Of a stretch of DNA of 64,000 nt, positions 1 through 64,000 are shown piece by piece. The stretch lies in NCBI GenBank assembly GCA_027021385.1, contig JALUUL010000086.1, forward strand, positions 62,001 to 126,000, written 5' to 3'. Each line of letters begins with the position of its first letter. Position 1 is the stretch's first letter. This stretch comes from Planctomycetota bacterium (GTDB lineage Bacteria; Planctomycetota; UBA1135; GCA-002748355). The notes below the pieces were generated by a model. The model searched no databases, had not been told where the DNA came from, and saw only the letters and a list, made by a program, of their open reading frames with translations. A program made the position numbers and the translations under genes.

Positions 1-2
1 GG

Positions 3-1067
3 TTCGGGAGCCTGGGCTACGACCTCGCCTGGTGGTTCGAATACGGCCTGCCCCGGAGGAACCTTCCTGAGAGCCGGTTGCCGGTCGTCCATCTCGGCTT
101 CTACGACCGTCCCCTCGTCCTCGATCGGATCGAGGGAGGGATTCGCGGCCCGGCGCGGGAACAGGAGGCCTTCCTGGCGCTCGAGAGGATCGGGGAGATT
201 CCTCCCCTCGAGGGGAGGCTTCTCGCGGACGAGTTCCCGAGGGAGGATTACGTGAGGGTCGTGGCCTCCCTCGTCGAAGCCTGCCGGGAGGGACGGATCT
301 TCCAGGCGGACCTGACGCGGCGCCTGAGGGTCGGGAGCGAGGGAGGGCCGATGCCTCTGTTTTTGAACCTCGCCCTCCGGAATCCGGCCTCCCACGCGGC
401 CTACTTCGGCCAGGGTCCGGGGCGCGCGTTCGTCTCGGCCTCGCCGGAAGGCTTCCTCACGGTCGAAGGAAGCGCGCTTCGGACCTGCCCGATCAAGGGT
501 AGCCTCGCCGCTTCTCCGGATCCCCGGGAGGACCGCAGGCGCAGGAAGGCCCTGCTCGCCTCGGAGAAGGACCGCGCGGAACTCGCGATGATCGTCGACC
601 TCATGCGCAACGACCTGGGAAGGATCGCGGCCCCGGGGAGCGTGCGGGTCGAGGCCTTCCCCGAACTCCTCTCCCTGCCCTGGATCCATCATCTGCGGGC
701 GAGGATCCGCGCGCGGGCCGGGGAGGGGACCGATCTCTGGGACCTCCTTACGGCCCTTCTGCCGGCGGGGTCGATCAGCGGCGCGCCGAAACCGATGGCC
801 GTCGCCCTTCTCGAGGAACGGGAGCGCAGCCGCCGGGGGGGGTATACCGGGGTTTCGGGTTGGTTCGGAGCCGGCGGGGACGCGCGGCTCGCGGTGTCGA
901 TCCGCAGCGCCGAGGTCGAGGAAGGGGAGATCCGTTTCGGCGTCGGCGGGGGGATCACGGCCCTCAGCGATCCGGAGGCCGAATACGAGGAGACCCGAGC
1001 CAAGGCCCGGGGGTTCCTGGAGGCCTTCGCGGTCCTCGAGCCGGGGAACCCGGGAGGCGGGGCATGA
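3..1067 (+). CDS. pabB: Aminodeoxychorismate synthase component I / chorismate-binding enzyme (5' truncated by window edge)
   Basis: Frame is open from base 3 (FGSLGYDLAWWFEYGLPRR...). Chorismate-binding motifs: CPIKGSLAAS, MIVDLMRNDLGRI, LLPAGSISGAPKPMA, GGYTGVSGWF, FGVGGGITALSDPEAEYEET. Confidence 0.92.
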   Translation, partial: FGSLGYDLAWWFEYGLPRRNLPESRLPVVHLGFYDRPLVLDRIEGGIRGPAREQEAFLALERIGEIPPLEGRLLADEFPREDYVRVVASLVEACREGRIFQADLTRRLRVGSEGGPMPLFLNLALRNPASHAAYFGQGPGRAFVSASPEGFLTVEGSALRTCPIKGSLAASPDPREDRRRRKALLASEKDRAELAMIVDLMRNDLGRIAAPGSVRVEAFPELLSLPWIHHLRARIRARAGEGTDLWDLLTALLPAGSISGAPKPMAVALLEERERSRRGGYTGVSGWFGAGGDARLAVSIRSAEVEEGEIRFGVGGGITALSDPEAEYEETRAKARGFLEAFAVLEPGNPGGGA

Positions 1068-1891
1068 ATCCGAGGCCGGGAACGGGGTCGTGCAGAGGCC
1101 GGGCCGTATGGGCGGACGGAGTCTTCCGGGACCCGGATGCGCCCCTCTTCCCGCCCTTCGAGAGCTCTCTGCTCCGTGGCCTCGGGCTCATCGAATCCTT
1201 CCGGATGCTCCGCGGGAGGCCGATCCCGGACTTCGGAGTCCACCTGCAGCGTCTCCGGTGGGGGGCTGGCCGCCTCGCCTTCGGGCCGGTTCCTCCTCTC
1301 GAGGAGGCGGAGATCCGCGACGAACTTCTCGAGAGGGCGGGCCTCGACGAGGGCCGGGGACGCCTCCATCTCCTCCCCGCCGGGGCGCGGCCGCGGTTCC
1401 TCTGGACCGTCGAACCCCTCCCGGAGCCTCCGCCCCCCCTGAGGCTGACCTTCTCCCCGTTCCGTAGGGGGAACCTCGATCCGACCGCCTCCCTCAAGCA
1501 CGCCTCTCGGGGCTTCCTCGAGGCGGCTCTACGGGAGGCCCGGGACCGGGGTTTCGACGAGGCGATCCTCCTCGGGGAGCAGGGGGAGGTCCGGGAATGC
1601 TGCGGGGCGAACCTCTTCCTCGTCGAGACCTCCGGAACGGTCGTGACCCCGACCCTCGTGGACGGGTTCCTGCCCGGCGTGACCCGGGGGCGCTTGTGCC
1701 GGATCTTGCGGGAACACGGGATTCCCGTTCGGGAACGCACGGTTTTCGCCGAAGAACTGGAAGATGCCCGGGAGGTGTTCCTGACGAATGCCGTCCAAGG
1801 CATCCTGCCGGCGGCCTCGGTCGAGGAGAGAATCCTTCCCGAGACCGCCGCCAGGGAACGCTGGTTGCGGTGGATCCGTGAGGAAACCTGA
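1064..1891 (+). CDS. pabC: Class IV aminotransferase / 4-amino-4-deoxychorismate lyase
   Basis: ATGA overlap with the pabB stop. Contains SLKHASRGFLEAALREARDRGFDEAILLGEQGEVRECCGANLFLV, typical of fold-type IV PLP enzymes. Confidence 0.87.
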   Translation: MNPRPGTGSCRGRAVWADGVFRDPDAPLFPPFESSLLRGLGLIESFRMLRGRPIPDFGVHLQRLRWGAGRLAFGPVPPLEEAEIRDELLERAGLDEGRGRLHLLPAGARPRFLWTVEPLPEPPPPLRLTFSPFRRGNLDPTASLKHASRGFLEAALREARDRGFDEAILLGEQGEVRECCGANLFLVETSGTVVTPTLVDGFLPGVTRGRLCRILREHGIPVRERTVFAEELEDAREVFLTNAVQGILPAASVEERILPETAARERWLRWIREET

Positions 1892-2005
1892 ACGGTCCGG
1901 GGGCCGGGGGTGACGACCCATTCCCGGGGACCCGCGTAGAATGTAAGGATGACGCCGAAGCTCCCCCGGCAAGGCGGAATCCCAAGAAACAGAGGAGGCG
2001 GGCCG

Positions 2006-2860
2006 ATGCTTGCCAGAGGAATCCTGATGCTGTCCCTCGCGTTCGCATTTGCCGCGGGTACGGGGGGCGCCGCCCTTCCCCCTTCCTTCCAGAAGGCCGA
2101 GAAGGCCCCCGTGAAGGATGACCCGAAGATTCCCGCCCTCCTGAAAGATCTCGCGGGGGTCGTCAAGGAGCGCAAGGGGGAGCGGGACGAGGAGGGCATC
2201 CGGCTCCTGGACGACCTGGCCGATCGGTTTCCGAAGCTGAACCCCAAACAGCGCAAGCTGGTCCTGAAAGGGGTCGCGAAGGTCCTCTCCGCCCGGAGGA
2301 AGCCCACGAAGGTCGGGCTCCTTCTCGCGGCCTCCGAGGCTCTTTCCGGTTTCGGGGAGGACGGAGCGAAGGCCCTGGCCAAGGTCGTGAAGGACAGGCG
2401 ATTCCGGGACAAGGAGTGGATGCTCTTCCGCGCCCAGGTCGTCCGTCATCTCGGGAAGCCCGCCTCCGATGCGCAGGTGAAACTGCTCCTGGAACTCGCG
2501 CTCCGGGATCGTTTCGACCAGGTCCGCGTCGCCGCGGGAGAGGCTCTCGGCCACTACGCGAAGAAGAAGGAGAAGCTCAGAAAGGAGATCGCGGGGAAAC
2601 TGATCAAGGAGATGAGCGCGATCTACAACCAGTCGAGAGCCAATCTCGACCCCGTCGACCAGACCCGGAAGATCTACGAGGATCGTTACGCAGCGATCCA
2701 GGACTCCTGGATGAGGACGCTCGCGAAGCTGACCGGGCAGTCCTTCCGCGAACCCCTCCTCTGGGAGCGTTGGTTCAACAACAACAAGAAGAAGCGCTGG
2801 GACAAGCATGGTTGGGGAGGTCCCGGTCCCGGAGTCAGGAAGAAGAAATCGAAGGGCTGA
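2006..2860 (+). CDS. Secreted HEAT-repeat-like protein, function unknown
   Basis: Signal-peptide-like N-terminus (MLARGILMLSLAFAFAAGTGGA), then helical repeats (VRVAAGEALGHYAKKKEKLRKEIAGKL). RBS-like aggaggcggg upstream. Confidence 0.65.
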   Translation: MLARGILMLSLAFAFAAGTGGAALPPSFQKAEKAPVKDDPKIPALLKDLAGVVKERKGERDEEGIRLLDDLADRFPKLNPKQRKLVLKGVAKVLSARRKPTKVGLLLAASEALSGFGEDGAKALAKVVKDRRFRDKEWMLFRAQVVRHLGKPASDAQVKLLLELALRDRFDQVRVAAGEALGHYAKKKEKLRKEIAGKLIKEMSAIYNQSRANLDPVDQTRKIYEDRYAAIQDSWMRTLAKLTGQSFREPLLWERWFNNNKKKRWDKHGWGGPGPGVRKKKSKG

Positions 2861-2876
2861 TTCTTCCCGCCTTTCC

Positions 2877-3980
2877 GTGGAAGGTTTCCGGTCATCCCGC
2901 TCCTCCGGCGCCTGGGCCCTGATCCCCGGGCTCCTGCTCGGCTTTCTCCTGCTGGCCTGGGCGGCGGAGAGGGAGGCCCGGCGGAAGGCCGAGGAGGCCC
3001 TCGCCGGGAGAGCGGAGGCCCTGGAGCGCGCCCGGGAGGAGGCCGCGGAATCCCTCCGCGCTCTCGAGGAGTGCGAAGCCCGCTTCCTGAACCTGAAACT
3101 GAGGGGCGAGGAGGGGCGGGAACTGCTCTCGAGGATCGAGGCCCGCCTCCAGGCCAGGAAGGAGAGGGAGAGGGAGAAGGCGGAGCGGAGGAGGGACCCC
3201 CTGCGGCTGGCCCGGGCCGAGGAGCTGACCCGGACCTTCGAGCGGGCCTTCTCGAGGGCGGGGATTCCGGGGCTCAGGGTGTTCCGGGTCGAGGAGGCGG
3301 AGAAGGGGGGGCTCTGGCGGGGAGTCGAACTGACCCTGGGGGATCGTGAGGGCCGGGTGGCGGGGTTGCTCGCGGCCGGGGAATGCCGGGCCGTGCTCTT
3401 CCGGAACAGGGCCGTGCTCCGGCTCGAGTTCCATGGCGGGAAGCGGGTCACGCGGGGCGGCACGGAGGTCCTTCCCGAGGGCTATCGCCGCGAGGTCGAG
3501 GTCCCCGAACCACGTCTTCTCGAGAAGGAACTCGGCGATCTCTGCGCCTACCGCGAACGGTTTCCCGAGCCCGGGACGAAGAAGCCGAGGCTCCTCGATC
3601 CCGGAGCCAAGAACGCCTGGGCCGAACGCCTGGAGGCCTTCCTGGCGCGGGGCCTGCCGGACCAGGATCTCCGCGTCCATTCCCTTGGGGGAGTCGAGGG
3701 GAAGGCGTTCTTCTCCCTGGACCTGAACGGCTACGACCGCCGGGGGGTCTGGATCCGGCGTATCCATGCTGGTCGCGCCGAGGTCTGGTTCGACAAATCC
3801 ACCGGGGTCGTGGAGTTCCGACTCTTCGAGGGCTTCCTCGTGGATCTCGGCGGGCGGGTGGGCTTCGGGAGCCAGGGCTACCGCCTCCCCCTTCCCGGAA
3901 TCCCCGGGGAGGAGGCCGAGGAGATCTTGACGGGCTTCGTCCGGCGTTATCGTTCCCTTCCCGGGTCCCGGGGACGCTGA
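2877..3980 (+). CDS. Membrane-anchored coiled-coil hypothetical protein
   Basis: N-terminal TM (LIPGLLLGFLLLAWAA) followed by an Ala/Glu/Arg coiled coil. ORF opens at 2808; GTG at 2877 clears the upstream gene and is my preferred but uncertain start. Confidence 0.6.
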   Translation: MEGFRSSRSSGAWALIPGLLLGFLLLAWAAEREARRKAEEALAGRAEALERAREEAAESLRALEECEARFLNLKLRGEEGRELLSRIEARLQARKEREREKAERRRDPLRLARAEELTRTFERAFSRAGIPGLRVFRVEEAEKGGLWRGVELTLGDREGRVAGLLAAGECRAVLFRNRAVLRLEFHGGKRVTRGGTEVLPEGYRREVEVPEPRLLEKELGDLCAYRERFPEPGTKKPRLLDPGAKNAWAERLEAFLARGLPDQDLRVHSLGGVEGKAFFSLDLNGYDRRGVWIRRIHAGRAEVWFDKSTGVVEFRLFEGFLVDLGGRVGFGSQGYRLPLPGIPGEEAEEILTGFVRRYRSLPGSRGR

Positions 3981-4043
3981 GGGATTCCCGATTCCCCGCG
4001 GATCGATCGAGATCTTCAGGACCCGGGGCTAGCATGATCCGCC

Positions 4044-4937
4044 ATGTCTTCCTCCGTGGGCCCGTGGTTGGAGCAGGCCGCAGAGGCTTTGGAGCCCCAC
4101 CTGGTCGAGGTCCTCGACCGGCAGGGCGGAGCGCCGAAGGTCCTGCGGGAGGCGATGCGGCACGCCCTGCTCGGAGGCGGGAAGCGTCTCCGGCCCGCTC
4201 TCGTCCTCGCTTGTTGCCGCTGGGTCGGCGGCCGGGAGGAGGATGCCTTGCCCGGAGCCCTGGCCGTCGAACTCGTGCACGGCTATTCCCTCGTGCATGA
4301 CGACCTCCCCTGCATGGACGACGACGACCTGCGCCGCGGAAGGCCGACCGTGCACAAGGCCTTCGGCGAGGGTCTCGCGGTGCTCGCGGGGGACGCCCTC
4401 TTGACGCTGGCCTTCGAGGTGTTGGCCCGGGGGCCCGCCCCGGCTGAACGGAAGGTCGCGGCCGCCGCGGAACTCGCGAGAGCCGCGGGGGCGGAGGGGA
4501 TGGTCGGAGGCCAGGTGATGGATCTCGAGGCCGAGGGAAAGGACTGCGGGATCGAGGAAGTCGAGGCCATCCACCGCGGGAAGACAGCCGCCCTCCTCGC
4601 CGCGAGCTGCCGCATCGGCGGCCTCCTCGGGGGGGGCGCCCGGGAACGGGTCGAGGTCCTCGGCCGCTACGGGGAGGCGCTCGGGCTCGCCTTCCAGATC
4701 GTCGACGACTGTCTCGACGAGACCTCGGACCCCCGGACGCTCGGGAAGGCGGCGGGCAAGGATCGCGACCATGGCAAGGCCACCTGGCCCGGAGCCGTCG
4801 GGCTGGAGGCCGCCCGGGAGCGGGCCGGAAGCCTGGCCCGCGAGGCCGCCCGATGGATCGGAGACCGGACCGGAGTGGAACCGGAGGGCCGGATCCTGCA
4901 GGATCTCGCGCTCTTCGTCGTCGAACGGAACCGTTGA
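4044..4937 (+). CDS. ispA: Polyprenyl (farnesyl/geranylgeranyl) diphosphate synthase
   Basis: First Asp-rich motif LVHDDLPCMDDDDLRRGRPTVHKAFGEG and second motif QIVDDCLD; dxs follows immediately. Confidence 0.93.
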   Translation: MSSSVGPWLEQAAEALEPHLVEVLDRQGGAPKVLREAMRHALLGGGKRLRPALVLACCRWVGGREEDALPGALAVELVHGYSLVHDDLPCMDDDDLRRGRPTVHKAFGEGLAVLAGDALLTLAFEVLARGPAPAERKVAAAAELARAAGAEGMVGGQVMDLEAEGKDCGIEEVEAIHRGKTAALLAASCRIGGLLGGGARERVEVLGRYGEALGLAFQIVDDCLDETSDPRTLGKAAGKDRDHGKATWPGAVGLEAARERAGSLAREAARWIGDRTGVEPEGRILQDLALFVVERNR

Positions 4938-4947
4938 AGGGAAGAAC

Positions 4948-6933
4948 GTGGGACGCCATCTCGACCGCATCGCCTGGCCCGAAGACCTGAAGAAGCTGTC
5001 GAGGGAGGATCTGCCCGAACTCGCGGAGGAGTTGAGGGCCTACATCCTCGAGGTCGTCGCCCGTACCGGGGGCCACCTCGGTTCGGGAATGGGGGCCGTC
5101 GAACTGACGATCGCCCTTCATTACCTCTACGACTTCCGGGAGGATCGGCTGATCTTTGATGTCGGGCACCAGGCCTATCCCCACAAGATCCTGACCGGGC
5201 GCAAGGATGCGCTCTGGACGCTCCGCCAGAAGGGGGGGATCTCCGGCTTCACGAACCGCTTCGAATCCCCGTACGACGTCTACACGATGGGGCACGCGGG
5301 GACGGCCATCAGCACCGCGCTCGGAGTCGCGACCGCGGACATGAGGCGCGGGCGCCAGCGCAGGGTCGTAGCCGTCGTCGGCGACGCGGCCTTCGGGTGC
5401 GGGGTCGCCTTCGAGGCGATGAACCACGGGGGGAACCTCGGGACGAACCTTCTCGTCATCCTGAACGACAACCACTGGTCGATCTCGAAGACCGTCGGCG
5501 CCCTCTCCTCCTATCTGAGCAAACTCCGGACGGGGACCTTCTACCGGAAGGCCAAGAAGACCGTGCATCAGCTCCTCCAGTCCGTGCCGGTACTGGGCGA
5601 GAAGGTCGACCGGAGCCTCGTCGAGGGTCTCGAAATTCTCCAGAACCTGGTCTTTCCGGGGCACATCTTCGAGGCTCTGGGCTCCCATTACGTCGGGCCC
5701 GTGGACGGACACGACCTCCCGGCTCTGCTCGAGACCCTCGAGCATTGCCGGAGCCTGGACGGGGTCGTCCTCCTGCACGTGAAGACCCAGAAGGGGAAAG
5801 GGGTCCCCGGATCCCAGGAGAGGCCCGATCGAGCTCATGCGGCGAAACCGAATCCCAAACGCGAGGCGGAGACCGTTCCCCAGGGGCCGAAGACCGCGGG
5901 GACCGAACCCCAGGTCCTGATCCCCTCGCGGCCGAGATCCAGTCTCCGCCGGGCCTGGACCGACTGGTTCGCCGACGCTCTCGTCGAGGCCGGAAGGCGC
6001 GACGACCGCGTTGTCGCCCTGACCGCGGCGATGCCCGCGGGGACGGGGGTCGGCCGCTTCATGGAGACCTTCCCCGACCGGGCCTACGACGGGGGCATCG
6101 CCGAGCAGCACACCGTCGCCTTCGCCTCGGGGCTCGCGACCGCGGGATTGCGGCCCGTCGTCGCGATCTACTCCACGTTCCTCCAGAGGGGATACGACCA
6201 GGTCTTCCAGGAGATCCTGCTCCAGAAGGTCCCGGTCGTCCTCGCGATGGACCGCGCGGGAGTCGTCGGCGAGGACGGCCCGACGCATCACGGGCTCTAC
6301 GACATCGCCTACCTGGGGACGATCCCGGGTATCGTCCTGATGTCTCCGAGAGACGGCGTGGAACTCGGCATGATGCTCGATTTCGCGCTGGGCCTCGAGG
6401 GGCCGTCCGGGATCCGCTACGCGAGGGGCGGGGTCGTGGCGGGGGAACCCGCTTCCGCGCGGCCGCCCCTCTCCCTCGGAAGGGCGGAGACCCTTCGCGA
6501 GGGCGCGGATCTCGCGATCGTCGCCTACGGAAGCGAGGTCCTGCCGTCCCTGGAGGCCGCCGAACGGCTCGAGCGGAGAGGGATCCACGCGACGGTCGTC
6601 AACGCCCGCTTCGCGAAACCCTTCGACCGGGACCTCCTGCTGGATCTGCGATCCCGCTTCGATCTCCTGTTGAGCGTCGAGGATCATTCCCTCCGGGGGG
6701 GCTTCGGCGCGAAGCTTCTCGAGAGCCTCCACGAGCTGCCGCCGGGGCGTCTCCCCCGGGTCAAGCGGCTCGGCGTTCCCGATGTCTTCGTCGAACACGC
6801 GGGACGCGACGAGATCCTCGCCGACCTCTCTCTCGACGCGGAGGGGATCGCCCTGACCGCGATCGAGGAGCTGGAACTCCTGCACGAGCGGCGTCCCTTC
6901 GTTTCCGGGGCGGGTTCGAAGAAGGGCGGCTGA
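4948..6933 (+). CDS. dxs: 1-deoxy-D-xylulose-5-phosphate synthase
   Basis: GTG start with gaagggaagaac SD-like sequence. Motifs FDVGHQAYPHKILTGR, GDAAFGCGVAFEAMNHGG, YDGGIAEQHTVAFASGLA. Confidence 0.94.
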   Translation: MGRHLDRIAWPEDLKKLSREDLPELAEELRAYILEVVARTGGHLGSGMGAVELTIALHYLYDFREDRLIFDVGHQAYPHKILTGRKDALWTLRQKGGISGFTNRFESPYDVYTMGHAGTAISTALGVATADMRRGRQRRVVAVVGDAAFGCGVAFEAMNHGGNLGTNLLVILNDNHWSISKTVGALSSYLSKLRTGTFYRKAKKTVHQLLQSVPVLGEKVDRSLVEGLEILQNLVFPGHIFEALGSHYVGPVDGHDLPALLETLEHCRSLDGVVLLHVKTQKGKGVPGSQERPDRAHAAKPNPKREAETVPQGPKTAGTEPQVLIPSRPRSSLRRAWTDWFADALVEAGRRDDRVVALTAAMPAGTGVGRFMETFPDRAYDGGIAEQHTVAFASGLATAGLRPVVAIYSTFLQRGYDQVFQEILLQKVPVVLAMDRAGVVGEDGPTHHGLYDIAYLGTIPGIVLMSPRDGVELGMMLDFALGLEGPSGIRYARGGVVAGEPASARPPLSLGRAETLREGADLAIVAYGSEVLPSLEAAERLERRGIHATVVNARFAKPFDRDLLLDLRSRFDLLLSVEDHSLRGGFGAKLLESLHELPPGRLPRVKRLGVPDVFVEHAGRDEILADLSLDAEGIALTAIEELELLHERRPFVSGAGSKKGG

Positions 6934-6946
6934 GCCCCGGGGCGGC

Positions 6947-7804
6947 ATGGCGGCCGGGCTCCCGAAGGTCCTGTTGCTCGGAGACCCGAAGAAGGGGCAT
7001 GTCCGCCGCATCCTCGACGGATACCTTCCCTGGATCGAGGCCCGCTGCGAGGTCGTCGGCGTCTCCCTCGACCGTGAGGAGGACCTCGAGGGCTACGAGG
7101 CCGACCTCTGCCTCGTCTTCGGGGGGGACGGGACGATCCTCTCCGCGGCCCGGCGGATGGGGAGGCGCCAGATTCCGACCCTCGGGGTCAACCTCGGGAG
7201 GCTCGGCTTCCTCGCGGAGGTCACGAGGGAGGGGATCGAGGAGGTTCTCGAACAGGCCTTCGCGGGGCGGCTCGAGGAGGAGAAACGCCTCCTGCTCGAG
7301 TGCGAACTCCCCGGGGAACGAGGACCGGTGCTGCTCCTGAACGACGTCGTCGTCCAGCGGGGGGAGTCGCGGTCCCTGATCGGGATCTCGACGCACGTCG
7401 ACGAGGAGTACGTGACGACCTATGTCGGCGACGGACTGGTCCTGGCCTCTCCGGTCGGTTCCACCGCCTATTCCCTCGCGGCCGGAGGCCCGATCCTCGC
7501 CCCGGACCTCGACGCCTACGTCCTGACCCCTCTCGCTCCGCACGCCCTTCCCGTGCGTCCGCTCGTCGTCTCCGGCCGGCATGCGCTCCGCCTGACGGTC
7601 GAGGGGCCCTCGGGCCGGCCTTGCGGAACCGTCACGATCGACGGGCAGGTCCGGGTCGAGGTTCGCGGGGGGGATCGGATCGGGGTCCGGGTCTCGAAGA
7701 CCCGCTTCCGTCTGCTGACCTCGAAGGGGAACGACTTCTTCCGGATCCTCCGGAAGAAGTTCGGCTGGGCCGGCTCTCCCGCCTACGCGAAAAGGAAGCG
7801 ATGA
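6947..7804 (+). CDS. nadK: NAD kinase
   Basis: LVFGGDGTILSAARR, LGVNLGRLGFLAEV and SPVGSTAYSLAAGGPIL are diagnostic NAD kinase motifs. Confidence 0.94.
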   Translation: MAAGLPKVLLLGDPKKGHVRRILDGYLPWIEARCEVVGVSLDREEDLEGYEADLCLVFGGDGTILSAARRMGRRQIPTLGVNLGRLGFLAEVTREGIEEVLEQAFAGRLEEEKRLLLECELPGERGPVLLLNDVVVQRGESRSLIGISTHVDEEYVTTYVGDGLVLASPVGSTAYSLAAGGPILAPDLDAYVLTPLAPHALPVRPLVVSGRHALRLTVEGPSGRPCGTVTIDGQVRVEVRGGDRIGVRVSKTRFRLLTSKGNDFFRILRKKFGWAGSPAYAKRKR

Positions 7805-8277
7805 GCGGCGGGACTCCGGACCGGGTCCTGGCCGTCTGCACCGGCAACATCTGCCGGAGCCCCTTCGCCGAACGCTACCTTCGGAGGCTCGCGGCCGTCG
7901 GCGGGGTCGAGCTGCGGGCCTCCTCGGCGGGAACGCATGCCTGCCCGGGGACCCGCGCCACTCCCGAGGCCCGCCTCGCGGCCTCCGAGTTCGGCGTCGA
8001 TCTGGACGGACACCGGGCGAGAAGTCTTCTCCTCCAGGACCTCGAGGACGCCTCGCTCGTTCTCGCGATGACCCCTTCGCACGCCCGGCTCCTCGAACCG
8101 ATGTTCCTTTCGATGCCACCGGATCTGCGTCCGAGAATCGAGGTCTTCGACGTTCCCGATCCCTTCGGCCGGGGCCTCGAGCGCTACCGGGACTGCTACG
8201 CGAAGCTCGCTTCCCTCCTGGATCGATGGTTCGAGGAGCGCTTCCCCCCCCCGGAGGGCGGGAAGCGGGGACCTTGA
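7801..8277 (+). CDS. Low-molecular-weight protein-tyrosine phosphatase family protein
   Basis: P-loop VCTGNICRSPFAE, SSAGTHA, and the C-terminal acid loop VPDPFG. Overlaps the nadK stop. Confidence 0.9.
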   Translation: MSGGTPDRVLAVCTGNICRSPFAERYLRRLAAVGGVELRASSAGTHACPGTRATPEARLAASEFGVDLDGHRARSLLLQDLEDASLVLAMTPSHARLLEPMFLSMPPDLRPRIEVFDVPDPFGRGLERYRDCYAKLASLLDRWFEERFPPPEGGKRGP

Positions 8278-8281
8278 GGGG

Positions 8282-10492
8282 TCAACCGAGTTCGAGCTGG
8301 CGCTTCGCGTCGACGACGTCCCGGTTCATGCGCACCCTCGCGACCTCGAGGCGCTCGTGGAGCGGATAGGTCCGGTCGATCGCGGACTGGAGCTGCCGGA
8401 GCATCTGGATCGCCATCCGGAAACTGCGGACGAGATCCCCGGGGGGGGTCGTCGTGAAATGGACGAGATCCTCGAAATCGCACCCGCGGGCCCAGGCCAG
8501 GGCGGCGGGGTAGAGTCCCCATTCGGCGCGCTTGATCGTCAGGGGGAAACCGTGACCGACCTCGATCGTCGTGAAGCGCCGGAGGGCGCGGTCGACCGCC
8601 TCGCAGGTCTCGATGTCCTCGCCTGGGATCGGGGCGAGCATTTCGCTCCCCCTCCGTTCCTGGAAGACGAGGGAGACGAAGACGCCGGCGAGCTGTTCGG
8701 GTTCGAGGTCGTCGAGAACCCCCTGGAAAAGGAGTTCGGTGAGCTGGATCTCGTAGCCGTTGATCTTGGAGGCGATCCTCCCGCGCGGGAGGACGCCTTC
8801 CTCGTCGTCGAGATACCCGGCTTCGACCAGGACCCCGAGTCTCCTGAGGATGCGGGAGATCTCCCGGGCCTTCAGGGCGGCTCGTTTCTTCCCCTTCGCG
8901 CCGCGTGAGAGCGTGTACCAGTGGAAGGAGCGTTCGTAGGCGGCGACGAGTCCGCGGCCGAGCCTCCCGAAGAGGTTCAGGAGCGAGGAATAACCCAGGT
9001 CGAAGTGGGAACCGATCGGTTCCGCCTCCCCCTCGAGGATCCTCCGGACCGGGGCGGACTGGACGTCTTCGTTGTCCAGGATCGAATAGACGAGACCCTC
9101 GTCGTCCATTCCCTGGCGGCCCGCCCGCCCGGCCATCTGCATGTAATCGCGCGTGCGCATGTAGTCGAAATCCACGCCGTCGAACTTCCGGAGGCTGTCG
9201 AACACGACGGTTCGCGCCGGCATGTTGATGCCCAGCGCGAAGGTCTCGGTCGTGAACAGGAGTTTCAGGAGGCCGGAGGTGAAGAGACGTTCGACGATCT
9301 CCTTGTGGATCGGGAGCATGCCGGCGTGGTGGAATCCGATCCCGTGCAGGGCCCGTTCCCGGAGGAATGCGAGTTCCCCGTCCGATTCGAGGTCGAGCTG
9401 GAAGAGGTCGCAGATCCTGTCGAAGAGGCGGGCGATCCTCCGGCGCTCCGCCGGGGTCAGGAGCCGGCGGTTCGCATTGCGTTCGGCCTTGATCTCGCAC
9501 TCCCTCCTGGAGAAGCAGAAATAGAGGACGGGAAGGAGGCCCTGTTCGCAGATCTCGTCGAGGAGGTGGCGGGAGGCGAGGTGGGGGCTGAAGCTGCGCG
9601 CTCTCCCGTGCTGGTGGCGGCCCTTCCTCTTGAGGAGGGTCCGGACCTTGCGCTGGACTTGAGGGTGGTGCTTCAGCGGATATCCCCCCGCCGCCTCGTG
9701 GTAGAGACGATGGACGAGGGGGACGGGCCTGTCCTCGCTGTGGATGATCTCGATCGGCTGCTTGCGCACGCTGCCGATCCAGGCTCCGAAGGCGTCGAGG
9801 TTCCGGATCGTGGCCGAAAGGCAGATCAGCCGGATGTCCTCGGGAGCGAACATCAAGGACTCCTCCCAGACGGTCCCCCGGTCGCGGTCGTCGAGGTAAT
9901 GGACTTCGTCGAAGATCAGCCAGGCCACGTCGTCGAAGCGCTCGGGGGCCTCGAAGATCGTGTTGCGGAAGATCTCCGTCGTCATGATCAGGAGTCGGGC
10001 GCCCGGATTGAGGGTCACGTCCCCGGTCATCAGGCCGACGTCGATCTCGGGATCGTCGCGGAAATCCCGGTATTTCTGGTTGCTCAGGGCCTTGATCGGG
10101 GCGGTGTAGATCGCCCGCTTCCCCTCGGCGATCGCCTTGTGGATCGCGTATTCCGCGACGAGGGTCTTCCCGGCTCCGGTCGGGGCCGAGAGGAGGACCG
10201 AGTGTCCGGCGTCGATCGCCGCGGCGGCCTCCTCCTGGAACGGGGTCAGTTCGAAGCCCTTGAACCTCCGGCCGCTCCCGGTCCCCGGGGAGGGCCTGCG
10301 CGCCTTCCCGGTCTTTCGGGGCCGGGTCCGGGAATGGGGCGGGGGCGGGCTTTCCTTCTCTTCCGGGGCCCGGCTCCCTCCGGCTCCCCGGGGCCGCTTC
10401 CTTGGCGTTCCGTGCTTCCCACGCCCGGTCCTGCGTTTCCCGGCCCCGGGGGAGCGGGTTCTCCGCGGCGATCTCTTCCGGCTTTGGGCCAT
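8282..10492 (-). CDS. Ski2/Mtr4-like DEVH-box superfamily 2 helicase
   Basis: SAPTGAGKTLVAEYAI, IFDEVHYLDDRDRGTVWEE, CLSATIRNLDAFGAWIG, MAGRAGRQGMDDEG. Start placed at MAQSRKRSPRR; the ORF extends further upstream. Confidence 0.9.
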   Translation of the reverse strand: MAQSRKRSPRRTRSPGAGKRRTGRGKHGTPRKRPRGAGGSRAPEEKESPPPPHSRTRPRKTGKARRPSPGTGSGRRFKGFELTPFQEEAAAAIDAGHSVLLSAPTGAGKTLVAEYAIHKAIAEGKRAIYTAPIKALSNQKYRDFRDDPEIDVGLMTGDVTLNPGARLLIMTTEIFRNTIFEAPERFDDVAWLIFDEVHYLDDRDRGTVWEESLMFAPEDIRLICLSATIRNLDAFGAWIGSVRKQPIEIIHSEDRPVPLVHRLYHEAAGGYPLKHHPQVQRKVRTLLKRKGRHQHGRARSFSPHLASRHLLDEICEQGLLPVLYFCFSRRECEIKAERNANRRLLTPAERRRIARLFDRICDLFQLDLESDGELAFLRERALHGIGFHHAGMLPIHKEIVERLFTSGLLKLLFTTETFALGINMPARTVVFDSLRKFDGVDFDYMRTRDYMQMAGRAGRQGMDDEGLVYSILDNEDVQSAPVRRILEGEAEPIGSHFDLGYSSLLNLFGRLGRGLVAAYERSFHWYTLSRGAKGKKRAALKAREISRILRRLGVLVEAGYLDDEEGVLPRGRIASKINGYEIQLTELLFQGVLDDLEPEQLAGVFVSLVFQERRGSEMLAPIPGEDIETCEAVDRALRRFTTIEVGHGFPLTIKRAEWGLYPAALAWARGCDFEDLVHFTTTPPGDLVRSFRMAIQMLRQLQSAIDRTYPLHERLEVARVRMNRDVVDAKRQLELG

Positions 10493-10722
10493 TTTGGATT
10501 CCCTCGGTTTCCTCGTGCCGGCTACACTCCTGGGAAGGGCGGGAGGAGCCGGGAGTGTCGCTTCTCTGAGCCCTGGCCGCCAGCGCGAGGGGACCGCTTC
10601 CCGGACCTTGGCGGCGTGGACCGTCCGATGACCGGGCCCCGGAACCGGGCGGAGGACTCCGCGGTCCGGCCGCGGGACCTCGAGCCCCGACCGTAGGGCC
10701 CCTTTCACCCGAGGGGAAGAAC

Positions 10723-10989
10723 ATGGAGAAGAACATCGAATCCCAGGGCGCCGTCGCCCGTCGCCGCCTTTCCCAGATCAAGGTCCTGAGCCGCCTTCTC
10801 GAGCATGAACTCGAACTCGCGAAGGGGGAGGAGGTCGTCCTCGACAAGGATCTGATGGAGAACACCCTGGACGTTCTCGAACTCTTCATCGAGGAGGCCG
10901 AGGGCGCTTCCGGTCTCCGGCAGTCCGGAAGGGAGCGGAAGGTCGTGCAGGCGGGCGAGGGCAAGGCCCAGGTCACCCGCCTGAACTGA
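10723..10989 (+). CDS. Small hypothetical protein (88 aa), helical/acidic
   Basis: Isolated ORF with gaggggaagaac SD-like sequence directly upstream of the ATG; divergent from the helicase. Confidence 0.6.
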   Translation: MEKNIESQGAVARRRLSQIKVLSRLLEHELELAKGEEVVLDKDLMENTLDVLELFIEEAEGASGLRQSGRERKVVQAGEGKAQVTRLN

Positions 10990-11038
10990 GTCCGAACGCC
11001 GCCCGGCCCGACGCCGCGTCGTCGGGCCGGTTCGACGG

Positions 11039-12016
11039 ATGCCGGGTTCGCGGTCCAAAGCCCTGGTCTGGGTCCCCGCGCTCCTCTTCGGGGCCGTGGG
11101 GGCGTTCTTCCTCCGGCATCCCGTGGCAAGGGCGGGGCTTTCCGCGGCCTATCGCTTCGATCCCCGCCGAGTCGAGTTGCAGGCCGCGGCCCCCGACTGG
11201 CTGGCCCCGTCGATGGCCCGATCGATCTTCCGGGAATACCTGCGCGTCTGCGGCGCGCCCTTCCCCCTGATCGACGACGAGGCCTTCCATGCCTGGCTCG
11301 AAGCCCTGCGGAGTCTTCCCTGGGTCTCCTCCCTGAAGGCCCGGCGGGATCTTCCCCGTCTCGTGGACCTGAGCCTCGAGCTCCGGCGCCCCGCGGCCCT
11401 CGTCCCCGGAAAGGACGGGGACTTCCGTCTCCTCGGAGAGAGGGGGCGGGAGCTGCCCCTCGATCCCGGGGAACGGGCGCGACGGGCCGCCGCCCCTCCG
11501 GATCCTTCGGCCCTCGGGAAGACCTGGACGGAGAGGAGCCCGTTTTCCCTGCCCTGGATCCTCGGGGCCGGGCCCTGGCCCCCGGATTCCGAGCCGGAGG
11601 CCCGCCCCTGGCGGGAGGGCGCGGCCCTGGCCGCCCTGTGGAGGGACCGGTTCCGGCCGCGGGTCGCCCGGATCCTCCGGGCCCTCCGCCGGCCCGACCA
11701 GGGCGAGGGGGGGCGGGAGTCCCGTCCCCTGCCGGTCCTCGTCGGGATCGACGTCTCCGAACTGGCGGGGCTCGGGGGGTTGCGGGGGGACAGCGCCGAT
11801 CACGCCCTCCTCGTGCGGACCCCGGCCCACCGCCTCGTCCGCCTTCTCTGGGGCCACGGGAACGAGAGTCCCTACGAACGGGTTCCCTGGGAGGAGAAGG
11901 CCCTGACCCTGGCGAGGATCCTGCGCAGGTTTCCCGGGCTCGAGGGTCTCGCCCAGGCGGACCTGCGCTTCCCGAATCGCTGGCGCGACCACTGCGTCCG
12001 GCTCCCCGCGCGCTGA
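11039..12016 (+). CDS. FtsQ/POTRA-like cell-division-type membrane protein
   Basis: N-terminal TM, then a POTRA/FtsQ-like stretch (LRSLPWVSSLKARRDLPRLVDLSLELRRPAALV...FRLLGERGRELPLDP) and a C-terminal YERVPWEEKALTLARILRRFPGLEGLAQADLRFPNRW. Confidence 0.55.
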   Translation: MPGSRSKALVWVPALLFGAVGAFFLRHPVARAGLSAAYRFDPRRVELQAAAPDWLAPSMARSIFREYLRVCGAPFPLIDDEAFHAWLEALRSLPWVSSLKARRDLPRLVDLSLELRRPAALVPGKDGDFRLLGERGRELPLDPGERARRAAAPPDPSALGKTWTERSPFSLPWILGAGPWPPDSEPEARPWREGAALAALWRDRFRPRVARILRALRRPDQGEGGRESRPLPVLVGIDVSELAGLGGLRGDSADHALLVRTPAHRLVRLLWGHGNESPYERVPWEEKALTLARILRRFPGLEGLAQADLRFPNRWRDHCVRLPAR

Positions 12017-12083
12017 GGGAGCCTTCGTGGAGGGGCTCCCCGCGCCGATGGGGGCCTGCCGGAGGATCGGGGGACGGCGGCTA

Positions 12084-12111
12084 TTGACCGGGCTCCGGCC
12101 CTCGTTACGAT
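12084..12111 (+). promoter_or_regulatory. Candidate sigma70-type promoter upstream of rplM-rpsI
   Basis: TTGACC (12084-12089), 16-nt spacer, TACGAT (12106-12111), about 70 nt before the rplM start. Confidence 0.5.
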
Positions 12112-12180
12112 GTTCCGCCTTGCTCGCCGCCCGGGGGTCCGCGATCGCCCCCTCGGGCCGAGCCGTTCCGGAGCACCAGC

Positions 12181-12636
12181 ATGTCGAAAACCACCCTGGC
12201 AGACCCCCGTAAGGGCTTCGATTGGCAGATCGTCGACGCCTCCGAGCATCGGCTCGGACGCCTGGCCGTCGCGATCGCCGAGACCCTGATGGGGAAGCGC
12301 AAGCCCGAGTACACCCCCCACCTCCTTTGCGGGGACGGGGTCATCGTGATCAACGCCGCGAAGGTCCAGACGACGGGCATGAAGCACGAACGCCGCAAAT
12401 ACACGTTCTACTCGGGGTATGTCGGCGGGTTGAAGGAGATCCCCCTGGGGGAGCTGCGCGACCAGAACCCCGTCAAGCTGATCACCCTCGCCGTCCGGCG
12501 CATGCTTCCCAAGAACCGCCTGGGACGCGAGATGCTGAGGCGCCTGAAAGTCTACGAGGGCCCGGAACATCCCCATCGGGCCCAGAACCCCAAGCCTCTC
12601 GTCGTCGTCCAGCCCCGCTGGCAGCCCGGGAACTGA
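12181..12636 (+). CDS. rplM: 50S ribosomal protein L13
   Basis: WQIVDASEHRLGRLAVAIAETLMGK, YTPHLLCGDGVIVINAAKV, AVRRMLPKNRLGREMLRRLKVYEG; followed by S9. Confidence 0.97.
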   Translation: MSKTTLADPRKGFDWQIVDASEHRLGRLAVAIAETLMGKRKPEYTPHLLCGDGVIVINAAKVQTTGMKHERRKYTFYSGYVGGLKEIPLGELRDQNPVKLITLAVRRMLPKNRLGREMLRRLKVYEGPEHPHRAQNPKPLVVVQPRWQPGN

Positions 12637-12653
12637 AGGGAAGAGGAACGAAC

Positions 12654-13055
12654 ATGGTATTGGAGAGCGATCCCTACGTTTGGGGCACGGGACGGCGCAA
12701 GACCGCGGTCGCGAGGGTCCGGATCAAGGCCGGCACCGGGAACATCACGATCAACAAGAGGCCCTACGAGGAGTACTTCACGACTCCCGACCATCGGTTC
12801 GCGGTCGTGGCTCCGCTCCGGGCGACCGAGACCCTCGAGCGTTACGACATCTGGGTCAACGTGAAAGGCGGGGGACCCACGGGGCAGGCGGAGGCCACGA
12901 GACTCGGCATCGCGCGGGCCCTGCTCCACGAGGATCCCTCCCTCGAGTCCGTTCTCCGGGAGAAGGGCTACCTGACCCGGGACAGCCGGATGGTCGAGCG
13001 CAAGAAACCGGGCCTGCACAAGGCGCGCAAGGCGACCCAGTATTCGAAGCGCTGA
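12654..13055 (+). CDS. rpsI: 30S ribosomal protein S9
   Basis: GTGRRKTAVARVRIKAGTGNITIN and C-terminal LTRDSRMVERKKPGLHKARKATQYSKR. Confidence 0.97.
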   Translation: MVLESDPYVWGTGRRKTAVARVRIKAGTGNITINKRPYEEYFTTPDHRFAVVAPLRATETLERYDIWVNVKGGGPTGQAEATRLGIARALLHEDPSLESVLREKGYLTRDSRMVERKKPGLHKARKATQYSKR

Positions 13056-13175
13056 TCCCAGTCGAGGGTCCCGAAGGGGCGCCCTCCCCCCGGCGCCTCG
13101 GCTCCGCTACATTGGTGCGCGGTCCCGGAGGGTCTCCGGGGCGCTTTCCGAGAGTCCAGATGCGACGGGGGCGCG

Positions 13176-13937
13176 ATGGCCGGCCATTCCCACGCTGCAA
13201 ACATCAAGTTCCGCAAGGGCCGGGTCGACGCCGCCCGCGGCAAGCTCTTCTCCAAGCTGGCCCGCGAGATCATCAGCGCGGCGAGGGAGGGGGGCGGGGA
13301 CCCCGCCGGGAACCTGCGGCTCCGCTATGCGATCGACCGCGCGAAGGCCGCGAGCATGCCCCGCGACAACATCGAGCGGGCGATCAAACGGGGAACCGGG
13401 GAACTCCAAGGGGATTCCCTCGAGGATCTGCTCTATGAAGGCTACGGGCCCGGCGGCGTCGCCTTCCTCGTCGAGGCCCTGACCGACAATCGGAATCGGA
13501 CGGCTCCCGAGGTCCGCAAGACCTTCGAGAAGCGCGGGGGGAAGATGGCGGCCACCGGAGCCGTGGCCTGGATGTTCGAGCGGAGGGCCATCTTCGTCGT
13601 CGAACGGGAGGGAGCCCCCGGCGAGGAGGACATGCTCGAGTTCGTCCTCGAGATCGGCGGGGACGATCTCCTCGTCGAGGCGGAGGCCTTCGAGATCCGC
13701 GGCGCCCCCTCGGATTTCAAGACGATCGCCGAGGGGATCGAGGGGAAGGGGCTGAAGGCCGTGGAGGCCGGGCTCGCCTGGATCCCGAAGCAGACGGTCT
13801 CCGTCGAGGACCGGGAGAAGGCCTCCCAGATCCTCAAACTGATCGAAGCCCTCGAGGATCTCGAGGATGTCCGCGCGGTCTCGGCCAACTACGACATTCC
13901 CGGCGACCTGCTCGCCGAACTCCAGGAAGGGGATTGA
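13176..13937 (+). CDS. yebC: YebC/PmpR family regulatory protein
   Basis: MAGHSHAANIKFRKGRVDAARGKLFSKLAREI and NIERAIKRGTGE match the YebC/TACO1 family. Confidence 0.93.
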   Translation: MAGHSHAANIKFRKGRVDAARGKLFSKLAREIISAAREGGGDPAGNLRLRYAIDRAKAASMPRDNIERAIKRGTGELQGDSLEDLLYEGYGPGGVAFLVEALTDNRNRTAPEVRKTFEKRGGKMAATGAVAWMFERRAIFVVEREGAPGEEDMLEFVLEIGGDDLLVEAEAFEIRGAPSDFKTIAEGIEGKGLKAVEAGLAWIPKQTVSVEDREKASQILKLIEALEDLEDVRAVSANYDIPGDLLAELQEGD

Positions 13938-14914
13938 CCTTGCAGACTACGATCTGGCTCGCCGCCGGCGCCCAGGCTTCCCTCCTCCCGGACGCCTCCT
14001 CGGTCCCGGAGGGGGTCGAGCTGCGCGAGGCCACGGCCGAGGAGTGCGGGAGGGGGCTCGAGGACGTCGCTTCCGGAGAAGGGGTCCTCCTCGGCCTCGA
14101 GGGGCTCAGCCCGAACGCCTTCGTCCTCGCCCTCGGGCTGAAGATGCGTTTCCACGGAGACATCCGGGTCGGTCTCCTCCTCCCCGGGGATGCGGATCGC
14201 GCCTGCCGCGCGTTGAGCCGCTACTGCATGGTCGACCGGCTGTTCACTCCGGCCGATCTCGAGGGGGTGCGCTGGCCCGACCTCCTGGCCCGCCTCTCCA
14301 ACGAGGATCGCCCGCGACCGAGGAAGAGCCTCGACGACATGCTGGCCGATCTCGAGGCCAAGCTGGACGAGGGAGCGGGCGCGCTGGCGGAAAGGGTCAT
14401 GAAGGGGTTGGCCACGGGGCGGGAGCAGCATTTCCTCGCCAAGGTCGTGGACCCCGAATCCGGACTCTTCGACGGGCCCTTCATGGCCTTCAAGGTCGAG
14501 GAGGAGTTCAAACGTTCGCTGCGCTTCCACGACCCCCTGACGGTGCTCCTCGTCGATCTTCCCGGGAGCGCGGGGCTCGGGGGGGAGGAGCGGGGACTCG
14601 TCCTCGGGAAGGTCGCCGGTGTCTTCCTGAACCAGTGCCGGGACATCGATCTCGTCGGGCGCTACGACGACAGCTCCTTCCTGCTGATCCTCCCCGAGAC
14701 CTCCGAAGAGGGGGCCCTGGTCCTGGCCCGGAGGATCCTCGATACGCTGGAGGCGGAGGTCGAGAGCCCGACGCCCCTCGATCCGGCGATCGCCGTAGTC
14801 TCCGTTCCGAAACCCGGAGTCGCCCACAAGGACGATCTTCTCGATCTCGCCAGGCTGACCCTGGTCCAGGCCTGGTCGGGAAAGGGGAAGGAAAGGGTCA
14901 AGGTCGCCCCCTGA
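13934..14914 (+). CDS. Degenerate GGDEF-domain protein with receiver-like N-terminus
   Basis: PLTVLLVDLPG...LVGRYDDSSFLLILPETSEEGALVLARRILDTLEAE follows the GGDEF layout with the signature degraded to YDDSSF. TTG start overlaps the yebC stop. Confidence 0.6.
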   Translation: MTLQTTIWLAAGAQASLLPDASSVPEGVELREATAEECGRGLEDVASGEGVLLGLEGLSPNAFVLALGLKMRFHGDIRVGLLLPGDADRACRALSRYCMVDRLFTPADLEGVRWPDLLARLSNEDRPRPRKSLDDMLADLEAKLDEGAGALAERVMKGLATGREQHFLAKVVDPESGLFDGPFMAFKVEEEFKRSLRFHDPLTVLLVDLPGSAGLGGEERGLVLGKVAGVFLNQCRDIDLVGRYDDSSFLLILPETSEEGALVLARRILDTLEAEVESPTPLDPAIAVVSVPKPGVAHKDDLLDLARLTLVQAWSGKGKERVKVAP

Positions 14915-15027
14915 TCCCGTCCCGGTCGGGTCCTTCGCCGGAATAATTGGCTCCTTCCGCGGAATGGGAGGTTTGCTCCTCCCCGGGATCCCGTTTTCCG
15001 GGATCATGGAGGGAACTGGCGAGGTCG

Positions 15028-17691
15028 ATGTTCCAGAGATGGATTCAGAAGATCAGGGCGGAACGGGCGCTCCGGGCGGAGCGTTTCGAGGAGGCCCTTT
15101 CGCTGCTCGACGACCCGATGTTCGGAGTGGACCGGAGGGTCCAGGATCTCCGTGGAAAGGTTTTCCTTGCCTGGAAAAACCGGGCGGAGCGGAGACTGGC
15201 GAACGGAAGACCGGAACTCGCGGTCCGGGACCTCGAGCGGCTCGCGGCCCTCGACCCGGACTCCGGGGAACTCGACGACCTCCGTCTCGCGGTCGAGGAG
15301 GCCTTGCGGGCGAAGGAAGGGTTCGAGGCCCGGAGGGCCGAGTTGCGGAGGCGCTTCGACCGGGCCCTGGACGGCGGCCGCCTGCACGAGGCGGAGGCCT
15401 GCCTGGAGGAGGGCGGCTCCCTGCTCGAGGAGGAGGAACGAAAGACCCTCGAGGCGAGGCTCGAATCCCGCCGGAGGGCGGCGAGCCGTTGTCTCGAACG
15501 GGCCCGAGAGGCGATGCGGGGAGGGTTCCGGGAGGAGGCCCGGGAGGCCCTCGAACGGGCCCACCGTCTCCGGGCGGACAGCATGGTCTTCCGGGATCGG
15601 CTCGTGAAGGCCGGGGCCCGCTGGGCCCGGAAGCGCTGGGAGGAGGTTCGGGTCGCGATGGAGGCGGGGAAGCCCCTCGAGGCGGCCTTCGCCTTCCACG
15701 ACTGGTGGGAGCGGGAACCCCGGCCCGAGGACTACGAGGAGGCCCGGGACCTCAAGGCGGCGATCGGCGGGGTACTGGGGTCGGAGGCCGACCTCCTGGC
15801 GGCGGAAGGTCGTTTCGAGGAGGCCCTGGCCTTGCTGCGGCGGGTTCCCGGACCGGTCTCCGGACTGCCGTCGTTGCGACGGCTCTCGGGAACGCTCGAA
15901 CGGCTCCTCCTCCTGGTCGCGGATCGCGGCGAGGACCCGCGGAGAGCCCTTCGCGAGCTTCGGAGGATCCAGGCCGAACGGCATTGGAAGGGACTGGAGA
16001 AAGCCCTGGAGGAGGCGGAGAAAGGGGCCTTGAAGCTCGAATCCGGGATCGAGGCTGCGAGGGCGGACCTCGCGCGGGGGGAGGTCGAGGAGGGGAGACG
16101 GCGCCTCGAGGACCTCGCGCGGGCATGGCCCGATTGCAGCGAGGTACGCCTCCTCCTGGATGGCCTCGAGCAGGACGAGGCCGAGCGGCGAGGCCGCCTG
16201 GACCGGGCCCGGGAAGCTGTCCGGGAGGGAAGGCTCTGCGAGGCCGAGGCTCTGCTCCTCTCCCTGGTCGGAGGGGGCGCGGGGGCGGAGGAGGCGCAGA
16301 ATCTCCTCCGCGACGTCGAGCGCCTCAGGACCAAGGTCCTGAAGGAGGTCGCGGCCCTCGAGGCCGCCTTCGAAGCCGGCGGGGCGGCGGAGGAGGTCCG
16401 GAAGGGCCTGGGGAGGATCGAGGCCCTGCAGAGCGATTCCCCCGAGGCGCGGGCCCTCCAGGCCCGAATCGAGGAGGCCGGGGCCCGGGAGGCCCGCCTC
16501 GCGGCCTTCTCGGAGGCCCTCGAGGCTCGGAGACCGAAGGAGGCCGTCGAGGTTCTCCGACTTTGGCTCGAGGAGGGGGGAGGATCGGGCCTGGGCCTCG
16601 AGGATCGAGAGGCTCTCGGGCGGGCCGGGGCGAAGCTCATGGAGCATCTCGAGGAAGAACTCGCCGCGGGAGCCGCGGCCTCGGCCGCGGACCTCTGCAA
16701 GGCGATCGAGGACTACGCTGCTTTCTGTGGTCTGACCCTCGAGGATCTCGCCGACCGGGCCCTCGCCCGGGTCCGGGAGGCGGAGGCGAGGGCCGAGGAG
16801 GGGCTCGCCCACCTCGAGGAGTGCAGGGTCGAGGAGGCGGAAGAGGCCCTCGAAAGGGCTAGGGCGGCGGCGCAGGACGCTCCCCAGGTCCTCCGCTTGG
16901 CCCACAAGCTCGTCCAGGTCGAGCGGGGGCGGGCCGAGATCCGGGAGATCCGGGACCTGGCCGAGAACGACCCCTTCGGCGCCCGCGACCGACTCGCCGC
17001 ATTGGGGCCGACTCCGGCTCCGCTGCGCACCCTCGTCTTCCGGGCCCGGGAGGATCTCGCCCGCAGGGGGGATCTCGAGGGCGGGTGCCGGCTCCAGGTC
17101 GAGGAGGGGGGGGAGTTTCTCGTCCTCACCGGAGACCGGCTCCGCATCGGAAATGCGACCGCTCCGGTGCGCCCCCAGATCTCCGTCCTCGCGAGAATCC
17201 GCCCGCATCATGCGACCCTCGAACGAAGACTCTCCTTCCACGGCGGGTTCAGGGATCGCATCGAGGCCTTCCAGGGCGCCCTCGTCGAGGTCGACGGTCG
17301 TCCGGTCGAGCAGTGCGACCTGGGTTCCGGGGACCGCATCCTGCTCGGGGGGATCCTTCCGATCCGCTACCTCCGCCCTCATCCGAGGTCCCTCTCCTCT
17401 CTTCTTCGACTCGAGAAGGGATTCGAATGCGAGGGGACGAGCCGGATCCTCTGGATCAAGCAAGGGGGGAGGGACGGGGCTCTCTTCTTCGGAAGGGGGC
17501 CCGACAAACACGTAAGGCTCCCCCGTCCCGAGAAGGAGGTCGCCCTCTTCGTGAAGGGACCGGGGGACTTCCGGCTCTCCTTCGCGGGGAGGGGAACGAT
17601 CGACGGGCGGCCCTTCCAGGGCGAGGTCCGGCTCCATCCCGGGGCCGAGCTGGTATGCGGGCAGGTCGCCTTCCGGATCCTTCCCCTCTGA
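15028..17691 (+). CDS. Large helical-repeat/coiled-coil protein with two C-terminal FHA-like modules
   Basis: Repeated helical hairpins (e.g. REGRLCEAEALLLSLVGGG). C-terminus: DRLRIGNATAPVRPQISVLARIRPHHATLERR...GALVEVDGRPVEQCDLGSGDRILLGG, then FFGRGPDKHVRLPRPEKEVALFVKGPG...GTIDGRPFQG...LVCGQVAFRI. Confidence 0.6.
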   Translation: MFQRWIQKIRAERALRAERFEEALSLLDDPMFGVDRRVQDLRGKVFLAWKNRAERRLANGRPELAVRDLERLAALDPDSGELDDLRLAVEEALRAKEGFEARRAELRRRFDRALDGGRLHEAEACLEEGGSLLEEEERKTLEARLESRRRAASRCLERAREAMRGGFREEAREALERAHRLRADSMVFRDRLVKAGARWARKRWEEVRVAMEAGKPLEAAFAFHDWWEREPRPEDYEEARDLKAAIGGVLGSEADLLAAEGRFEEALALLRRVPGPVSGLPSLRRLSGTLERLLLLVADRGEDPRRALRELRRIQAERHWKGLEKALEEAEKGALKLESGIEAARADLARGEVEEGRRRLEDLARAWPDCSEVRLLLDGLEQDEAERRGRLDRAREAVREGRLCEAEALLLSLVGGGAGAEEAQNLLRDVERLRTKVLKEVAALEAAFEAGGAAEEVRKGLGRIEALQSDSPEARALQARIEEAGAREARLAAFSEALEARRPKEAVEVLRLWLEEGGGSGLGLEDREALGRAGAKLMEHLEEELAAGAAASAADLCKAIEDYAAFCGLTLEDLADRALARVREAEARAEEGLAHLEECRVEEAEEALERARAAAQDAPQVLRLAHKLVQVERGRAEIREIRDLAENDPFGARDRLAALGPTPAPLRTLVFRAREDLARRGDLEGGCRLQVEEGGEFLVLTGDRLRIGNATAPVRPQISVLARIRPHHATLERRLSFHGGFRDRIEAFQGALVEVDGRPVEQCDLGSGDRILLGGILPIRYLRPHPRSLSSLLRLEKGFECEGTSRILWIKQGGRDGALFFGRGPDKHVRLPRPEKEVALFVKGPGDFRLSFAGRGTIDGRPFQGEVRLHPGAELVCGQVAFRILPL

Positions 17692-17730
17692 AGGTCCGAA
17701 TAATGCCCTCCTTCCTCCGTAGGGGGCCCC

Positions 17731-18288
17731 ATGTTTTCCTGGGTCGCGATGCTCGCCGTTCTCCTCCTTCCGGCGCAGGAAGCGGGGGGGGCCGCAGGCC
17801 CGTGGATCGAGGGACCGATCGAACTCGACCGGGTCGCCGCGATCTCCGGGGCGAAAACCCTCGCCGTCCGGGTTCTCGAGGAACGATACCTGCCTCTCTG
17901 GGAACGGGAGGCCGGTCCCTTCCTGCCCTCCCCGAGACTCCGGGCCCACATGGAGCGCTGGCTCGCTCTTCACGGACTTCGCAAGATCACCGAACCCCTC
18001 CCTCTCGAGGTCTTCGAGACCTCGGTCGGCCGCGCCTTTCGGAGGATCTATCGCCTGCGCGTGGAGGGGCGGGAGGAGCGGTCTTTCCTGTTCGATTCGT
18101 TCGGGGAGATCCGGAGACTCCGGGGGAGATACGAGAACCGCTGGATCGGATTCTCGGTCTTTCTCGGCGTCGTGCTCCTCCTCGGGATCTGGCTCGACCG
18201 CTCGACGCGGGGCTTCCTGACGGGGAAGATCCTCCTCGGGGGCTTCCTTCTTTCGGGCGCGGGACTCTGGCTCCTGATGTCCTCCTGA
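17731..18288 (+). CDS. Small membrane protein (signal peptide plus two C-terminal TM segments)
   Basis: MFSWVAMLAVLLLPAQEAGG; WIGFSVFLGVVLLLGIWLD; KILLGGFLLSGAGLWLLMSS. Lies 9 nt before the first kinase ORF. Confidence 0.65.
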   Translation: MFSWVAMLAVLLLPAQEAGGAAGPWIEGPIELDRVAAISGAKTLAVRVLEERYLPLWEREAGPFLPSPRLRAHMERWLALHGLRKITEPLPLEVFETSVGRAFRRIYRLRVEGREERSFLFDSFGEIRRLRGRYENRWIGFSVFLGVVLLLGIWLDRSTRGFLTGKILLGGFLLSGAGLWLLMSS

Positions 18289-18297
18289 AGGGGTAGG

Positions 18298-19722
18298 ATG
18301 GGTCCCTTGCTGGAACGGAGAGAACAGGGCTCATCCGAACGAGGCGTCTTCGACGGGAGTTCGAAGTCGTCGCCGGATTGGGAGCGTTTCTTTTCCGAGT
18401 TCCGCAAACCCGGATACATCGAGGGCTATTCGATCCTCCAGAAGCTCGGGGGCGGGGTCTTCGGCATCGTCTACAAGGCGAAGAAGGAATCGATCGCCAA
18501 GACCTACGCGATCAAGTTCCTCAAGGTGGACGACCCCGCGGTCCACGACAGGGTCCTCCGGGAACTGGCGCAGGTCGGGATCTTCGCGCAGGTCGATCAC
18601 CCGAACCTCGTCAGTATCGAGGATCGGGGCGTCGTCGACGGCATTCCCTACATCGTCATGGGATACGCCGGCGACGAGACCCTCGAGGGCCGTCTGTCCG
18701 AGGGTCCCCTGTCCGAGGAGGAGACCCTGTCGATCGTATCCCAGGTCTGCCGGGGCGTGCGGGCCCTGCACGACCGGGGGCTTGCCCATTTCGACCTGAA
18801 ACCGGCGAACATCTTCCTGAAGGGTTCCGTCGCTCGGGTCGGGGACTACGGGCTCTCGAAGCTCGTCCGGGATTCCTGTCAGAGCCTCTCCTGCGGGCGG
18901 GGCACCCCCTACTACATGGCTCCGGAGATGTTACGGCGGAAAGCCGACCATCGCGCGGACATCTACAGTCTCGGCGTGATCTTCTACGAGTGTCTCGAGG
19001 GGCGGCCCCCCTTCGGGGGGGAGAACGAGTGGGAGGTCCTGAAGGCCCACGAGGAGGCCGAGGTCGTCTTCGGCGGACGGATCCCCGGCTCCCTCCGGCC
19101 GATCCTGCGTAGGATGCTGGCGAAGGATCCCAAGGACCGGTATCCGGATCTAGGCAAGGTTCTCTCGGATCTGAGATCCGTCCTTCCCGAGGCTCGCGCG
19201 ATCCTCCTCGTCGAATCGGCGGCGGCCCGGGGCGGGGAAGAGGAGGTCGGGGAACCCGAACTTCCGCATCCCTCCCCGGATCGGGCCCGGAAACCGGCGA
19301 AAGCTCCGCCCAGGAGGTCGTCCTCCTTCTTCATGGGATTCCTCGCCTCCGTCCTGCTCGTGGTCCTCCTGGTTCCGGGGTTCCGCTACGGACCGATGAA
19401 ACTCACGGCCCTCCTCCTCTTCTTCCTCTTCGTCTTCCTGGTCTACCGGGCCCTGGCGCCCGCCCCCTCGAAGAGTGGAGGATCGGTCCTGTGGAGGCGT
19501 TTCGCCGGAATTCTGGTTCTCCTCCTTTTCGCCGGCACGGTCCTCCTTTTTTCCGTCCTCTCCACCCCTTCCTCCTCGATCCGATCGGAGTCGGGGAAAC
19601 CTTCTCCTCTCGAGGCGGGGGATGCGGGAACGAAGGGGAGGAGGGGAAAGCTCTCGAGACCTCTCCTCGAGAAGAGGATCATACCCGTCCCCCCGGCGGA
19701 GGGGGAGGAGGGTAAACGATGA
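18298..19722 (+). CDS. Hanks-type Ser/Thr protein kinase with C-terminal TM region
   Basis: LGGGVFGIVYKA, YAIKFLKV, AHFDLKPANIFLKG, VGDYGLSKL, GTPYYMAPEM, DIYSLGVIFYECLEGRPPF; C-terminal TM segments. Confidence 0.93.
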   Translation: MGPLLERREQGSSERGVFDGSSKSSPDWERFFSEFRKPGYIEGYSILQKLGGGVFGIVYKAKKESIAKTYAIKFLKVDDPAVHDRVLRELAQVGIFAQVDHPNLVSIEDRGVVDGIPYIVMGYAGDETLEGRLSEGPLSEEETLSIVSQVCRGVRALHDRGLAHFDLKPANIFLKGSVARVGDYGLSKLVRDSCQSLSCGRGTPYYMAPEMLRRKADHRADIYSLGVIFYECLEGRPPFGGENEWEVLKAHEEAEVVFGGRIPGSLRPILRRMLAKDPKDRYPDLGKVLSDLRSVLPEARAILLVESAAARGGEEEVGEPELPHPSPDRARKPAKAPPRRSSSFFMGFLASVLLVVLLVPGFRYGPMKLTALLLFFLFVFLVYRALAPAPSKSGGSVLWRRFAGILVLLLFAGTVLLFSVLSTPSSSIRSESGKPSPLEAGDAGTKGRRGKLSRPLLEKRIIPVPPAEGEEGKR

Positions 19723-21050
19723 TGGCGGCCGAGGCCCTGGGCCGCGGGGCCTTCGATCCTCCCGGGAAGGGGGCGGATTGGGAGGGCTTCTATCGGGATT
19801 TCCGCAAACCGGGGTTCATCCGGGGTTACGAGATCCTGCACAAGCTCGGAGGCGGCGTCTTTGGCATCGTCTTCAAGGCGCGGAAGGAGAGCATCGGAAA
19901 GAACTACGCGATCAAGTTCCTGAAGGTCGACGACCCCTCGGTCAAGGAGCAGATCTTCCGGGAACTCGAATCCGTCGAACTCTTCGCCCAGGTCGACCAT
20001 CCGAACCTCGTCAGCATCGAGGACCGAGGCGTCGTCCTGGGCATCCCCTACATCATCATGGGCTACGCCGGCGAGGAGACCTTGAAGACGAGGCTCGAGG
20101 AAGGCCCGCTGGAGGAACCGGAGGCGCTCGGCGTCTTCGTCCAGGTTCTACGAGGGGTGCAGGCCCTTCACGAGCATTCGCTCGTCCACTTCGACCTGAA
20201 GCCCGCGAACATCTTCTTGAAAGGCGATGTCGCGAGGGTCGGGGACTACGGTCTCTCCAAGCTGGTCAGCGAATCCCGCATGTCCCTGTCCTTCGGGCGG
20301 GGAACCCCCTACTACATGGCCCCGGAGATGCTCAAGCGGAAGGGGGATCACCGTTCCGACATCTACAGCCTCGGGGTGATCTTCTTCGAATGCCTGACCG
20401 GTGAAGTCCCCTTCACCGGGGAGAACGAGTGGGAGGTCTTGAAGGCGCATGAGGAACAGGAACCCAGGATGCCGGCCGGTCTCGCTCCCCGGTTCCGGAA
20501 GATCCTGAACCGCATGCTGGCGAAGGATCCCGCCCGGAGATACCAGGACCTCCGGGAGGTGCTCCGGAATCTGGGGGCTTCCGAGCGAGCCGGAGAGTCC
20601 CTCCTGTGGTCGGAGGCGGACGGCCCCCCGTCCGGGAAGGGGGGAGAGCGCGGAATCCACCCCCCTCCGCTCCCCTCGAGCGGGAGGATCCCTCCTTCAC
20701 GGTCCTCTTTCCGAACGAAGGGACCGGAGAGCGGGGAGGGGGGGAGGCTTCCACCGCCCCCCGCGGCCCGGTCGCGGCCGGGACGGGGCGTTCCGACCCT
20801 GAGGGGATTGGCCGGGGGAATCCTCCAGGCCCTGCTCATCGCCGTACTCCTCCCCGCCCGACTGTTCGGGGTCCTCCTCGGCCAGGTCCTGGGCCTCGTG
20901 ATCGCAATTCCGCTGGCCCTGCTCCGGCTTGCGGGGAAACTCGTCTTCTTCTTCTTGATCCTCGTCGTCCTCTTCATGATCTACATGTTCCTGTCGATGG
21001 GGGTGTCCGCCCTCGCCGTGATCGGTATCGGCATCCCGTTGCTTCCTTAG
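19719..21050 (+). CDS. Hanks-type Ser/Thr protein kinase with C-terminal TM region (paralog of the upstream gene)
   Basis: Overlaps the previous gene. LGGGVFGIVFKA, YAIKFLKVDD, VHFDLKPANIFLKG, VGDYGLSKL, GTPYYMAPEM; multi-TM C-terminus. Confidence 0.93.
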   Translation: MMAAEALGRGAFDPPGKGADWEGFYRDFRKPGFIRGYEILHKLGGGVFGIVFKARKESIGKNYAIKFLKVDDPSVKEQIFRELESVELFAQVDHPNLVSIEDRGVVLGIPYIIMGYAGEETLKTRLEEGPLEEPEALGVFVQVLRGVQALHEHSLVHFDLKPANIFLKGDVARVGDYGLSKLVSESRMSLSFGRGTPYYMAPEMLKRKGDHRSDIYSLGVIFFECLTGEVPFTGENEWEVLKAHEEQEPRMPAGLAPRFRKILNRMLAKDPARRYQDLREVLRNLGASERAGESLLWSEADGPPSGKGGERGIHPPPLPSSGRIPPSRSSFRTKGPESGEGGRLPPPPAARSRPGRGVPTLRGLAGGILQALLIAVLLPARLFGVLLGQVLGLVIAIPLALLRLAGKLVFFFLILVVLFMIYMFLSMGVSALAVIGIGIPLLP

Positions 21051-21067
21051 ATTTCCGAGGGGCCCCG

Positions 21068-21712
21068 ATGAGTTCGTTTTCGATCCGTAAACTCCAGGAG
21101 CTGGACGAAGGCGAATGGACGAGGCTCCAGGAGGAATACGGACCGCGCATCTACTTCTACATCAAGAAACAGGTGACCGATCACCAGACGGCCGAGGACC
21201 TGACGCAGGAGACCTTCCTGGGCGCGATCCGGGGGATCGGGAACTTCGATCCCCGATACGAACTCGAGCAGTTCCTGTTCGGAATCGCCCGGAACAGGGT
21301 CGTCGACCATTTCCGGAAGAAGAGACCGATCCCGATGTCCTCGAAGGGGGATGACGGCAAGGAACGGAGCTACCTGGGGCTCGAGTTCATGGCCTCCGAC
21401 CGGAGGTCCCCCGAGGAGAGCGCGGTCCACTTCGAACAAGTCCAGGCCCGCCGGGAGGCCCTGGCGGAAATTCTGAAGGCCCTCGTCGCCGAACTCTGGG
21501 AGGAGGGGGAGTTCGAGAAACTCAAGATCCTCGAGTTCCTGATCGCGCTCGGAGGGCGGAACAAGGAGGCGGCCGAGAAGTTCGACGTCAAGGACGAGAA
21601 GGCCGTCGCGGGGATCAAGTTCCGGGCGATCGAGAAGATGCGGGCGATGGCCCGGAGGATGGACCCGAAGCACGATCTTTTCGAGGGTCTCTGGCTGCCG
21701 GGAGCGAGGTGA
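21068..21712 (+). CDS. ECF-type RNA polymerase sigma factor
   Basis: Region 2: HQTAEDLTQETFLGAIRGIGNFDPRYELEQFLFGIARNRVVDHFRKKRP. Region 4-like HTH: NKEAAEKFDVKDEKAVAGIKFRAIEKMR. Confidence 0.85.
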   Translation: MSSFSIRKLQELDEGEWTRLQEEYGPRIYFYIKKQVTDHQTAEDLTQETFLGAIRGIGNFDPRYELEQFLFGIARNRVVDHFRKKRPIPMSSKGDDGKERSYLGLEFMASDRRSPEESAVHFEQVQARREALAEILKALVAELWEEGEFEKLKILEFLIALGGRNKEAAEKFDVKDEKAVAGIKFRAIEKMRAMARRMDPKHDLFEGLWLPGAR

Positions 21713-22032
21713 TGGAGCGGAACGAGGAAGCCGGGGTTCCGGAGAGGACGGAGCGTTTGATGCTGACCGCGGGCGAGGTCTGGCGGGAGGCGGGGGTCAG
21801 TTGTCCGCATCCCGACATCCTTCTCGCCTGGAAGGAAGGAGCGCTCGCGGAAGGGCCCTCCGGATATCTCCGATTCCACGTAGAAGAAGCCGGGTGCCCG
21901 AGGTGCCAGGCCGTGGTCGAGGACCTGACCCGGAAGGCCCGGGCGGATTCTGGCCGGGAGGAGGAACTCGGCTCCCTGAAGGCCAAACTCCTTTCCTCGA
22001 CGATGACCTTCCTCCGCAAGAGGAAGGGCTGA
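21712..22032 (+). CDS. Small soluble zinc-finger (zf-HC2-like) protein, possible anti-sigma partner
   Basis: CPHPDILLAWKEGALAEGPSGYLRFHVEEAGCPRCQAVVEDL resembles zf-HC2/ZAS fingers. Overlaps the sigma gene stop; no TM segment. Alternative ATG at 21709 is out by one codon. Confidence 0.6.
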   Translation: MERNEEAGVPERTERLMLTAGEVWREAGVSCPHPDILLAWKEGALAEGPSGYLRFHVEEAGCPRCQAVVEDLTRKARADSGREEELGSLKAKLLSSTMTFLRKRKG

Positions 22033-22284
22033 ACTCCGCGGTTTTTTCCAAGCCACCCATTCGGGGGTCCGCGGACGGATCACCGGGCCGCGGGTCGAGC
22101 GGCCGGCCTGTCTTTCCCTTCGCGGGAACCATGGTTCTCCCCCCGATCCGACGGAGTTCCGCCGGCCGGGAGGCCTAGCCGGAAGGAAATATCGGAAGCT
22201 CGAAACCGCATGGAGGGGATACGCCCCGGAAGAGGCGGCCGTTCGCCCTTTCGGAGCCCTCGATCCAAGCAGGAGAACCGAACG

Positions 22285-23148
22285 ATGCGTAAAATGCTCA
22301 AGATGACCTTTTTCTCCATGCTGGTCCTCGCGGGGGCGGGATTCCTCCTGTTCGGGACCAGCCTGGGAAGCTACGCGAAGACGGCCTTCCAGGACGTCCG
22401 CCAGAAGATCAAGTCGAGCGTCCCGATCGATTTCGAACTCCGGAGGGCCCGGCGCCTGATCCGCCGGATCGATCCGGAGATCCTCGATGCGCGGAAGGAC
22501 GTGGCCCGCGCCGAAGTCGCCCTCGAGACTCTTCAGACCGACATCGCCGCCTTGGAGAAAGCGATCACCAAGGGAGAGAGCCGGGTCCGCCGGACCGCCG
22601 GCATGTTGCAGCGCGAAGGGGCTTTCCGGTTGACGGTCTACGGGAGGCGATGGTCCCGCGCGCAGGTCGAGCGGGAACTCGCCCGGAGTTTCGACATGGT
22701 CCGGAACCAGACCGAACTCCTGAAGAGCAAGAAGGCCCTCGTCGAGCGCCAGAGCAAGATCCTGGACGCGGCCCGCCGGAAGCTGGCCGCCGTCCGGCAG
22801 GAGAAGGCCAGGCTTGAGGACCTCGTCGAGGCTCTCGAGGCGAAGAAGCGGCAGCTCGACGCCCTTGCGGCCTCCGCGCACCGCTTCGATCTCGACACCT
22901 CGAGTCTCGGAGAGGCCCGCAAGGTACTCGAGGAGGTGCGGCGCAGGCTCGATGTCACCCAGAAGCTGATCCAGGAAGAGCTGTTCTTCACGGTCGGCGC
23001 CGAGGAGGACGAGGGCGAGGTCCGGGACATCCTTGCCGAGATCGGGCGTTACTTCGGGAGGAAAGCGGGGGGGGCGGAAGGTTCGGAGGGAGCCGTTCCG
23101 GTGGATTCCGCGAAGGGGGAACTCCTCGGGGGACCCCCGAACCGCTGA
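22285..23148 (+). CDS. Membrane-anchored coiled-coil protein, PspA-like
   Basis: N-terminal TM (MTFFSMLVLAGAGFLLFGTSLGSYAKTA), then RQKIKSSVPIDFELRRARRLIRRIDPEI and long coiled coils, recalling PspA-like planctomycetal membrane proteins. Confidence 0.6.
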   Translation: MRKMLKMTFFSMLVLAGAGFLLFGTSLGSYAKTAFQDVRQKIKSSVPIDFELRRARRLIRRIDPEILDARKDVARAEVALETLQTDIAALEKAITKGESRVRRTAGMLQREGAFRLTVYGRRWSRAQVERELARSFDMVRNQTELLKSKKALVERQSKILDAARRKLAAVRQEKARLEDLVEALEAKKRQLDALAASAHRFDLDTSSLGEARKVLEEVRRRLDVTQKLIQEELFFTVGAEEDEGEVRDILAEIGRYFGRKAGGAEGSEGAVPVDSAKGELLGGPPNR

Positions 23149-23292
23149 ACCCCCCGGCGGGGGGGCCTTCACCGGCGGGATCCTCCGCGTTGATCCCCGG
23201 GGGGGCTCGGCCTACCCTTGGCCGCGTTCCATGTCCTCCTTCCGGCGGGCGCCGCCGCAAGGCCCGAAATCACAAGGATTCGCGCGGAAAAC

Positions 23293-24417
23293 GTGGCCAT
23301 TCTGATCTTCGACCGGACCCTCTCCGGATCGGCCCTGAACCGATTGCGGTGTTTTGCGGAGTCCACGGGACGGCTGCGGGCCTTCCACAGAGAGGCCGGG
23401 ATCTGTGAACTCGCGGAGCCTGAGGTTCCGGATCCGGACTTCCTGGCCCGCATGCGGCTCTGGCCCGGGGTCCTCCGGGTGCTGTCCGAGGGGGATCCCT
23501 TCCCCCGTGGGACCTCGGCTCGGGCCTCCTTCGAGATCGAGATCCCCGGAGGAGGAGGCCTTCGTTTCGGCGCGGGAGCCTTCGTCTGGATTGCCGGACC
23601 CTGCGCGGTCGAGGATGCCGGCGTCCTGGAGCGGACGGCGCGCGCCTGCGCGTCCGCCGGAGCTTCGATGCTCCGGGGGGGGGCCTTCAAACCGAGGACT
23701 TCGCCCTATGCCTTCCAGGGGCTCGGAAGATCCGGACTGGATCTCCTGGCCGCCGCCGCGAAGGCCCACGGGCTCGCGCTGGTGACGGAGGTCCTGGATC
23801 CCCGGGACGTCGAACTCGTCGCCTCGAAGTCCTCGATGCTGCAGATCGGATCCCGGAGCATGCAGAACTTCCCCCTCCTTCGGGAGGTCGGGGCGAGCGG
23901 GAAGCCCGTTCTCCTGAAGCGAGGCGGCGCCGCTACGCTCGAGGAGTTCCTCGGCGCCGCCGAATACCTGCTCGAGGCGGGGGCCGATAGGGTCGCCCTC
24001 TGCGAGCGGGGTGTGCGGTCCTTCGAGCCCTCTCTCCGCAATCTCCTCGATCTGGCGGCGGTCCCCGCCCTCAAGGCCCGGAGTTCCCTTCCGGTCGTCG
24101 TGGATCCGAGTCACGGGACCGGGAATCGATCCTTCGTCCCCCCGATGGCGAAGGCGGCGGTCGCGGCCGGCGCCGACGCCGTCATGACCGAGGTGCATCC
24201 CGACCCCTCGACCGCGCGCTCGGACGGGAGCCAGGCCCTTCGATGCGAGGACCTTCCGCCCCTTTCCCGGGTTCTCCGCCGGCTGGCGGAGTTCGAGGGG
24301 AGGGAATGGCAGGAACCGTTCCGGGACGGTGGGAGAGAGGGGGCTCCCGCCGAGAGGCCCTTCTCCGCGGCCGCGCTTCCCGAAAGCTGGATCCTCCCCG
24401 AAGCCGAGCGACCCTGA
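23293..24417 (+). CDS. aroF: 3-deoxy-7-phosphoheptulonate (DAHP) synthase, AroF/AroA(beta)-type
   Basis: FVWIAGPCAVED, MLRGGAFKPRTSPYAFQGLG, VTEVLDPRDVELV, QIGSRSMQNFPLL, VVVDPSHGTG, DAVMTEVHPDPSTARSDG. GTG at 23293 preferred; ORF opens at 23218. Confidence 0.93.
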   Translation: MAILIFDRTLSGSALNRLRCFAESTGRLRAFHREAGICELAEPEVPDPDFLARMRLWPGVLRVLSEGDPFPRGTSARASFEIEIPGGGGLRFGAGAFVWIAGPCAVEDAGVLERTARACASAGASMLRGGAFKPRTSPYAFQGLGRSGLDLLAAAAKAHGLALVTEVLDPRDVELVASKSSMLQIGSRSMQNFPLLREVGASGKPVLLKRGGAATLEEFLGAAEYLLEAGADRVALCERGVRSFEPSLRNLLDLAAVPALKARSSLPVVVDPSHGTGNRSFVPPMAKAAVAAGADAVMTEVHPDPSTARSDGSQALRCEDLPPLSRVLRRLAEFEGREWQEPFRDGGREGAPAERPFSAAALPESWILPEAERP

Positions 24418-24424
24418 GAGGTTC

Positions 24425-25195
24425 ATGATGGGCGGAACCCGCAAGCCCTATATTGCCGCGAACTGGAAGATGAACCTGGACCGGACCCGGGCCATGGACC
24501 TCGTGAAGACCTTGAAGGCGAGGATCGGAGACGGGGACGATCGGGAGGTCGCCGTCTTTCCCCCCGCCCTCTATCTCGCGGATGTCGCGGCCGTCGCCCA
24601 GGGTTCTCCTGTCGGTCTCGGCGCCCAGAATCTGCATTGGGAGGAGGAAGGAGCCTTCACCGGCGAGATCTCGGCGCCGATGCTCCGGGACATCAGCGTG
24701 GACCGGGTTCTGATCGGACATTCGGAGCGAAGGCGGATCTTCTTCGAAAAGAACGAATGGATGGGGAGGAAGGTCCGGGCCGCTCTCGACCACGATCTCC
24801 TTCCGATCCTTTGCGTCGGCGAGACCCTGGAGGAGCGTCGGGCCGGAGATCTTGAGGCCGTGATCCATGGCCAGCTCGAGGCGGGATTCGATTGGGTTCG
24901 GGAAGAGGAGGCCCCCCGGATCACGCTCGCCTACGAACCGGTCTGGGCGATCGGGACCGGAGAAACCGCGACCCCCTCGCAGGCCAACGAGGTCCATGCC
25001 TTGATCCGGGCCTGGTTGGCTGTGAAATTCCCGGGTGGGGAGGTCGCCGCCAGCTTGCGGATCCTCTACGGGGGGAGCGTGAAACCCGATAACGCCGGAG
25101 CTCTGATGGCACAACCCGAAATCGACGGGTTGCTCGTCGGCGGGGCGAGCCTCAAGGCCGAAACCTTCCTCCCGATCGTCGAATTCGACCGCTGA
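24425..25195 (+). CDS. tpiA: Triosephosphate isomerase
   Basis: YIAANWKMN, VLIGHSERR, ITLAYEPVWAIGTGETATP, LRILYGGSVKPDNA. Confidence 0.97.
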   Translation: MMGGTRKPYIAANWKMNLDRTRAMDLVKTLKARIGDGDDREVAVFPPALYLADVAAVAQGSPVGLGAQNLHWEEEGAFTGEISAPMLRDISVDRVLIGHSERRRIFFEKNEWMGRKVRAALDHDLLPILCVGETLEERRAGDLEAVIHGQLEAGFDWVREEEAPRITLAYEPVWAIGTGETATPSQANEVHALIRAWLAVKFPGGEVAASLRILYGGSVKPDNAGALMAQPEIDGLLVGGASLKAETFLPIVEFDR

Positions 25196-25297
25196 GGCTG
25201 GCAAGGCCGGAACTCGGCGGTACCCTACGGCTCCTTTTTTCCAGATGGCGCCGGTCCCGGCCTGCAGGCCGGACCGCGGCGCGGGCGAATACTTGCG

Positions 25298-25642
25298 ATG
25301 CTGATCCTCCTCATCAAGACCATCCTCTGGATCCTCTTCTTCCTGAGCGCCCTCCTCTTGATCGTCGTCATCCTGCTGCAGGAGCCGAAGGGCGGAGGAC
25401 TCGCGGAGGCCTTCGGAGGGATGGGAGCCCAGACCTTCGGGGTGAAATCCGGGGGGCCGAACAAGTTCACCTTCACGGTCTTCGGGGTCTTCATGGTCTC
25501 GGCCCTGTTCATCCACGTCCTCAGGCATTCCGGAACCGTTCCTGCGCCGAAGGACGGATCGAAGGTCCAGGCCCCGGAGAATCCAGGGGGAGGAACTCCT
25601 CCCGTTCCGGTTCCCGACAACCCCGGAGGCGGGAGGGAGTAG
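25298..25642 (+). CDS. secG: Preprotein translocase subunit SecG
   Basis: Two TM segments with LLQEPKGGGLAEAFGGMGAQTFGVKSGG between them, typical of SecG. Confidence 0.9.
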   Translation: MLILLIKTILWILFFLSALLLIVVILLQEPKGGGLAEAFGGMGAQTFGVKSGGPNKFTFTVFGVFMVSALFIHVLRHSGTVPAPKDGSKVQAPENPGGGTPPVPVPDNPGGGRE

Positions 25643-25649
25643 GATCCCG

Positions 25650-26543
25650 ATGCGCCCCGCGGAGAGCATGACCGGCTTCGCCGCGGTCGAGGCGGTCATC
25701 GACGGGCAGACGACGCGATTCGAGATCCGCTCGGTCAACCATCGGGGCCTCGTCTGGAAGGGGCGCCTCCCGCAGGAATCCGAACTCGAGTCCCTGGTCG
25801 ACGAGGCTCTACGCCGTAAATTCCGCCGGGGAAGCTTCCAGATCTTCCTCCATCGGGGGGAGGGGGAGTCCTCGGGATCCCTCCGGCTGGCGGCGGAGGC
25901 TCTCGAAGCCTGGGTCGTGCGCTGCCGGTCAGAGGCCGCGCGCCTCCGCCTCGACGAACCCAGGGATCTGCTTCCGTTCCTCGGCCTCCCGGGGGTCCTC
26001 GTCGAGGGGGGGGCGCCGCTCTCCCCGGAGGCCCGCAAGGAGATCGAGGCCCTGGTCGAGCGGGGCTTGGAGGCCCTGCTCCGGGTCCGGCGGCGGGAGG
26101 GCGAGGGCCTTCTCGCGGAACTCCGGGGACTGTGCGGAAAGGCGCAGGCCTGGCTTGCGGCTTACGAGGAGGCCCTGCCGGAGGCCCTGGCCGCTGCCCG
26201 TGAACGCCTGAAGCGTCGGGTCGAGACGGTTCTGCGCGACTGCGGTTGGTCGGGCGGAGGGGAGGATCTGCCTCCGATGACGGCCCGGGAGCTGGCCCTC
26301 CTGGCCGAGCGCTTCGAGGTCGCGGAGGAGATCGCCCGGCTTCGCCTCCATCTCGAGGAGGTAGGCCGTCGTCTCGAGGAGGGCGGGGCCCTGGGCAGAC
26401 CCCTGGAGTTTCTCGCTCAGGAGATGCTTCGGGAGGCGAATACGCTCGGGTCGAAGACCCAGGACGCGAAGCTGGCACATGTCGTGGTCGAACTCAGGAC
26501 ATGCCTGGAGCGGATCCGGGAGCAGGCGCAGAATCTGGCATGA
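25650..26543 (+). CDS. yicC: YicC family endoribonuclease
   Basis: SMTGFAAVEA, SVNHRGL, C-terminal GRPLEFLAQEMLREANTLGSKTQDAKLAHVVVELRTCLERIREQAQNLA. Confidence 0.93.
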   Translation: MRPAESMTGFAAVEAVIDGQTTRFEIRSVNHRGLVWKGRLPQESELESLVDEALRRKFRRGSFQIFLHRGEGESSGSLRLAAEALEAWVVRCRSEAARLRLDEPRDLLPFLGLPGVLVEGGAPLSPEARKEIEALVERGLEALLRVRRREGEGLLAELRGLCGKAQAWLAAYEEALPEALAAARERLKRRVETVLRDCGWSGGGEDLPPMTARELALLAERFEVAEEIARLRLHLEEVGRRLEEGGALGRPLEFLAQEMLREANTLGSKTQDAKLAHVVVELRTCLERIREQAQNLA

Positions 26544-27118
26544 ACGGGAATTCTGCGGACGGCGGGGGATTGGTCGTGGTCTCCGGGCCTTCCGGCTCTG
26601 GGAAGACGACGATATGCAAGGCCCTCATCGAGATTCCCGGAGTCGTGCTTTCGGTTTCGGCGACGACCCGACCGAGGCGTCAGGGCGAAGTGGACGGACG
26701 GGACTACCATTTCTTGAGCCCCGGGGACTTCGAGAAAAAGGTGGAGAACGGCGAGTTCCTCGAGCATGCCGAATACAACGGAAACCGCTACGGGACCTTG
26801 AAGGCCGATGTCGAACGGAAACTAGCGAAAGGGCTCACGGTGATCCTGGAGATCGAAGTCCAGGGAACAAGACAGCTCAGGGATTCGGGAATCCAGGGGA
26901 GATATGTCTTCGTCATGCCTCCGTCCCTGGAGGAACTTGAAAAGCGGTTGTGGGCCAGGGGAACGGATTCGGAGGAAGCGATCCTGAAACGGCTTTCGAT
27001 CGCCCGATCCGAGATGGATATGGCCCACCTTTATGACCATGTGGTCGTCAACAGGGATCTCGGGGAAGCCGTCACGGAGATCCGGCGCTGGCTGGGACTG
27101 GAAGGAAGAGGACGATGA
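26540..27118 (+). CDS. gmk: Guanylate kinase
   Basis: VVSGPSGSGKTTICKAL, SATTRPRRQGEVDGRDYHFL, FLEHAEYNGNRYGT, VILEIEVQGTRQLR; ATGA overlap with yicC. Confidence 0.96.
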   Translation: MNGNSADGGGLVVVSGPSGSGKTTICKALIEIPGVVLSVSATTRPRRQGEVDGRDYHFLSPGDFEKKVENGEFLEHAEYNGNRYGTLKADVERKLAKGLTVILEIEVQGTRQLRDSGIQGRYVFVMPPSLEELEKRLWARGTDSEEAILKRLSIARSEMDMAHLYDHVVVNRDLGEAVTEIRRWLGLEGRGR

Positions 27119-27708
27119 CCATGTCCGGTGGAGGGATGTCCGGGGGAAGAGGGGAGGTCCTGCTCGGGGTCGGCGGGGGGGCCGCCTGTTTCAAATCCGT
27201 GGCTCTGGCCAGCGCCCTCGCAGCGGAAGGGTTCGCGGTCCGGACCTGTCTGACCGCGGCGGCCGAGGCCTTCGTGCGGCCCCTGTCGTTCCAGGCCGTG
27301 ACCGGAGGGCCGGTCGTGACCTCAAGTCTCGCCGTGGAGCCGGACGGCGGGGCCTCGCACATCGCAGCTGGGGGATGTGTGCTCATGGTCGTCGCCCCCG
27401 CGACCGCGGACCTCCTCGCGAAGCTCGCTCTGGGCTTTGCGGGTGACGCGGTCACCCTCGCGGCCCTCTGCCAGCGGGGGCCCAGGATCCTGTGCCCGGC
27501 CATGAACGACCGGATGTGGGAATCCCCGCCCGTCCGCCGCAACCTCGAGCGGCTTCGGGAGGACGGGTGGGAAATCCTGGGCCCTGTCGAGGGTCGACTC
27601 GCCGAGGGCTATTCCGCCCGGGGGAGAATGGTCGAGGTCGAAACGATCCTCGAAAGGGTCCTCGAACTCCTTCCGGAAACGGATTCCCGGGATCGCCCCC
27701 GATCCTAA
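27115..27708 (+). CDS. Stand-alone flavoprotein, phosphopantothenoylcysteine decarboxylase (CoaC)-like
   Basis: GVGGGAACFKSVALASAL, VVAPATADLLAKLALGFAGD, LCPAMNDRMWESPPVRRNL, GRMVEVETIL; no CoaB domain in the ORF. Confidence 0.85.
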   Translation: MTMSGGGMSGGRGEVLLGVGGGAACFKSVALASALAAEGFAVRTCLTAAAEAFVRPLSFQAVTGGPVVTSSLAVEPDGGASHIAAGGCVLMVVAPATADLLAKLALGFAGDAVTLAALCQRGPRILCPAMNDRMWESPPVRRNLERLREDGWEILGPVEGRLAEGYSARGRMVEVETILERVLELLPETDSRDRPRS

Positions 27709-27944
27709 GGTTCCCGACCGACTCCGAACGGGTGTTTCTACGGGATCCGATTCCCCTTCTCGGACCGTTCCGTTCTTCCTGTTTTCCGCGGGTCGGAAAG
27801 TACCCGACGTTTCGCGGAAATCGGATGGTGAAATTCCACCTGAATATGCAGAAACGAGCGAAGAAAGTTCGTGAATGGTCGAGAAAGGAGCTTGAAAACT
27901 CCCTTACCCCGAAACATATTCTCCAGGGAAGAAGTTTTCATGAC

Positions 27945-27965
27945 GGGGGTGGAAGTCTTACCCCC
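27945..27965. promoter_or_regulatory. Inverted repeat upstream of the Lys-rich protein gene
   Basis: GGGGGT (27945-27950), 9-nt loop, ACCCCC (27960-27965), about 30 nt before the ATG at 27995. Confidence 0.35.
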
Positions 27966-27994
27966 AACACCTTCACTACCAGGAGTCTTCCAAG

Positions 27995-28348
27995 ATGGCA
28001 GCTACGAAGAAAGGCGCCAAGAAGACGGCGAAAAAGCCGGTCAAGGCCCGAAAGACCAGAGCCCGCCGCTCGATGGACGAGAGGATCGAGGAGCTGCGGA
28101 AAAAGATCCAGGAACTCGAGGCCCGGAAAAACCTGAAGGAGATCGCGACGGATCCGGTGTTCAAGCATTTCCGCGCGGCGCGGCGGGCCCTGGAGAAGGC
28201 GGTCGAAGGCCTCGACGCCCGTTCGTCCAAGTTCGATTCGGGATTCGTCAAGGCTTCCCGCCAGTACCTCCAGATCCTGAACAGCCAGCTCGATGGTTTC
28301 GCCGGAAGGCGCCGCCGGGGCCGGAAACCCAAGATGGATTTGAGCTGA
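27995..28348 (+). CDS. Small basic protein with histone-H1-like N-terminal tail and AT-hook-like C-terminus
   Basis: MAATKKGAKKTAKKPVKARKTRARR tail; C-terminus FAGRRRRGRKPKMDLS. Confidence 0.7.
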   Translation: MAATKKGAKKTAKKPVKARKTRARRSMDERIEELRKKIQELEARKNLKEIATDPVFKHFRAARRALEKAVEGLDARSSKFDSGFVKASRQYLQILNSQLDGFAGRRRRGRKPKMDLS

Positions 28349-28402
28349 GCCCGGCGGAATCCATGGACGGGCCGGACCGCTTCCGGTCGGGTTCGTGAAG
28401 GA

Positions 28403-28436
28403 GCCGGCTCTTCTCCGGTCCGGGGGAGAGCCGGTT
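28403..28436. terminator. Hairpin between convergent genes, possible bidirectional terminator
   Basis: CCGGCTCT (28404-28411) ... AGAGCCGG (28427-28434) followed by tttc. Confidence 0.45.
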
Positions 28437-28449
28437 TCGCATCCGGAAC

Positions 28450-29418
28450 TCAGGACCGGGCGGGAGGCAGGGAGACGCAGAGCTCGTCCACCGCACGGAG
28501 CAAATCCTTGGGGATCTCGAGATCCGAGGCCCTGCAGTTGTCCCGGCACTGGCCGGACGTCGTGGCTCCGACGATCGTGCTTGCGACCCCGTCCTCCCTG
28601 AGGCACCAAGCCAGGGCGAAGGCCGAGGGGGGAACTCCGAGTTCGTCCGCGAAAGCCTTGATCTTCGAGGCGGCGGCGAGATGTTCGGGGCTCATGTAGC
28701 GCCCGATGAAACGGTTCCTCTCGGGGTCCGCCGCCCTCGAGCGGTCTGGGATCTCTTTTCCGTCTCCATATTTTCCGGTTAGGACCCCTTGGGCCAGAGG
28801 GGAGAACACCACCTGTCCGACGCCCAGTTCCCGGCAGGCGGGCAGGACCTCGTCCTCGATGCTCCGTTCGAAGATGTTGTAGGGAGGCTGGTTTGAGATC
28901 GGGGGAACCCAACCTCGGGCCCGGCAGAGATCATGGGCCTCCTGGATCCTCCGGGCCGACCAGCACGACATACCCCAGTAGAGGATCCATCCCCGCCGGC
29001 AAAGGTCGTCCATCGCCCGGCAGGTTTCCTCCAGGGGCGTTGCGGGGTCGAATCTGTGGCACTGGTAGAGATCCAGGTATTCCGTCCCGAGGCGGCGCAG
29101 GGAAGCCTCACAGGATTCGAAGATGTGCTTTCGGGAAAGCCCCCGATCGTTCGGACCCTCTCCGGTCGGGAAGAAGCATTTGCTGGCCAGGACATAGTCC
29201 TTTCTCGGAACCCCTTCGAGACCGAAGGCCAGCGCGGTCTCCCCCGCTCCTCCGGAATAAACGTCCGCGGTATCGAAGAAGTTGACGCCCTCTTCCAGGG
29301 CGGTCCTGCAGACCTCGCGCGTCAGCTCCCGGTCCACGGATCCCCCGAAGGTCAGCCAGGACCCCAGTCCTACCACGCTGACTTTCAATCCGCTTTCCCC
29401 GAGGCTGCGGTATTCCAT
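28450..29418 (-). CDS. Aldo/keto reductase
   Basis: MEYRSLGESGLKVSVVGLGSWLTFGG, NFFDTADVYSGGAGETALAFGL, YVLASKCFF, YLDLYQCHRFDP, VFSPLAQGVLTGKY. Confidence 0.94.
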   Translation of the reverse strand: MEYRSLGESGLKVSVVGLGSWLTFGGSVDRELTREVCRTALEEGVNFFDTADVYSGGAGETALAFGLEGVPRKDYVLASKCFFPTGEGPNDRGLSRKHIFESCEASLRRLGTEYLDLYQCHRFDPATPLEETCRAMDDLCRRGWILYWGMSCWSARRIQEAHDLCRARGWVPPISNQPPYNIFERSIEDEVLPACRELGVGQVVFSPLAQGVLTGKYGDGKEIPDRSRAADPERNRFIGRYMSPEHLAAASKIKAFADELGVPPSAFALAWCLREDGVASTIVGATTSGQCRDNCRASDLEIPKDLLRAVDELCVSLPPARS

Positions 29419-29583
29419 TCCTTCTCCTTTATCTCCCAGATTTCCAGGACATCATGGCTCAGGAAAAGCCCAGGGAGAAGGCCGGCCTCCATGAAGGGGA
29501 CGGTTTCAAGGAAAAGCGCCCGCCGAAACCCGGATGGACCCGGGAAGATCGAGGTTATGATGCCGCGGGGAAGTAAGGGAAGG

Positions 29584-30321
29584 ATGAAGGACCGTCATCG
29601 AGCCCGTACGAATCTCACGGCTCTCGATCTCGAGGGGATCGAGGCCGAACGATTTCTCTCCCAGAGCGTGGCCGAGGCGCGGCGTCTGGATCGGGAGGCG
29701 GTCGAGATCTTGGGGATGCCTTCCCTGCTTCTGATGGAGAACGCCGCCCGGTCGGCGGCGATACAGGCCCGTCCCCTTCTCGGGAACGGGAAGGCTCTGG
29801 TCCTGGCGGGCCCCGGCAACAACGGGGGCGACGGGATGGCTCTCGCGCGGTTCCTCTCGCCCCGGGCGAGGGTCGTGCTCTTCTCGGATCCCGATCCTAA
29901 GCGTTGTCCGGACGCGGCCCTCCAACGGCGCATTCTCGAGGCTTCCGGGCTCGAGATCCATCGAGCTGCGGGTCCCGCCGATCTCTGCCGTCTCGCTGGG
30001 GAGGTCGAACTCCTCGTCGACGCGCTCCTGGGGACCGGCCTCGCCCGGGCCCCCGAGGGTCGGATGGCGGAATGGATCTCCTGGATGAACGAGACCCCCC
30101 TGCCGGTCCTGAGCCTGGATGTCCCTTCCGGTCTGGACGCGGACGGGGGTGGGGCCTTCGATCCCTGCGTCCATGCCTCCCTGACCGTGACCTTCGCCCG
30201 CCCGAAGCGCGGGCTGATGGAAGGGGACGGTCCCCGAGTTTCCGGCCGGGTCATCGTCGGGACTCTCGGACTTCCCGAGGACTGGGTCCTGGACTGGATG
30301 CGCCCGGAGGACGAGACCTGA
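29584..30321 (+). CDS. nnrE: NAD(P)H-hydrate epimerase (YjeF N-terminal domain)
   Basis: LGMPSLLLMENAARSAA, VLAGPGNNGGDGMALARFL, VDALLGTGLARAPEG, LSLDVPSGLDADGG. An alternative in-frame start lies at MPRGSKGRMKD. Confidence 0.88.
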   Translation: MKDRHRARTNLTALDLEGIEAERFLSQSVAEARRLDREAVEILGMPSLLLMENAARSAAIQARPLLGNGKALVLAGPGNNGGDGMALARFLSPRARVVLFSDPDPKRCPDAALQRRILEASGLEIHRAAGPADLCRLAGEVELLVDALLGTGLARAPEGRMAEWISWMNETPLPVLSLDVPSGLDADGGGAFDPCVHASLTVTFARPKRGLMEGDGPRVSGRVIVGTLGLPEDWVLDWMRPEDET

Positions 30322-30331
30322 GGCTCCGGGC

Positions 30332-31273
30332 TCAGTCCCCGGATTCTTCGAGGAAGCGTTCCGCCTCGATCGCTGCCATGCACCCGCTTCCGGCCGCCGT
30401 GACGGCCTGGCGGTAGAACGGATCCTGGACGTCGCCGCAGGCGAAGACCCCGGGGATCGAAGTCTCGGTCCGGTCGGGTTTGGTCTTCAGATATCCCTTG
30501 GCGTCCCGTTCCAGGGAATCGGGGAAGATCGAAGTGTTCGGTGTGTGCCCGATCGCCAGGAAGAGTCCGTCCGTCGGCTGCTCGAAGATCTCGCCTGTGT
30601 CGTTGCGACGGAGCTTGAGACCGCGCACCCTGCCTTCCTCGACTCCGAGGACTTCGAGGACCTCCGTCCGCCACTGCACCTCGATCTTGGGGTTCTCGAG
30701 AACGCGGGCCTGCATGATCTTGCTCGCGCGGAACTCGTCTCTGCGGACGAGCATGTGGACCTTCGCTGCGTGGTGCGTCAGGTAGGAGGCTTCCTCGCAG
30801 GCGGAGTCGCCCCCGCCGACAACGCAGACGTCCTTGTCCTTGAAGAAGAAACCGTCGCAGGTCGCGCAGGCCGAGACTCCCCGGCCCCGCAGGGCCGTCT
30901 CGCTCTCGAGCCCGAGGTAGTTGGCGGAGGCCCCGGTCGCGATGATCAGGGTCTTCGTGGTGAAGGTGTTCCCGAAGTCCGTGCGGACGACGAAGGGGCG
31001 CCGGTCGAGTTGGACGGATTCGGCGGTCTCGGGAAGGATCTCGGTGCCGAACCGGGAGGCTTGACGCTCCAGGAGTTCCATCATCTCCGGGCCCTGGATT
31101 CCGTCGGGGAAGCCCGGATAGTTCTCGACCTCGGTCGTGATCGTCAGCTGCCCTCCGGGTTGTCCGCCCTTCAGGAGGACGGGGGACAGGGAGGCACGGG
31201 CCGTGTAGATGGCCGCCGTGCAGCCCGCGGGACCGGAACCGAGAATCAGGGTGTTCAGGATCTTCGTCGACAT
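30332..31273 (-). CDS. trxB: Thioredoxin reductase
   Basis: [79 protein letters not shown]. Confidence 0.96.
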
Positions 31274-31328
31274 CTGTGACTCTTCCTGCCTTCGTCTTTC
31301 CGGGGGCCCGGCCGGCGGATCGGAACGT

Positions 31329-31616
31329 TCAGGACTCCGTGGTCCCGTTCCCGCCGAAAACCTTTTCCTCGAGCTTCCCCTCGCCGTGCAAGGTCTCCAA
31401 CTCGCTCAGGCCGCCGATCGCCTCGTCTCCGATCAGGATCAGCGGAACCGTCGTGTGGCCCGGGAGGATGGAAGAGGTGAAGGCCCGGCGGTCGGGATGC
31501 ACGGAGAGGTCCTTCTCCTCGTATTCGATCTTGAGGAGGTCGAGCATCTCTTTCGCCTTCGCGCAATACGGGCAGCCGAAGATCGTGTAGATCGTGACCT
31601 TGGTGTTCTGGCTCAT
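31329..31616 (-). CDS. Glutaredoxin
   Basis: [31 protein letters not shown] and [20 protein letters not shown]. Confidence 0.92.
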
Positions 31617-31691
31617 CAGTTTCGGTTCCCGGAGGGGAAAGGGATCCGGATCCGCCCGCTCGCATCGGACCGGGATCCCTATGGTTGCTGG

Positions 31692-31815
31692 AAGTGTCGG
31701 CCGGGGGCGCGCGCCCCGCAAGGACGGAGACCCGGCCCGGAACAGGGCAGTGTCGGACGGGAGGGTCCCCGCCTCAAGCTCCGGAGTCGAAGTTCCGAAA
31801 CCTACGGAGGTTTCG
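31692..31815 (+). promoter_or_regulatory. Candidate structured 5' leader ending in an SD-occluding hairpin
   Basis: Nested GGCCGGG/CCCGGCC with inner palindrome GGGGCGCGCGCCCC (31704-31717). Terminal CGAAACCT-ACGG-AGGTTTCG (31796-31815) covers a GGAGG. Confidence 0.35.
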
Positions 31816-31844
31816 ATGCCCCCTACCCCTTCCGGAATCGCGAG

Positions 31845-32318
31845 ATGCCGAAGCCGTCGCTCCTCTTTCTCTGTCTTCCGCTCGGCCTTCTGACCTTCGC
31901 CTCCTGCGGGGGAGGGGAGGAGGCCCGCGCGGAGGCGGCCTTCCGGTCCTTCTGGGCCGCCCTGAAACGGCGGGACACGGGGGGAATGGAGCCCTACGTC
32001 ACGAAGAGGAGCCGCCCCTACCTCCGGTTCCTCCCCGCTCCCGAGGGGGGGAGGGACCCGATCCTCCTCGGAATCGAGCGGGAGGCCGGCCGGATCCGGC
32101 TCGAAGTCCGGGATCCCGGCGGGGAGGGCGGAACCGGCTCGGGGGCCTTCATCCTCCGCCGAGAGCGGGGGCTTTGGAAGGTCGACCTGATCGCGACCGC
32201 GGGCGAGGGGGCCAGGGAGGTGCCGCGATCCGGAAAGGGGGTCCGGGTCGTCCCGGCCGCCCTGCCGGCCTGGAGGCTCCGCGAAGCCGTGCGGGTTTTC
32301 GAGGCCTCCCGGCGCTAG
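31845..32318 (+). CDS. Putative lipoprotein, unknown function
   Basis: MPKPSLLFLCLPLGLLTFASCGGGEEARAEAAFRSFWAALKRRDTGGMEPYVT: lipobox-like FASC, then a DUF4878/SnoaL-like N-terminus. Confidence 0.65.
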   Translation: MPKPSLLFLCLPLGLLTFASCGGGEEARAEAAFRSFWAALKRRDTGGMEPYVTKRSRPYLRFLPAPEGGRDPILLGIEREAGRIRLEVRDPGGEGGTGSGAFILRRERGLWKVDLIATAGEGAREVPRSGKGVRVVPAALPAWRLREAVRVFEASRR

Positions 32319-32331
32319 GAGCGTTCCGCCC

Positions 32332-33126
32332 TCAACTCTTCTCTCGTTCGAGGAGGTCGAGGAGGGCCTTCGCCCGGGTTTCAGGGTCCTCCATCCGGGC
32401 CGTCTCCTGGACGAAGCGGGAGAGGTCCGATCCCATACGCTTCAGGTCCTCCATCCTCCCCGAACCCGCCAGCCGTCCCCGGTCGAGAACGAGGACGCGG
32501 TCGGCCAGGTTCCCGACGACGGCGAGGAGATGCGAGCAGTAGAGGATCGAGCGTCCCGCCGAGGCCAGGCGGCGCAGGACCTCGACGAGGAGTTCCACCG
32601 AGGCGAGGTCCAGGCCGGAGAGGGGTTCGTCCAGGATCAGGATCTCGGGATCCGTGAGCAGGGCGGCGGCCAGGCAGACCTTCTGCTTCATCCCCCGGGA
32701 AAGGGCGTGGATCGGCCGGTCCCGAACCTCGGCCAGGTCCAGGAGTTCGAGAAGGCTCTCGCTCCTGGTCTCGCAAAGTTCCTCGGAGATCCCGTGGAGC
32801 CGGCCCTTCAAGGCAAGGGTCTCCCGGGGAGTCAGGACCTCGTAGAGGGGGGCGTTCTCGGGGACGTAGGCGAGCCTGCGCCGGGCCTCCGGCCGGTCCG
32901 GACCGGTCCTGAGTCCGAAGACCTTTGCCTCTCCCCCCTCGGGTTCCCGGAGCCCCGCGAGGCAGCGGACGGTCGAACTCTTGCCCGCTCCGTTGGGGCC
33001 GAGGAGAGCCAGGATCTCCCCCCGTTCGAGCCGGAAGCCGAGTCCGTCGACCGCGGGGCGTCCGCCGTAGCGGACGACGAGTCCCGTGACCTCGAGGGGG
33101 GGAGGGTTCCGGTCTTCCTTCGCCAT
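32332..33126 (-). CDS. ABC transporter ATP-binding protein
   Basis: LLGPNGAGKSSTVRCLAGL (Walker A), LSRGMKQKVCLAAALLTDPEILILDEPLSGLD (signature and Walker B). Confidence 0.95.
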   Translation of the reverse strand: MAKEDRNPPPLEVTGLVVRYGGRPAVDGLGFRLERGEILALLGPNGAGKSSTVRCLAGLREPEGGEAKVFGLRTGPDRPEARRRLAYVPENAPLYEVLTPRETLALKGRLHGISEELCETRSESLLELLDLAEVRDRPIHALSRGMKQKVCLAAALLTDPEILILDEPLSGLDLASVELLVEVLRRLASAGRSILYCSHLLAVVGNLADRVLVLDRGRLAGSGRMEDLKRMGSDLSRFVQETARMEDPETRAKALLDLLEREKS

Positions 33127-33238
33127 GGGGCCATCCTGGGAGGCTCCCCGCCCCGGGTCAAAGGCGCCCTCTCCTCTTCTTGTGGCCGGGGATTTCCGGG
33201 GCTATGAACCCTTCCCCCTTCCTCGTTCTGGAGGCCCC

Positions 33239-34375
33239 TTGGAATCGATCGAACGAAGACCGACCCGGGTCGTGCGCATCGGCTCCGTGCCGATCGGCGG
33301 GAACCATCCGATCGCCGTGCAGACGATGACGACGACCCGGACCGAGGACATCGATGCGACCCTTGCCGAGATCCGGGAGCTGGAAGAGGCCGGGGCCGAG
33401 ATGATCCGGGTTGCCGTTCCCTTCGAGAAGAGCGCGAAGGCGCTCGTCGAGATCAAGAAGGCGATGCGCGTCCCCCTGATCGCGGACATCCACTTCGATT
33501 CCCGGATGGCCCTCCTCGCGATCGAGGCGGGCGTCGACAAGATCCGCCTGAATCCGGGGAACATCGGTCAGCGCAAGAGAGTGGAACGCGTCGTCGCGAT
33601 GGCGAAGGAGAGGGGCGTTCCGATGCGGATCGGGGTCAACTCCGGATCGGTCGAGAAGGAGTTCCTCGAGAAATACGGGAGTCCGACCCCGGAGGCGATG
33701 GTCGACAGCGCGGCCAAGCACGTGGCCCTCCTCGAGGAACTGGGTTTCGAAGACATCGTCGTCTCGCTCAAGTCGACCGATACCCTGGCGGCGGTCCGGG
33801 CCTACCGGCTCGCGAGCGCCCGCCTCCCCTATCCCCTCCATCTCGGGATCACCGAGGCGGGGAAACCGGGCTACGGCGAGATCAAGTCCGCGGCCGGGAT
33901 CGGGAGTCTCCTGCTCGACGGGATCGGGGACACGATCCGCGTCTCGCTCAGTGGTCCGAGCCGTCTCGAGGTCGAAGCCGGCTTTGCGATCCTGAAGGCC
34001 ACCGGGCGGAGGGTCACCGAACCCGAGGTCGTCGCCTGTCCGACCTGCGGCCGGATCGAGATCGACATGCTGCCCCTGGTCGCCGAGGTCGAGGCTTTCG
34101 CCAGGACGCTCGGGCCCCGGCCGGTCCGGATCTCGGTCCTCGGCTGCCCGGTCAACGGGCCGGGTGAGGCGAGGGAGGCGGATATCGGCCTCGCAGGGGG
34201 GAGGGGGATGGGATTCCTCTATCGCCGCGGCGTCCAGGTTCGGAAGGTCCCCGAGGGGGAGATGCTGGCCGCCTTGAAGGAGGAGGTCTTGCGTTTCCTC
34301 GAGGAGGAAGGCGGAACGGCCGGGAGCCCGGCTTCCGCGGGGAGGGCGGCTGAGGACCGGGGAGGGCTCCGATGA
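33239..34375 (+). CDS. ispG: 4-hydroxy-3-methylbut-2-enyl diphosphate synthase
   Basis: TTG start after a ctggagg SD-like sequence. IGGNHPIAVQTMTTTRTEDIDAT, PLIADIHFDSRMAL, KIRLNPGNIG, VVACPTCGR, VLGCPVNGPGEAREADIGLAGG. Confidence 0.96.
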   Translation: MESIERRPTRVVRIGSVPIGGNHPIAVQTMTTTRTEDIDATLAEIRELEEAGAEMIRVAVPFEKSAKALVEIKKAMRVPLIADIHFDSRMALLAIEAGVDKIRLNPGNIGQRKRVERVVAMAKERGVPMRIGVNSGSVEKEFLEKYGSPTPEAMVDSAAKHVALLEELGFEDIVVSLKSTDTLAAVRAYRLASARLPYPLHLGITEAGKPGYGEIKSAAGIGSLLLDGIGDTIRVSLSGPSRLEVEAGFAILKATGRRVTEPEVVACPTCGRIEIDMLPLVAEVEAFARTLGPRPVRISVLGCPVNGPGEAREADIGLAGGRGMGFLYRRGVQVRKVPEGEMLAALKEEVLRFLEEEGGTAGSPASAGRAAEDRGGLR

Positions 34376-34761
34376 AGCCCGTTCTGCTCGTCACGAAGGA
34401 GTTCACCTTCGATGCGGCCCACCAGCTCCCGAACTACGACGGGAAGTGCGAGCGCCTTCACGGACATACCTGGAGACTCCAGGTGACGGTTCGGGCCGAG
34501 GTCGATCCCGCCGATGGGATCGCCTTCGACTTCGTCGAACTGAAGCGGGTCGTCGGGGACCGGGTGGTCTCCGAACTGGATCACGCCTACTTGAATGATC
34601 TCCTCCCTCATCCGAGCGCCGAGAACCTCTGCCTCTGGGTCTGGAACCGCTGCCGTGATCTTCCCCTCCACGAGGTCCGCTGCTGGGAGACTCCGACGAG
34701 TTTCGCGACCCTTCGGGCCGATCTTCAGGAAGGCGGGGAGATCCCGCCGTTCGAAACCTGA
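34372..34761 (+). CDS. queD: 6-pyruvoyl-tetrahydropterin synthase / QueD-like protein
   Basis: FTFDAAHQLPNYDGKCERLHGHTWRLQVTV, FDFVELK, LDHAYLNDLL, PSAENLCLWVWNRC. Confidence 0.9.
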   Translation: MKPVLLVTKEFTFDAAHQLPNYDGKCERLHGHTWRLQVTVRAEVDPADGIAFDFVELKRVVGDRVVSELDHAYLNDLLPHPSAENLCLWVWNRCRDLPLHEVRCWETPTSFATLRADLQEGGEIPPFET

Positions 34762-35999
34762 GGCGGCGGCCCGGCCCGCGCCCCGGACGGAAGGAGCCCG
34801 AGTTTTCGGTCGAGCCCCTCGAGAATCCGGTCCCAGTCGTAGTTGCGTTCTACGCAGGCCCTGGCCCGCTTGCCGACTTCCTCGGCCCATGCCGGCCGTT
34901 CGAGGAGTCCGGTCAGGGTTTCGACGATCCGGGACGGTTCGTCGGCGACGAGGAGTTCCGCTCCCGGCTCCGCCCGGATCCCCTCGTGGGCCTTGGTCGT
35001 GCAGACGACCGGGAGGCCCGAGGCCATGGCCTCGAGCACCTTGTTTTGGATCCCGCGGGCGAGCCTGAGGGGGACGACGGCCGCGCAGGCCTTCTGGAAC
35101 CACGGCGGGGTCTCGGGGACGCCGCCGGTGACCACGACGCCGGGGAGATCCCCGAGCCTCCGGACCTCGGGGGTCGGGTTCCTCCCTACGATCGTGAAGC
35201 TGGCGTCGGGGACGCGCTCCCGCAGGGCCGGCCAACACTCCCGGACGAAGAAGAGGACGCCGTCCACGTTCGGCAGGTAGTCCATGACGCCCGTGAAGAT
35301 CAGGCGTCCGGGGACCTTCTCCTCCGGAGGGCCGGGCCGGAAATGTTCGAGGTCCACGCCGTTCGGGAGGACGGACACGGGGATGTCGGGGATCCGCTTC
35401 CGGAAGAGTTTGGCCTCGACCGGGCTGACGACAAGGTTGAGGTCCATCGCCGCCGCGAGGCGTCGCTCGAAGCGCAGCATCAGCCTCGCCTCCCGTCCAT
35501 AGACGAAGCGTCCGGCGGGTCCGGAGTTGCGGGCGTATTGGGCCCACTTGTCCGAATCGAGTTCCGCGAAGTGCATGACCTTCGGGACTCCTTCGAGTTC
35601 CGAGGCGAGCCCTAGGAGGTAGGCCCCCATCGAGGAGGAGTAGGCCAGACAGAGGTCGGGCCGGCGGTCCCGGAGGGAGTCGCGGAGACTCCGCAGGAGG
35701 CGCCGGTCCCCGAAATAGCCGAGAGTCAGCGGGCGTCCTCGCAGGAACTCCTTCAGGCAGGAGATTTTCCGCCCGCGGGGGGAGAGGCCGGGAGCCAGGA
35801 CCTCGCAACCCAGCGCATGCAGGCGCCGGAGCCCCTCCAGATCCTCGGGTCCCCAGAGGAAGGAGCCGATCCGGAGCCGGGCTCCGAGGCCGAGGAAATG
35901 GCGGCAGAGGTTCCAGGTCGTGATCCTGTCCCCCCGGTCGGGGGGGAAGGGGAGCCTCTGGGCCAGTAGGAGGACGTCGGGACCGAATCCGTCGGACAT
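34725..35999 (-). CDS. Glycosyltransferase, TIGR03087-like (PEP-CTERM/exosortase-associated sugar transferase family)
   Basis: LAQRLPFPPDRGDRITTWNLCRHF, DSDKWAQYA, VLPNGVDLEHFRP, IFTGVMDYLPNVDGVLFF, PLRLARGIQNKVLEAMASGLPVV. Confidence 0.88.
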   Translation of the reverse strand: MSDGFGPDVLLLAQRLPFPPDRGDRITTWNLCRHFLGLGARLRIGSFLWGPEDLEGLRRLHALGCEVLAPGLSPRGRKISCLKEFLRGRPLTLGYFGDRRLLRSLRDSLRDRRPDLCLAYSSSMGAYLLGLASELEGVPKVMHFAELDSDKWAQYARNSGPAGRFVYGREARLMLRFERRLAAAMDLNLVVSPVEAKLFRKRIPDIPVSVLPNGVDLEHFRPGPPEEKVPGRLIFTGVMDYLPNVDGVLFFVRECWPALRERVPDASFTIVGRNPTPEVRRLGDLPGVVVTGGVPETPPWFQKACAAVVPLRLARGIQNKVLEAMASGLPVVCTTKAHEGIRAEPGAELLVADEPSRIVETLTGLLERPAWAEEVGKRARACVERNYDWDRILEGLDRKLGLLPSGARAGPPPQVSNGGISPPS

Positions 36000-36232
36000 C
36001 CGCAACAGCCTAACCGCCGCCCCCGGCCCGGACCCGGGGGAATGCGGGCGGGGGCGGGAGCGCCCCGGCCGGCGGACCCCCGTGGTCGGGGAGCGGGGCT
36101 TCAGGTCGGAGAGGAATGCGGCCGATGAACTCCTCAAGATCCCGGCCCGTCCGGTTCGTCTCCGGGGGAATGTCGTTTCCAGGGGACGGGCGGATGCTGC
36201 GCGGCCCGGGCAGACAGGAGGCGAGTGCTCCC

Positions 36233-37111
36233 ATGAGTTCGACCGACCAATCGATGACCCCCAGCATCCTGGACCTGATCAACCGGACGCTGGAGCTGCC
36301 GACCCTCCCCGACGTCCTCGTGAAGTTGAACGAGGTAATGAACGACCCCGAGAGTTCGGCCGAGGAGGTCGCGAACGTCATCAGCCTGGATCCGGCCGTT
36401 TCGACGAACATCCTGCGCATCGTCAACTCCGCCTACTACGGGCTCCAGGTCCGGGTCGGTTCCGTCAACCTCGCGGTCTCGATCATGGGTTTCAACATGA
36501 CCCGAAAGGTCGCGTTGAAGGCGGCCGTCTTCAGCGTCTTCGCGAAGAAAAGCAACAAGAAGGTTCCCAACTTCGATCCGAACACCTTCTGGCAGCATTC
36601 GATCTATACCGGGATCCTGGCCCGCACGATCGGGCATTCCAGCCAGAAGTTCACGGGGCTCCATCCTGAGGATCTCTACATCTGCGGGCTCCTGCACGAC
36701 ATCGGCAAGATCATCCTCGTCGAGAACGCCCCTGAGAATTTCAATGAGATCCTGAGAGTCGGCCTCGAAGAGAATCGGAACCTCCTCGAGCTCGAACAGG
36801 AGATCCTGGGGTTCACCCACGCGGACGTGGGATCCGTCCTCGCGATCAAGTGGTTCCTGCCGGAGGATCTGACGATCGCGATCCGATACCACCATTGCCC
36901 GGACCGCGATCCGTTCAACAAGACCCTCTCCTCCCTCGTGGCCCTCTCGGACGCCCTCGCTGCGAAGAACGGGAAGCCCGCCCTGTCGAAGGCCCGTTAC
37001 GAGGACCCGGATCCCGAACTCTACGAGATCGTGGGGGTCCAAGAGGAGGACCTCGGAGCCCTTATCGAGAAAGCGAACGAAGAATACGCCCGTTCCGAGA
37101 TCGGCTGGTAG
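36233..37111 (+). CDS. HDOD domain-containing protein
   Basis: LPTLPDVLVKLNEVMNDPESSAEEVANVISLDPAVSTNILRIVNSAYYG and ICGLLHDIGKIIL. Confidence 0.93.
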   Translation: MSSTDQSMTPSILDLINRTLELPTLPDVLVKLNEVMNDPESSAEEVANVISLDPAVSTNILRIVNSAYYGLQVRVGSVNLAVSIMGFNMTRKVALKAAVFSVFAKKSNKKVPNFDPNTFWQHSIYTGILARTIGHSSQKFTGLHPEDLYICGLLHDIGKIILVENAPENFNEILRVGLEENRNLLELEQEILGFTHADVGSVLAIKWFLPEDLTIAIRYHHCPDRDPFNKTLSSLVALSDALAAKNGKPALSKARYEDPDPELYEIVGVQEEDLGALIEKANEEYARSEIGW

Positions 37112-37163
37112 GCTGGCCGCGGGCTCCTCTTCCCCGGGGCCCGAATTCCCTCCGGGTTGACCG

Positions 37164-38594
37164 TTGCGTTTCTCGACCTCCTTCCTGATCACTCTCCTCA
37201 GCAACCTCGCGATCGTCCTCCTGGACAAGGGGGCGGGACTGGTCATCCTGTGGATCCTGAAGGATGCCCCGGCGGAGAAGGGTTCGCTCGATCTGCTCTC
37301 GACCTTCCCCTTCATCCTGATGGCCGTCTCGAATCTCGGGCTCGCCGCCTCCGCGATCTATTTCGTCCGGCGCGGGGAGGCCTCGATCCGGGAGGCGGGG
37401 GAGACGACCACACTCGTCGCGATCCTTTGGGGAGGGGGGTTGGCGCTCCTGGCGGTCCTCGTCGTTCACTTGTACGCCATGTCTCTCGGGACCGAGACAC
37501 CGTTCGGCCTCCTCCTGCCGCTCGCGTTGACGACACCTTTCATGCTGATCGTCAGCTACCGCAATTCCCTGCAGCTCGTTCTCGGCAGGATCCACGCCTA
37601 CAACCTGATCCACCTCATTCCGAGCCTGGCCTACTTGCCGGCCTTCCTCTGCGTCTACTACTTCCTCGCCGAACGCCGTTCCGCCGTCTCCGTCGTCTGG
37701 GCCCGTTTTCTTCCCGCCGTCTTTCTGGCCTTCCTGATCGTTTGGCTGCTCCGCCGCGAGATCCCGATCCGACCCGCCTGGCATCCGAGGTTCTTCCGGA
37801 AGGCCCTGGCCTTCGGCTGGAAGGCGAACCTGAACTCGACGCTGACCTACCTGAACCACCGGGTCGACCTCTACCTCGTCAGGTTGCTCTACCTTCCAGG
37901 GACGGGGCTCCTCCTCCAGGGGATCCTGACTGCCCTTGTTCTCGGTCTCCCGGCGGACGGCATGGCGCTCGCCACCGAGCACGTTCGGGCCGAGGTCGCG
38001 TTCTACAGCCTCGCCGTGACCCTGGCCGAGCTGATCTGGTACGTTCCCGACGCCCTCCGCGACCTCCTGTTCACGAAGGTGGCGGGGCTCGACCCCGACC
38101 GGGCCAGGCGTTTTACGCCTGCCGTCTGCCGGAACACGCTCTGGGTATGTTTCGCGGGAGCGGCGGTGGTCTGGCTCGTCCATGATTCCTTCCTGGGCCT
38201 GCTCCTCGGGGAAAGCTGGGAGCGGACCTGGGCCCCGCGGGTTTCCCCGGCCCTCCTCTACCTGCTTCCGGGGACCCTCTTCTTCACGGTCGCGAAGGTG
38301 CTCCAAGCGGACCTGGCCGGGAGGGGGAGGATCAAGACCTGCATCCTGCTTGGCGGCATCGTTCTCGCCAGCATGACCCTCTTCGACCTCCTCTGGGTTC
38401 CGGAACACGGCGCCGCGGGGGCGGCCCTGGCCTCGAGCCTTGCCTACGGACTCTCCGCCGTGGCGACCCTCGCGGCCTACATCCGCAACACCGGGGCAGG
38501 GCTTTGCGAACTCCTGATTCCGAGGCGGGAGGACCTGGCGGAGTACCGTGGCATCCTGAAGCGGATGTTCGGCATCAAGGAGGCCTTCGAATGA
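37164..38594 (+). CDS. Polysaccharide flippase (Wzx/MurJ-like membrane protein)
   Basis: Multi-TM protein of flippase length and layout, ATGA-coupled to a GT2 glycosyltransferase. Confidence 0.8.
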   Translation: MRFSTSFLITLLSNLAIVLLDKGAGLVILWILKDAPAEKGSLDLLSTFPFILMAVSNLGLAASAIYFVRRGEASIREAGETTTLVAILWGGGLALLAVLVVHLYAMSLGTETPFGLLLPLALTTPFMLIVSYRNSLQLVLGRIHAYNLIHLIPSLAYLPAFLCVYYFLAERRSAVSVVWARFLPAVFLAFLIVWLLRREIPIRPAWHPRFFRKALAFGWKANLNSTLTYLNHRVDLYLVRLLYLPGTGLLLQGILTALVLGLPADGMALATEHVRAEVAFYSLAVTLAELIWYVPDALRDLLFTKVAGLDPDRARRFTPAVCRNTLWVCFAGAAVVWLVHDSFLGLLLGESWERTWAPRVSPALLYLLPGTLFFTVAKVLQADLAGRGRIKTCILLGGIVLASMTLFDLLWVPEHGAAGAALASSLAYGLSAVATLAAYIRNTGAGLCELLIPRREDLAEYRGILKRMFGIKEAFE

Positions 38595-39529
38595 GCCGTC
38601 GGGCTCCGGTGGCCGCCGTCCTTCCGGCGTGGCGATCCCGGCCCTGGATCCGGGAGGCCTTGGGGAGCGTGTTCGCGCAGGTTCTGCCCCCGGCGGAGAT
38701 CGTCGTCGTCGACGACGGATCGGACGACGGGCTCGAGGAGGAGATCGAGGATCTCCTGGACCGGATCCTCTTCCTGCGACAGGAGAACCGAGGGCCGGGC
38801 GCAGCTCGGAACCTCGCGGTCGCGATGACCTCGAGTCCCTTCCTCGCTTTCCTGGACGCGGATGATCTCTGGGAACCCGAGAGGCTTGCGGTCCAGGTCC
38901 CCCTTCTCGAGGCCGATCCCGCGCGGGTCCTCGTCTGCTCGGACGCCTGGGAGTTCGGCGAGGGCCGGGAACTCCGTCGCTGGAGCCGCTCCGGAGGGCG
39001 GAGGAGTCCGCCGGCCCTGGATCTCGAGGGTTTGCTCCGGGGGAACGGGATCGCGACTCTGACCGTCCTCTGTCGCCGCGAGGCCTTCGAGCGGGCGGGA
39101 GGCTTCGACGAGGATCGCGGTCTTCTCGCGGTCGAGGATTACGATCTCTGGTTGCGCATGAGCGAACTCGGGGGGTTCCTCTACGTGGACCGTCCCCTCG
39201 CCCGATATCGGCGCCGGCCCTCCAGCCTTTCGGGGGCGCGGAGATTCCGAGAAGGCGTCCGCCTCGTCCTCGAGAAGTTCCGCCGCCGCTCGGAAAGGGC
39301 CGTGGAACTCCGTCACCTCCTGGCCCGCCGCGAGGCCCTTCTTTGGCTCGACGAAGCCAGGGAAATCCAGGATGCGGGTCAGTTCCGAGCGAGTCTCAAG
39401 CCGATACGGAGGGCGTGGTCTCTCGCGCCCGGCGCGCCCGAAACCTGGCGGACCTTTTTCCGCGGGCTCATGCTCGGGATCTCCGGTCTGCGCCCGGGCG
39501 CTCGGGCGCGGGATTCCGGGTCGGCTTGA
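38591..39529 (+). CDS. Family 2 glycosyltransferase
   Basis: FAQVLPPAEIVVVDDGSDDG, QENRGPGAARNLAVAMTSSPFLAFLDADDLWEPERLAVQ, GLLAVEDYDLWLRM. Confidence 0.93.
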   Translation: MSRRAPVAAVLPAWRSRPWIREALGSVFAQVLPPAEIVVVDDGSDDGLEEEIEDLLDRILFLRQENRGPGAARNLAVAMTSSPFLAFLDADDLWEPERLAVQVPLLEADPARVLVCSDAWEFGEGRELRRWSRSGGRRSPPALDLEGLLRGNGIATLTVLCRREAFERAGGFDEDRGLLAVEDYDLWLRMSELGGFLYVDRPLARYRRRPSSLSGARRFREGVRLVLEKFRRRSERAVELRHLLARREALLWLDEAREIQDAGQFRASLKPIRRAWSLAPGAPETWRTFFRGLMLGISGLRPGARARDSGSA

Positions 39530-39555
39530 CTTCCCGATCCGGCTGCACCTAGGAT
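39526..39555 (+). promoter_or_regulatory. Candidate sigma70-type promoter upstream of topA
   Basis: TTGACT (39526-39531), 18-nt spacer, TAGGAT (39550-39555). Confidence 0.5.
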
Positions 39556-39684
39556 CCGCCGGCTTCCCGGGAGCTCGGTCGCCGGGCCGGAGCCCCCCGA
39601 ACCCCCGGTCCCCGGGACGGGCCGAGATCAAGGAGCCGGTCGGATGGCCCTCGGGCTGCGCCGGATCGCATCCCCCTCGAATTC

Positions 39685-42291
39685 ATGACGAAAAACCTGG
39701 TCATCGTCGAATCGCCGGCCAAAGCGCGGACCCTGTCCCGGTTCCTGGGAAAGGATTTCGTCGTGGAAGCCAGCATCGGACATGTGCGCGATCTGCCGGA
39801 GTCCGCGGCTGCGATCCCCGCGAAATACAAGAAGGAGTCCTGGGCCCGACTCGGGGTGAACGTGGAGGACGGGTTCAAGCCTCTCTACGTGATTCCGGCG
39901 GAAAAGCGGGCGCAGATCAAGAGGCTCAAGGAACTGCTCGCCGGAGCGGAGACCCTGTTCCTGGCGACGGACGAGGATCGGGAGGGGGAGAGCATCTCCT
40001 GGCACCTGAAAGAGGTCCTGAAACCCAAGATCCCGGTCCGCCGCCTCGTTTTCCACGAGATCACGAAACACGCGATCCTCCATGCCCTGGAGGAACCGAG
40101 GGACATCGATGAGAACCTCGTGCGAGCTCAGGAGGCCCGGCGGGTCGTCGACCGCCTCTACGGCTACGTCGTCTCGCCGCTTCTCTGGAAGAAGATCAAG
40201 CCGAGGTTGTCGGCGGGGAGGGTGCAGTCGGTCGCCGTTCGCCTGATCGTCGAGCGCGAACGGGCGAGGATGGCCTTCCGATCCGCCTCCTATCGGGGAA
40301 TCGGCGCGGTCTTCTCGAAGGAGGGGAAGGAATTCGAGGCCGCCCTCGTCCGGCTCGAGGGGAGGCGGCTCGCGACGGGGAAGGACTTCGATCCGAGGAC
40401 CGGGGAACTCTCCGGAAAGGGAGGGGATCTCCCCCGCCTCCTCGGGGCCGAGGAGGCGGAGAAACTGCGCGTCCGGCTCGAGAAGGGGGAGGCCGAGGTC
40501 GATGGGGTCGAGGAGAAGCCCTTCACCGACCGCCCCGCGCCGCCCTACACGACCTCCACCCTGCAGCAGGATGCGAACCGGCGCCTGGGCTTCGCGGCGC
40601 GGCGTACGATGGATCTGGCGCAGAGGCTCTACGAGTCGGGGTTCATCACCTACATGCGCACGGACTCCACGACCCTCTCGAAGGAGGCCCTGGATGCGAC
40701 CCGCAGCCTGATCGTCTCCCGCTACGGTTCCGCAAACCTCCCCGGGAAACCGCGCTTCTACAAGAGCAAGGTCAAGAACGCCCAGGAGGCCCACGAGGCG
40801 ATCCGCCCCGCAGGGGAGGTCTTCAAGGACCCCATGGAGGTCGAAGGTGCCCTGGGCCGGGATTGCCGCCGCCTGTACGAACTGATCTGGAAACGGACCG
40901 TTGCGAGCCAGATGGTCGACGCGACCGGGGTCCGGATCCAGGCCGTGATCCGGATCGACGAGGCCGAGTTTCAGGCTTCGGGCAAGGTCGTGAAGCGCCC
41001 GGGCTTCCTCCTGGCCTACGGCGGGGGGGAGGAGAAGGAGGAGAAGCGCCTGCCTCCCCTCGACCGGGGAGAACAGGTGGAGATCCGTTCCCTCGAGGTC
41101 CGCGAGCATCGGACCCAGCCGCCGGCCCGGCTGACCGAGGCGGGGCTCGTCAAGGAACTCGAGGCGAGGGGGATCGGACGTCCGAGCACCTACGCCTCGA
41201 TCATCGAGACCATCCTGAAACGGGAATACGTCCGTAAGGTCCAGAAGGCCCTCGTTCCGACCTTCACAGCCTTCGCGGTCGTCCAACTCCTGGAAGCTTG
41301 GCTCTCCTACCTCGTCGACTACGGGTTCACCGCGGAGATGGAGGATCAGCTCGATCAGGTCTCCCTCGGCAAGCTCGATTCCCGGGACTACCTCCGGAAG
41401 TTCTACTTCGGGAACGAACATCCCGGATTGAAGGACCAGCTCGCGGAGGTCGAATCCAAGATCGATCCCAGGGAGGTCTGCGGGATCCGCCTGGGCGAGT
41501 TCGAAGGAAGGGTCGTCGAGGTCCGAGTCGGCCGCTACGGTCCGTTCCTCTCCGACGGGGAACGAAGGGCTTCGTTGCCCGAGGACCTGGCTCCGGACGA
41601 GCTGACGGTCGAGAAGGCCCTCGAGATCCTCGCCCGCGCCGCGGAGGGGCCCAAGGTCCTGGGCCGGGATCCCGAGACCGGGTTCAATGTCTACGTGAAA
41701 ACCGGGCGATACGGGCCCTACGTGCAGCTCGGGGACCCCGAGGATCTCGACGGGGAGAAGCCGAAGATGGCTTCCCTGCTCGAGGGGATGGACCCTGAAA
41801 GCCTGGATCTTTCGACGGCCCTGGCCTTGCTTTCCCTTCCCCGGGAACTCGGGAACCATCCGGAGAGCGGGGTACCCGTGATCGCCGCGAACGGGAGATA
41901 TGGACCCTACGTCAAGGCGGGCAAGGAGACCCGGTCGATCCCCGAAGGAGGCTCGCCGCTCGACATCGATCTCGAGGGCGCCCTGGCCCTTCTGGCCGAA
42001 CCCAAGAAGCGCGGGCGCGTCCGTCGCCGCCGGGAACCGCTCAAGGTCCTCGGGGAGCATCCCGAGAGCGGAGCGCCGGTCCGGGTCCTCGACGGACGTT
42101 TCGGACCCTACGTGACGGACGGGGAACTCAACGCCTCGATTCCCAGGGGGACGACGATCGAGGAGCTGACCCTGGACTATGCCCTCGACCTCTTGCGGGC
42201 CCGGGCGGCCAAGGCAGGGACGAAGAAGAGGAAGAAGTCCGCGAAGAAGAAGACCGCCAAGAAGTCCTCGAGGAAGAAGAAAGCCAAGTAG
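39685..42291 (+). CDS. topA: DNA topoisomerase I (type IA)
   Basis: LVIVESPAKARTLSRFLG, TDEDREGESISWHL, FITYMRTDSTTLS; C-terminal Topo_C repeats (GRYGPYV) and Lys-rich tail. Confidence 0.97.
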   Translation: MTKNLVIVESPAKARTLSRFLGKDFVVEASIGHVRDLPESAAAIPAKYKKESWARLGVNVEDGFKPLYVIPAEKRAQIKRLKELLAGAETLFLATDEDREGESISWHLKEVLKPKIPVRRLVFHEITKHAILHALEEPRDIDENLVRAQEARRVVDRLYGYVVSPLLWKKIKPRLSAGRVQSVAVRLIVERERARMAFRSASYRGIGAVFSKEGKEFEAALVRLEGRRLATGKDFDPRTGELSGKGGDLPRLLGAEEAEKLRVRLEKGEAEVDGVEEKPFTDRPAPPYTTSTLQQDANRRLGFAARRTMDLAQRLYESGFITYMRTDSTTLSKEALDATRSLIVSRYGSANLPGKPRFYKSKVKNAQEAHEAIRPAGEVFKDPMEVEGALGRDCRRLYELIWKRTVASQMVDATGVRIQAVIRIDEAEFQASGKVVKRPGFLLAYGGGEEKEEKRLPPLDRGEQVEIRSLEVREHRTQPPARLTEAGLVKELEARGIGRPSTYASIIETILKREYVRKVQKALVPTFTAFAVVQLLEAWLSYLVDYGFTAEMEDQLDQVSLGKLDSRDYLRKFYFGNEHPGLKDQLAEVESKIDPREVCGIRLGEFEGRVVEVRVGRYGPFLSDGERRASLPEDLAPDELTVEKALEILARAAEGPKVLGRDPETGFNVYVKTGRYGPYVQLGDPEDLDGEKPKMASLLEGMDPESLDLSTALALLSLPRELGNHPESGVPVIAANGRYGPYVKAGKETRSIPEGGSPLDIDLEGALALLAEPKKRGRVRRRREPLKVLGEHPESGAPVRVLDGRFGPYVTDGELNASIPRGTTIEELTLDYALDLLRARAAKAGTKKRKKSAKKKTAKKSSRKKKAK

Positions 42292-42304
42292 GACCGCGGG
42301 TCTA

Positions 42305-42322
42305 CAGGGCGGGACCGCCCTG
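42305..42322 (+). terminator. Palindromic hairpin just after the topA stop
   Basis: CAGGGCGG-GA-CCGCCCTG; no immediate U-tract, though a T6 run occurs near 42412. Confidence 0.35.
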
Positions 42323-42450
42323 CGGAAGAGGAGCGTAATCCCAGGAATCGAGGGTTCCCACCGGGATCGCATTCCCCGAGAGCCGTTTCGGCTTCAAGAC
42401 CCCTTGGACGGTTTTTTGAGCGGCTGCGACCGAGCGTCCCGCCCCCTTCG

Positions 42451-42478
42451 TTGTCTGCCGGGGTGGGGGAGCTATGAT
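42451..42478 (+). promoter_or_regulatory. Candidate sigma70-type promoter upstream of the amino-acid dehydrogenase
   Basis: TTGTCT (42451-42456), 16-nt spacer, TATGAT (42473-42478). Confidence 0.5.
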
Positions 42479-42589
42479 GCCCGCCCTCGTTCCCGGCCGC
42501 CGGTCGATCGGCGGTCGAGCAGAACGCGAGACCCGGCCTCCAGGCCCGGGGACATCAAGACATCCTCCTCGGCGGAGCCGGAGGCATAC

Positions 42590-43636
42590 ATGGAGATCAC
42601 CGAGATTCCGGTCGAAGGTTATGAAAAGGTCGTCCGGGCGAAGGACCCGGAGTCCGGCCTGCATGCGATCATCGCGATCCATGACACGACGCTGGGGCCC
42701 GCCCTGGGGGGGATGCGGATGTGGCCGTATGCCTCGGAGGAGGAGGCCCTGACCGATGTCCTGAGGCTCGCGAAGGGCATGACCTACAAATCGGCCGTGG
42801 CTCATACCGGTCTCGGCGGGGGGAAGTCCGTCATCATCGGAGACCCCAACGAGAAGTCGGAGGCTCTCTTCCTTGCGATGGGGCGCTTCGTCGACAGTCT
42901 CGGCGGACGCTACATCACCGCCGAGGACGTGAACACGACGATTCCGGACCTCCAGATCGTCCACAGGGAGACGGCCCATGTGACCGGACTCGCGAGGAGC
43001 GAGGGCTCGTCCGGCAACCCGAGTCCCTATACGGCCCACGGCGTCGTACTCGGGATCGAGGCCTGCGTCGAGCGGGTCTTCGGGTCCAAGGATTTGAAGG
43101 GGCGGAAGGTCGCGATCCTCGGAGTCGGCGCCGTCGGTTCGGTCGTCGCGCGGAGCCTCCGGACGAAGGGGGCGGAGGTCTGGGCGCACGACATGCGGGA
43201 AGACAGGGTCGTGGTCCTCCACGAGGAAACCGGCGTCCGACTCGCGTCCGAGGAGGAGGTCCTGACGATGGACGCCGACGTCTTCACCCCCTGCGCCCTC
43301 GGCGGTGTCCTGAACGACGAAACGATTCCGAACCTCCGTTGCCGGATCGTCGCCGGGGCTGCGAACAACCAACTCCTCGAGGACCGTCACGGTGACATGC
43401 TCCGCGAACGGAACATCCTCTACGCCCCGGATTACGTGATCAACGCGGGAGGGATCATCAACGTGGCGGTGGAACTCCTCCCCGGCGGCTATCGAGAAGA
43501 GGAATCCTACGCCAGGATCGATCGCATCCCGAAGGCCCTCCACGAGGTCTTCGATCTGGCGGAGGAGCAGGGTCTCTCGACCGCCCGGGCCGCGGACATG
43601 CTGGCCGAGCGCATCCTGGCCGCGGGGCGGTCCTGA
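42590..43636 (+). CDS. Glu/Leu/Phe/Val dehydrogenase (leucine-dehydrogenase-like)
   Basis: ALGGMRMWPYASEEEALTDVLRLAKGMTYKSAVAHTGLGGGKSVIIGDP, AILGVGAVGSVVARSL, VAGAANNQLLEDRHGDMLRERNILYAPDYVINAGGIINVAVE. Confidence 0.95.
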   Translation: MEITEIPVEGYEKVVRAKDPESGLHAIIAIHDTTLGPALGGMRMWPYASEEEALTDVLRLAKGMTYKSAVAHTGLGGGKSVIIGDPNEKSEALFLAMGRFVDSLGGRYITAEDVNTTIPDLQIVHRETAHVTGLARSEGSSGNPSPYTAHGVVLGIEACVERVFGSKDLKGRKVAILGVGAVGSVVARSLRTKGAEVWAHDMREDRVVVLHEETGVRLASEEEVLTMDADVFTPCALGGVLNDETIPNLRCRIVAGAANNQLLEDRHGDMLRERNILYAPDYVINAGGIINVAVELLPGGYREEESYARIDRIPKALHEVFDLAEEQGLSTARAADMLAERILAAGRS

Positions 43637-43678
43637 CTCCCCCCTTCTGAATCCCACGCTCCGTCCTATGTTGGCGGG

Positions 43679-46102
43679 ATGACCGGGACAGCGGATGCGA
43701 TCGTGAAGGGAGGGCCCTCGGGCCTGCATCTCCAGGTTCAGGGCATGAGCTGCGCAGGCTGCGTGGCCCATGTGAAGAAGGTCCTGGAAGCCGTGGAAGG
43801 GGTGGCGGCCGCCGAGGTCGACCTGACCCTGGCGGAGGCGCGGCTTCGACTCGAACGGCCGCTCGACGGGAGCCGCCTGCGGAACGCGGTCGTCGAGGCG
43901 GGCTACCGGGTCCCGGCGGTCTCCTTCGACCTGCACTTCCGCCACGGCGCGGGCGAGGCCCTCCGCGAAGCCCTGCGGCGGCATCCGGCGCATCTCGAGT
44001 CCTCCTCGCCCGAGGTCGATGGGGAGGGGGAGAGGATCCGCGCGGTATTCCTGGCCCCCGGCCCCGATCCCGCGGAGATCCGCCGGATCGCCGTCGAGGC
44101 GAGACCCGGCGATCTCCGCATCGTACCCGCGGAGGAGGCCCGCGAAGGCCCCGCCGCGCGTACCGCCGCTGAACAGCGCCGCCTCGGGCGCCGCCTGCTC
44201 CTCGCCGTTTCGCTGACCTTGCCGGTCTTCCTGATCGGGATGACCCCCTTGGGGCGCCCGCTCGGCCCCGCCGGGCTCCCTCTCTCCCTGGTCCTCGTCG
44301 CGCTCTGTCTCGCGGGGCCGGGCCGGCCCTTCTTCCAGGGTGCCTGGAACGCCCTCCGCCACCGGAGCGCGGACATGAACCTCCTGATCGCCCTGTCGAC
44401 CGGGACAGCCTTCCTACACGGCCTCACGGTCTGGACGGCCGGGGGCGAGGGCGGGCTCTACTTGGATTCCGCAGGGTTCATCACGAGTCTCGTCCTCTTC
44501 GGACGCTGGCTCGAATGCGGGGCGCGCCGCCGTGCCCTCGAGGCCGTCTCCGCCCTGGCGGACCGGCAGCCGCGGTTCGTTCATGTCCTCGAACCCGGGG
44601 GAGGGGAACGGGATCTCCCGCTCGCGGAAGTCGTCCCCGGCGCGCGGTTCCGGGTCCGTCCCGGAGAGGTCGTGCCCCTCGACGGCGTCCTCCTCGAGGG
44701 GGAGGGGGAGTGCGACGAGGCCCTCGTGACTGGGGAACCGATGCCGGTCCCGAAGAAGGTCGGGGATCCGCTGCTCGGCGGGAGCCTGAACGGGCGAAGC
44801 GTCCTGACGGTCGAGGCCCGGTCCGGAGCCGAGGACTCGACCCTCGGGCGCATCCTGGACCTGGTCCGGAAGGCCCAGTCCCAGAGGGCCCGGGTGCAGG
44901 ACCTCGTCGACCGTCTCGCCTCCCGTTTCGTTCCGGTCGTCGTCCTCCTCGCGGTCCTGTCGGGAGTCCTCTGGTTCGTCCTCGGCGGGGAGGGCGGCTT
45001 CTCGGGGGCGGCTCTCCGATTCACGACCGTCCTGATCATCGCCTGTCCCTGCGCCCTCGGGCTCGCGACCCCGACCGCCCTGGTCGTCGCCGCGGGGGCC
45101 GGCGCGAGGCTCGGGGTCCTCCTCAAGGGACCCGGGGTCGTCGAACGGGCGGCCTCTCTCGACATCCTGGCTTTCGACAAGACCGGGACCCTCACCCACG
45201 GCAGGCCGAGCCTCGTCGCGATCCGCTCCGAGGGCCTCGAGGACGAGGAAGCGCTCCGAACGGCCGCGGCCGTCGAGCGAGGCAGCGAACATCCGTTGGG
45301 GCGGGCCCTCGTCGAGGCGGCCCTCGAGCGCGGACTCGAGATCCCCGAGGCCGAGGGGGCGGAGGCCGTTCCCGGAAAGGGGATCGAGGGCCGGGTCCAC
45401 GGGCGGTCCGTCCTCTGCGGCCGGCCGGGATGGCTCGCCGAACGGGGAATCGAGACGCCCGAGACCGAGGCCGGGGGCTCGGTGGTCGCGATGGCGGTCG
45501 ACGGTTCCTTCGCGGCCTTCTTCGAACTCGCCGATCCGCTCCGGGAGGAGGCGGCCGGAATCCTCGAGGTCCTCGCGGCGAAAGGGGTGCGGACGGTCCT
45601 CCTTTCCGGAGACCGGGACGAGGCGGTCCAAGACCTGGCCGAGCGCCTCGGGATTCGGGAGGCCCACGGGGATCTGCTGCCCGAGGACAAGCTCGCGCAC
45701 CTCGATCGCCTGGCGCGCGAGGGGGTGACCGGGATGGTGGGGGACGGCTTGAACGACGCCCCGGCCCTGGCGCGAGCCTCGGTCGGCATCGCGGTCGGCG
45801 GGGCGAGTGCGCTCAGCGCCGAGGCGGCGGACCTCGTCCTCCTCCGTCCGGGATTGCGATCCCTCCCGGTCGCCCTCGAACTCTGCCGGGCGACGGTTTC
45901 GACCCTCTATCGGAACCTCTGGCTCGCCTTCGGCTATAACGTCTGCGCGATTCCGGTCGCGGCCGGAGTCCTCGCACCCTTCGGCGGGCCCTTGCTCTCT
46001 CCGCCGGTCGCGGCTTTAGCGATGAGTCTCTCGAGCGTCAGCGTCGTCGGCTCCTCCCTCTGGCTCGGCCGGCGCTTGCGCCTTCTCGACACGAGGGGGT
46101 GA
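43679..46102 (+). CDS. copA: Heavy-metal (Cu+-type) P-type ATPase
   Basis: HMA motif GMSCAGCVAHVKK, TGEPMPV, CPCALGLATPTALVV, DKTGTLTHG, GDGLNDAPALARASVGIAVG. Confidence 0.95.
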   Translation: MTGTADAIVKGGPSGLHLQVQGMSCAGCVAHVKKVLEAVEGVAAAEVDLTLAEARLRLERPLDGSRLRNAVVEAGYRVPAVSFDLHFRHGAGEALREALRRHPAHLESSSPEVDGEGERIRAVFLAPGPDPAEIRRIAVEARPGDLRIVPAEEAREGPAARTAAEQRRLGRRLLLAVSLTLPVFLIGMTPLGRPLGPAGLPLSLVLVALCLAGPGRPFFQGAWNALRHRSADMNLLIALSTGTAFLHGLTVWTAGGEGGLYLDSAGFITSLVLFGRWLECGARRRALEAVSALADRQPRFVHVLEPGGGERDLPLAEVVPGARFRVRPGEVVPLDGVLLEGEGECDEALVTGEPMPVPKKVGDPLLGGSLNGRSVLTVEARSGAEDSTLGRILDLVRKAQSQRARVQDLVDRLASRFVPVVVLLAVLSGVLWFVLGGEGGFSGAALRFTTVLIIACPCALGLATPTALVVAAGAGARLGVLLKGPGVVERAASLDILAFDKTGTLTHGRPSLVAIRSEGLEDEEALRTAAAVERGSEHPLGRALVEAALERGLEIPEAEGAEAVPGKGIEGRVHGRSVLCGRPGWLAERGIETPETEAGGSVVAMAVDGSFAAFFELADPLREEAAGILEVLAAKGVRTVLLSGDRDEAVQDLAERLGIREAHGDLLPEDKLAHLDRLAREGVTGMVGDGLNDAPALARASVGIAVGGASALSAEAADLVLLRPGLRSLPVALELCRATVSTLYRNLWLAFGYNVCAIPVAAGVLAPFGGPLLSPPVAALAMSLSSVSVVGSSLWLGRRLRLLDTRG

Positions 46103-47476
46103 GAGCGGGGAGCGGCGGAGTCTCGGAGATTCCCCCGTTCGAGAAGGGCGGAGATTCCCTGTTTCCCCCTCCGTCCCCGGGAGGCGCAGAGCCAGGAGGC
46201 CCGGGATGAGGATGCCGGCGAGATACTGGAGACCTTGATGGACCGGTCCGAGATCGCGGGCCAGCAGCCAGGCCGCATACGAGAGGGGCCCGCAGAGCGC
46301 GAGGACCGACAGAAGTCTTCGGGCCGCGTTCCGGGGGATGCCCGGGCACAGGGTCAAGGGGGCCCACCAGAGGGCGTACCAGGGATTTGGGAAGGGGAGC
46401 CCGAAGGTCACGAGGAAGGCGAGGCTGCGCAGGCCCCGCCGGGCGAGCCCGCCCTCGCGGAGCCGGAAGGCCTGGAGGAGGGCGAAGGCGCCCGCGAGCC
46501 CCATCGAGACCAGCGCGAGGGCGGGTCGGGCTTCCCCACCGAGGATCAGGCAGAGCGCTCCGACGATTGATCCTCCCTCGAGGAAAGTCTGAGCCGCCAG
46601 GAACTCGAATCCGCCCGGGTCCCTCCAGAAGACGTACCAGGAGGGGAGGAGTCCGAGGAGTCCGAGGGCTGCTCCCGCGCAGAAGGCGCGGAGGCGGCCC
46701 CTTCGATGCGCCTCCCGGAGAAACAGCGGGAGGAGGAGGAGGGGGATGAACTTCAGGAGCACCGCGATGCCGAGGAGGAAGCCCGCGAGCCGCAATTTCC
46801 CGCGTTCCGCGGTCAGGAAGGCTCCGAGCAGGGGGAGTACCATCAAGGCGTCGTTGTGTCCGTTCTCCACGGCTTCGAGGAGGAGGTAGGGGTTCGCGAC
46901 AAGGAGGAGGGCCGCCTCCCTTCCGGTGGCGTTCCGGCCGAAACAGAGGCCGCAACCGAACCAGGCCGCCGCGAAGCAGAGCTGGAGCAGGAAGGCCGCT
47001 CCCAGGACCTCAGCCTCGGGGCCGAGTCCGGGGACCAGGGCCGCCGTCCAGGAGGCCGCCGCCTGCAGGAGGGCGAGGAGAGGGCCGTAGGGCAGGGGGA
47101 ACGCGGCCCAGCCCTTCGCGAGCCCGACCGCGGGGTCGATTCCGGCGAAATGCTCCGGGGTCACGAGATAGGGGTTGGCTCCGTGCAGGCCGAGGACCCG
47201 GCCGAAGACCGCGTAGTTCAGGGCGTCGTCGGAAAGGATCGGCAGGGCGATCGCCGCGAGGAGGCACCAGAGCGCGGTTTCCCGGAAGACCTTGGAGACC
47301 GCGAGTCCCCCGCTCTTCCGCGCTCCCCGGTAGAGCAGAAAGCCTCCGAGACCGAGCGCCGCGGTCTCGAGGAGATGGAGGAACGGGGCCAGGTCTCCGC
47401 CCCAGAAGAAACGGTGGCGGACCGAGGCCAGGATCCAGAGGACCAGGCCGAGCCGCCCGAGCGCGGGACCGCTCAC
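46016..47476 (-). CDS. Polytopic membrane protein, GT87/DUF2029-like polyprenyl-phosphate mannosyltransferase
   Basis: Multi-TM protein with HNDALMVLPLLGAFL and VLLKFIPLLLLPLFL. GTG start at 47476 overlaps the upstream GT stop; the ORF continues further upstream. Confidence 0.7.
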   Translation of the reverse strand: MSGPALGRLGLVLWILASVRHRFFWGGDLAPFLHLLETAALGLGGFLLYRGARKSGGLAVSKVFRETALWCLLAAIALPILSDDALNYAVFGRVLGLHGANPYLVTPEHFAGIDPAVGLAKGWAAFPLPYGPLLALLQAAASWTAALVPGLGPEAEVLGAAFLLQLCFAAAWFGCGLCFGRNATGREAALLLVANPYLLLEAVENGHNDALMVLPLLGAFLTAERGKLRLAGFLLGIAVLLKFIPLLLLPLFLREAHRRGRLRAFCAGAALGLLGLLPSWYVFWRDPGGFEFLAAQTFLEGGSIVGALCLILGGEARPALALVSMGLAGAFALLQAFRLREGGLARRGLRSLAFLVTFGLPFPNPWYALWWAPLTLCPGIPRNAARRLLSVLALCGPLSYAAWLLARDLGPVHQGLQYLAGILIPGLLALRLPGTEGETGNLRPSRTGESPRLRRSPLSPPRVEKAQAPAEPEGGADDADARETHR

Positions 47477-48618
47477 CCGCAAAGCTCCCGGTAGAGGGCG
47501 CAGAGCCCCTCGGCGTGGCGGCGCCAGGTGAAGGAGCGGGCGCGCTCGCGCCCCTTGCGTCGTTCGGGGTCGGGGTCGTCCCTCCCGTCGAGAGCGGCCC
47601 GGAGAGCCTCGACGATCGAATCCGGGTCCTCCGGGTCGAAGAGCCATGCGAGTCCGCCCGCCGCCTCTTCCATGCCCGAACCGCGGCTCGCCGCGACCCG
47701 GGTCCCACAGGCCATGGCCTCCAGGATCGGAATCCCCCAGCCCTCGACCCGCGAGGGGTAGACGAAGACCTCCGCCCCGCGGTACAGCTCCCTCAGCTCC
47801 TCCTTCGTCAGGTATCCCAGGAACCGGACCCTGTCCGCGACCCCGGCCTCAGAGGCGGCCCGCCGCCGCCTTTCCAGGGCCTCCCCCTCGAGCCCCGACA
47901 TGACGAGGCGCAGATCGCGGAGGTCGGGGTTTTCGGAGAGCCTCCGGAGGAGGGGGAAGCAGAGGTCGCTGTTCTTGCGATCGAGCGCGCTGCCGATCGC
48001 GAAGAGGTAGGGGCCTTCGCCCCGGAGTCTTTGCAAGCGGTCTTCCCCGCCGGGGCCGCCGTCCTCCAGGAAGACCGGGTCCACGCCGTTGTGGAGGACC
48101 CGGATCCGGGAGGACGGGACTTGGAAACGATCCTCGATCTCCCCTTTGGAGTAGGCGGAGACCGTGACGACGGCATCCGCCCGGGCGAGCATTCCGGGGG
48201 TCTTCCGCTTGACGTAACGCACCCAGGGGTCGGATTCGTCCGCGCGGAGCCAGGTCACGACGACGTCGTGCATCGTGACGACCATCTTCAAGGAAGGGCG
48301 GAACCAGGGCCTCGGGGGGAGGCTGTTGTAGGTGCCGTGGTAGAGGTCGATCCGGTCGCGCCTGAGCCTGCCGGGCAAGGCGAAGCGCTCCCAGGCCTGC
48401 CATCGGGAACCGCGGACCGTGAAGCGCACCGGGCGGCAGGATTCCGGGATCGGGGGGAGATCCGCGGGGCGCGGGCGTTCGTGGTAGAGGAGGAATTCGA
48501 AGTCCCCGCCGATCGCGCCGAACTCCCTCCAGAGATGGCGGGCGTAGAGACCGATCCCTCTCGGGTTCTCCCGGAAACCCTCCCGGGCGTCGAGGCCGAT
48601 GCGCAGGGGTCGATCCAT
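47473..48618 (-). CDS. Family 1/4 glycosyltransferase
   Basis: GIGLYARHLWREFGAIGG, VTVSAYSKGEIEDRF, VLHNGVDPVF, FVYPSRVEGWGIPILEAMACGTRVAASRGSGMEEAAGGLAWLFDPEDPDSIVEAL. Confidence 0.93.
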   Translation of the reverse strand: MDRPLRIGLDAREGFRENPRGIGLYARHLWREFGAIGGDFEFLLYHERPRPADLPPIPESCRPVRFTVRGSRWQAWERFALPGRLRRDRIDLYHGTYNSLPPRPWFRPSLKMVVTMHDVVVTWLRADESDPWVRYVKRKTPGMLARADAVVTVSAYSKGEIEDRFQVPSSRIRVLHNGVDPVFLEDGGPGGEDRLQRLRGEGPYLFAIGSALDRKNSDLCFPLLRRLSENPDLRDLRLVMSGLEGEALERRRRAASEAGVADRVRFLGYLTKEELRELYRGAEVFVYPSRVEGWGIPILEAMACGTRVAASRGSGMEEAAGGLAWLFDPEDPDSIVEALRAALDGRDDPDPERRKGRERARSFTWRRHAEGLCALYRELCG

Positions 48619-48624
48619 CGAGCT

Positions 48625-49524
48625 TCAGGCCACCTTCGTCGTGGGTTCGGCTCCGTCCTCCAGGATCAGGATCGTGTGCTCGTGCTGGCTGATCCGGGTT
48701 CCGGGCCGTTCGGCGAGAGGCGGGTATTCGACGAGAAGACGGCGTTTTTTGAGGAGCGCGAGCCCTCGTTCGGCGTCCCGGGCGGACATCCGCCGGCGGA
48801 GGTCCCGCCTGGCGAAGGGCAGGCGGTGGAGGTCCTCGAGGAAACGGACGAGTTCCTCGGGGAGTTTGTCCCGGGGGCGCAGGGGCCGGCTCTGCTGGAA
48901 GACCTCGGGCGCGCCGACCTCGTCGATGTAGCCCTTGCCGTCGCTGGCGAAGGGTTCGATGGCGACGACCTGACCCGGTCTCAGGTGTCCGCTTCGGCGG
49001 TCGTCGTAGTTCGGGATCTGGGGGGCGCAATGGACCTGCCAGCGCGCGACGCCGTGTCCGGTCAGGTTGAAGACGGGCTTGAACCCGAGAGCCTGGATCG
49101 TGTCGTGGATCGTCCTTCCGATCTCGCGGAGGGCGACCCCGGGTCCGATCATCGCGAGCACGTTTTCGAGAGCCATGCGGGAAGCGGTCGAAAGGGGCGA
49201 GTCCTCCCCGTCGCGGAGGTCGACCGTCAGGGCGGTGTCGGCGATGTGTCCTTCGAGATGGACGCCGAGGTCCAGCTTCAGGATGTCGTCGGTTTCGATC
49301 CGCGTCTCGTCGTCGGGGGGCGGGCAATAGTGGGCGGCGACATGGTTCCGGGAGATCTGCGCGGGGAAGGCGGGTTCGCCCCCACGTTCGCGGATGCGCG
49401 CCTCGCAGGCCTCGACGACTTCCCGGAGCAGAACGCCGGGCCGGATCAGGCTGCGCCCGAGTTCCCTGGCTTCGGCCGCGATGCGCCCCGCTTCCCGGAA
49501 GCGGTCGAAATCCATGTGCTTCAT
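48625..49524 (-). CDS. map: Type II methionine aminopeptidase (archaeal/eukaryotic-type)
   Basis: FPAQISRNHVAAHYCP, ILKLDLGVHLEGHIADTALTV, NLTGHGVARWQVH, VVAIEPFASDGKGYI, FARRDLRRRM, EYPPLAERPGTRISQHEHTIL. Confidence 0.88.
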   Translation of the reverse strand: MKHMDFDRFREAGRIAAEARELGRSLIRPGVLLREVVEACEARIRERGGEPAFPAQISRNHVAAHYCPPPDDETRIETDDILKLDLGVHLEGHIADTALTVDLRDGEDSPLSTASRMALENVLAMIGPGVALREIGRTIHDTIQALGFKPVFNLTGHGVARWQVHCAPQIPNYDDRRSGHLRPGQVVAIEPFASDGKGYIDEVGAPEVFQQSRPLRPRDKLPEELVRFLEDLHRLPFARRDLRRRMSARDAERGLALLKKRRLLVEYPPLAERPGTRISQHEHTILILEDGAEPTTKVA

Positions 49525-49721
49525 GGCAAGGGAAGCATAGGACCGCCCCGGTCGGGTTTCACCAGGGCGGGGGAGCGGGGCGGTCGAAAGGGAGGAGCCC
49601 GACGGAGGGACCCGCCAGACTCCCAGGAGTCTCGTTGTGAAGTCGTAGGGAAGGTCGATCAGTTAGCTGGAGGTGAGCGCCGGGAAGCGTGCGTAGCCGG
49701 TCGTGCTCGAGCTTCAGGTGG

Positions 49722-50030
49722 TCACGAGGAGGATTTTCGAGAAATCGAGATCGGCGAGGAGGAGAACGGGTTGCTCCCGAAGCAACGGGATCCATTGCCG
49801 AGCAAAGGCACGAAGCTCGTATTGCCGGTCCCGTCCATGTAGGCGTACCGGAAGGTCCGGGTCGTCGAATCGAACAGATCGTTTCCGTAATGCTTGAGGT
49901 CGTAGGCCGGGGACTCCTTCGATGCGTCGAAGGACATCGGCATGTCGAAGGGAAGGGAGAACAGGGAGGGTTCGCGGAAGGATCGGGTCGAGATCTTGCC
50001 CTTCACGGTCGATGGCAGGTCGAAAACCAT
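49722..50030 (-). CDS. Orphan ORF of unusual composition, unknown function
   Basis: MVFDLPSTVKGKISTRSFREPSLFSLPFDMPMSFDASKESPAYDLKHYGNDLFDSTTRTFRYAYMDGTGNTSFVPLLGNGSRCFGSNPFSSSPISISRKSSS; no strong SD seen. Confidence 0.35.
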   Translation of the reverse strand: MVFDLPSTVKGKISTRSFREPSLFSLPFDMPMSFDASKESPAYDLKHYGNDLFDSTTRTFRYAYMDGTGNTSFVPLLGNGSRCFGSNPFSSSPISISRKSSS

Positions 50031-50152
50031 CTGCTGGTGGTATAGGCGGGAGCCGTGCCGGAGGGCGTGTACCAGAGGGGAGGGGGGTGCCCCCGTCCCC
50101 GGGTTTTCCCTGGATCCCAGTAACTTCCCGATCCCTCGTGGGAAGCGGTCGC

Positions 50153-52141
50153 TCAGTCGGGGTGATCCTCGAAGGAATCCGCGGGGAGGACCGGAAGGGA
50201 GGAGAGAAGGGTCGCGGCGTAGCGGCTGCGGCGGGCCCTGGGATCGAGAAGGACGACGCGGCCGTGGTCGGCCGCGCCCCGCACGAGACGCCCGAAGCCC
50301 TGGCGCAGCCTGACCGAGGTCCGGGGAAGGGACTCCTCGAGGAAGGGGTCGCCGCCACGCTCCTTCACCGCTTCGAGCCGCGCGGCGGTCAACGGACGCC
50401 CGGGTACGGGGAACGGAAGGCGCGCGAGGATGACGAGAGTCAGGGTTTCGCCGGGGAGATCGATCCCCTCCCAAAGGCTGTCGGCTCCGAGGAGGACGCT
50501 CCTCGGCTGACTCCGCTTCGCGTCCAGGAGGCCGTCCAGCGGACCCTCGCCCTGGCGCAGGACCCGGATGCCGGAGTCTTCGAGCCGCTCGGAGAGATAG
50601 GCGTGGGCCCGGTCCAGGAAGCGTTTCGAGGTGCAGAGGACCAGGGCCCGCCCGTCGTTCTCGAGAACGAGGGCGAGGATGCGTTCCAGGCTCTCCCGTT
50701 CGAAGGCCTCGGGTTGGCGGACGGGGTCGGGCATGCATTCGGCGATCTCGAGGACGACGCGCTCCCTGTAGGGAAAGGGTGAATCGAGGGCGAGACTGCG
50801 GGCCTCTTCGATTCCGAGACGGGCGCGGAGCCACGCGAAGCCCTCCGCGCGGGGGCCGAGGGTCGCGCTCGTGAGGATGCAGCGGGGGCCGTTCCGGAAG
50901 AGGTCCTCCCCGAGGATCGGGCCGACCTCGGTCCGCGCGGCGCGCAGGACGGGGCGGCCCCTCCGGTCGCGCTCGAGCCAGCGGACGAGGGCCCGGTCCC
51001 CGAGGTCCCTCTCGAAGGCCTCGAGGGCCGCGGCGTCGGCCGCGATCTTCCGGGCCCGGGTCCGCAGTTCCATCGCGAGGTCCCGGTCCCCGCAGTTCTC
51101 CGCGGAGCGCCGGCAAAGTTCCGCCAGGGCGAGGAGGCGGGAGACGGGGGCGGGAACCGGGAACGGGGCGCCGGACAGGCGGCGGGAGGTTTCCGCATCC
51201 CCCTCCCCCGGCAGGAGACGGGCGAGTCCGCCGAAGAACTCGAGAATCGACGCGCGGGCCTCCGAGATCCCGTTCTCCAGGCGGCTCCATCCCCGCCCCT
51301 TGACGAGTCCCTTCCTTCCGTTGCGGGAGAGCAGGCGGTCGAGACTCCATTCGAGGGACCCCTGGGAGACCTGGAAACCGAGGGCCTCGGCGGCGACGTC
51401 TTCCAGGTGGTGCGCTTCGTCGAAGACGACGAGGGAATGGTCGGGGAGGAGGGAGGCCCCCCTGCCTCTCAGGACGAGGTCCGCGAAGTAGAGGGCGTGG
51501 TTGACGATCAGGAGGCGGGCCCTGTCGAGCCGGCGGCGGGACTCCTGCCAGGGGCAATCCCCGTAGCGGGGCGAGGCGGGGCCGAGGCAGTTTCCGGCCT
51601 CGGCCCGGATCTCCTCCCAGACCGAGGCCGAGGGGCGGAACGGGAGGTCGAGCAGGGTTCCCCCTCCCGGGCGCCCGTCGATCCATTCCTGGATGCGCCC
51701 CAGTTCCAGGCGTTTCCCCTCCTCTTCGAAGAGGGTCCTCCCCTCGCGGCGGGCCCGGGCGAGCCTCCGGAGGCAGCAGTGGTTCCCGCGTCCGACCCCG
51801 AGGGCCCAGGTGAACTCGCAGGGGAGAACGGCCTGGAGAAAGGGTAGATCCTTCCGGTCGAGCTGGACCTGAAGGGTCTTCGTCCAGGTGCTGACGACGA
51901 TCCGCTCCCCGGTCTCCTCGGCCCGGAGGAGGGCGGGGATCAGATAGGCGAAGGACTTGCCGACCCCGGTTCCGGCCTCGACCAGGAGGTGCCCGCCCTC
52001 TCCGAGGGTCTCGGACACCGCCCGGGCCATCTTCCTCTGTTCCTCCCGCGGCTCCCACCCGGCGAGGCGCCTCGCGAGGGCTCCCCCCTTGGAGAAGACT
52101 TCATCCAGGGAGTCCCTCCAACCGACCATGGAAGGGAGCAT
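50153..52141 (-). CDS. dinG: DinG/XPD-like superfamily 2 helicase
   Basis: LVEAGTGVGKSFAYLIPALL, VVFDEAHHLEDVAAEALG, VLLGADSLWEGIDLPGETL, VRGAADHGRVVLLDPR; Cys residues in the FeS position. Confidence 0.9.
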   Translation of the reverse strand: MLPSMVGWRDSLDEVFSKGGALARRLAGWEPREEQRKMARAVSETLGEGGHLLVEAGTGVGKSFAYLIPALLRAEETGERIVVSTWTKTLQVQLDRKDLPFLQAVLPCEFTWALGVGRGNHCCLRRLARARREGRTLFEEEGKRLELGRIQEWIDGRPGGGTLLDLPFRPSASVWEEIRAEAGNCLGPASPRYGDCPWQESRRRLDRARLLIVNHALYFADLVLRGRGASLLPDHSLVVFDEAHHLEDVAAEALGFQVSQGSLEWSLDRLLSRNGRKGLVKGRGWSRLENGISEARASILEFFGGLARLLPGEGDAETSRRLSGAPFPVPAPVSRLLALAELCRRSAENCGDRDLAMELRTRARKIAADAAALEAFERDLGDRALVRWLERDRRGRPVLRAARTEVGPILGEDLFRNGPRCILTSATLGPRAEGFAWLRARLGIEEARSLALDSPFPYRERVVLEIAECMPDPVRQPEAFERESLERILALVLENDGRALVLCTSKRFLDRAHAYLSERLEDSGIRVLRQGEGPLDGLLDAKRSQPRSVLLGADSLWEGIDLPGETLTLVILARLPFPVPGRPLTAARLEAVKERGGDPFLEESLPRTSVRLRQGFGRLVRGAADHGRVVLLDPRARRSRYAATLLSSLPVLPADSFEDHPD

Positions 52142-52144
52142 AAG

Positions 52145-52642
52145 ATGTCGTCGATGCTTGGATCCATCCTCCGCCTTCCCCCCGCCCTCGCGATCCTCCC
52201 GGCCCTCCTTCTTCCGGGATGCTTCGTCGAGACGACTCGAACGAGGATCGGCGCCGAGTTCCGCCCCCGCCCGGTCGAGGTGTTGAAGGACTACCGGGTC
52301 CTCGCGGGGGGGAGGGAGGTCGGTCGCATGCGGCTCCTGAAGATCCACACCGGGAAGGAGGGCGAGACCTGGTACCAGGTTCTCCGGAAGGACGGCCAGG
52401 AGGTCGGGAGGATCGATCTCCTGGGGCGCGCGTTCCGGCAGGAGCCGTTCCGGGAGGGATGGGTCCTCGTCTCGATGGATAGGGTCGAGGAGAACCTTCG
52501 GATCCTTTTCGAACTCCGGGACCCGCCGGTGCTCGCCCCGGCGGGGAAGGGTCCGCCGGGGAACGGCGGGCGGGCGGTCGAGGCCTCGGCCGAAAGGTCC
52601 GGCGGGGGAGCGGATGGCGGAGCTTCGAAACGGATCCCCTGA
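52145..52642 (+). CDS. Putative lipoprotein, unknown function
   Basis: MSSMLGSILRLPPALAILPALLLPGCFVET (lipobox LLPGC). Confidence 0.65.
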   Translation: MSSMLGSILRLPPALAILPALLLPGCFVETTRTRIGAEFRPRPVEVLKDYRVLAGGREVGRMRLLKIHTGKEGETWYQVLRKDGQEVGRIDLLGRAFRQEPFREGWVLVSMDRVEENLRILFELRDPPVLAPAGKGPPGNGGRAVEASAERSGGGADGGASKRIP

Positions 52643-52722
52643 CCGCGGGGGAGGACTTCCATTGTCTTCCCCCCGATTCCGTCCCATCGTAGACGGCCCC
52701 TGATTTTCCGCGAGGCCGCACC

Positions 52723-53217
52723 GTGAGCCAGGATCTCGAAGCCGTTCCCAGTTCCCGTTCCTACGTCGAGATGACGGAGATCGTCATGCCGAACGACGCG
52801 AACCCCCTCGGAAACTGCATGGGGGGGCGGGTCATGCACTGGATCGACGTGGCCGCGGCGATCGCGGCGGGAAGGCACGCCCGGGGACCTGTGGTCACGG
52901 CCAGCGTGGACCAGCTCGACTTCCTCCATCCCGTCAAGGTCGGAAGCGTCATCGTCCTGAAGGCGGCGGTCAACTACGCGCACCGGACGAGCATGGAATG
53001 CGGGGTCAAGGTCTGGACGGAGGACCGGACGACGAGACGTCTCTACCACGTGGCGTCGGCCTACCTGACCTTCGTCGCCCTCGACCGGGAGACGGGGAGG
53101 CCGAGGCCGATCCCCGAGATCGCCCCTGAGACCGAGGAGGAGGTCCGGCGCTTCGAGGAGGCGAAACGCCGGCGGGCGGCCAGGCTCGCGCATCGGGCGG
53201 GGGACGCGGGCGGATGA
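52723..53217 (+). CDS. Acyl-CoA thioesterase (hotdog fold, YciA/ACOT-like)
   Basis: SYVEMTEIVMPNDANPLGNCMGGRVMHWIDVAAAIAAGRHA and VVTASVDQLDFLHPVKVGSVIVLKAAVNYAHRTSMECGVKV. Confidence 0.93.
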   Translation: MSQDLEAVPSSRSYVEMTEIVMPNDANPLGNCMGGRVMHWIDVAAAIAAGRHARGPVVTASVDQLDFLHPVKVGSVIVLKAAVNYAHRTSMECGVKVWTEDRTTRRLYHVASAYLTFVALDRETGRPRPIPEIAPETEEEVRRFEEAKRRRAARLAHRAGDAGG

Positions 53218-54878
53218 CGAGGCTTCACGGGGACCTGAAGGGGTTGCGCCGGAGCAGGGTGCAGGCTCTCGAACGGCTCCTGACCCGCCGCTCCGATCCG
53301 AGGTTCGCGATCGGGGTGTCCTTGGCCCGGGAACTCGCCGACCTCGCCTGGGAGATCGGGAGGAATGTCGGCCTCCTTCTCGACCGGGGAGGGCGCGTCC
53401 TGAATGTCGTGATCGGGGACATGCACGGCGTCCCGGTTCCCCTGGATTCCGGCGAGGCTCCGGCCGCCGGTCGCTTGAAGGGGGTGCACTTCGTCCGGAC
53501 CGAACTCCGGGGAAGGCGGGACCTGACGGACGCCGACCGGGAGATCCTCGTGCGTCACCGCCTGGACGGACTCCTGCGCCTCCTCCTCGATGAAGGGGGG
53601 GAGATCCGCTGGGTCCGCGAGGCGCGGCTCGATCCGGAAGGCATCGCTTCGACCGGGCGGGAGGGGACGGTCGTCCGGGATGGAGAGCCGAGGCGCCTCG
53701 GCGCCCTCTCCCCCGAATGGAGGGAGGAGATCGAGGCCCTGGAGGAGGAATGCCGGCGCCTTGCCGAGGGCTTTGCGAGGACCGGCGAAGGGGAGCGCGC
53801 CCTCCTGGTCGGGCTCCGTGAGGAAGGGGAGGAGGGGGACCGGGAGCGGATGGCCGAACTCGCCGAGCTCGCCCGGTCTGCGAGGTTCCAGGTGGCGGGC
53901 CTGAGTCTGCAGCGCAGGGACGGGCCCGATCCGCGGACCCTCGTCGGTTCGGGCAAGGTGGGGGAACTGTGCCGGCTCTCGATCCGAAACGGCGCCCGCA
54001 TCCTCGTCTTCGATCGGGAACTCACGGGCATCCAGGCGCGGAACCTCGAGGAGCGGACCGGACTCGAGGTCCTCGATCGGACCGAACTCGTGCTGCGGAT
54101 CTTCGAGCGCCGCGCCCGCACGCGGGCCGCGAGGCTCCGGGTCGCTCTGGCCCGGCTCCGCTACCAGATGCCGAAGCTCGTGCAGCGGGCGCACGGCATG
54201 TCGAGGATCGGGCGCGGCAGCCTCGGGGGATCGGGGACGAGGGGGAAGGGAGAACCCAAGCTCGAACTCGAGCGTCGCGGAATGCGCAACCGCATCCACC
54301 GGCTCGAGACGCTGCTGGAGAAGGTCGCGCGGCAGCAACGCACGCGCGCGCGGCGACGCCGGAGATCCGGCTTGCCGGTCGTCTCCCTCGTCGGTTACAC
54401 GAACGCGGGGAAGTCCTCGTGGATGAACGCCCTCACCGAAGCCGAGGTCCCCGCCGAAGACCTCCTCTTCGCGACCCTGGACACGACCCTTCGCAGGATG
54501 CGGCTTCCGGCGGGACGTGAGGTCCTCCTCTCGGACACCGTCGGGTTCCTGCGCGATCTCCCCTCCGGTCTTCTCGACGCGTTCCGGAGCACGCTCGAGG
54601 AACTCCGGGAGAGCCGGTTGCTCGTCCATGTCGTGGACCTCTCGGCCCCGGATTGGAAGGAGCGCGAGGAAAGCGTCGACCGGACCCTGAATGAACTCGG
54701 CGCCTCGCGGGTCCCCCGTCTCGTCCTCTACAACAAGGCGGACCTCGTGGACGCGAAGGCCTATCGCCCGCTCGTCGAGGCCGGGGGCGGGAGGATGGTC
54801 AGCGTCCTCGACCGAGGGGACCGCGAGCGCCTCCGGTCCTGGATCGAGGAGGCCCTGGACCTGGAGGCGGTGGCGTGA
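53214..54878 (+). CDS. hflX: GTPase HflX with N-terminal extension
   Basis: VGSGKVGEL, FDRELTGIQARNLEERTGLEVLDRTELVLRIFERRA, VSLVGYTNAGKSSWMNAL, DTVGFLRDLPSGLLDAFRSTLEE, NKADLVD. Confidence 0.94.
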   Translation: MTRLHGDLKGLRRSRVQALERLLTRRSDPRFAIGVSLARELADLAWEIGRNVGLLLDRGGRVLNVVIGDMHGVPVPLDSGEAPAAGRLKGVHFVRTELRGRRDLTDADREILVRHRLDGLLRLLLDEGGEIRWVREARLDPEGIASTGREGTVVRDGEPRRLGALSPEWREEIEALEEECRRLAEGFARTGEGERALLVGLREEGEEGDRERMAELAELARSARFQVAGLSLQRRDGPDPRTLVGSGKVGELCRLSIRNGARILVFDRELTGIQARNLEERTGLEVLDRTELVLRIFERRARTRAARLRVALARLRYQMPKLVQRAHGMSRIGRGSLGGSGTRGKGEPKLELERRGMRNRIHRLETLLEKVARQQRTRARRRRRSGLPVVSLVGYTNAGKSSWMNALTEAEVPAEDLLFATLDTTLRRMRLPAGREVLLSDTVGFLRDLPSGLLDAFRSTLEELRESRLLVHVVDLSAPDWKEREESVDRTLNELGASRVPRLVLYNKADLVDAKAYRPLVEAGGGRMVSVLDRGDRERLRSWIEEALDLEAVA

Positions 54879-54936
54879 GGTCCGGCGGAGCGGGGGGATC
54901 CACGGTCTTCCCGGCAGCGAGTGGAGGAGAGGGGAG

Positions 54937-55560
54937 ATGAAGGGGATGGAAACGATCCTCGTCGGCGAGGACGGAAAGCCGCGTTGCCCCTGGTGCGGTC
55001 ATGATCCGCTCTACCGGAGGTACCACGACGAGGAATGGGGGGTCCCGGTCCATGACGACCGCAGGCTCTTCGAGTTCCTCGTGCTCGAGGGCGCGCAGGC
55101 GGGCCTCTCCTGGATCACGATCCTGAAGAGGAGGGAGGGTTACCGCCGGGCCTTCCGCGGTTTCGATCCGGTCGCGGTCGCCTCCTTCGGGGATGCGGAG
55201 ATCGAGCGACTCCTGAAGGATCCGGGCATCATCCGCAACCGCCGGAAGGTGTGCTCCGCGGTCTCGAACGCGCGCGCCTTCCTGGAGGTGCAGGAGGAGT
55301 TCGGATCCTTCGCGGCCTACCAGTGGTCCTGGGTCGACGGGGAGCCGATCCGCAACTCCCGGCGGAGCCTCGATGAGATCCCCGCGGAGACGGAACGTTC
55401 CCGCCGCTGGTCGAAGGACCTGCGAAAGAGGGGGTTCACCTTCGTCGGTCCGACGATCGTCTATGCCCACATGCAGGCGGTCGGCATGGTCGACGACCAC
55501 CTCCTTGGCTGTTTCCGCAGGAAGGGGCGGGCTCAGGGCCGAAGCCGGGCTCGGAGTTGA
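54937..55560 (+). CDS. tag: DNA-3-methyladenine glycosylase I
   Basis: CPWCGHDPLYRRYHDEEWGVPVHDDRRLFEFLVLEGAQAGLSWITILKRREGYRRAF and FVGPTIVYAHMQAVGMVDDHLLGCFR. Confidence 0.95.
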   Translation: MKGMETILVGEDGKPRCPWCGHDPLYRRYHDEEWGVPVHDDRRLFEFLVLEGAQAGLSWITILKRREGYRRAFRGFDPVAVASFGDAEIERLLKDPGIIRNRRKVCSAVSNARAFLEVQEEFGSFAAYQWSWVDGEPIRNSRRSLDEIPAETERSRRWSKDLRKRGFTFVGPTIVYAHMQAVGMVDDHLLGCFRRKGRAQGRSRARS

Positions 55561-56582
55561 CCGCAGGCCGCCGAGACCTCGGTTCCGGCCGAGCGCCGCA
55601 GGGTCGTGAAGACCCCTCTCCGGCGCAGGATTTCGAGGCACTCGAGGGCCCGCCCCTCGGGCGGGGCCTCGAAGGGAAGGCCCTCCGCCGGATTCTGGGG
55701 GATGAGATTCACGCAGACCTTCTCACCCTCGCAGTGCGCGGCGAGTCTGGCCATCTCGTCGGGTCCGTCGTTCCAGCCCGCGAGAAGGGTCCACTGGCAC
55801 TGGAGCGGCCAGCCGGTCCTCCGGGCGTAGTCGAAGGCCCGGTCCAGGAGTTCGGGGATCGGGATCCTCGGAGCATGCGGCAGGAGAAAGGCCCGTTTCT
55901 CTTCGTAGGTGCTGTGGAGGGAGAGGGCGATCGAGGGCCGTACGGGTTCCCGGAGGCAGCGATCGAAGAGCGCGGGGGACCCGACGGTCGAGACCGTCAA
56001 CTGCTTGTGGGGGAATCCCCCGGGACCTCCGAGGAGGCGAAGGGCCTCGAGAACGGCTCCGAGATTATGAAGGGGTTCCCCCATCCCCATCATGACGACC
56101 CGGCGGACCCGCCTGCGCCGTCTCGCGTGGACGACCTGCGCGCAGATCTCGAGGGCGTCGAGCGAGGCTTCGAACCCGTCTTCCCCGGTCTTGCAGAAGA
56201 GGCATCCGACCGCACATCCCGCCTGGACGGAGACGCAGACGGCCTCTCTCGGAAGGAGAACCGACTCGAGGATCCCGCCTCGTCGCGTCTCGAAGACCAG
56301 GCGGGCCGTCCCGCGGGTTCCGGGGACCTCCCTCCTGAGCCTCAGGATCGAGGCGAGGTCCCGCTCGAGTCCCGGAAGGGCGCGCCGCAGGGCGGCGGGG
56401 AGGGGATAGGCGCGATGGGCGGCGGCCTGCCCGAGTCCCTCACCCCGGAGCCAGGCCCGAAGGCAGAGTTCGAGATGACGGGGCCCGGCCCCGAGTTCGA
56501 GGATCCGGGTGAACGGGGAAGAGGGGGGGCGGTCTCCGGCTCCGAATCGGGGTCGGAGTTCCCGGGTTCCGGGCGTATCCAT
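55533..56582 (-). CDS. rlmN: RlmN-like radical SAM (23S rRNA A2503 methyltransferase family)
   Basis: CAVGCLFC (CX3CX2C), VVMMGMGEPLHN, LSLHST, C-terminal RRSAGTEVSAACGQL. Start placed at MDTPGTREL; the ORF extends upstream to 56744. Confidence 0.85.
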   Translation of the reverse strand: MDTPGTRELRPRFGAGDRPPSSPFTRILELGAGPRHLELCLRAWLRGEGLGQAAAHRAYPLPAALRRALPGLERDLASILRLRREVPGTRGTARLVFETRRGGILESVLLPREAVCVSVQAGCAVGCLFCKTGEDGFEASLDALEICAQVVHARRRRRVRRVVMMGMGEPLHNLGAVLEALRLLGGPGGFPHKQLTVSTVGSPALFDRCLREPVRPSIALSLHSTYEEKRAFLLPHAPRIPIPELLDRAFDYARRTGWPLQCQWTLLAGWNDGPDEMARLAAHCEGEKVCVNLIPQNPAEGLPFEAPPEGRALECLEILRRRGVFTTLRRSAGTEVSAACGQLRARLRP

Positions 56583-56596
56583 CGTGCAGGTCGGGA

Positions 56597-56617
56597 GGAG
56601 GGAGGATCCCTCCCTCC
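56597..56617. promoter_or_regulatory. Perfect 9-bp inverted repeat in the divergent rlmN / metal-efflux intergenic region
   Basis: GGAGGGAGG-ATC-CCTCCCTCC. Confidence 0.4.
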
Positions 56618-56749
56618 GTTGAGACGAAAAACGGGGGGCCGGGGAAAAGTTCGACATCATGCCGATCCGAGAAAGAGCTTGGGAGACCTTCGCGAATCCT
56701 TTGGAATCATTGCGGAGCATGACCCTCCCTCTTACGTTGAGCACGCTTC

Positions 56750-57251
56750 ATGATCCGACTTCTCGGGATTCTCCTGCTCTCCTTGGGCTTGATGACCGCG
56801 GGTCCTCTGTCCGCACAAGGCTGCGTGCACGAGGGCGGGGGGGCCGGGTCCGCCTTCACGGAGGCCGGGAGATCCATTCCTGTGGATCGATGCGCTGCGG
56901 CCGGATCCTGCGGCTCTTGCCCCCGGAGAGCAGCCTTTCTCCATCCATTCGGGAGCGATTGGGAGCCTTCTCCTGCGTCGGCGGGCGGGGGAGTTTCGGA
57001 AGTCCCCGCCCTGGGAGGTGATCCACGTTGTTCCTGCGGGGATTGCCGGTGCCGCAAGGGCGGAAGAGATCCAGTTGTTCCCCGAAAAACCCTTCCTTCG
57101 AGAGGAGGGCCTCGTCTACCCGCCCCCTCTCTCCGGGAGCGCCCGGTTTTCGATCCCGGGCTTCCCCGGATGGATCCGGGTGGAATCCCCCCCCGCGGCT
57201 TTGGCCGGAGCCCCCCCCCTCCCGGTCCGGAAATCCTCGGGGGAAGCCTGA
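56750..57251 (+). pseudogene. Small secreted protein gene at the head of the metal-efflux operon, apparently frameshifted at a G7 run
   Basis: Signal peptide in one frame (MIRLLGILLLSLGLMTAGPLSAQGCVHEGG). After G7 at 56837-56843 the protein-like sequence continues in another frame (PFLWIDALRPDPAALAPGEQPFSIHSGAIGSLLLRRRAGEFRKSPPWEVIHVVPAG...PVRKSSGEA, stop 57251). Confidence 0.5.
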
Positions 57252-57302
57252 TCCGTTATCGCTCCATCCTGCCTCTTCGGCTCTAATTCCCCGCCCATAC
57301 CC

Positions 57303-57322
57303 GGGCCGGCCTTTACCGGCCC
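57303..57322. promoter_or_regulatory. Hairpin between the small secreted gene and the TolC-like gene
   Basis: GGGCCGG-CCTTTA-CCGGCCC. Confidence 0.35.
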
Positions 57323-57399
57323 CCCTCCCGGGGCTCGCGTTTCCGTGCGCGGACTTCGGGTGCCGTTCGGGAAAACAGGGATCGCAGCGATTGGAAGAA

Positions 57400-58857
57400 A
57401 TGATGAAGACCGCATGGCCATTGCATGCGGGAGTGGCCGGAGGCTTTTTTCTCCTTGGTTTGGGCGGTTGTTTCGCCTCCAGGGCGGAGATCTCTTCGGA
57501 CCTTCCCTTCCCCGCCGCCTGGCGGGCTCTCGAGATGAACGTAGAGACTCCCCGGACTCCGGGCGGGGAACCGGTCCGGCCCGCGGAGGCCTGGACCTTG
57601 GATCGTCTCCTCACCCGGCTCGTCCGTGCGAATCGTGATCTCGCCTCGGCCTTCGAGGCCTGGAAGGCCGCGGAATCGGGGACGAAGGCCGCGGGTTGGC
57701 TTCCCGAGCCGCAGGCGATGGTCGGGGCCTTCCTGGAGCCCGTCGAGACGAGGGTGGGTCCCCAGCGCTGGAATCTACGTCTCGCGCAGAAGATCCCGCT
57801 GTCGCGGAGGCTCGACGCGGAAGAACGGGTCGCGGCCGCCCGGGCGGAAGCCGCGGGAGAGACCTTCCGGCAGAAGGCGCTCGACGCCCTGGCCAAGCTC
57901 CGGGACGCCCTGGCGGAACTCGAGTTCGTGCGGCGTTCGATCGAGATCGAACGATCCAATATGGGGCTCCTGCGGGATTGGCTCCGTGTGATCGAGGCGA
58001 GGTACCGGGTCGACCGCAACGCCCACGCCGACCTCGTCAGGGTCCAGGTGGAGATCGGCAAACTGGAGGACAGGATCGAACAGCTCCGTGAGTTCGAGGT
58101 CGTCCGCCTCGCGGCCGTCAATTCGCTTCTCGACCTGCCTTCCGCGACCCCGATCCGACTCGCCTTCGACCCCCTCTCGGATGACGAGGATCTCGAGAAG
58201 CCGAAGGAGCTTCCGGAGCTGGAAAAGGAGGTCGAGGAATCCCATCCGGCCCTCTCCGAGGTCCGCGCCCTCGAGGAAGCTGCGAAGGCCCAGGTGGATT
58301 TGGCTCACAGCACCCGGATTCCCGACCTGGAAGTAGCCCTGCGTTATCTCGTGACCGGGGACGCCCGAACCTCCGGGGTCTCCGGGAGCGGGGACGATCC
58401 GCTCGCCCTCGAACTCGGAATGCGCCTGCCGATCCAGGGAGGACGATACTCGGCGCTCGAACGGCAGGCCGAGCGGATCCGCCGGAGTCTCCATGAGCGC
58501 TTGTTCGAGACCCGCAACCGTCTTCGCCTGGACCTCCGCTCGGCCCACTTCCGCTTCATGGACGGCAGGAGGAGGGAGGGCCTCTACCGGAAGGTTCTCC
58601 TTCCGAAGGCGAAGGAATCGGTCCAGGTCAGCCTGGCCGCCTTTCGCGCCAACAAACAGAGTTTTCTCGAGTTGCTGGATGCCCAACGGATCCAACTCGA
58701 TTTCGAACTCGCCCTCGAACGTGCTCGGGCGGACCGGGCCAAGGGGGCGGCTCTTCTCCATGCCTTGACAGGTGGACGCAGCTTCGCTCCGAAGGTCAAG
58801 AGCCGCGGAGATGCGGGGGGAGGGAGTGACGGAAATTCCAAGGAGTCGGGACGATGA
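57400..58857 (+). CDS. Outer-membrane efflux protein (TolC/CusC family)
   Basis: Lipoprotein-like start (FFLLGLGGCF), LDRLLTRLVRANRDLASAFEAWKAA, MRLPIQGGRYSALERQAERI, FRANKQSFLELLDAQRIQLDFELALERARADRAKGAALLHALTG. Confidence 0.88.
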   Translation: MMKTAWPLHAGVAGGFFLLGLGGCFASRAEISSDLPFPAAWRALEMNVETPRTPGGEPVRPAEAWTLDRLLTRLVRANRDLASAFEAWKAAESGTKAAGWLPEPQAMVGAFLEPVETRVGPQRWNLRLAQKIPLSRRLDAEERVAAARAEAAGETFRQKALDALAKLRDALAELEFVRRSIEIERSNMGLLRDWLRVIEARYRVDRNAHADLVRVQVEIGKLEDRIEQLREFEVVRLAAVNSLLDLPSATPIRLAFDPLSDDEDLEKPKELPELEKEVEESHPALSEVRALEEAAKAQVDLAHSTRIPDLEVALRYLVTGDARTSGVSGSGDDPLALELGMRLPIQGGRYSALERQAERIRRSLHERLFETRNRLRLDLRSAHFRFMDGRRREGLYRKVLLPKAKESVQVSLAAFRANKQSFLELLDAQRIQLDFELALERARADRAKGAALLHALTGGRSFAPKVKSRGDAGGGSDGNSKESGR

Positions 58858-61283
58858 AACTTTCCAAAATCTTTCACGGCGATCGGATGAACCTCGCGGC
58901 CGGCATCTTCCTCGGGGCGATGTTCGGAATCGCGGCAGGGGTCCTGTTCGGTTTCGAGTTCGCTCCCTTAAGGCCGATGGACATGAAGGCCGGAGGGAGC
59001 GGAAAGGCCGAGAGCCGGCCGGCCGAGGAGGCGAAGACCGAGGTCTGGACCTGTTCGATGCATCCGAAGGTCCGCCTCGACCGTCCCGGAAAATGCCCAA
59101 TCTGCGGGATGGAGCTGATTCCGGCGGACTCCGGGGGAAGCGGGGTCCTGTCGCTCAGCGAGTCGGGCATGGCGCTGGCCGAGGTCAAGACCGTCAAGGC
59201 CGAGAAACGGAAGGTCGAGACATCGGTCAACCTCGTGGGAAAAGTCGTCGTCGACGAGACCCGGGTCCACGCCGTCACGGCCTGGGTTCCGGGGAGAATC
59301 GACCGCCTCTACGTGGACTTCACCGGGACGACCGTGAGGAAGGGCGACCATCTCGCCCTGCTCTACAGCCCAGAACTTATCGCCGCCCAGCAGGAATACC
59401 TCTCGGTGTTGGAGTCCCTTGGCGAGGTCAGTGGAGACCAGAGTCCCGTCGTGCGACGGTCCTCGGAAAACTCGGTCCGCGCCGCCCGAGACAAGCTTCT
59501 CCTCCTCGGGATGGACGAGGCCTGGATTCGTTCCCTCGAAAAGAGGGGGGCTCCCGAGGACCATGCGCTGATCCGGTCCGAATACGACGGTCTGGTCCTC
59601 AGGAAACGCGTCGATATCGGGGACTACGTCAAGACCGGGGAGACCCTGTTCGACGTCGCCGATCTCGGGCAGATCTATGTCCACCTCCTCGCGTACGAAC
59701 GGGATCTTGCGATGCTGCGTTACGGCCAGGAAGTCGAGGTCATGGCCGAGGCGCTTCCCGGCAAGATCTTCCTTGGACGGATCAGTCTCTTGAACCCCGT
59801 CCTCGACGAGAAAACGAGGACCCTGGCTCTCCGAGTGGTCCTCCAGAATCCGCGATTGGAGCTGCGGCCGGGGATGTTCGTCCGCGCGCGGGTCCATGTC
59901 GCCCTGGATGCGAAGGGCGAGGTCGTCGGTGAGGACTATTCGAGTTCCTTCATCTGCTCGATGCACCCCGAGATCATCCGGAAGGGGCCCGGCGATTGTC
60001 CGATCTGCGGGATGCAACTGGTCCAGGGGCGGGAACTCGGGCTGACTCCCCCGCTCGAGAACGGGGATCCTCTGACAGTGCCGGCTTCGGCCGTTCTCTA
60101 TACCGGAAAGCGGAGCGTCGTCTGGGTCCGCCTTCCGGGCGAGGAGCCTAAGTTCGTCGCGAAGGAGGTCTTGCTCGGACCGAGAGCGGGAGACAGGGTC
60201 ATCATTCTCGATGGCCTGATGGCCGGCGAACTCGTCGTGACCGAGGGAGCTTTCAAGCTCGATTCCGAAGCCCAGTTGCGGGCGCTGCCCGCGATGATGG
60301 AACCCAAAGAGATGAAGGGCCACAAGGAGGCGCCGAAAGACGAGGCCCCGAAGGTCGTCGGGAGACCGTTGCGTCCGGAGGAGAGGGGCCCCTGCATCAG
60401 GGTCTACCTCGAAGCCCAGGACGCCCTGTTCCGGGATGACAAGGAAGGAGCGAGGAAGGCGCTGGCGCGCCTGGCCGGGATGGCGGAAGGGAGTTCCGCG
60501 GCCCTTGCGCTCCGAAAGGTCGGCGCGGATTCCTCCCTGGAGGACCTGAGGGCCGCGTTCCGGGACCTGGGGAACGCCCTCCTCGAGCAGGAGTCGGAAC
60601 TGGACGGAGTCCTCGAAGGGCTCGTCCGGGCCCATTGCCCGATGGCCTTCGGAGGGAAGGGAGCCGACTGGCTCCAACTCGGGACGAAGGTCAAGAACCC
60701 CTGGTACGGGACGAAGATGCCTTCCTGCGGGAACGTCGTCCGGCGCTATCGCGCTCCGGAAGCGGCTCCCGGGAAGAAGGCGCCCGGGAAGGAGACTCCA
60801 AGGAAGGAGACTCCAAGGAAGGAGGCCCCCCGGAAGGAGGATCCGGGGAAGGAGGATTCCGGGGAAGCCGGCCGGGATGCGCAGGCCCTGAAGCTCTACC
60901 TGCGTACCTGGCGGGCCCTGTCCTCCGATCGGAAGGACGAGGCGGAAACCCTCCTGCGGCTTCTCGCCGACAATCTGAAGGGGAGCCTGGCGGCTGCGAG
61001 CCTCGGCAAGGCTTTCCTCGGCGCTCCGAAGGGCGCGGTGCCGAAGGGGGTTCTTCTCGACGCTTTCCGGAGGCTTGGGCTCCATCTCGCCAGCCGGGGC
61101 GCCGCTCTGGCGGCCGATATCCCGGGGCTCGTCCGTGCGCATTGCCCGATGGCTTTCGACGGGAAGGGGGCGGATTGGTTGCAGATCGGTGAGGGGATCC
61201 GGAATCCGTACTACGGTTCGGACATGCTGGGCTGCGGGAGTGTCGTCGAGCGATACGGAAAGAAGAAGGGGTCCGACCGATGA
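58854..61283 (+). CDS. RND efflux periplasmic adaptor (CusB-like) with two heavy-metal-binding motifs and a duplicated C-terminal DUF3347-like domain
   Basis: CSMHPKVRLDRPGKCPICGMELIPA and CSMHPEIIRKGPGDCPICGMQLVQG; adaptor core GRIDRLYVDFTGTTVRKGDHLALLYSPEL; HCPMAFGGKGADWLQ and HCPMAFDGKGADWLQ. Confidence 0.9.
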   Translation: MKLSKIFHGDRMNLAAGIFLGAMFGIAAGVLFGFEFAPLRPMDMKAGGSGKAESRPAEEAKTEVWTCSMHPKVRLDRPGKCPICGMELIPADSGGSGVLSLSESGMALAEVKTVKAEKRKVETSVNLVGKVVVDETRVHAVTAWVPGRIDRLYVDFTGTTVRKGDHLALLYSPELIAAQQEYLSVLESLGEVSGDQSPVVRRSSENSVRAARDKLLLLGMDEAWIRSLEKRGAPEDHALIRSEYDGLVLRKRVDIGDYVKTGETLFDVADLGQIYVHLLAYERDLAMLRYGQEVEVMAEALPGKIFLGRISLLNPVLDEKTRTLALRVVLQNPRLELRPGMFVRARVHVALDAKGEVVGEDYSSSFICSMHPEIIRKGPGDCPICGMQLVQGRELGLTPPLENGDPLTVPASAVLYTGKRSVVWVRLPGEEPKFVAKEVLLGPRAGDRVIILDGLMAGELVVTEGAFKLDSEAQLRALPAMMEPKEMKGHKEAPKDEAPKVVGRPLRPEERGPCIRVYLEAQDALFRDDKEGARKALARLAGMAEGSSAALALRKVGADSSLEDLRAAFRDLGNALLEQESELDGVLEGLVRAHCPMAFGGKGADWLQLGTKVKNPWYGTKMPSCGNVVRRYRAPEAAPGKKAPGKETPRKETPRKEAPRKEDPGKEDSGEAGRDAQALKLYLRTWRALSSDRKDEAETLLRLLADNLKGSLAAASLGKAFLGAPKGAVPKGVLLDAFRRLGLHLASRGAALAADIPGLVRAHCPMAFDGKGADWLQIGEGIRNPYYGSDMLGCGSVVERYGKKKGSDR
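60771..60860 (+). repeat. In-frame 15-bp tandem repeat (about six imperfect copies) inside the adaptor gene
   Basis: gggaagaaggcgccc / gggaaggagactcca / aggaaggagactcca / aggaaggaggccccc / cggaaggaggatccg / gggaaggaggattcc, encoding [GR]K-rich pentapeptides (GKKAP GKETP RKETP RKEAP RKEDP GKEDS). Confidence 0.85.
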
Positions 61284-64000
61284 CGGGAACGGAACCGGAA
61301 TACGCCCCATACGAGGAGCCGAAGGGCCCCCTCGCCTCGCTGATCAAGTTCTGCCTGCAGAACCGGTTGGCGGTCCTCCTCGTCACCCTGCTCGGGATCG
61401 CGGGGGGGATCTTCTACGCCCCCTTCGACTGGGATCTCGGCATCCCCCGGGACCCGGTTCCGGTCGATGCCCTCCCCGACACCGGGGAGAACCAGCAGAT
61501 CGTGTTTACGAGGTGGGACGGGCGTTCGCCCCAAGACGTCGAGGACCAGATCACCTATCCCTTGACGGTTTCCCTGATGGGGGTTCCCGGGGTCAAGACG
61601 ATCCGTTCGAACTCGATGTTCGGCTTCTCCTCGATCTATGTCATCTTCGAGGAGGAGATCGACTTCTACTGGTCCCGGAGTCGAATCCTCGAGAAGCTCG
61701 CGAGCCTTCCCTCCAGTCTCCTTCCGGAAGGGGTCAGGCCCGAACTCGGGCCCGATGCGACCGCCCTGGGTCAGGTCTACTGGTACACCCTCGAGGCCCA
61801 TGACGAGAAGGGGCGTCCGAGCCCGGCCTTCCGTCTCGATGAACTCCGTTCGATCCAGGACTTCCAGGTCCGTTACGCCCTCCTGGCCGTACCCGGGGTC
61901 TCGGAGGTCGCCTCGGTCGGCGGCTACGTCAAGGAGTACCAGGTCGACGTCGATCCGGACGCGCTCCGGGCGCATCACGTGACCCTGGATCAGGTCTACG
62001 ATGCGGTCAGGCGTTCGAATCTGGACGTCGGCGCCCGGACGATCGAAATGAACCGGGCCGAATACGTGATCCGCGGGCTCGGGTTCATCAAGAACCTGAA
62101 GGATCTCGAGGAGTCCGTCGTGAAGGCGGAAGGAGGGGTCGGGATCCGGTTGCGGGAACTCGGCAACGTCCATTTCGGCCCCGCGCTGCGCCGGGGCATG
62201 CTCGACAAGGACGGAGCCCAGGTCGTCGGCGGGGTCGTCGTCGCGAGGTACGGAGCCAACCCCCTCGCCGTGATCAAGGGGATCAAGGCCAAGCTGAAGG
62301 AGATCGAACCCGGGCTCCCCGAGCGTGTCGACGCCGACGGGAACAGGGTCAAGGTCGCCGTCGTCCCCTTCTACGACCGCACGGGGCTCATCTACGAGAC
62401 CCTCGGGACCCTGAACGAGGCCCTGGCCGAGGAGATCCTGATCACGATCCTCGTGGTTCTCATCATGGTTCTCCACCTCCGCTCGAGCCTCCTGATCTCG
62501 GCCCTGCTGCCGCTCGCGGTCCTTTTCACCTTCATCGCGATGCGATGGGGAGGAGTGGACGCGAACGTCGTCGCCCTCTCCGGGATCGCGATTGCGATCG
62601 GGACGCTCGTCGACATGGGGATCGTCCTGACCGAGAACATCCTGAAACGACTCGAGGAGGCCGACCCCGCTCTTCCCCGCTGGAAGGTCATCTGGTGGGG
62701 GGCCCACGAGGTCGGGAGCGCCGTCCTGACCTCGACGGCCACGACCGTCATCAGCTTCCTCCCCGTGTTCACGATGACCGCGGTCGAGGGGAAGATGTTT
62801 AAACCCCTCGCGTTCACGAAGACCTTCGCCCTCCTCTGCGCGGTCCTCATCGCGGTCGTTGTCCTCCCGGTCCTCGCGATGGCGGTCCTGGGGTTCCGCC
62901 CACGGGTCGTCAAGAAGGGAGGTCTTTCCCGGCTGTTCCGGATCGTCGCGAAGAACGCGAGCCTGCTCTCCGCCCTCGTCGTCGTCTGGTTCCTTGCAGG
63001 CGCCTGGGTCCCGCTGGGGGCCGAGCGCGGGACGATGCCGAACCTCTTCTTCACCGGCGGGCTCGTGCTTTCCCTGCTCTTCGTGTTCCGCATCTTCCAG
63101 TGGGCCTATCCGTTCTTCCTCGCCACCTTCCTTCGGACGGGGGCCCTCTTCCTGCTCGTTCCTCTTTCCCTTGCGGTCATGGGAGCGACGATCTGGCTGG
63201 GGTTCGACAAGACCCTCGGATGGTTGCCGGGCTTGATGCCGACGGAGACCCTGCAGAAAAGGGTCGCATCCCTCGGAAAGTCCTTCCCCGGGCTCGGAAA
63301 GGAGTTCCTGCCCAGATTCGACGAGGGCGCCTTCCTCTTCATGCCGACGACGATGCCGCACGCGGGCACCGAGGAGACCGTGGACGTCCTCGCCAAGCTC
63401 GACCGTCTGATCCGCTCGGTTCCCGAGGTCGAGTGGGCGGTCGGGAAGGCCGGCCGCGTCGAATCGGCCCTCGATCCCGCCCCGATCTCGATGATCGAGA
63501 CCGTCATCCAGTACAAACCCGAGTACCGGCTTGGAAAGTCGGGGCATCGGATCCGTTTTCGATACGACGAGGAGAAGGAGGAGTTCGTCCGGGACGCACA
63601 GGGGAATCTCATCCCCGACAGCGGTGGACGTCCGTTCCGCCAGTGGCGGAAACACATCAAGACGCCCCACGACATCTGGAACGAGATCCAGAAGGTCGCG
63701 AAGCTTCCCGGGACATCCTCCGCGCCTTACCTCCAGCCGATCGAAGCCCGGCTCGTGATGCTCCAGACCGGAATGCGGGCCCCCATGGGTGTCAAGGTGC
63801 AGGGGCCGGATCTCAAGACCGTCGAGAGGGTAGGGATCGAGATCGAACGCCTCCTGAAGGAGGTTCCGGAGATCCAGGCTTCCGCGGTCATCGCGGACCG
63901 GATTCTCGGAAAGCCCTACCTCGAGATCGAGTTGGACCGGGACGCTCTTTCCCGTTACGGGATCCCGATCCGGAAGGCCACCCAGGTCATCGAGGTCGCG
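61280..64000 (+). CDS. CusA-type heavy-metal efflux RND transporter (3' truncated by window edge)
   Basis: LIKFCLQNRLAVLLVTLLG, PVPVDALPDTGENQQIVFTRWDGRSPQDVEDQITYPLTVSLMGVPGVKTIRSNSMFGFSSIYVIFEE, VPFYDRTGLIYETLGTLNEAL. ATGA overlap with the adaptor; not in the ORF track because no stop lies in the window. Confidence 0.93.
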   Translation, partial: MTGTEPEYAPYEEPKGPLASLIKFCLQNRLAVLLVTLLGIAGGIFYAPFDWDLGIPRDPVPVDALPDTGENQQIVFTRWDGRSPQDVEDQITYPLTVSLMGVPGVKTIRSNSMFGFSSIYVIFEEEIDFYWSRSRILEKLASLPSSLLPEGVRPELGPDATALGQVYWYTLEAHDEKGRPSPAFRLDELRSIQDFQVRYALLAVPGVSEVASVGGYVKEYQVDVDPDALRAHHVTLDQVYDAVRRSNLDVGARTIEMNRAEYVIRGLGFIKNLKDLEESVVKAEGGVGIRLRELGNVHFGPALRRGMLDKDGAQVVGGVVVARYGANPLAVIKGIKAKLKEIEPGLPERVDADGNRVKVAVVPFYDRTGLIYETLGTLNEALAEEILITILVVLIMVLHLRSSLLISALLPLAVLFTFIAMRWGGVDANVVALSGIAIAIGTLVDMGIVLTENILKRLEEADPALPRWKVIWWGAHEVGSAVLTSTATTVISFLPVFTMTAVEGKMFKPLAFTKTFALLCAVLIAVVVLPVLAMAVLGFRPRVVKKGGLSRLFRIVAKNASLLSALVVVWFLAGAWVPLGAERGTMPNLFFTGGLVLSLLFVFRIFQWAYPFFLATFLRTGALFLLVPLSLAVMGATIWLGFDKTLGWLPGLMPTETLQKRVASLGKSFPGLGKEFLPRFDEGAFLFMPTTMPHAGTEETVDVLAKLDRLIRSVPEVEWAVGKAGRVESALDPAPISMIETVIQYKPEYRLGKSGHRIRFRYDEEKEEFVRDAQGNLIPDSGGRPFRQWRKHIKTPHDIWNEIQKVAKLPGTSSAPYLQPIEARLVMLQTGMRAPMGVKVQGPDLKTVERVGIEIERLLKEVPEIQASAVIADRILGKPYLEIELDRDALSRYGIPIRKATQVIEVA

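Follow-up and report, generated by a model that had tools for sequence, protein, structure and literature searches.

A conserved planctomycete gene block that appears to couple Ser/Thr kinases, an FHA-fold protein and a degenerate GGDEF protein to an ECF sigma factor with a ZAS-like zinc partner

Results and discussion

The eight-gene block described here appears to be a real control circuit that has been retained together across a large group of planctomycetes. It is probably a planctomycete module of ancient origin for transmembrane signalling and sigma switching, in which kinase/FHA and c-di-GMP inputs would converge on an ECF sigma factor and its putative anti-sigma partner, with feedback on the module itself.

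Gene content and gene boundaries

All eight open reading frames between positions 13934 and 23148 of the window (the whole stretch of 64,000 nucleotides that was analysed) exist and follow each other on the + strand, as the initial annotation had described, and the overlaps it reported between the two kinase genes (19719-19722) and between the sigma factor and zinc finger genes (21709-21712) are real. The first gene and the stop of yebC also overlap, sharing 4 nt (13934-13937). Translation most likely starts at ATG 15028 for the FHA gene and starts at ATG 21068 for the ECF gene. For the coiled-coil gene ATG 22285 is the most likely start, not 22210, because homologues begin with MRK and ATG 22210 sits on a promoter-like element; the last intergenic gap is therefore 252 nt. 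The features are:

13934..14914, + strand: P0001, a degenerate GGDEF protein with a REC-like part, probably a c-di-GMP receptor (Pfam GGDEF 1.1e-6; ortholog motifs)
14639..14650, + strand: RxxD inhibitory-site motif R236-D-I-D239 (both R and D unchanged across 82/82 distinct orthologs; PleD alignment)
14666..14680, + strand: degenerate active-site motif DDSSF replacing GG(D/E)EF (ortholog comparison)
15028..17691, + strand: TPR-like helical protein P0002 with two C-terminal FHA-fold domains (TPR_2 1.1e-4; AF2, Foldseek)
17083..17376, + strand: FHA domain 1 with conserved SFHGG motif, limits approximate (AF2, Foldseek, ortholog residues)
17398..17685, + strand: FHA-like domain 2, limits approximate (second all-beta unit in the AF2 model)
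17698..17721, + strand: GAATAATGCCCTCCTTCCTCCGTA, a promoter-like element in front of the membrane-protein gene (pattern match in the window; position conserved in relatives)
17731..18288, + strand: small membrane protein P0003 (two hydrophobic segments at the C-terminus with a TRGY-like loop between them; family conservation)
18298..19722, + strand: membrane Ser/Thr kinase 1, P0004 (Pkinase 1.2e-45; catalytic residues intact)
19719..21050, + strand: membrane Ser/Thr kinase 2, P0005, of the non-RD type (HFD) (Pkinase 2e-46)
21068..21712, + strand: ECF sigma factor P0006 (Sigma70_r2 1e-16; sigma70-ECF 1.2e-16)
21709..22032, + strand: ZAS-like zinc-binding putative anti-sigma factor P0007 (invariant ligands; hhalign to ZAS; ECF fusions)
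22187..22210, + strand: AAATATCGGAAGCTCGAAACCGCA, a promoter-like element in front of the coiled-coil gene (pattern match in the window; position in relatives)
22285..23148, + strand: P0008, a coiled-coil protein anchored in the membrane and a candidate target of the sigma factor, start corrected (TM segment, GSY motif, upstream element)

Conservation of the module

Gene order in relatives, which had been proposed as a check, is kept well beyond close relatives over the 76 non-redundant loci of the class that have enough flanking sequence. The zinc protein adjoins the ECF sigma factor or is fused to it at every one of these loci, and they further include the degenerate GGDEF gene (70/76), a kinase gene upstream of the ECF gene (69/76), the FHA protein gene (63/76) and a nearby yebC (62/76). 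At the seven loci that lack the kinase, the GGDEF gene and the ECF/zinc pair are still neighbours. The two kinases represent a duplication confined to the window's family, most relatives having one. The small membrane protein, for which no Pfam family was matched, belongs to a family found at 26 of 31 unfused class loci, and in other classes its counterpart precedes the ECF gene; the coiled-coil protein, with its TM segment and conserved GSY motif, likewise has homologues there. A core without the GGDEF gene recurs with changed order in other classes of the phylum. A chance neighbourhood was rejected, as the order is conserved far outside the window's family, and the recurrence of both order and gene set supports the idea of one conserved unit of kinase, FHA protein, ECF sigma factor and zinc protein.

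The degenerate GGDEF protein

The motif GG(D/E)EF is intact in none of 82 distinct orthologs, with the F alone being kept, and the motifs of the GTP site are lost as well. An active diguanylate cyclase was thus rejected. The equivalents of PleD R313, R359, D362 and R390, by contrast, are invariant in all 82; R236 and D239 of the RxxD motif align with R359 and D362, and the set of four includes the inter-subunit arginine. Because the active site is degenerate in every ortholog yet these four inhibitory-site residues do not vary, the protein is likely a c-di-GMP receptor that binds through its intact inhibitory site. The same genome encodes other, intact GGDEF enzymes.

The initial annotation spoke of a broken GGDEF/REC protein. 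It was right about the loss of the active site, but a domain that keeps a complete c-di-GMP inhibitory site is not merely broken, and the REC part is weak: Response_reg is reached by 3 of 16 family members (best E 0.003), and a profile search also matched the response-regulator cyclase 3bre over nearly the full length. The domain might alternatively be a structural scaffold serving dimerisation, localisation or GTP sensing, with no binding of c-di-GMP. Such roles, GTP sensing for example, are possible for degenerate GGDEF domains, and since RxxD also occurs commonly where the GGDEF domain is intact (in the majority of those sampled), descent may account for part of its retention, even though the active site has drifted without restraint. 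Invariance at four positions, together with the loss of the GTP-site motifs, argues against a scaffold, which we consider unlikely but the strongest of the alternatives discussed here.

The FHA-fold protein and the kinases

No FHA domain was found in P0002 by Pfam search, but its designation as FHA-like is correct by fold: the AF2 model has a pLDDT of 93 and the leading Foldseek PDB matches are FHA domains with a probability of about 1.0. The FHA and kinase-linked domains claimed for this neighbourhood are present. The beta-sandwich is present without the canonical Arg/Ser/Asn contacts to phosphothreonine. In the first domain the Arg position is occupied by N, H or S in 42/42 sequences, with Ser kept in 7/42 and Asn in 10/42, and in the second domain the canonical residues are mostly missing. 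A canonical phosphothreonine-reading FHA domain was therefore rejected, and the phospho-reader role assigned earlier finds no support in the sequence.

The kinases retain their catalytic residues. K, D, N, D(Y/F)G and APE are invariant in all 106 module kinases, which, as far as sequence can tell, thus have the residues of active Hanks-type Ser/Thr kinases. HFD replaces HRD in 106/106, and DYG is found in 102 and DFG in 4.

The ECF sigma factor and its zinc partner

P0006 consists of sigma2 and sigma4 only, as is typical of an ECF sigma factor. One could suppose that it works like EcfP or EcfK of group ECF43, with the kinase phosphorylating the sigma factor so that it binds RNA polymerase, and with the zinc finger as an accessory. 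The kinase gene upstream of the ECF gene would fit, and STPK-linked ECF groups are known, those other than ECF43 retaining the acidic motif. However, ECF43 is defined by a DAED motif in sigma2.2 that has lost its negative charge and has a phosphorylatable Thr instead, whereas the acidic residues are kept in the displayed orthologs of P0006 (TAED, AAED, RED and similar). We therefore rejected an ECF43-type phospho-switch for this sigma factor. As the zinc partner is moreover present at all loci and the kinase absent at some, kinase-driven activation of this type is improbable.

The most fitting reading of the zinc protein is that of a ZAS-like anti-sigma domain. Its residues C32, H57, C63 and C66 are invariant in 51 homologues, and in hhalign it matches ZAS with E=1e-5, compared with 0.034-0.76 for three controls. 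It shows the ZAS pattern of ligands and fold (C-x~25-H-x(3)-C-x2-C, helical, beside an ECF gene), except that its spacing is H-x5-C-x2-C instead of H-x3-C-x2-C. The domain is helical in a model of an ECF-ZnF fusion (pTM 0.60), which does not fix its docking on the sigma factor. Pfam zf-HC2 matched 2 of the 51 homologues, not significantly (best E 0.089), and PDB profile searches with the zinc protein and the coiled-coil protein returned nothing informative. The zinc protein is separate in the window's family and fused to the ECF sigma factor in a sister family, and among the class loci fusion or splitting has happened at least three times. The profile similarity and the fusions support the earlier suggestion that the zinc finger is a possible sigma regulator; that it inhibits the sigma factor is what we infer.

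A domain with invariant zinc ligands, fused naturally to the C-terminus of ECF sigma factors in a way that resembles CorE-type extensions, could also be a metal- or redox-sensing activator with no anti-sigma function, in which case the module would answer metal or thiol stress. We see little chance of this, given that profile and ligand pattern match ZAS and that the zinc protein stands alone in the window's family; this reading would also leave the kinase, FHA and GGDEF genes unexplained.

A shared promoter-like element

An element with the consensus GAATA-N14/15-CGYA stands ahead of three module genes (FHA, membrane and coiled-coil) and of some genes of exported proteins. In relatives, all 46 sense matches at spacing 14-15 lie upstream of one of the three module genes, compared with 2 antisense matches and with 2, 0 and 1 sense matches at spacings 13, 16 and 17. 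The element exceeds background only where the module ECF is present: 25 genomes, 24 of them ECF-bearing genomes of family f6, gave 34 matches versus 1 for the reversed pattern, while 25 genomes without a detected ECF gave 11 versus 12. The 64 kb window holds just two matches (17698 and 22187), and the window's own FHA gene has no perfect copy upstream. The element recurs before orthologous exported-protein genes, including those of Poly30, and was not found within Poly30's own module; before many target orthologs it is imperfect or absent. Counting k-mers in the sequence ahead of the yebC, GGDEF, ECF, kinase and FHA genes revealed no clear promoter, and a sigma-70 promoter scan gave 0 sites. 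The gene order agrees with the single block originally proposed, but a single transcript is not required, because the shared element precedes two internal genes of the window.

That the genes belong to separate pathways and merely ride on a conserved rpsI-yebC region, as the frequent proximity of yebC might suggest, is highly improbable and strongly disfavoured, since the same families cluster in altered order without yebC or GGDEF in other classes, ECF-ZnF fusions occur, and three module genes have one promoter-like element in common.

Proposed mechanism

In the module as we picture it, the ZAS-like zinc protein would keep the ECF sigma factor inactive. One input to this pair would come from the membrane Ser/Thr kinase and the TPR/FHA scaffold, whose FHA domains would serve mainly as a protein-binding platform; a second, present in this class only, would come from the catalytically dead GGDEF protein binding c-di-GMP at its intact inhibitory site. 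A signal (kinase activity, the c-di-GMP level, or both) would free the sigma factor, which would then read the GAATA-N14/15-CGYA promoters of the module's FHA, membrane and coiled-coil genes and of some genes whose exported products are TPR or carboxypeptidase-regulatory-like proteins, resulting in positive feedback and a changed cell envelope. Support at the sequence level comes from gene order, kinase residues, the FHA fold, zinc ligands, ECF-ZnF fusions, the I-site beside a lost active site and the co-occurring element; we infer anti-sigma action, c-di-GMP binding, reading of the element by the ECF sigma factor, the directions of the steps and the envelope role. More tentatively, and as a possibility somewhat short of probable, the dead GGDEF protein could be a c-di-GMP receptor wired directly to the ECF/zinc anti-sigma pair, with a parallel kinase/FHA branch and a defined promoter, which would put an ECF sigma factor under second-messenger control across the whole class.

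Comparison with known systems

Planctomycetes are rich in ECF sigma factors and kinases, yet few of their signalling pathways have, to our knowledge, been worked out. Within its class the present module usually exists as one copy (the ECF sigma factor is found in 105 of 154 genomes, nearly always once), and other classes of the phylum have it too. Having a candidate promoter and a few candidate targets, it lends itself to direct tests in heterologous reporters and in Saltatorellus ferox Poly30.

As in the STPK-linked ECF43 systems EcfP/PknT and EcfK/PknS, a membrane Ser/Thr kinase gene adjoins the ECF gene, but the module keeps the sigma2.2 charges, always has a zinc anti-sigma-like partner and adds FHA and GGDEF genes. 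RshA, RsrA and ChrR represent ZAS-type ECF/anti-sigma pairs, and like them the module has a four-ligand zinc domain beside an ECF sigma factor; it differs in its H-x5-C-x2-C spacing, in its repeated fusion to and splitting from the sigma factor, and in similarity that is remote only. A kinase can free a sigma factor through phosphorylation of the anti-sigma factor (PMC8999054). Among CorE-like ECF sigma factors, which have a C-terminal cysteine-rich extension, the likeness is to family f8, where a metal-binding domain also lies behind sigma4, whereas the zinc protein of the window's family is separate and fits ZAS in sequence. PopA, SgmT and other degenerate GGDEF receptors of c-di-GMP combine a dead active site with an intact RxxD I-site, as does the GGDEF protein of the module, whose linkage to an ECF module sets it apart. 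Finally, c-di-GMP controls a sigma/anti-sigma pair in the RsiG-WhiG switch, as proposed here, but that sigma factor is of another family, and the proposed receptor of the module is the I-site of a degenerate GGDEF domain and not the anti-sigma factor. If the c-di-GMP step is true, a global second messenger would be linked to an ECF sigma factor by a type of receptor unlike that of RsiG-WhiG.

Gene organisation and conservation

The initial annotation had described eight consecutive genes on one strand, and the corresponding reading frames are indeed present in this 3.69 Mb draft genome (G000), which its closest relatives place among the planctomycetes. The genes upstream of them were recognised from their sequences. 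The start codon of the first module gene overlaps the stop codon of yebC.

Upstream of the module: rplM, rpsI and yebC (rpsI-yebC, 12181-13937)
13934-23148, eight genes on one shared strand, in this order: degenerate GGDEF protein, TPR/FHA protein, small membrane protein, two kinases, ECF sigma factor, small zinc protein, membrane coiled-coil protein

The likely start of the coiled-coil gene is 22285, because its homologues share the same MRK beginning and because the ATG at 22210 begins on the final base of a promoter-like element.

Loci retrieved via the kinase and the ECF sigma factor, plus stretches of up to 17 kb, were searched with tblastn and HMMs, and the same module order came up repeatedly. 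Conservation of gene order, which the initial annotation had singled out for checking, was established for the class on 76 non-redundant loci with 6.5 kb or more of upstream sequence. The zinc protein adjoins or is fused to the ECF sigma factor at all 76, and the GGDEF gene (70/76), the kinase (69/76), the FHA gene (63/76) and yebC (62/76) are found at most of them. With a threshold of E <= 1e-20, an ECF profile search gave matches in 105 of the 154 genomes of the class, nearly always a single one. A named complete relative, the Poly30 chromosome (locus L097; Saltatorellus ferox), belongs to the sister family f8. In other classes of the phylum, FHA protein, kinase, ECF sigma factor, zinc protein and coiled coil occur together with no GGDEF gene at the locus; the order in the more distant classes is coiled coil, FHA, kinase, membrane protein, ECF, zinc protein.

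Several variations were noted. The pair rpsI-yebC lies upstream of the module at most class loci. Two members of the window's family (L038, 4082-7189; L062, 3805-6840) have their FHA gene in the opposite orientation to the other module genes. At f8 loci, including L097 (11562-12617), a conserved 351-aa protein replaces the coiled coil downstream of the fused ECF; it has an N-terminal hydrophobic segment and belongs to a different family.

GGDEF protein

None of 82 distinct orthologs retains GG(D/E)EF; the active-site motif drifts (DESSF, DENSF, APTVF; DDSSF in the window), and the GTP-binding loop FKxxNDxxGH is shortened or unrecognisable. The flanking RxxD is unchanged in all 82. PleD R313, R359, D362 and R390, residues of the c-di-GMP inhibitory site (PMC7288161), match R194, R236, D239 and R267 of the window's protein, and all four columns are invariant among the orthologs. 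Retention of RxxD after loss of the active site makes a role as c-di-GMP receptor likely, judged from these alignments; RxxD is also found in most intact GGDEF proteins of relatives, so inheritance accounts for part of its retention. At the N-terminus, similarity to REC is weak. G000 encodes other, intact GGDEF proteins, although no EAL protein was found in it; c-di-GMP breakdown may depend on another type of enzyme.

FHA protein and kinases

The C-terminal 220 residues of the FHA protein were predicted with high confidence (42 sequences, pLDDT 93), and the leading PDB matches of the model are FHA domains (KIF1A, Slr1951, GarA, EssC). The SFHGG motif is conserved, and the residues contacting phosphothreonine are mostly missing, with N, H or S at the Arg position in 42/42 sequences and Ser in only 7/42. 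The fold is therefore FHA, but canonical phosphothreonine reading, and with it the phospho-reader proposed initially, is not supported. The module kinases have every catalytic residue intact (106/106), with HFD replacing HRD, which suggests a non-RD type. Hydrophobic segments close to the C-terminus point to membrane anchoring. The second kinase is confined to the window's family. L074, L076-L079, L081, L082, L090 and L101 hold close paralogues of the module kinase (55-63% identity), a second branch of the kinase family; their reading frames are longer and they lack a neighbouring ECF gene.

ECF sigma factor and zinc protein

The ECF sigma factor has both sigma2 and sigma4. The zinc protein was not recognised in a Pfam search; its C32, H57, C63 and C66 are invariant across 51 homologues, and hhalign against a ZAS profile collected from these same genomes gave E=1e-5 and a probability of 82% with all four ligands aligned, versus E values of 0.034-0.76 for three control profiles. 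In f8, and in certain further lineages, the ECF carries the zinc domain as a fusion behind sigma4. Changes between fused and separate number four on a tree of 124 ECFs; with the one at L095 discounted (truncated contig), fusion or fission took place at least three times. Most residues of an AlphaFold model of the Poly30 fusion are confident, and its pTM of 0.60 is too low to fix the docking.

At nine minimal loci (L170, L175, L186, L187, L190, L191, L193, L201, L202) the GGDEF gene lies beside the ECF-zinc fusion with neither kinase nor FHA gene; L158 likewise lacks the kinase and retains the FHA gene. Because GGDEF stays beside the fusion at such kinase-less loci, their gene content suggests a direct link between GGDEF protein and sigma factor.

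Promoter-like element

The sequence CGAATAGTC, with a core of GAATA, 14-15 nt and CGYA, emerged from a k-mer analysis of the region preceding the coiled-coil gene. At this spacing the module loci contain 46 sense-strand matches, every one preceding a coiled-coil, membrane-protein or FHA gene, versus 2 antisense; other spacings gave 2 (13 nt), 0 (16 nt) and 1 (17 nt) sense matches. Across the 64 kb window there are exactly two copies of the [G/A]AATA form, at 17698 and 22187, each ahead of a module gene. Genome-wide, GAATAGTC-N11/12-CGYA yielded 34 matches versus 1 for the reversed pattern in 25 genomes (24 ECF-bearing genomes of family f6, plus G000, which contributes no match), and 11 versus 12 in 25 genomes of the class in which no ECF had been detected. 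Matches outside the module include two kinds of gene, each found independently in two genomes:

L335, 1096-1956: candidate target, TPR protein with an N-terminal hydrophobic segment; element upstream in several genera
L343, 3-2948, minus strand: candidate target, large (982-aa) carboxypeptidase-regulatory-like protein; element upstream in several genera

Perfect elements precede target orthologs in G001 (window's family), G026 and G144 (Poly30), and many of the target orthologs checked have no element upstream. Most simply, we infer, the element is the promoter of the module ECF itself, with autoregulation.

Proposed mechanism and comparison with known systems

The zinc protein would restrain the ECF sigma factor, and this restraint could be relieved by a kinase/FHA input and by a c-di-GMP/GGDEF input. 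There is precedent both for kinase-driven release of a zinc anti-sigma factor (PMC8999054) and for a c-di-GMP/sigma switch, RsiG-WhiG (PMC8325347). The parts of the module are of known kinds; the novelty would lie in how they are combined, in how deep in the phylum this arrangement goes and in its candidate promoter. The module ECF may belong to a group already listed in the large published ECF classification. It differs from the phospho-activated ECF43 sigma factors, which are without the acidic residues of sigma2.2, whereas the module ECF retains them.
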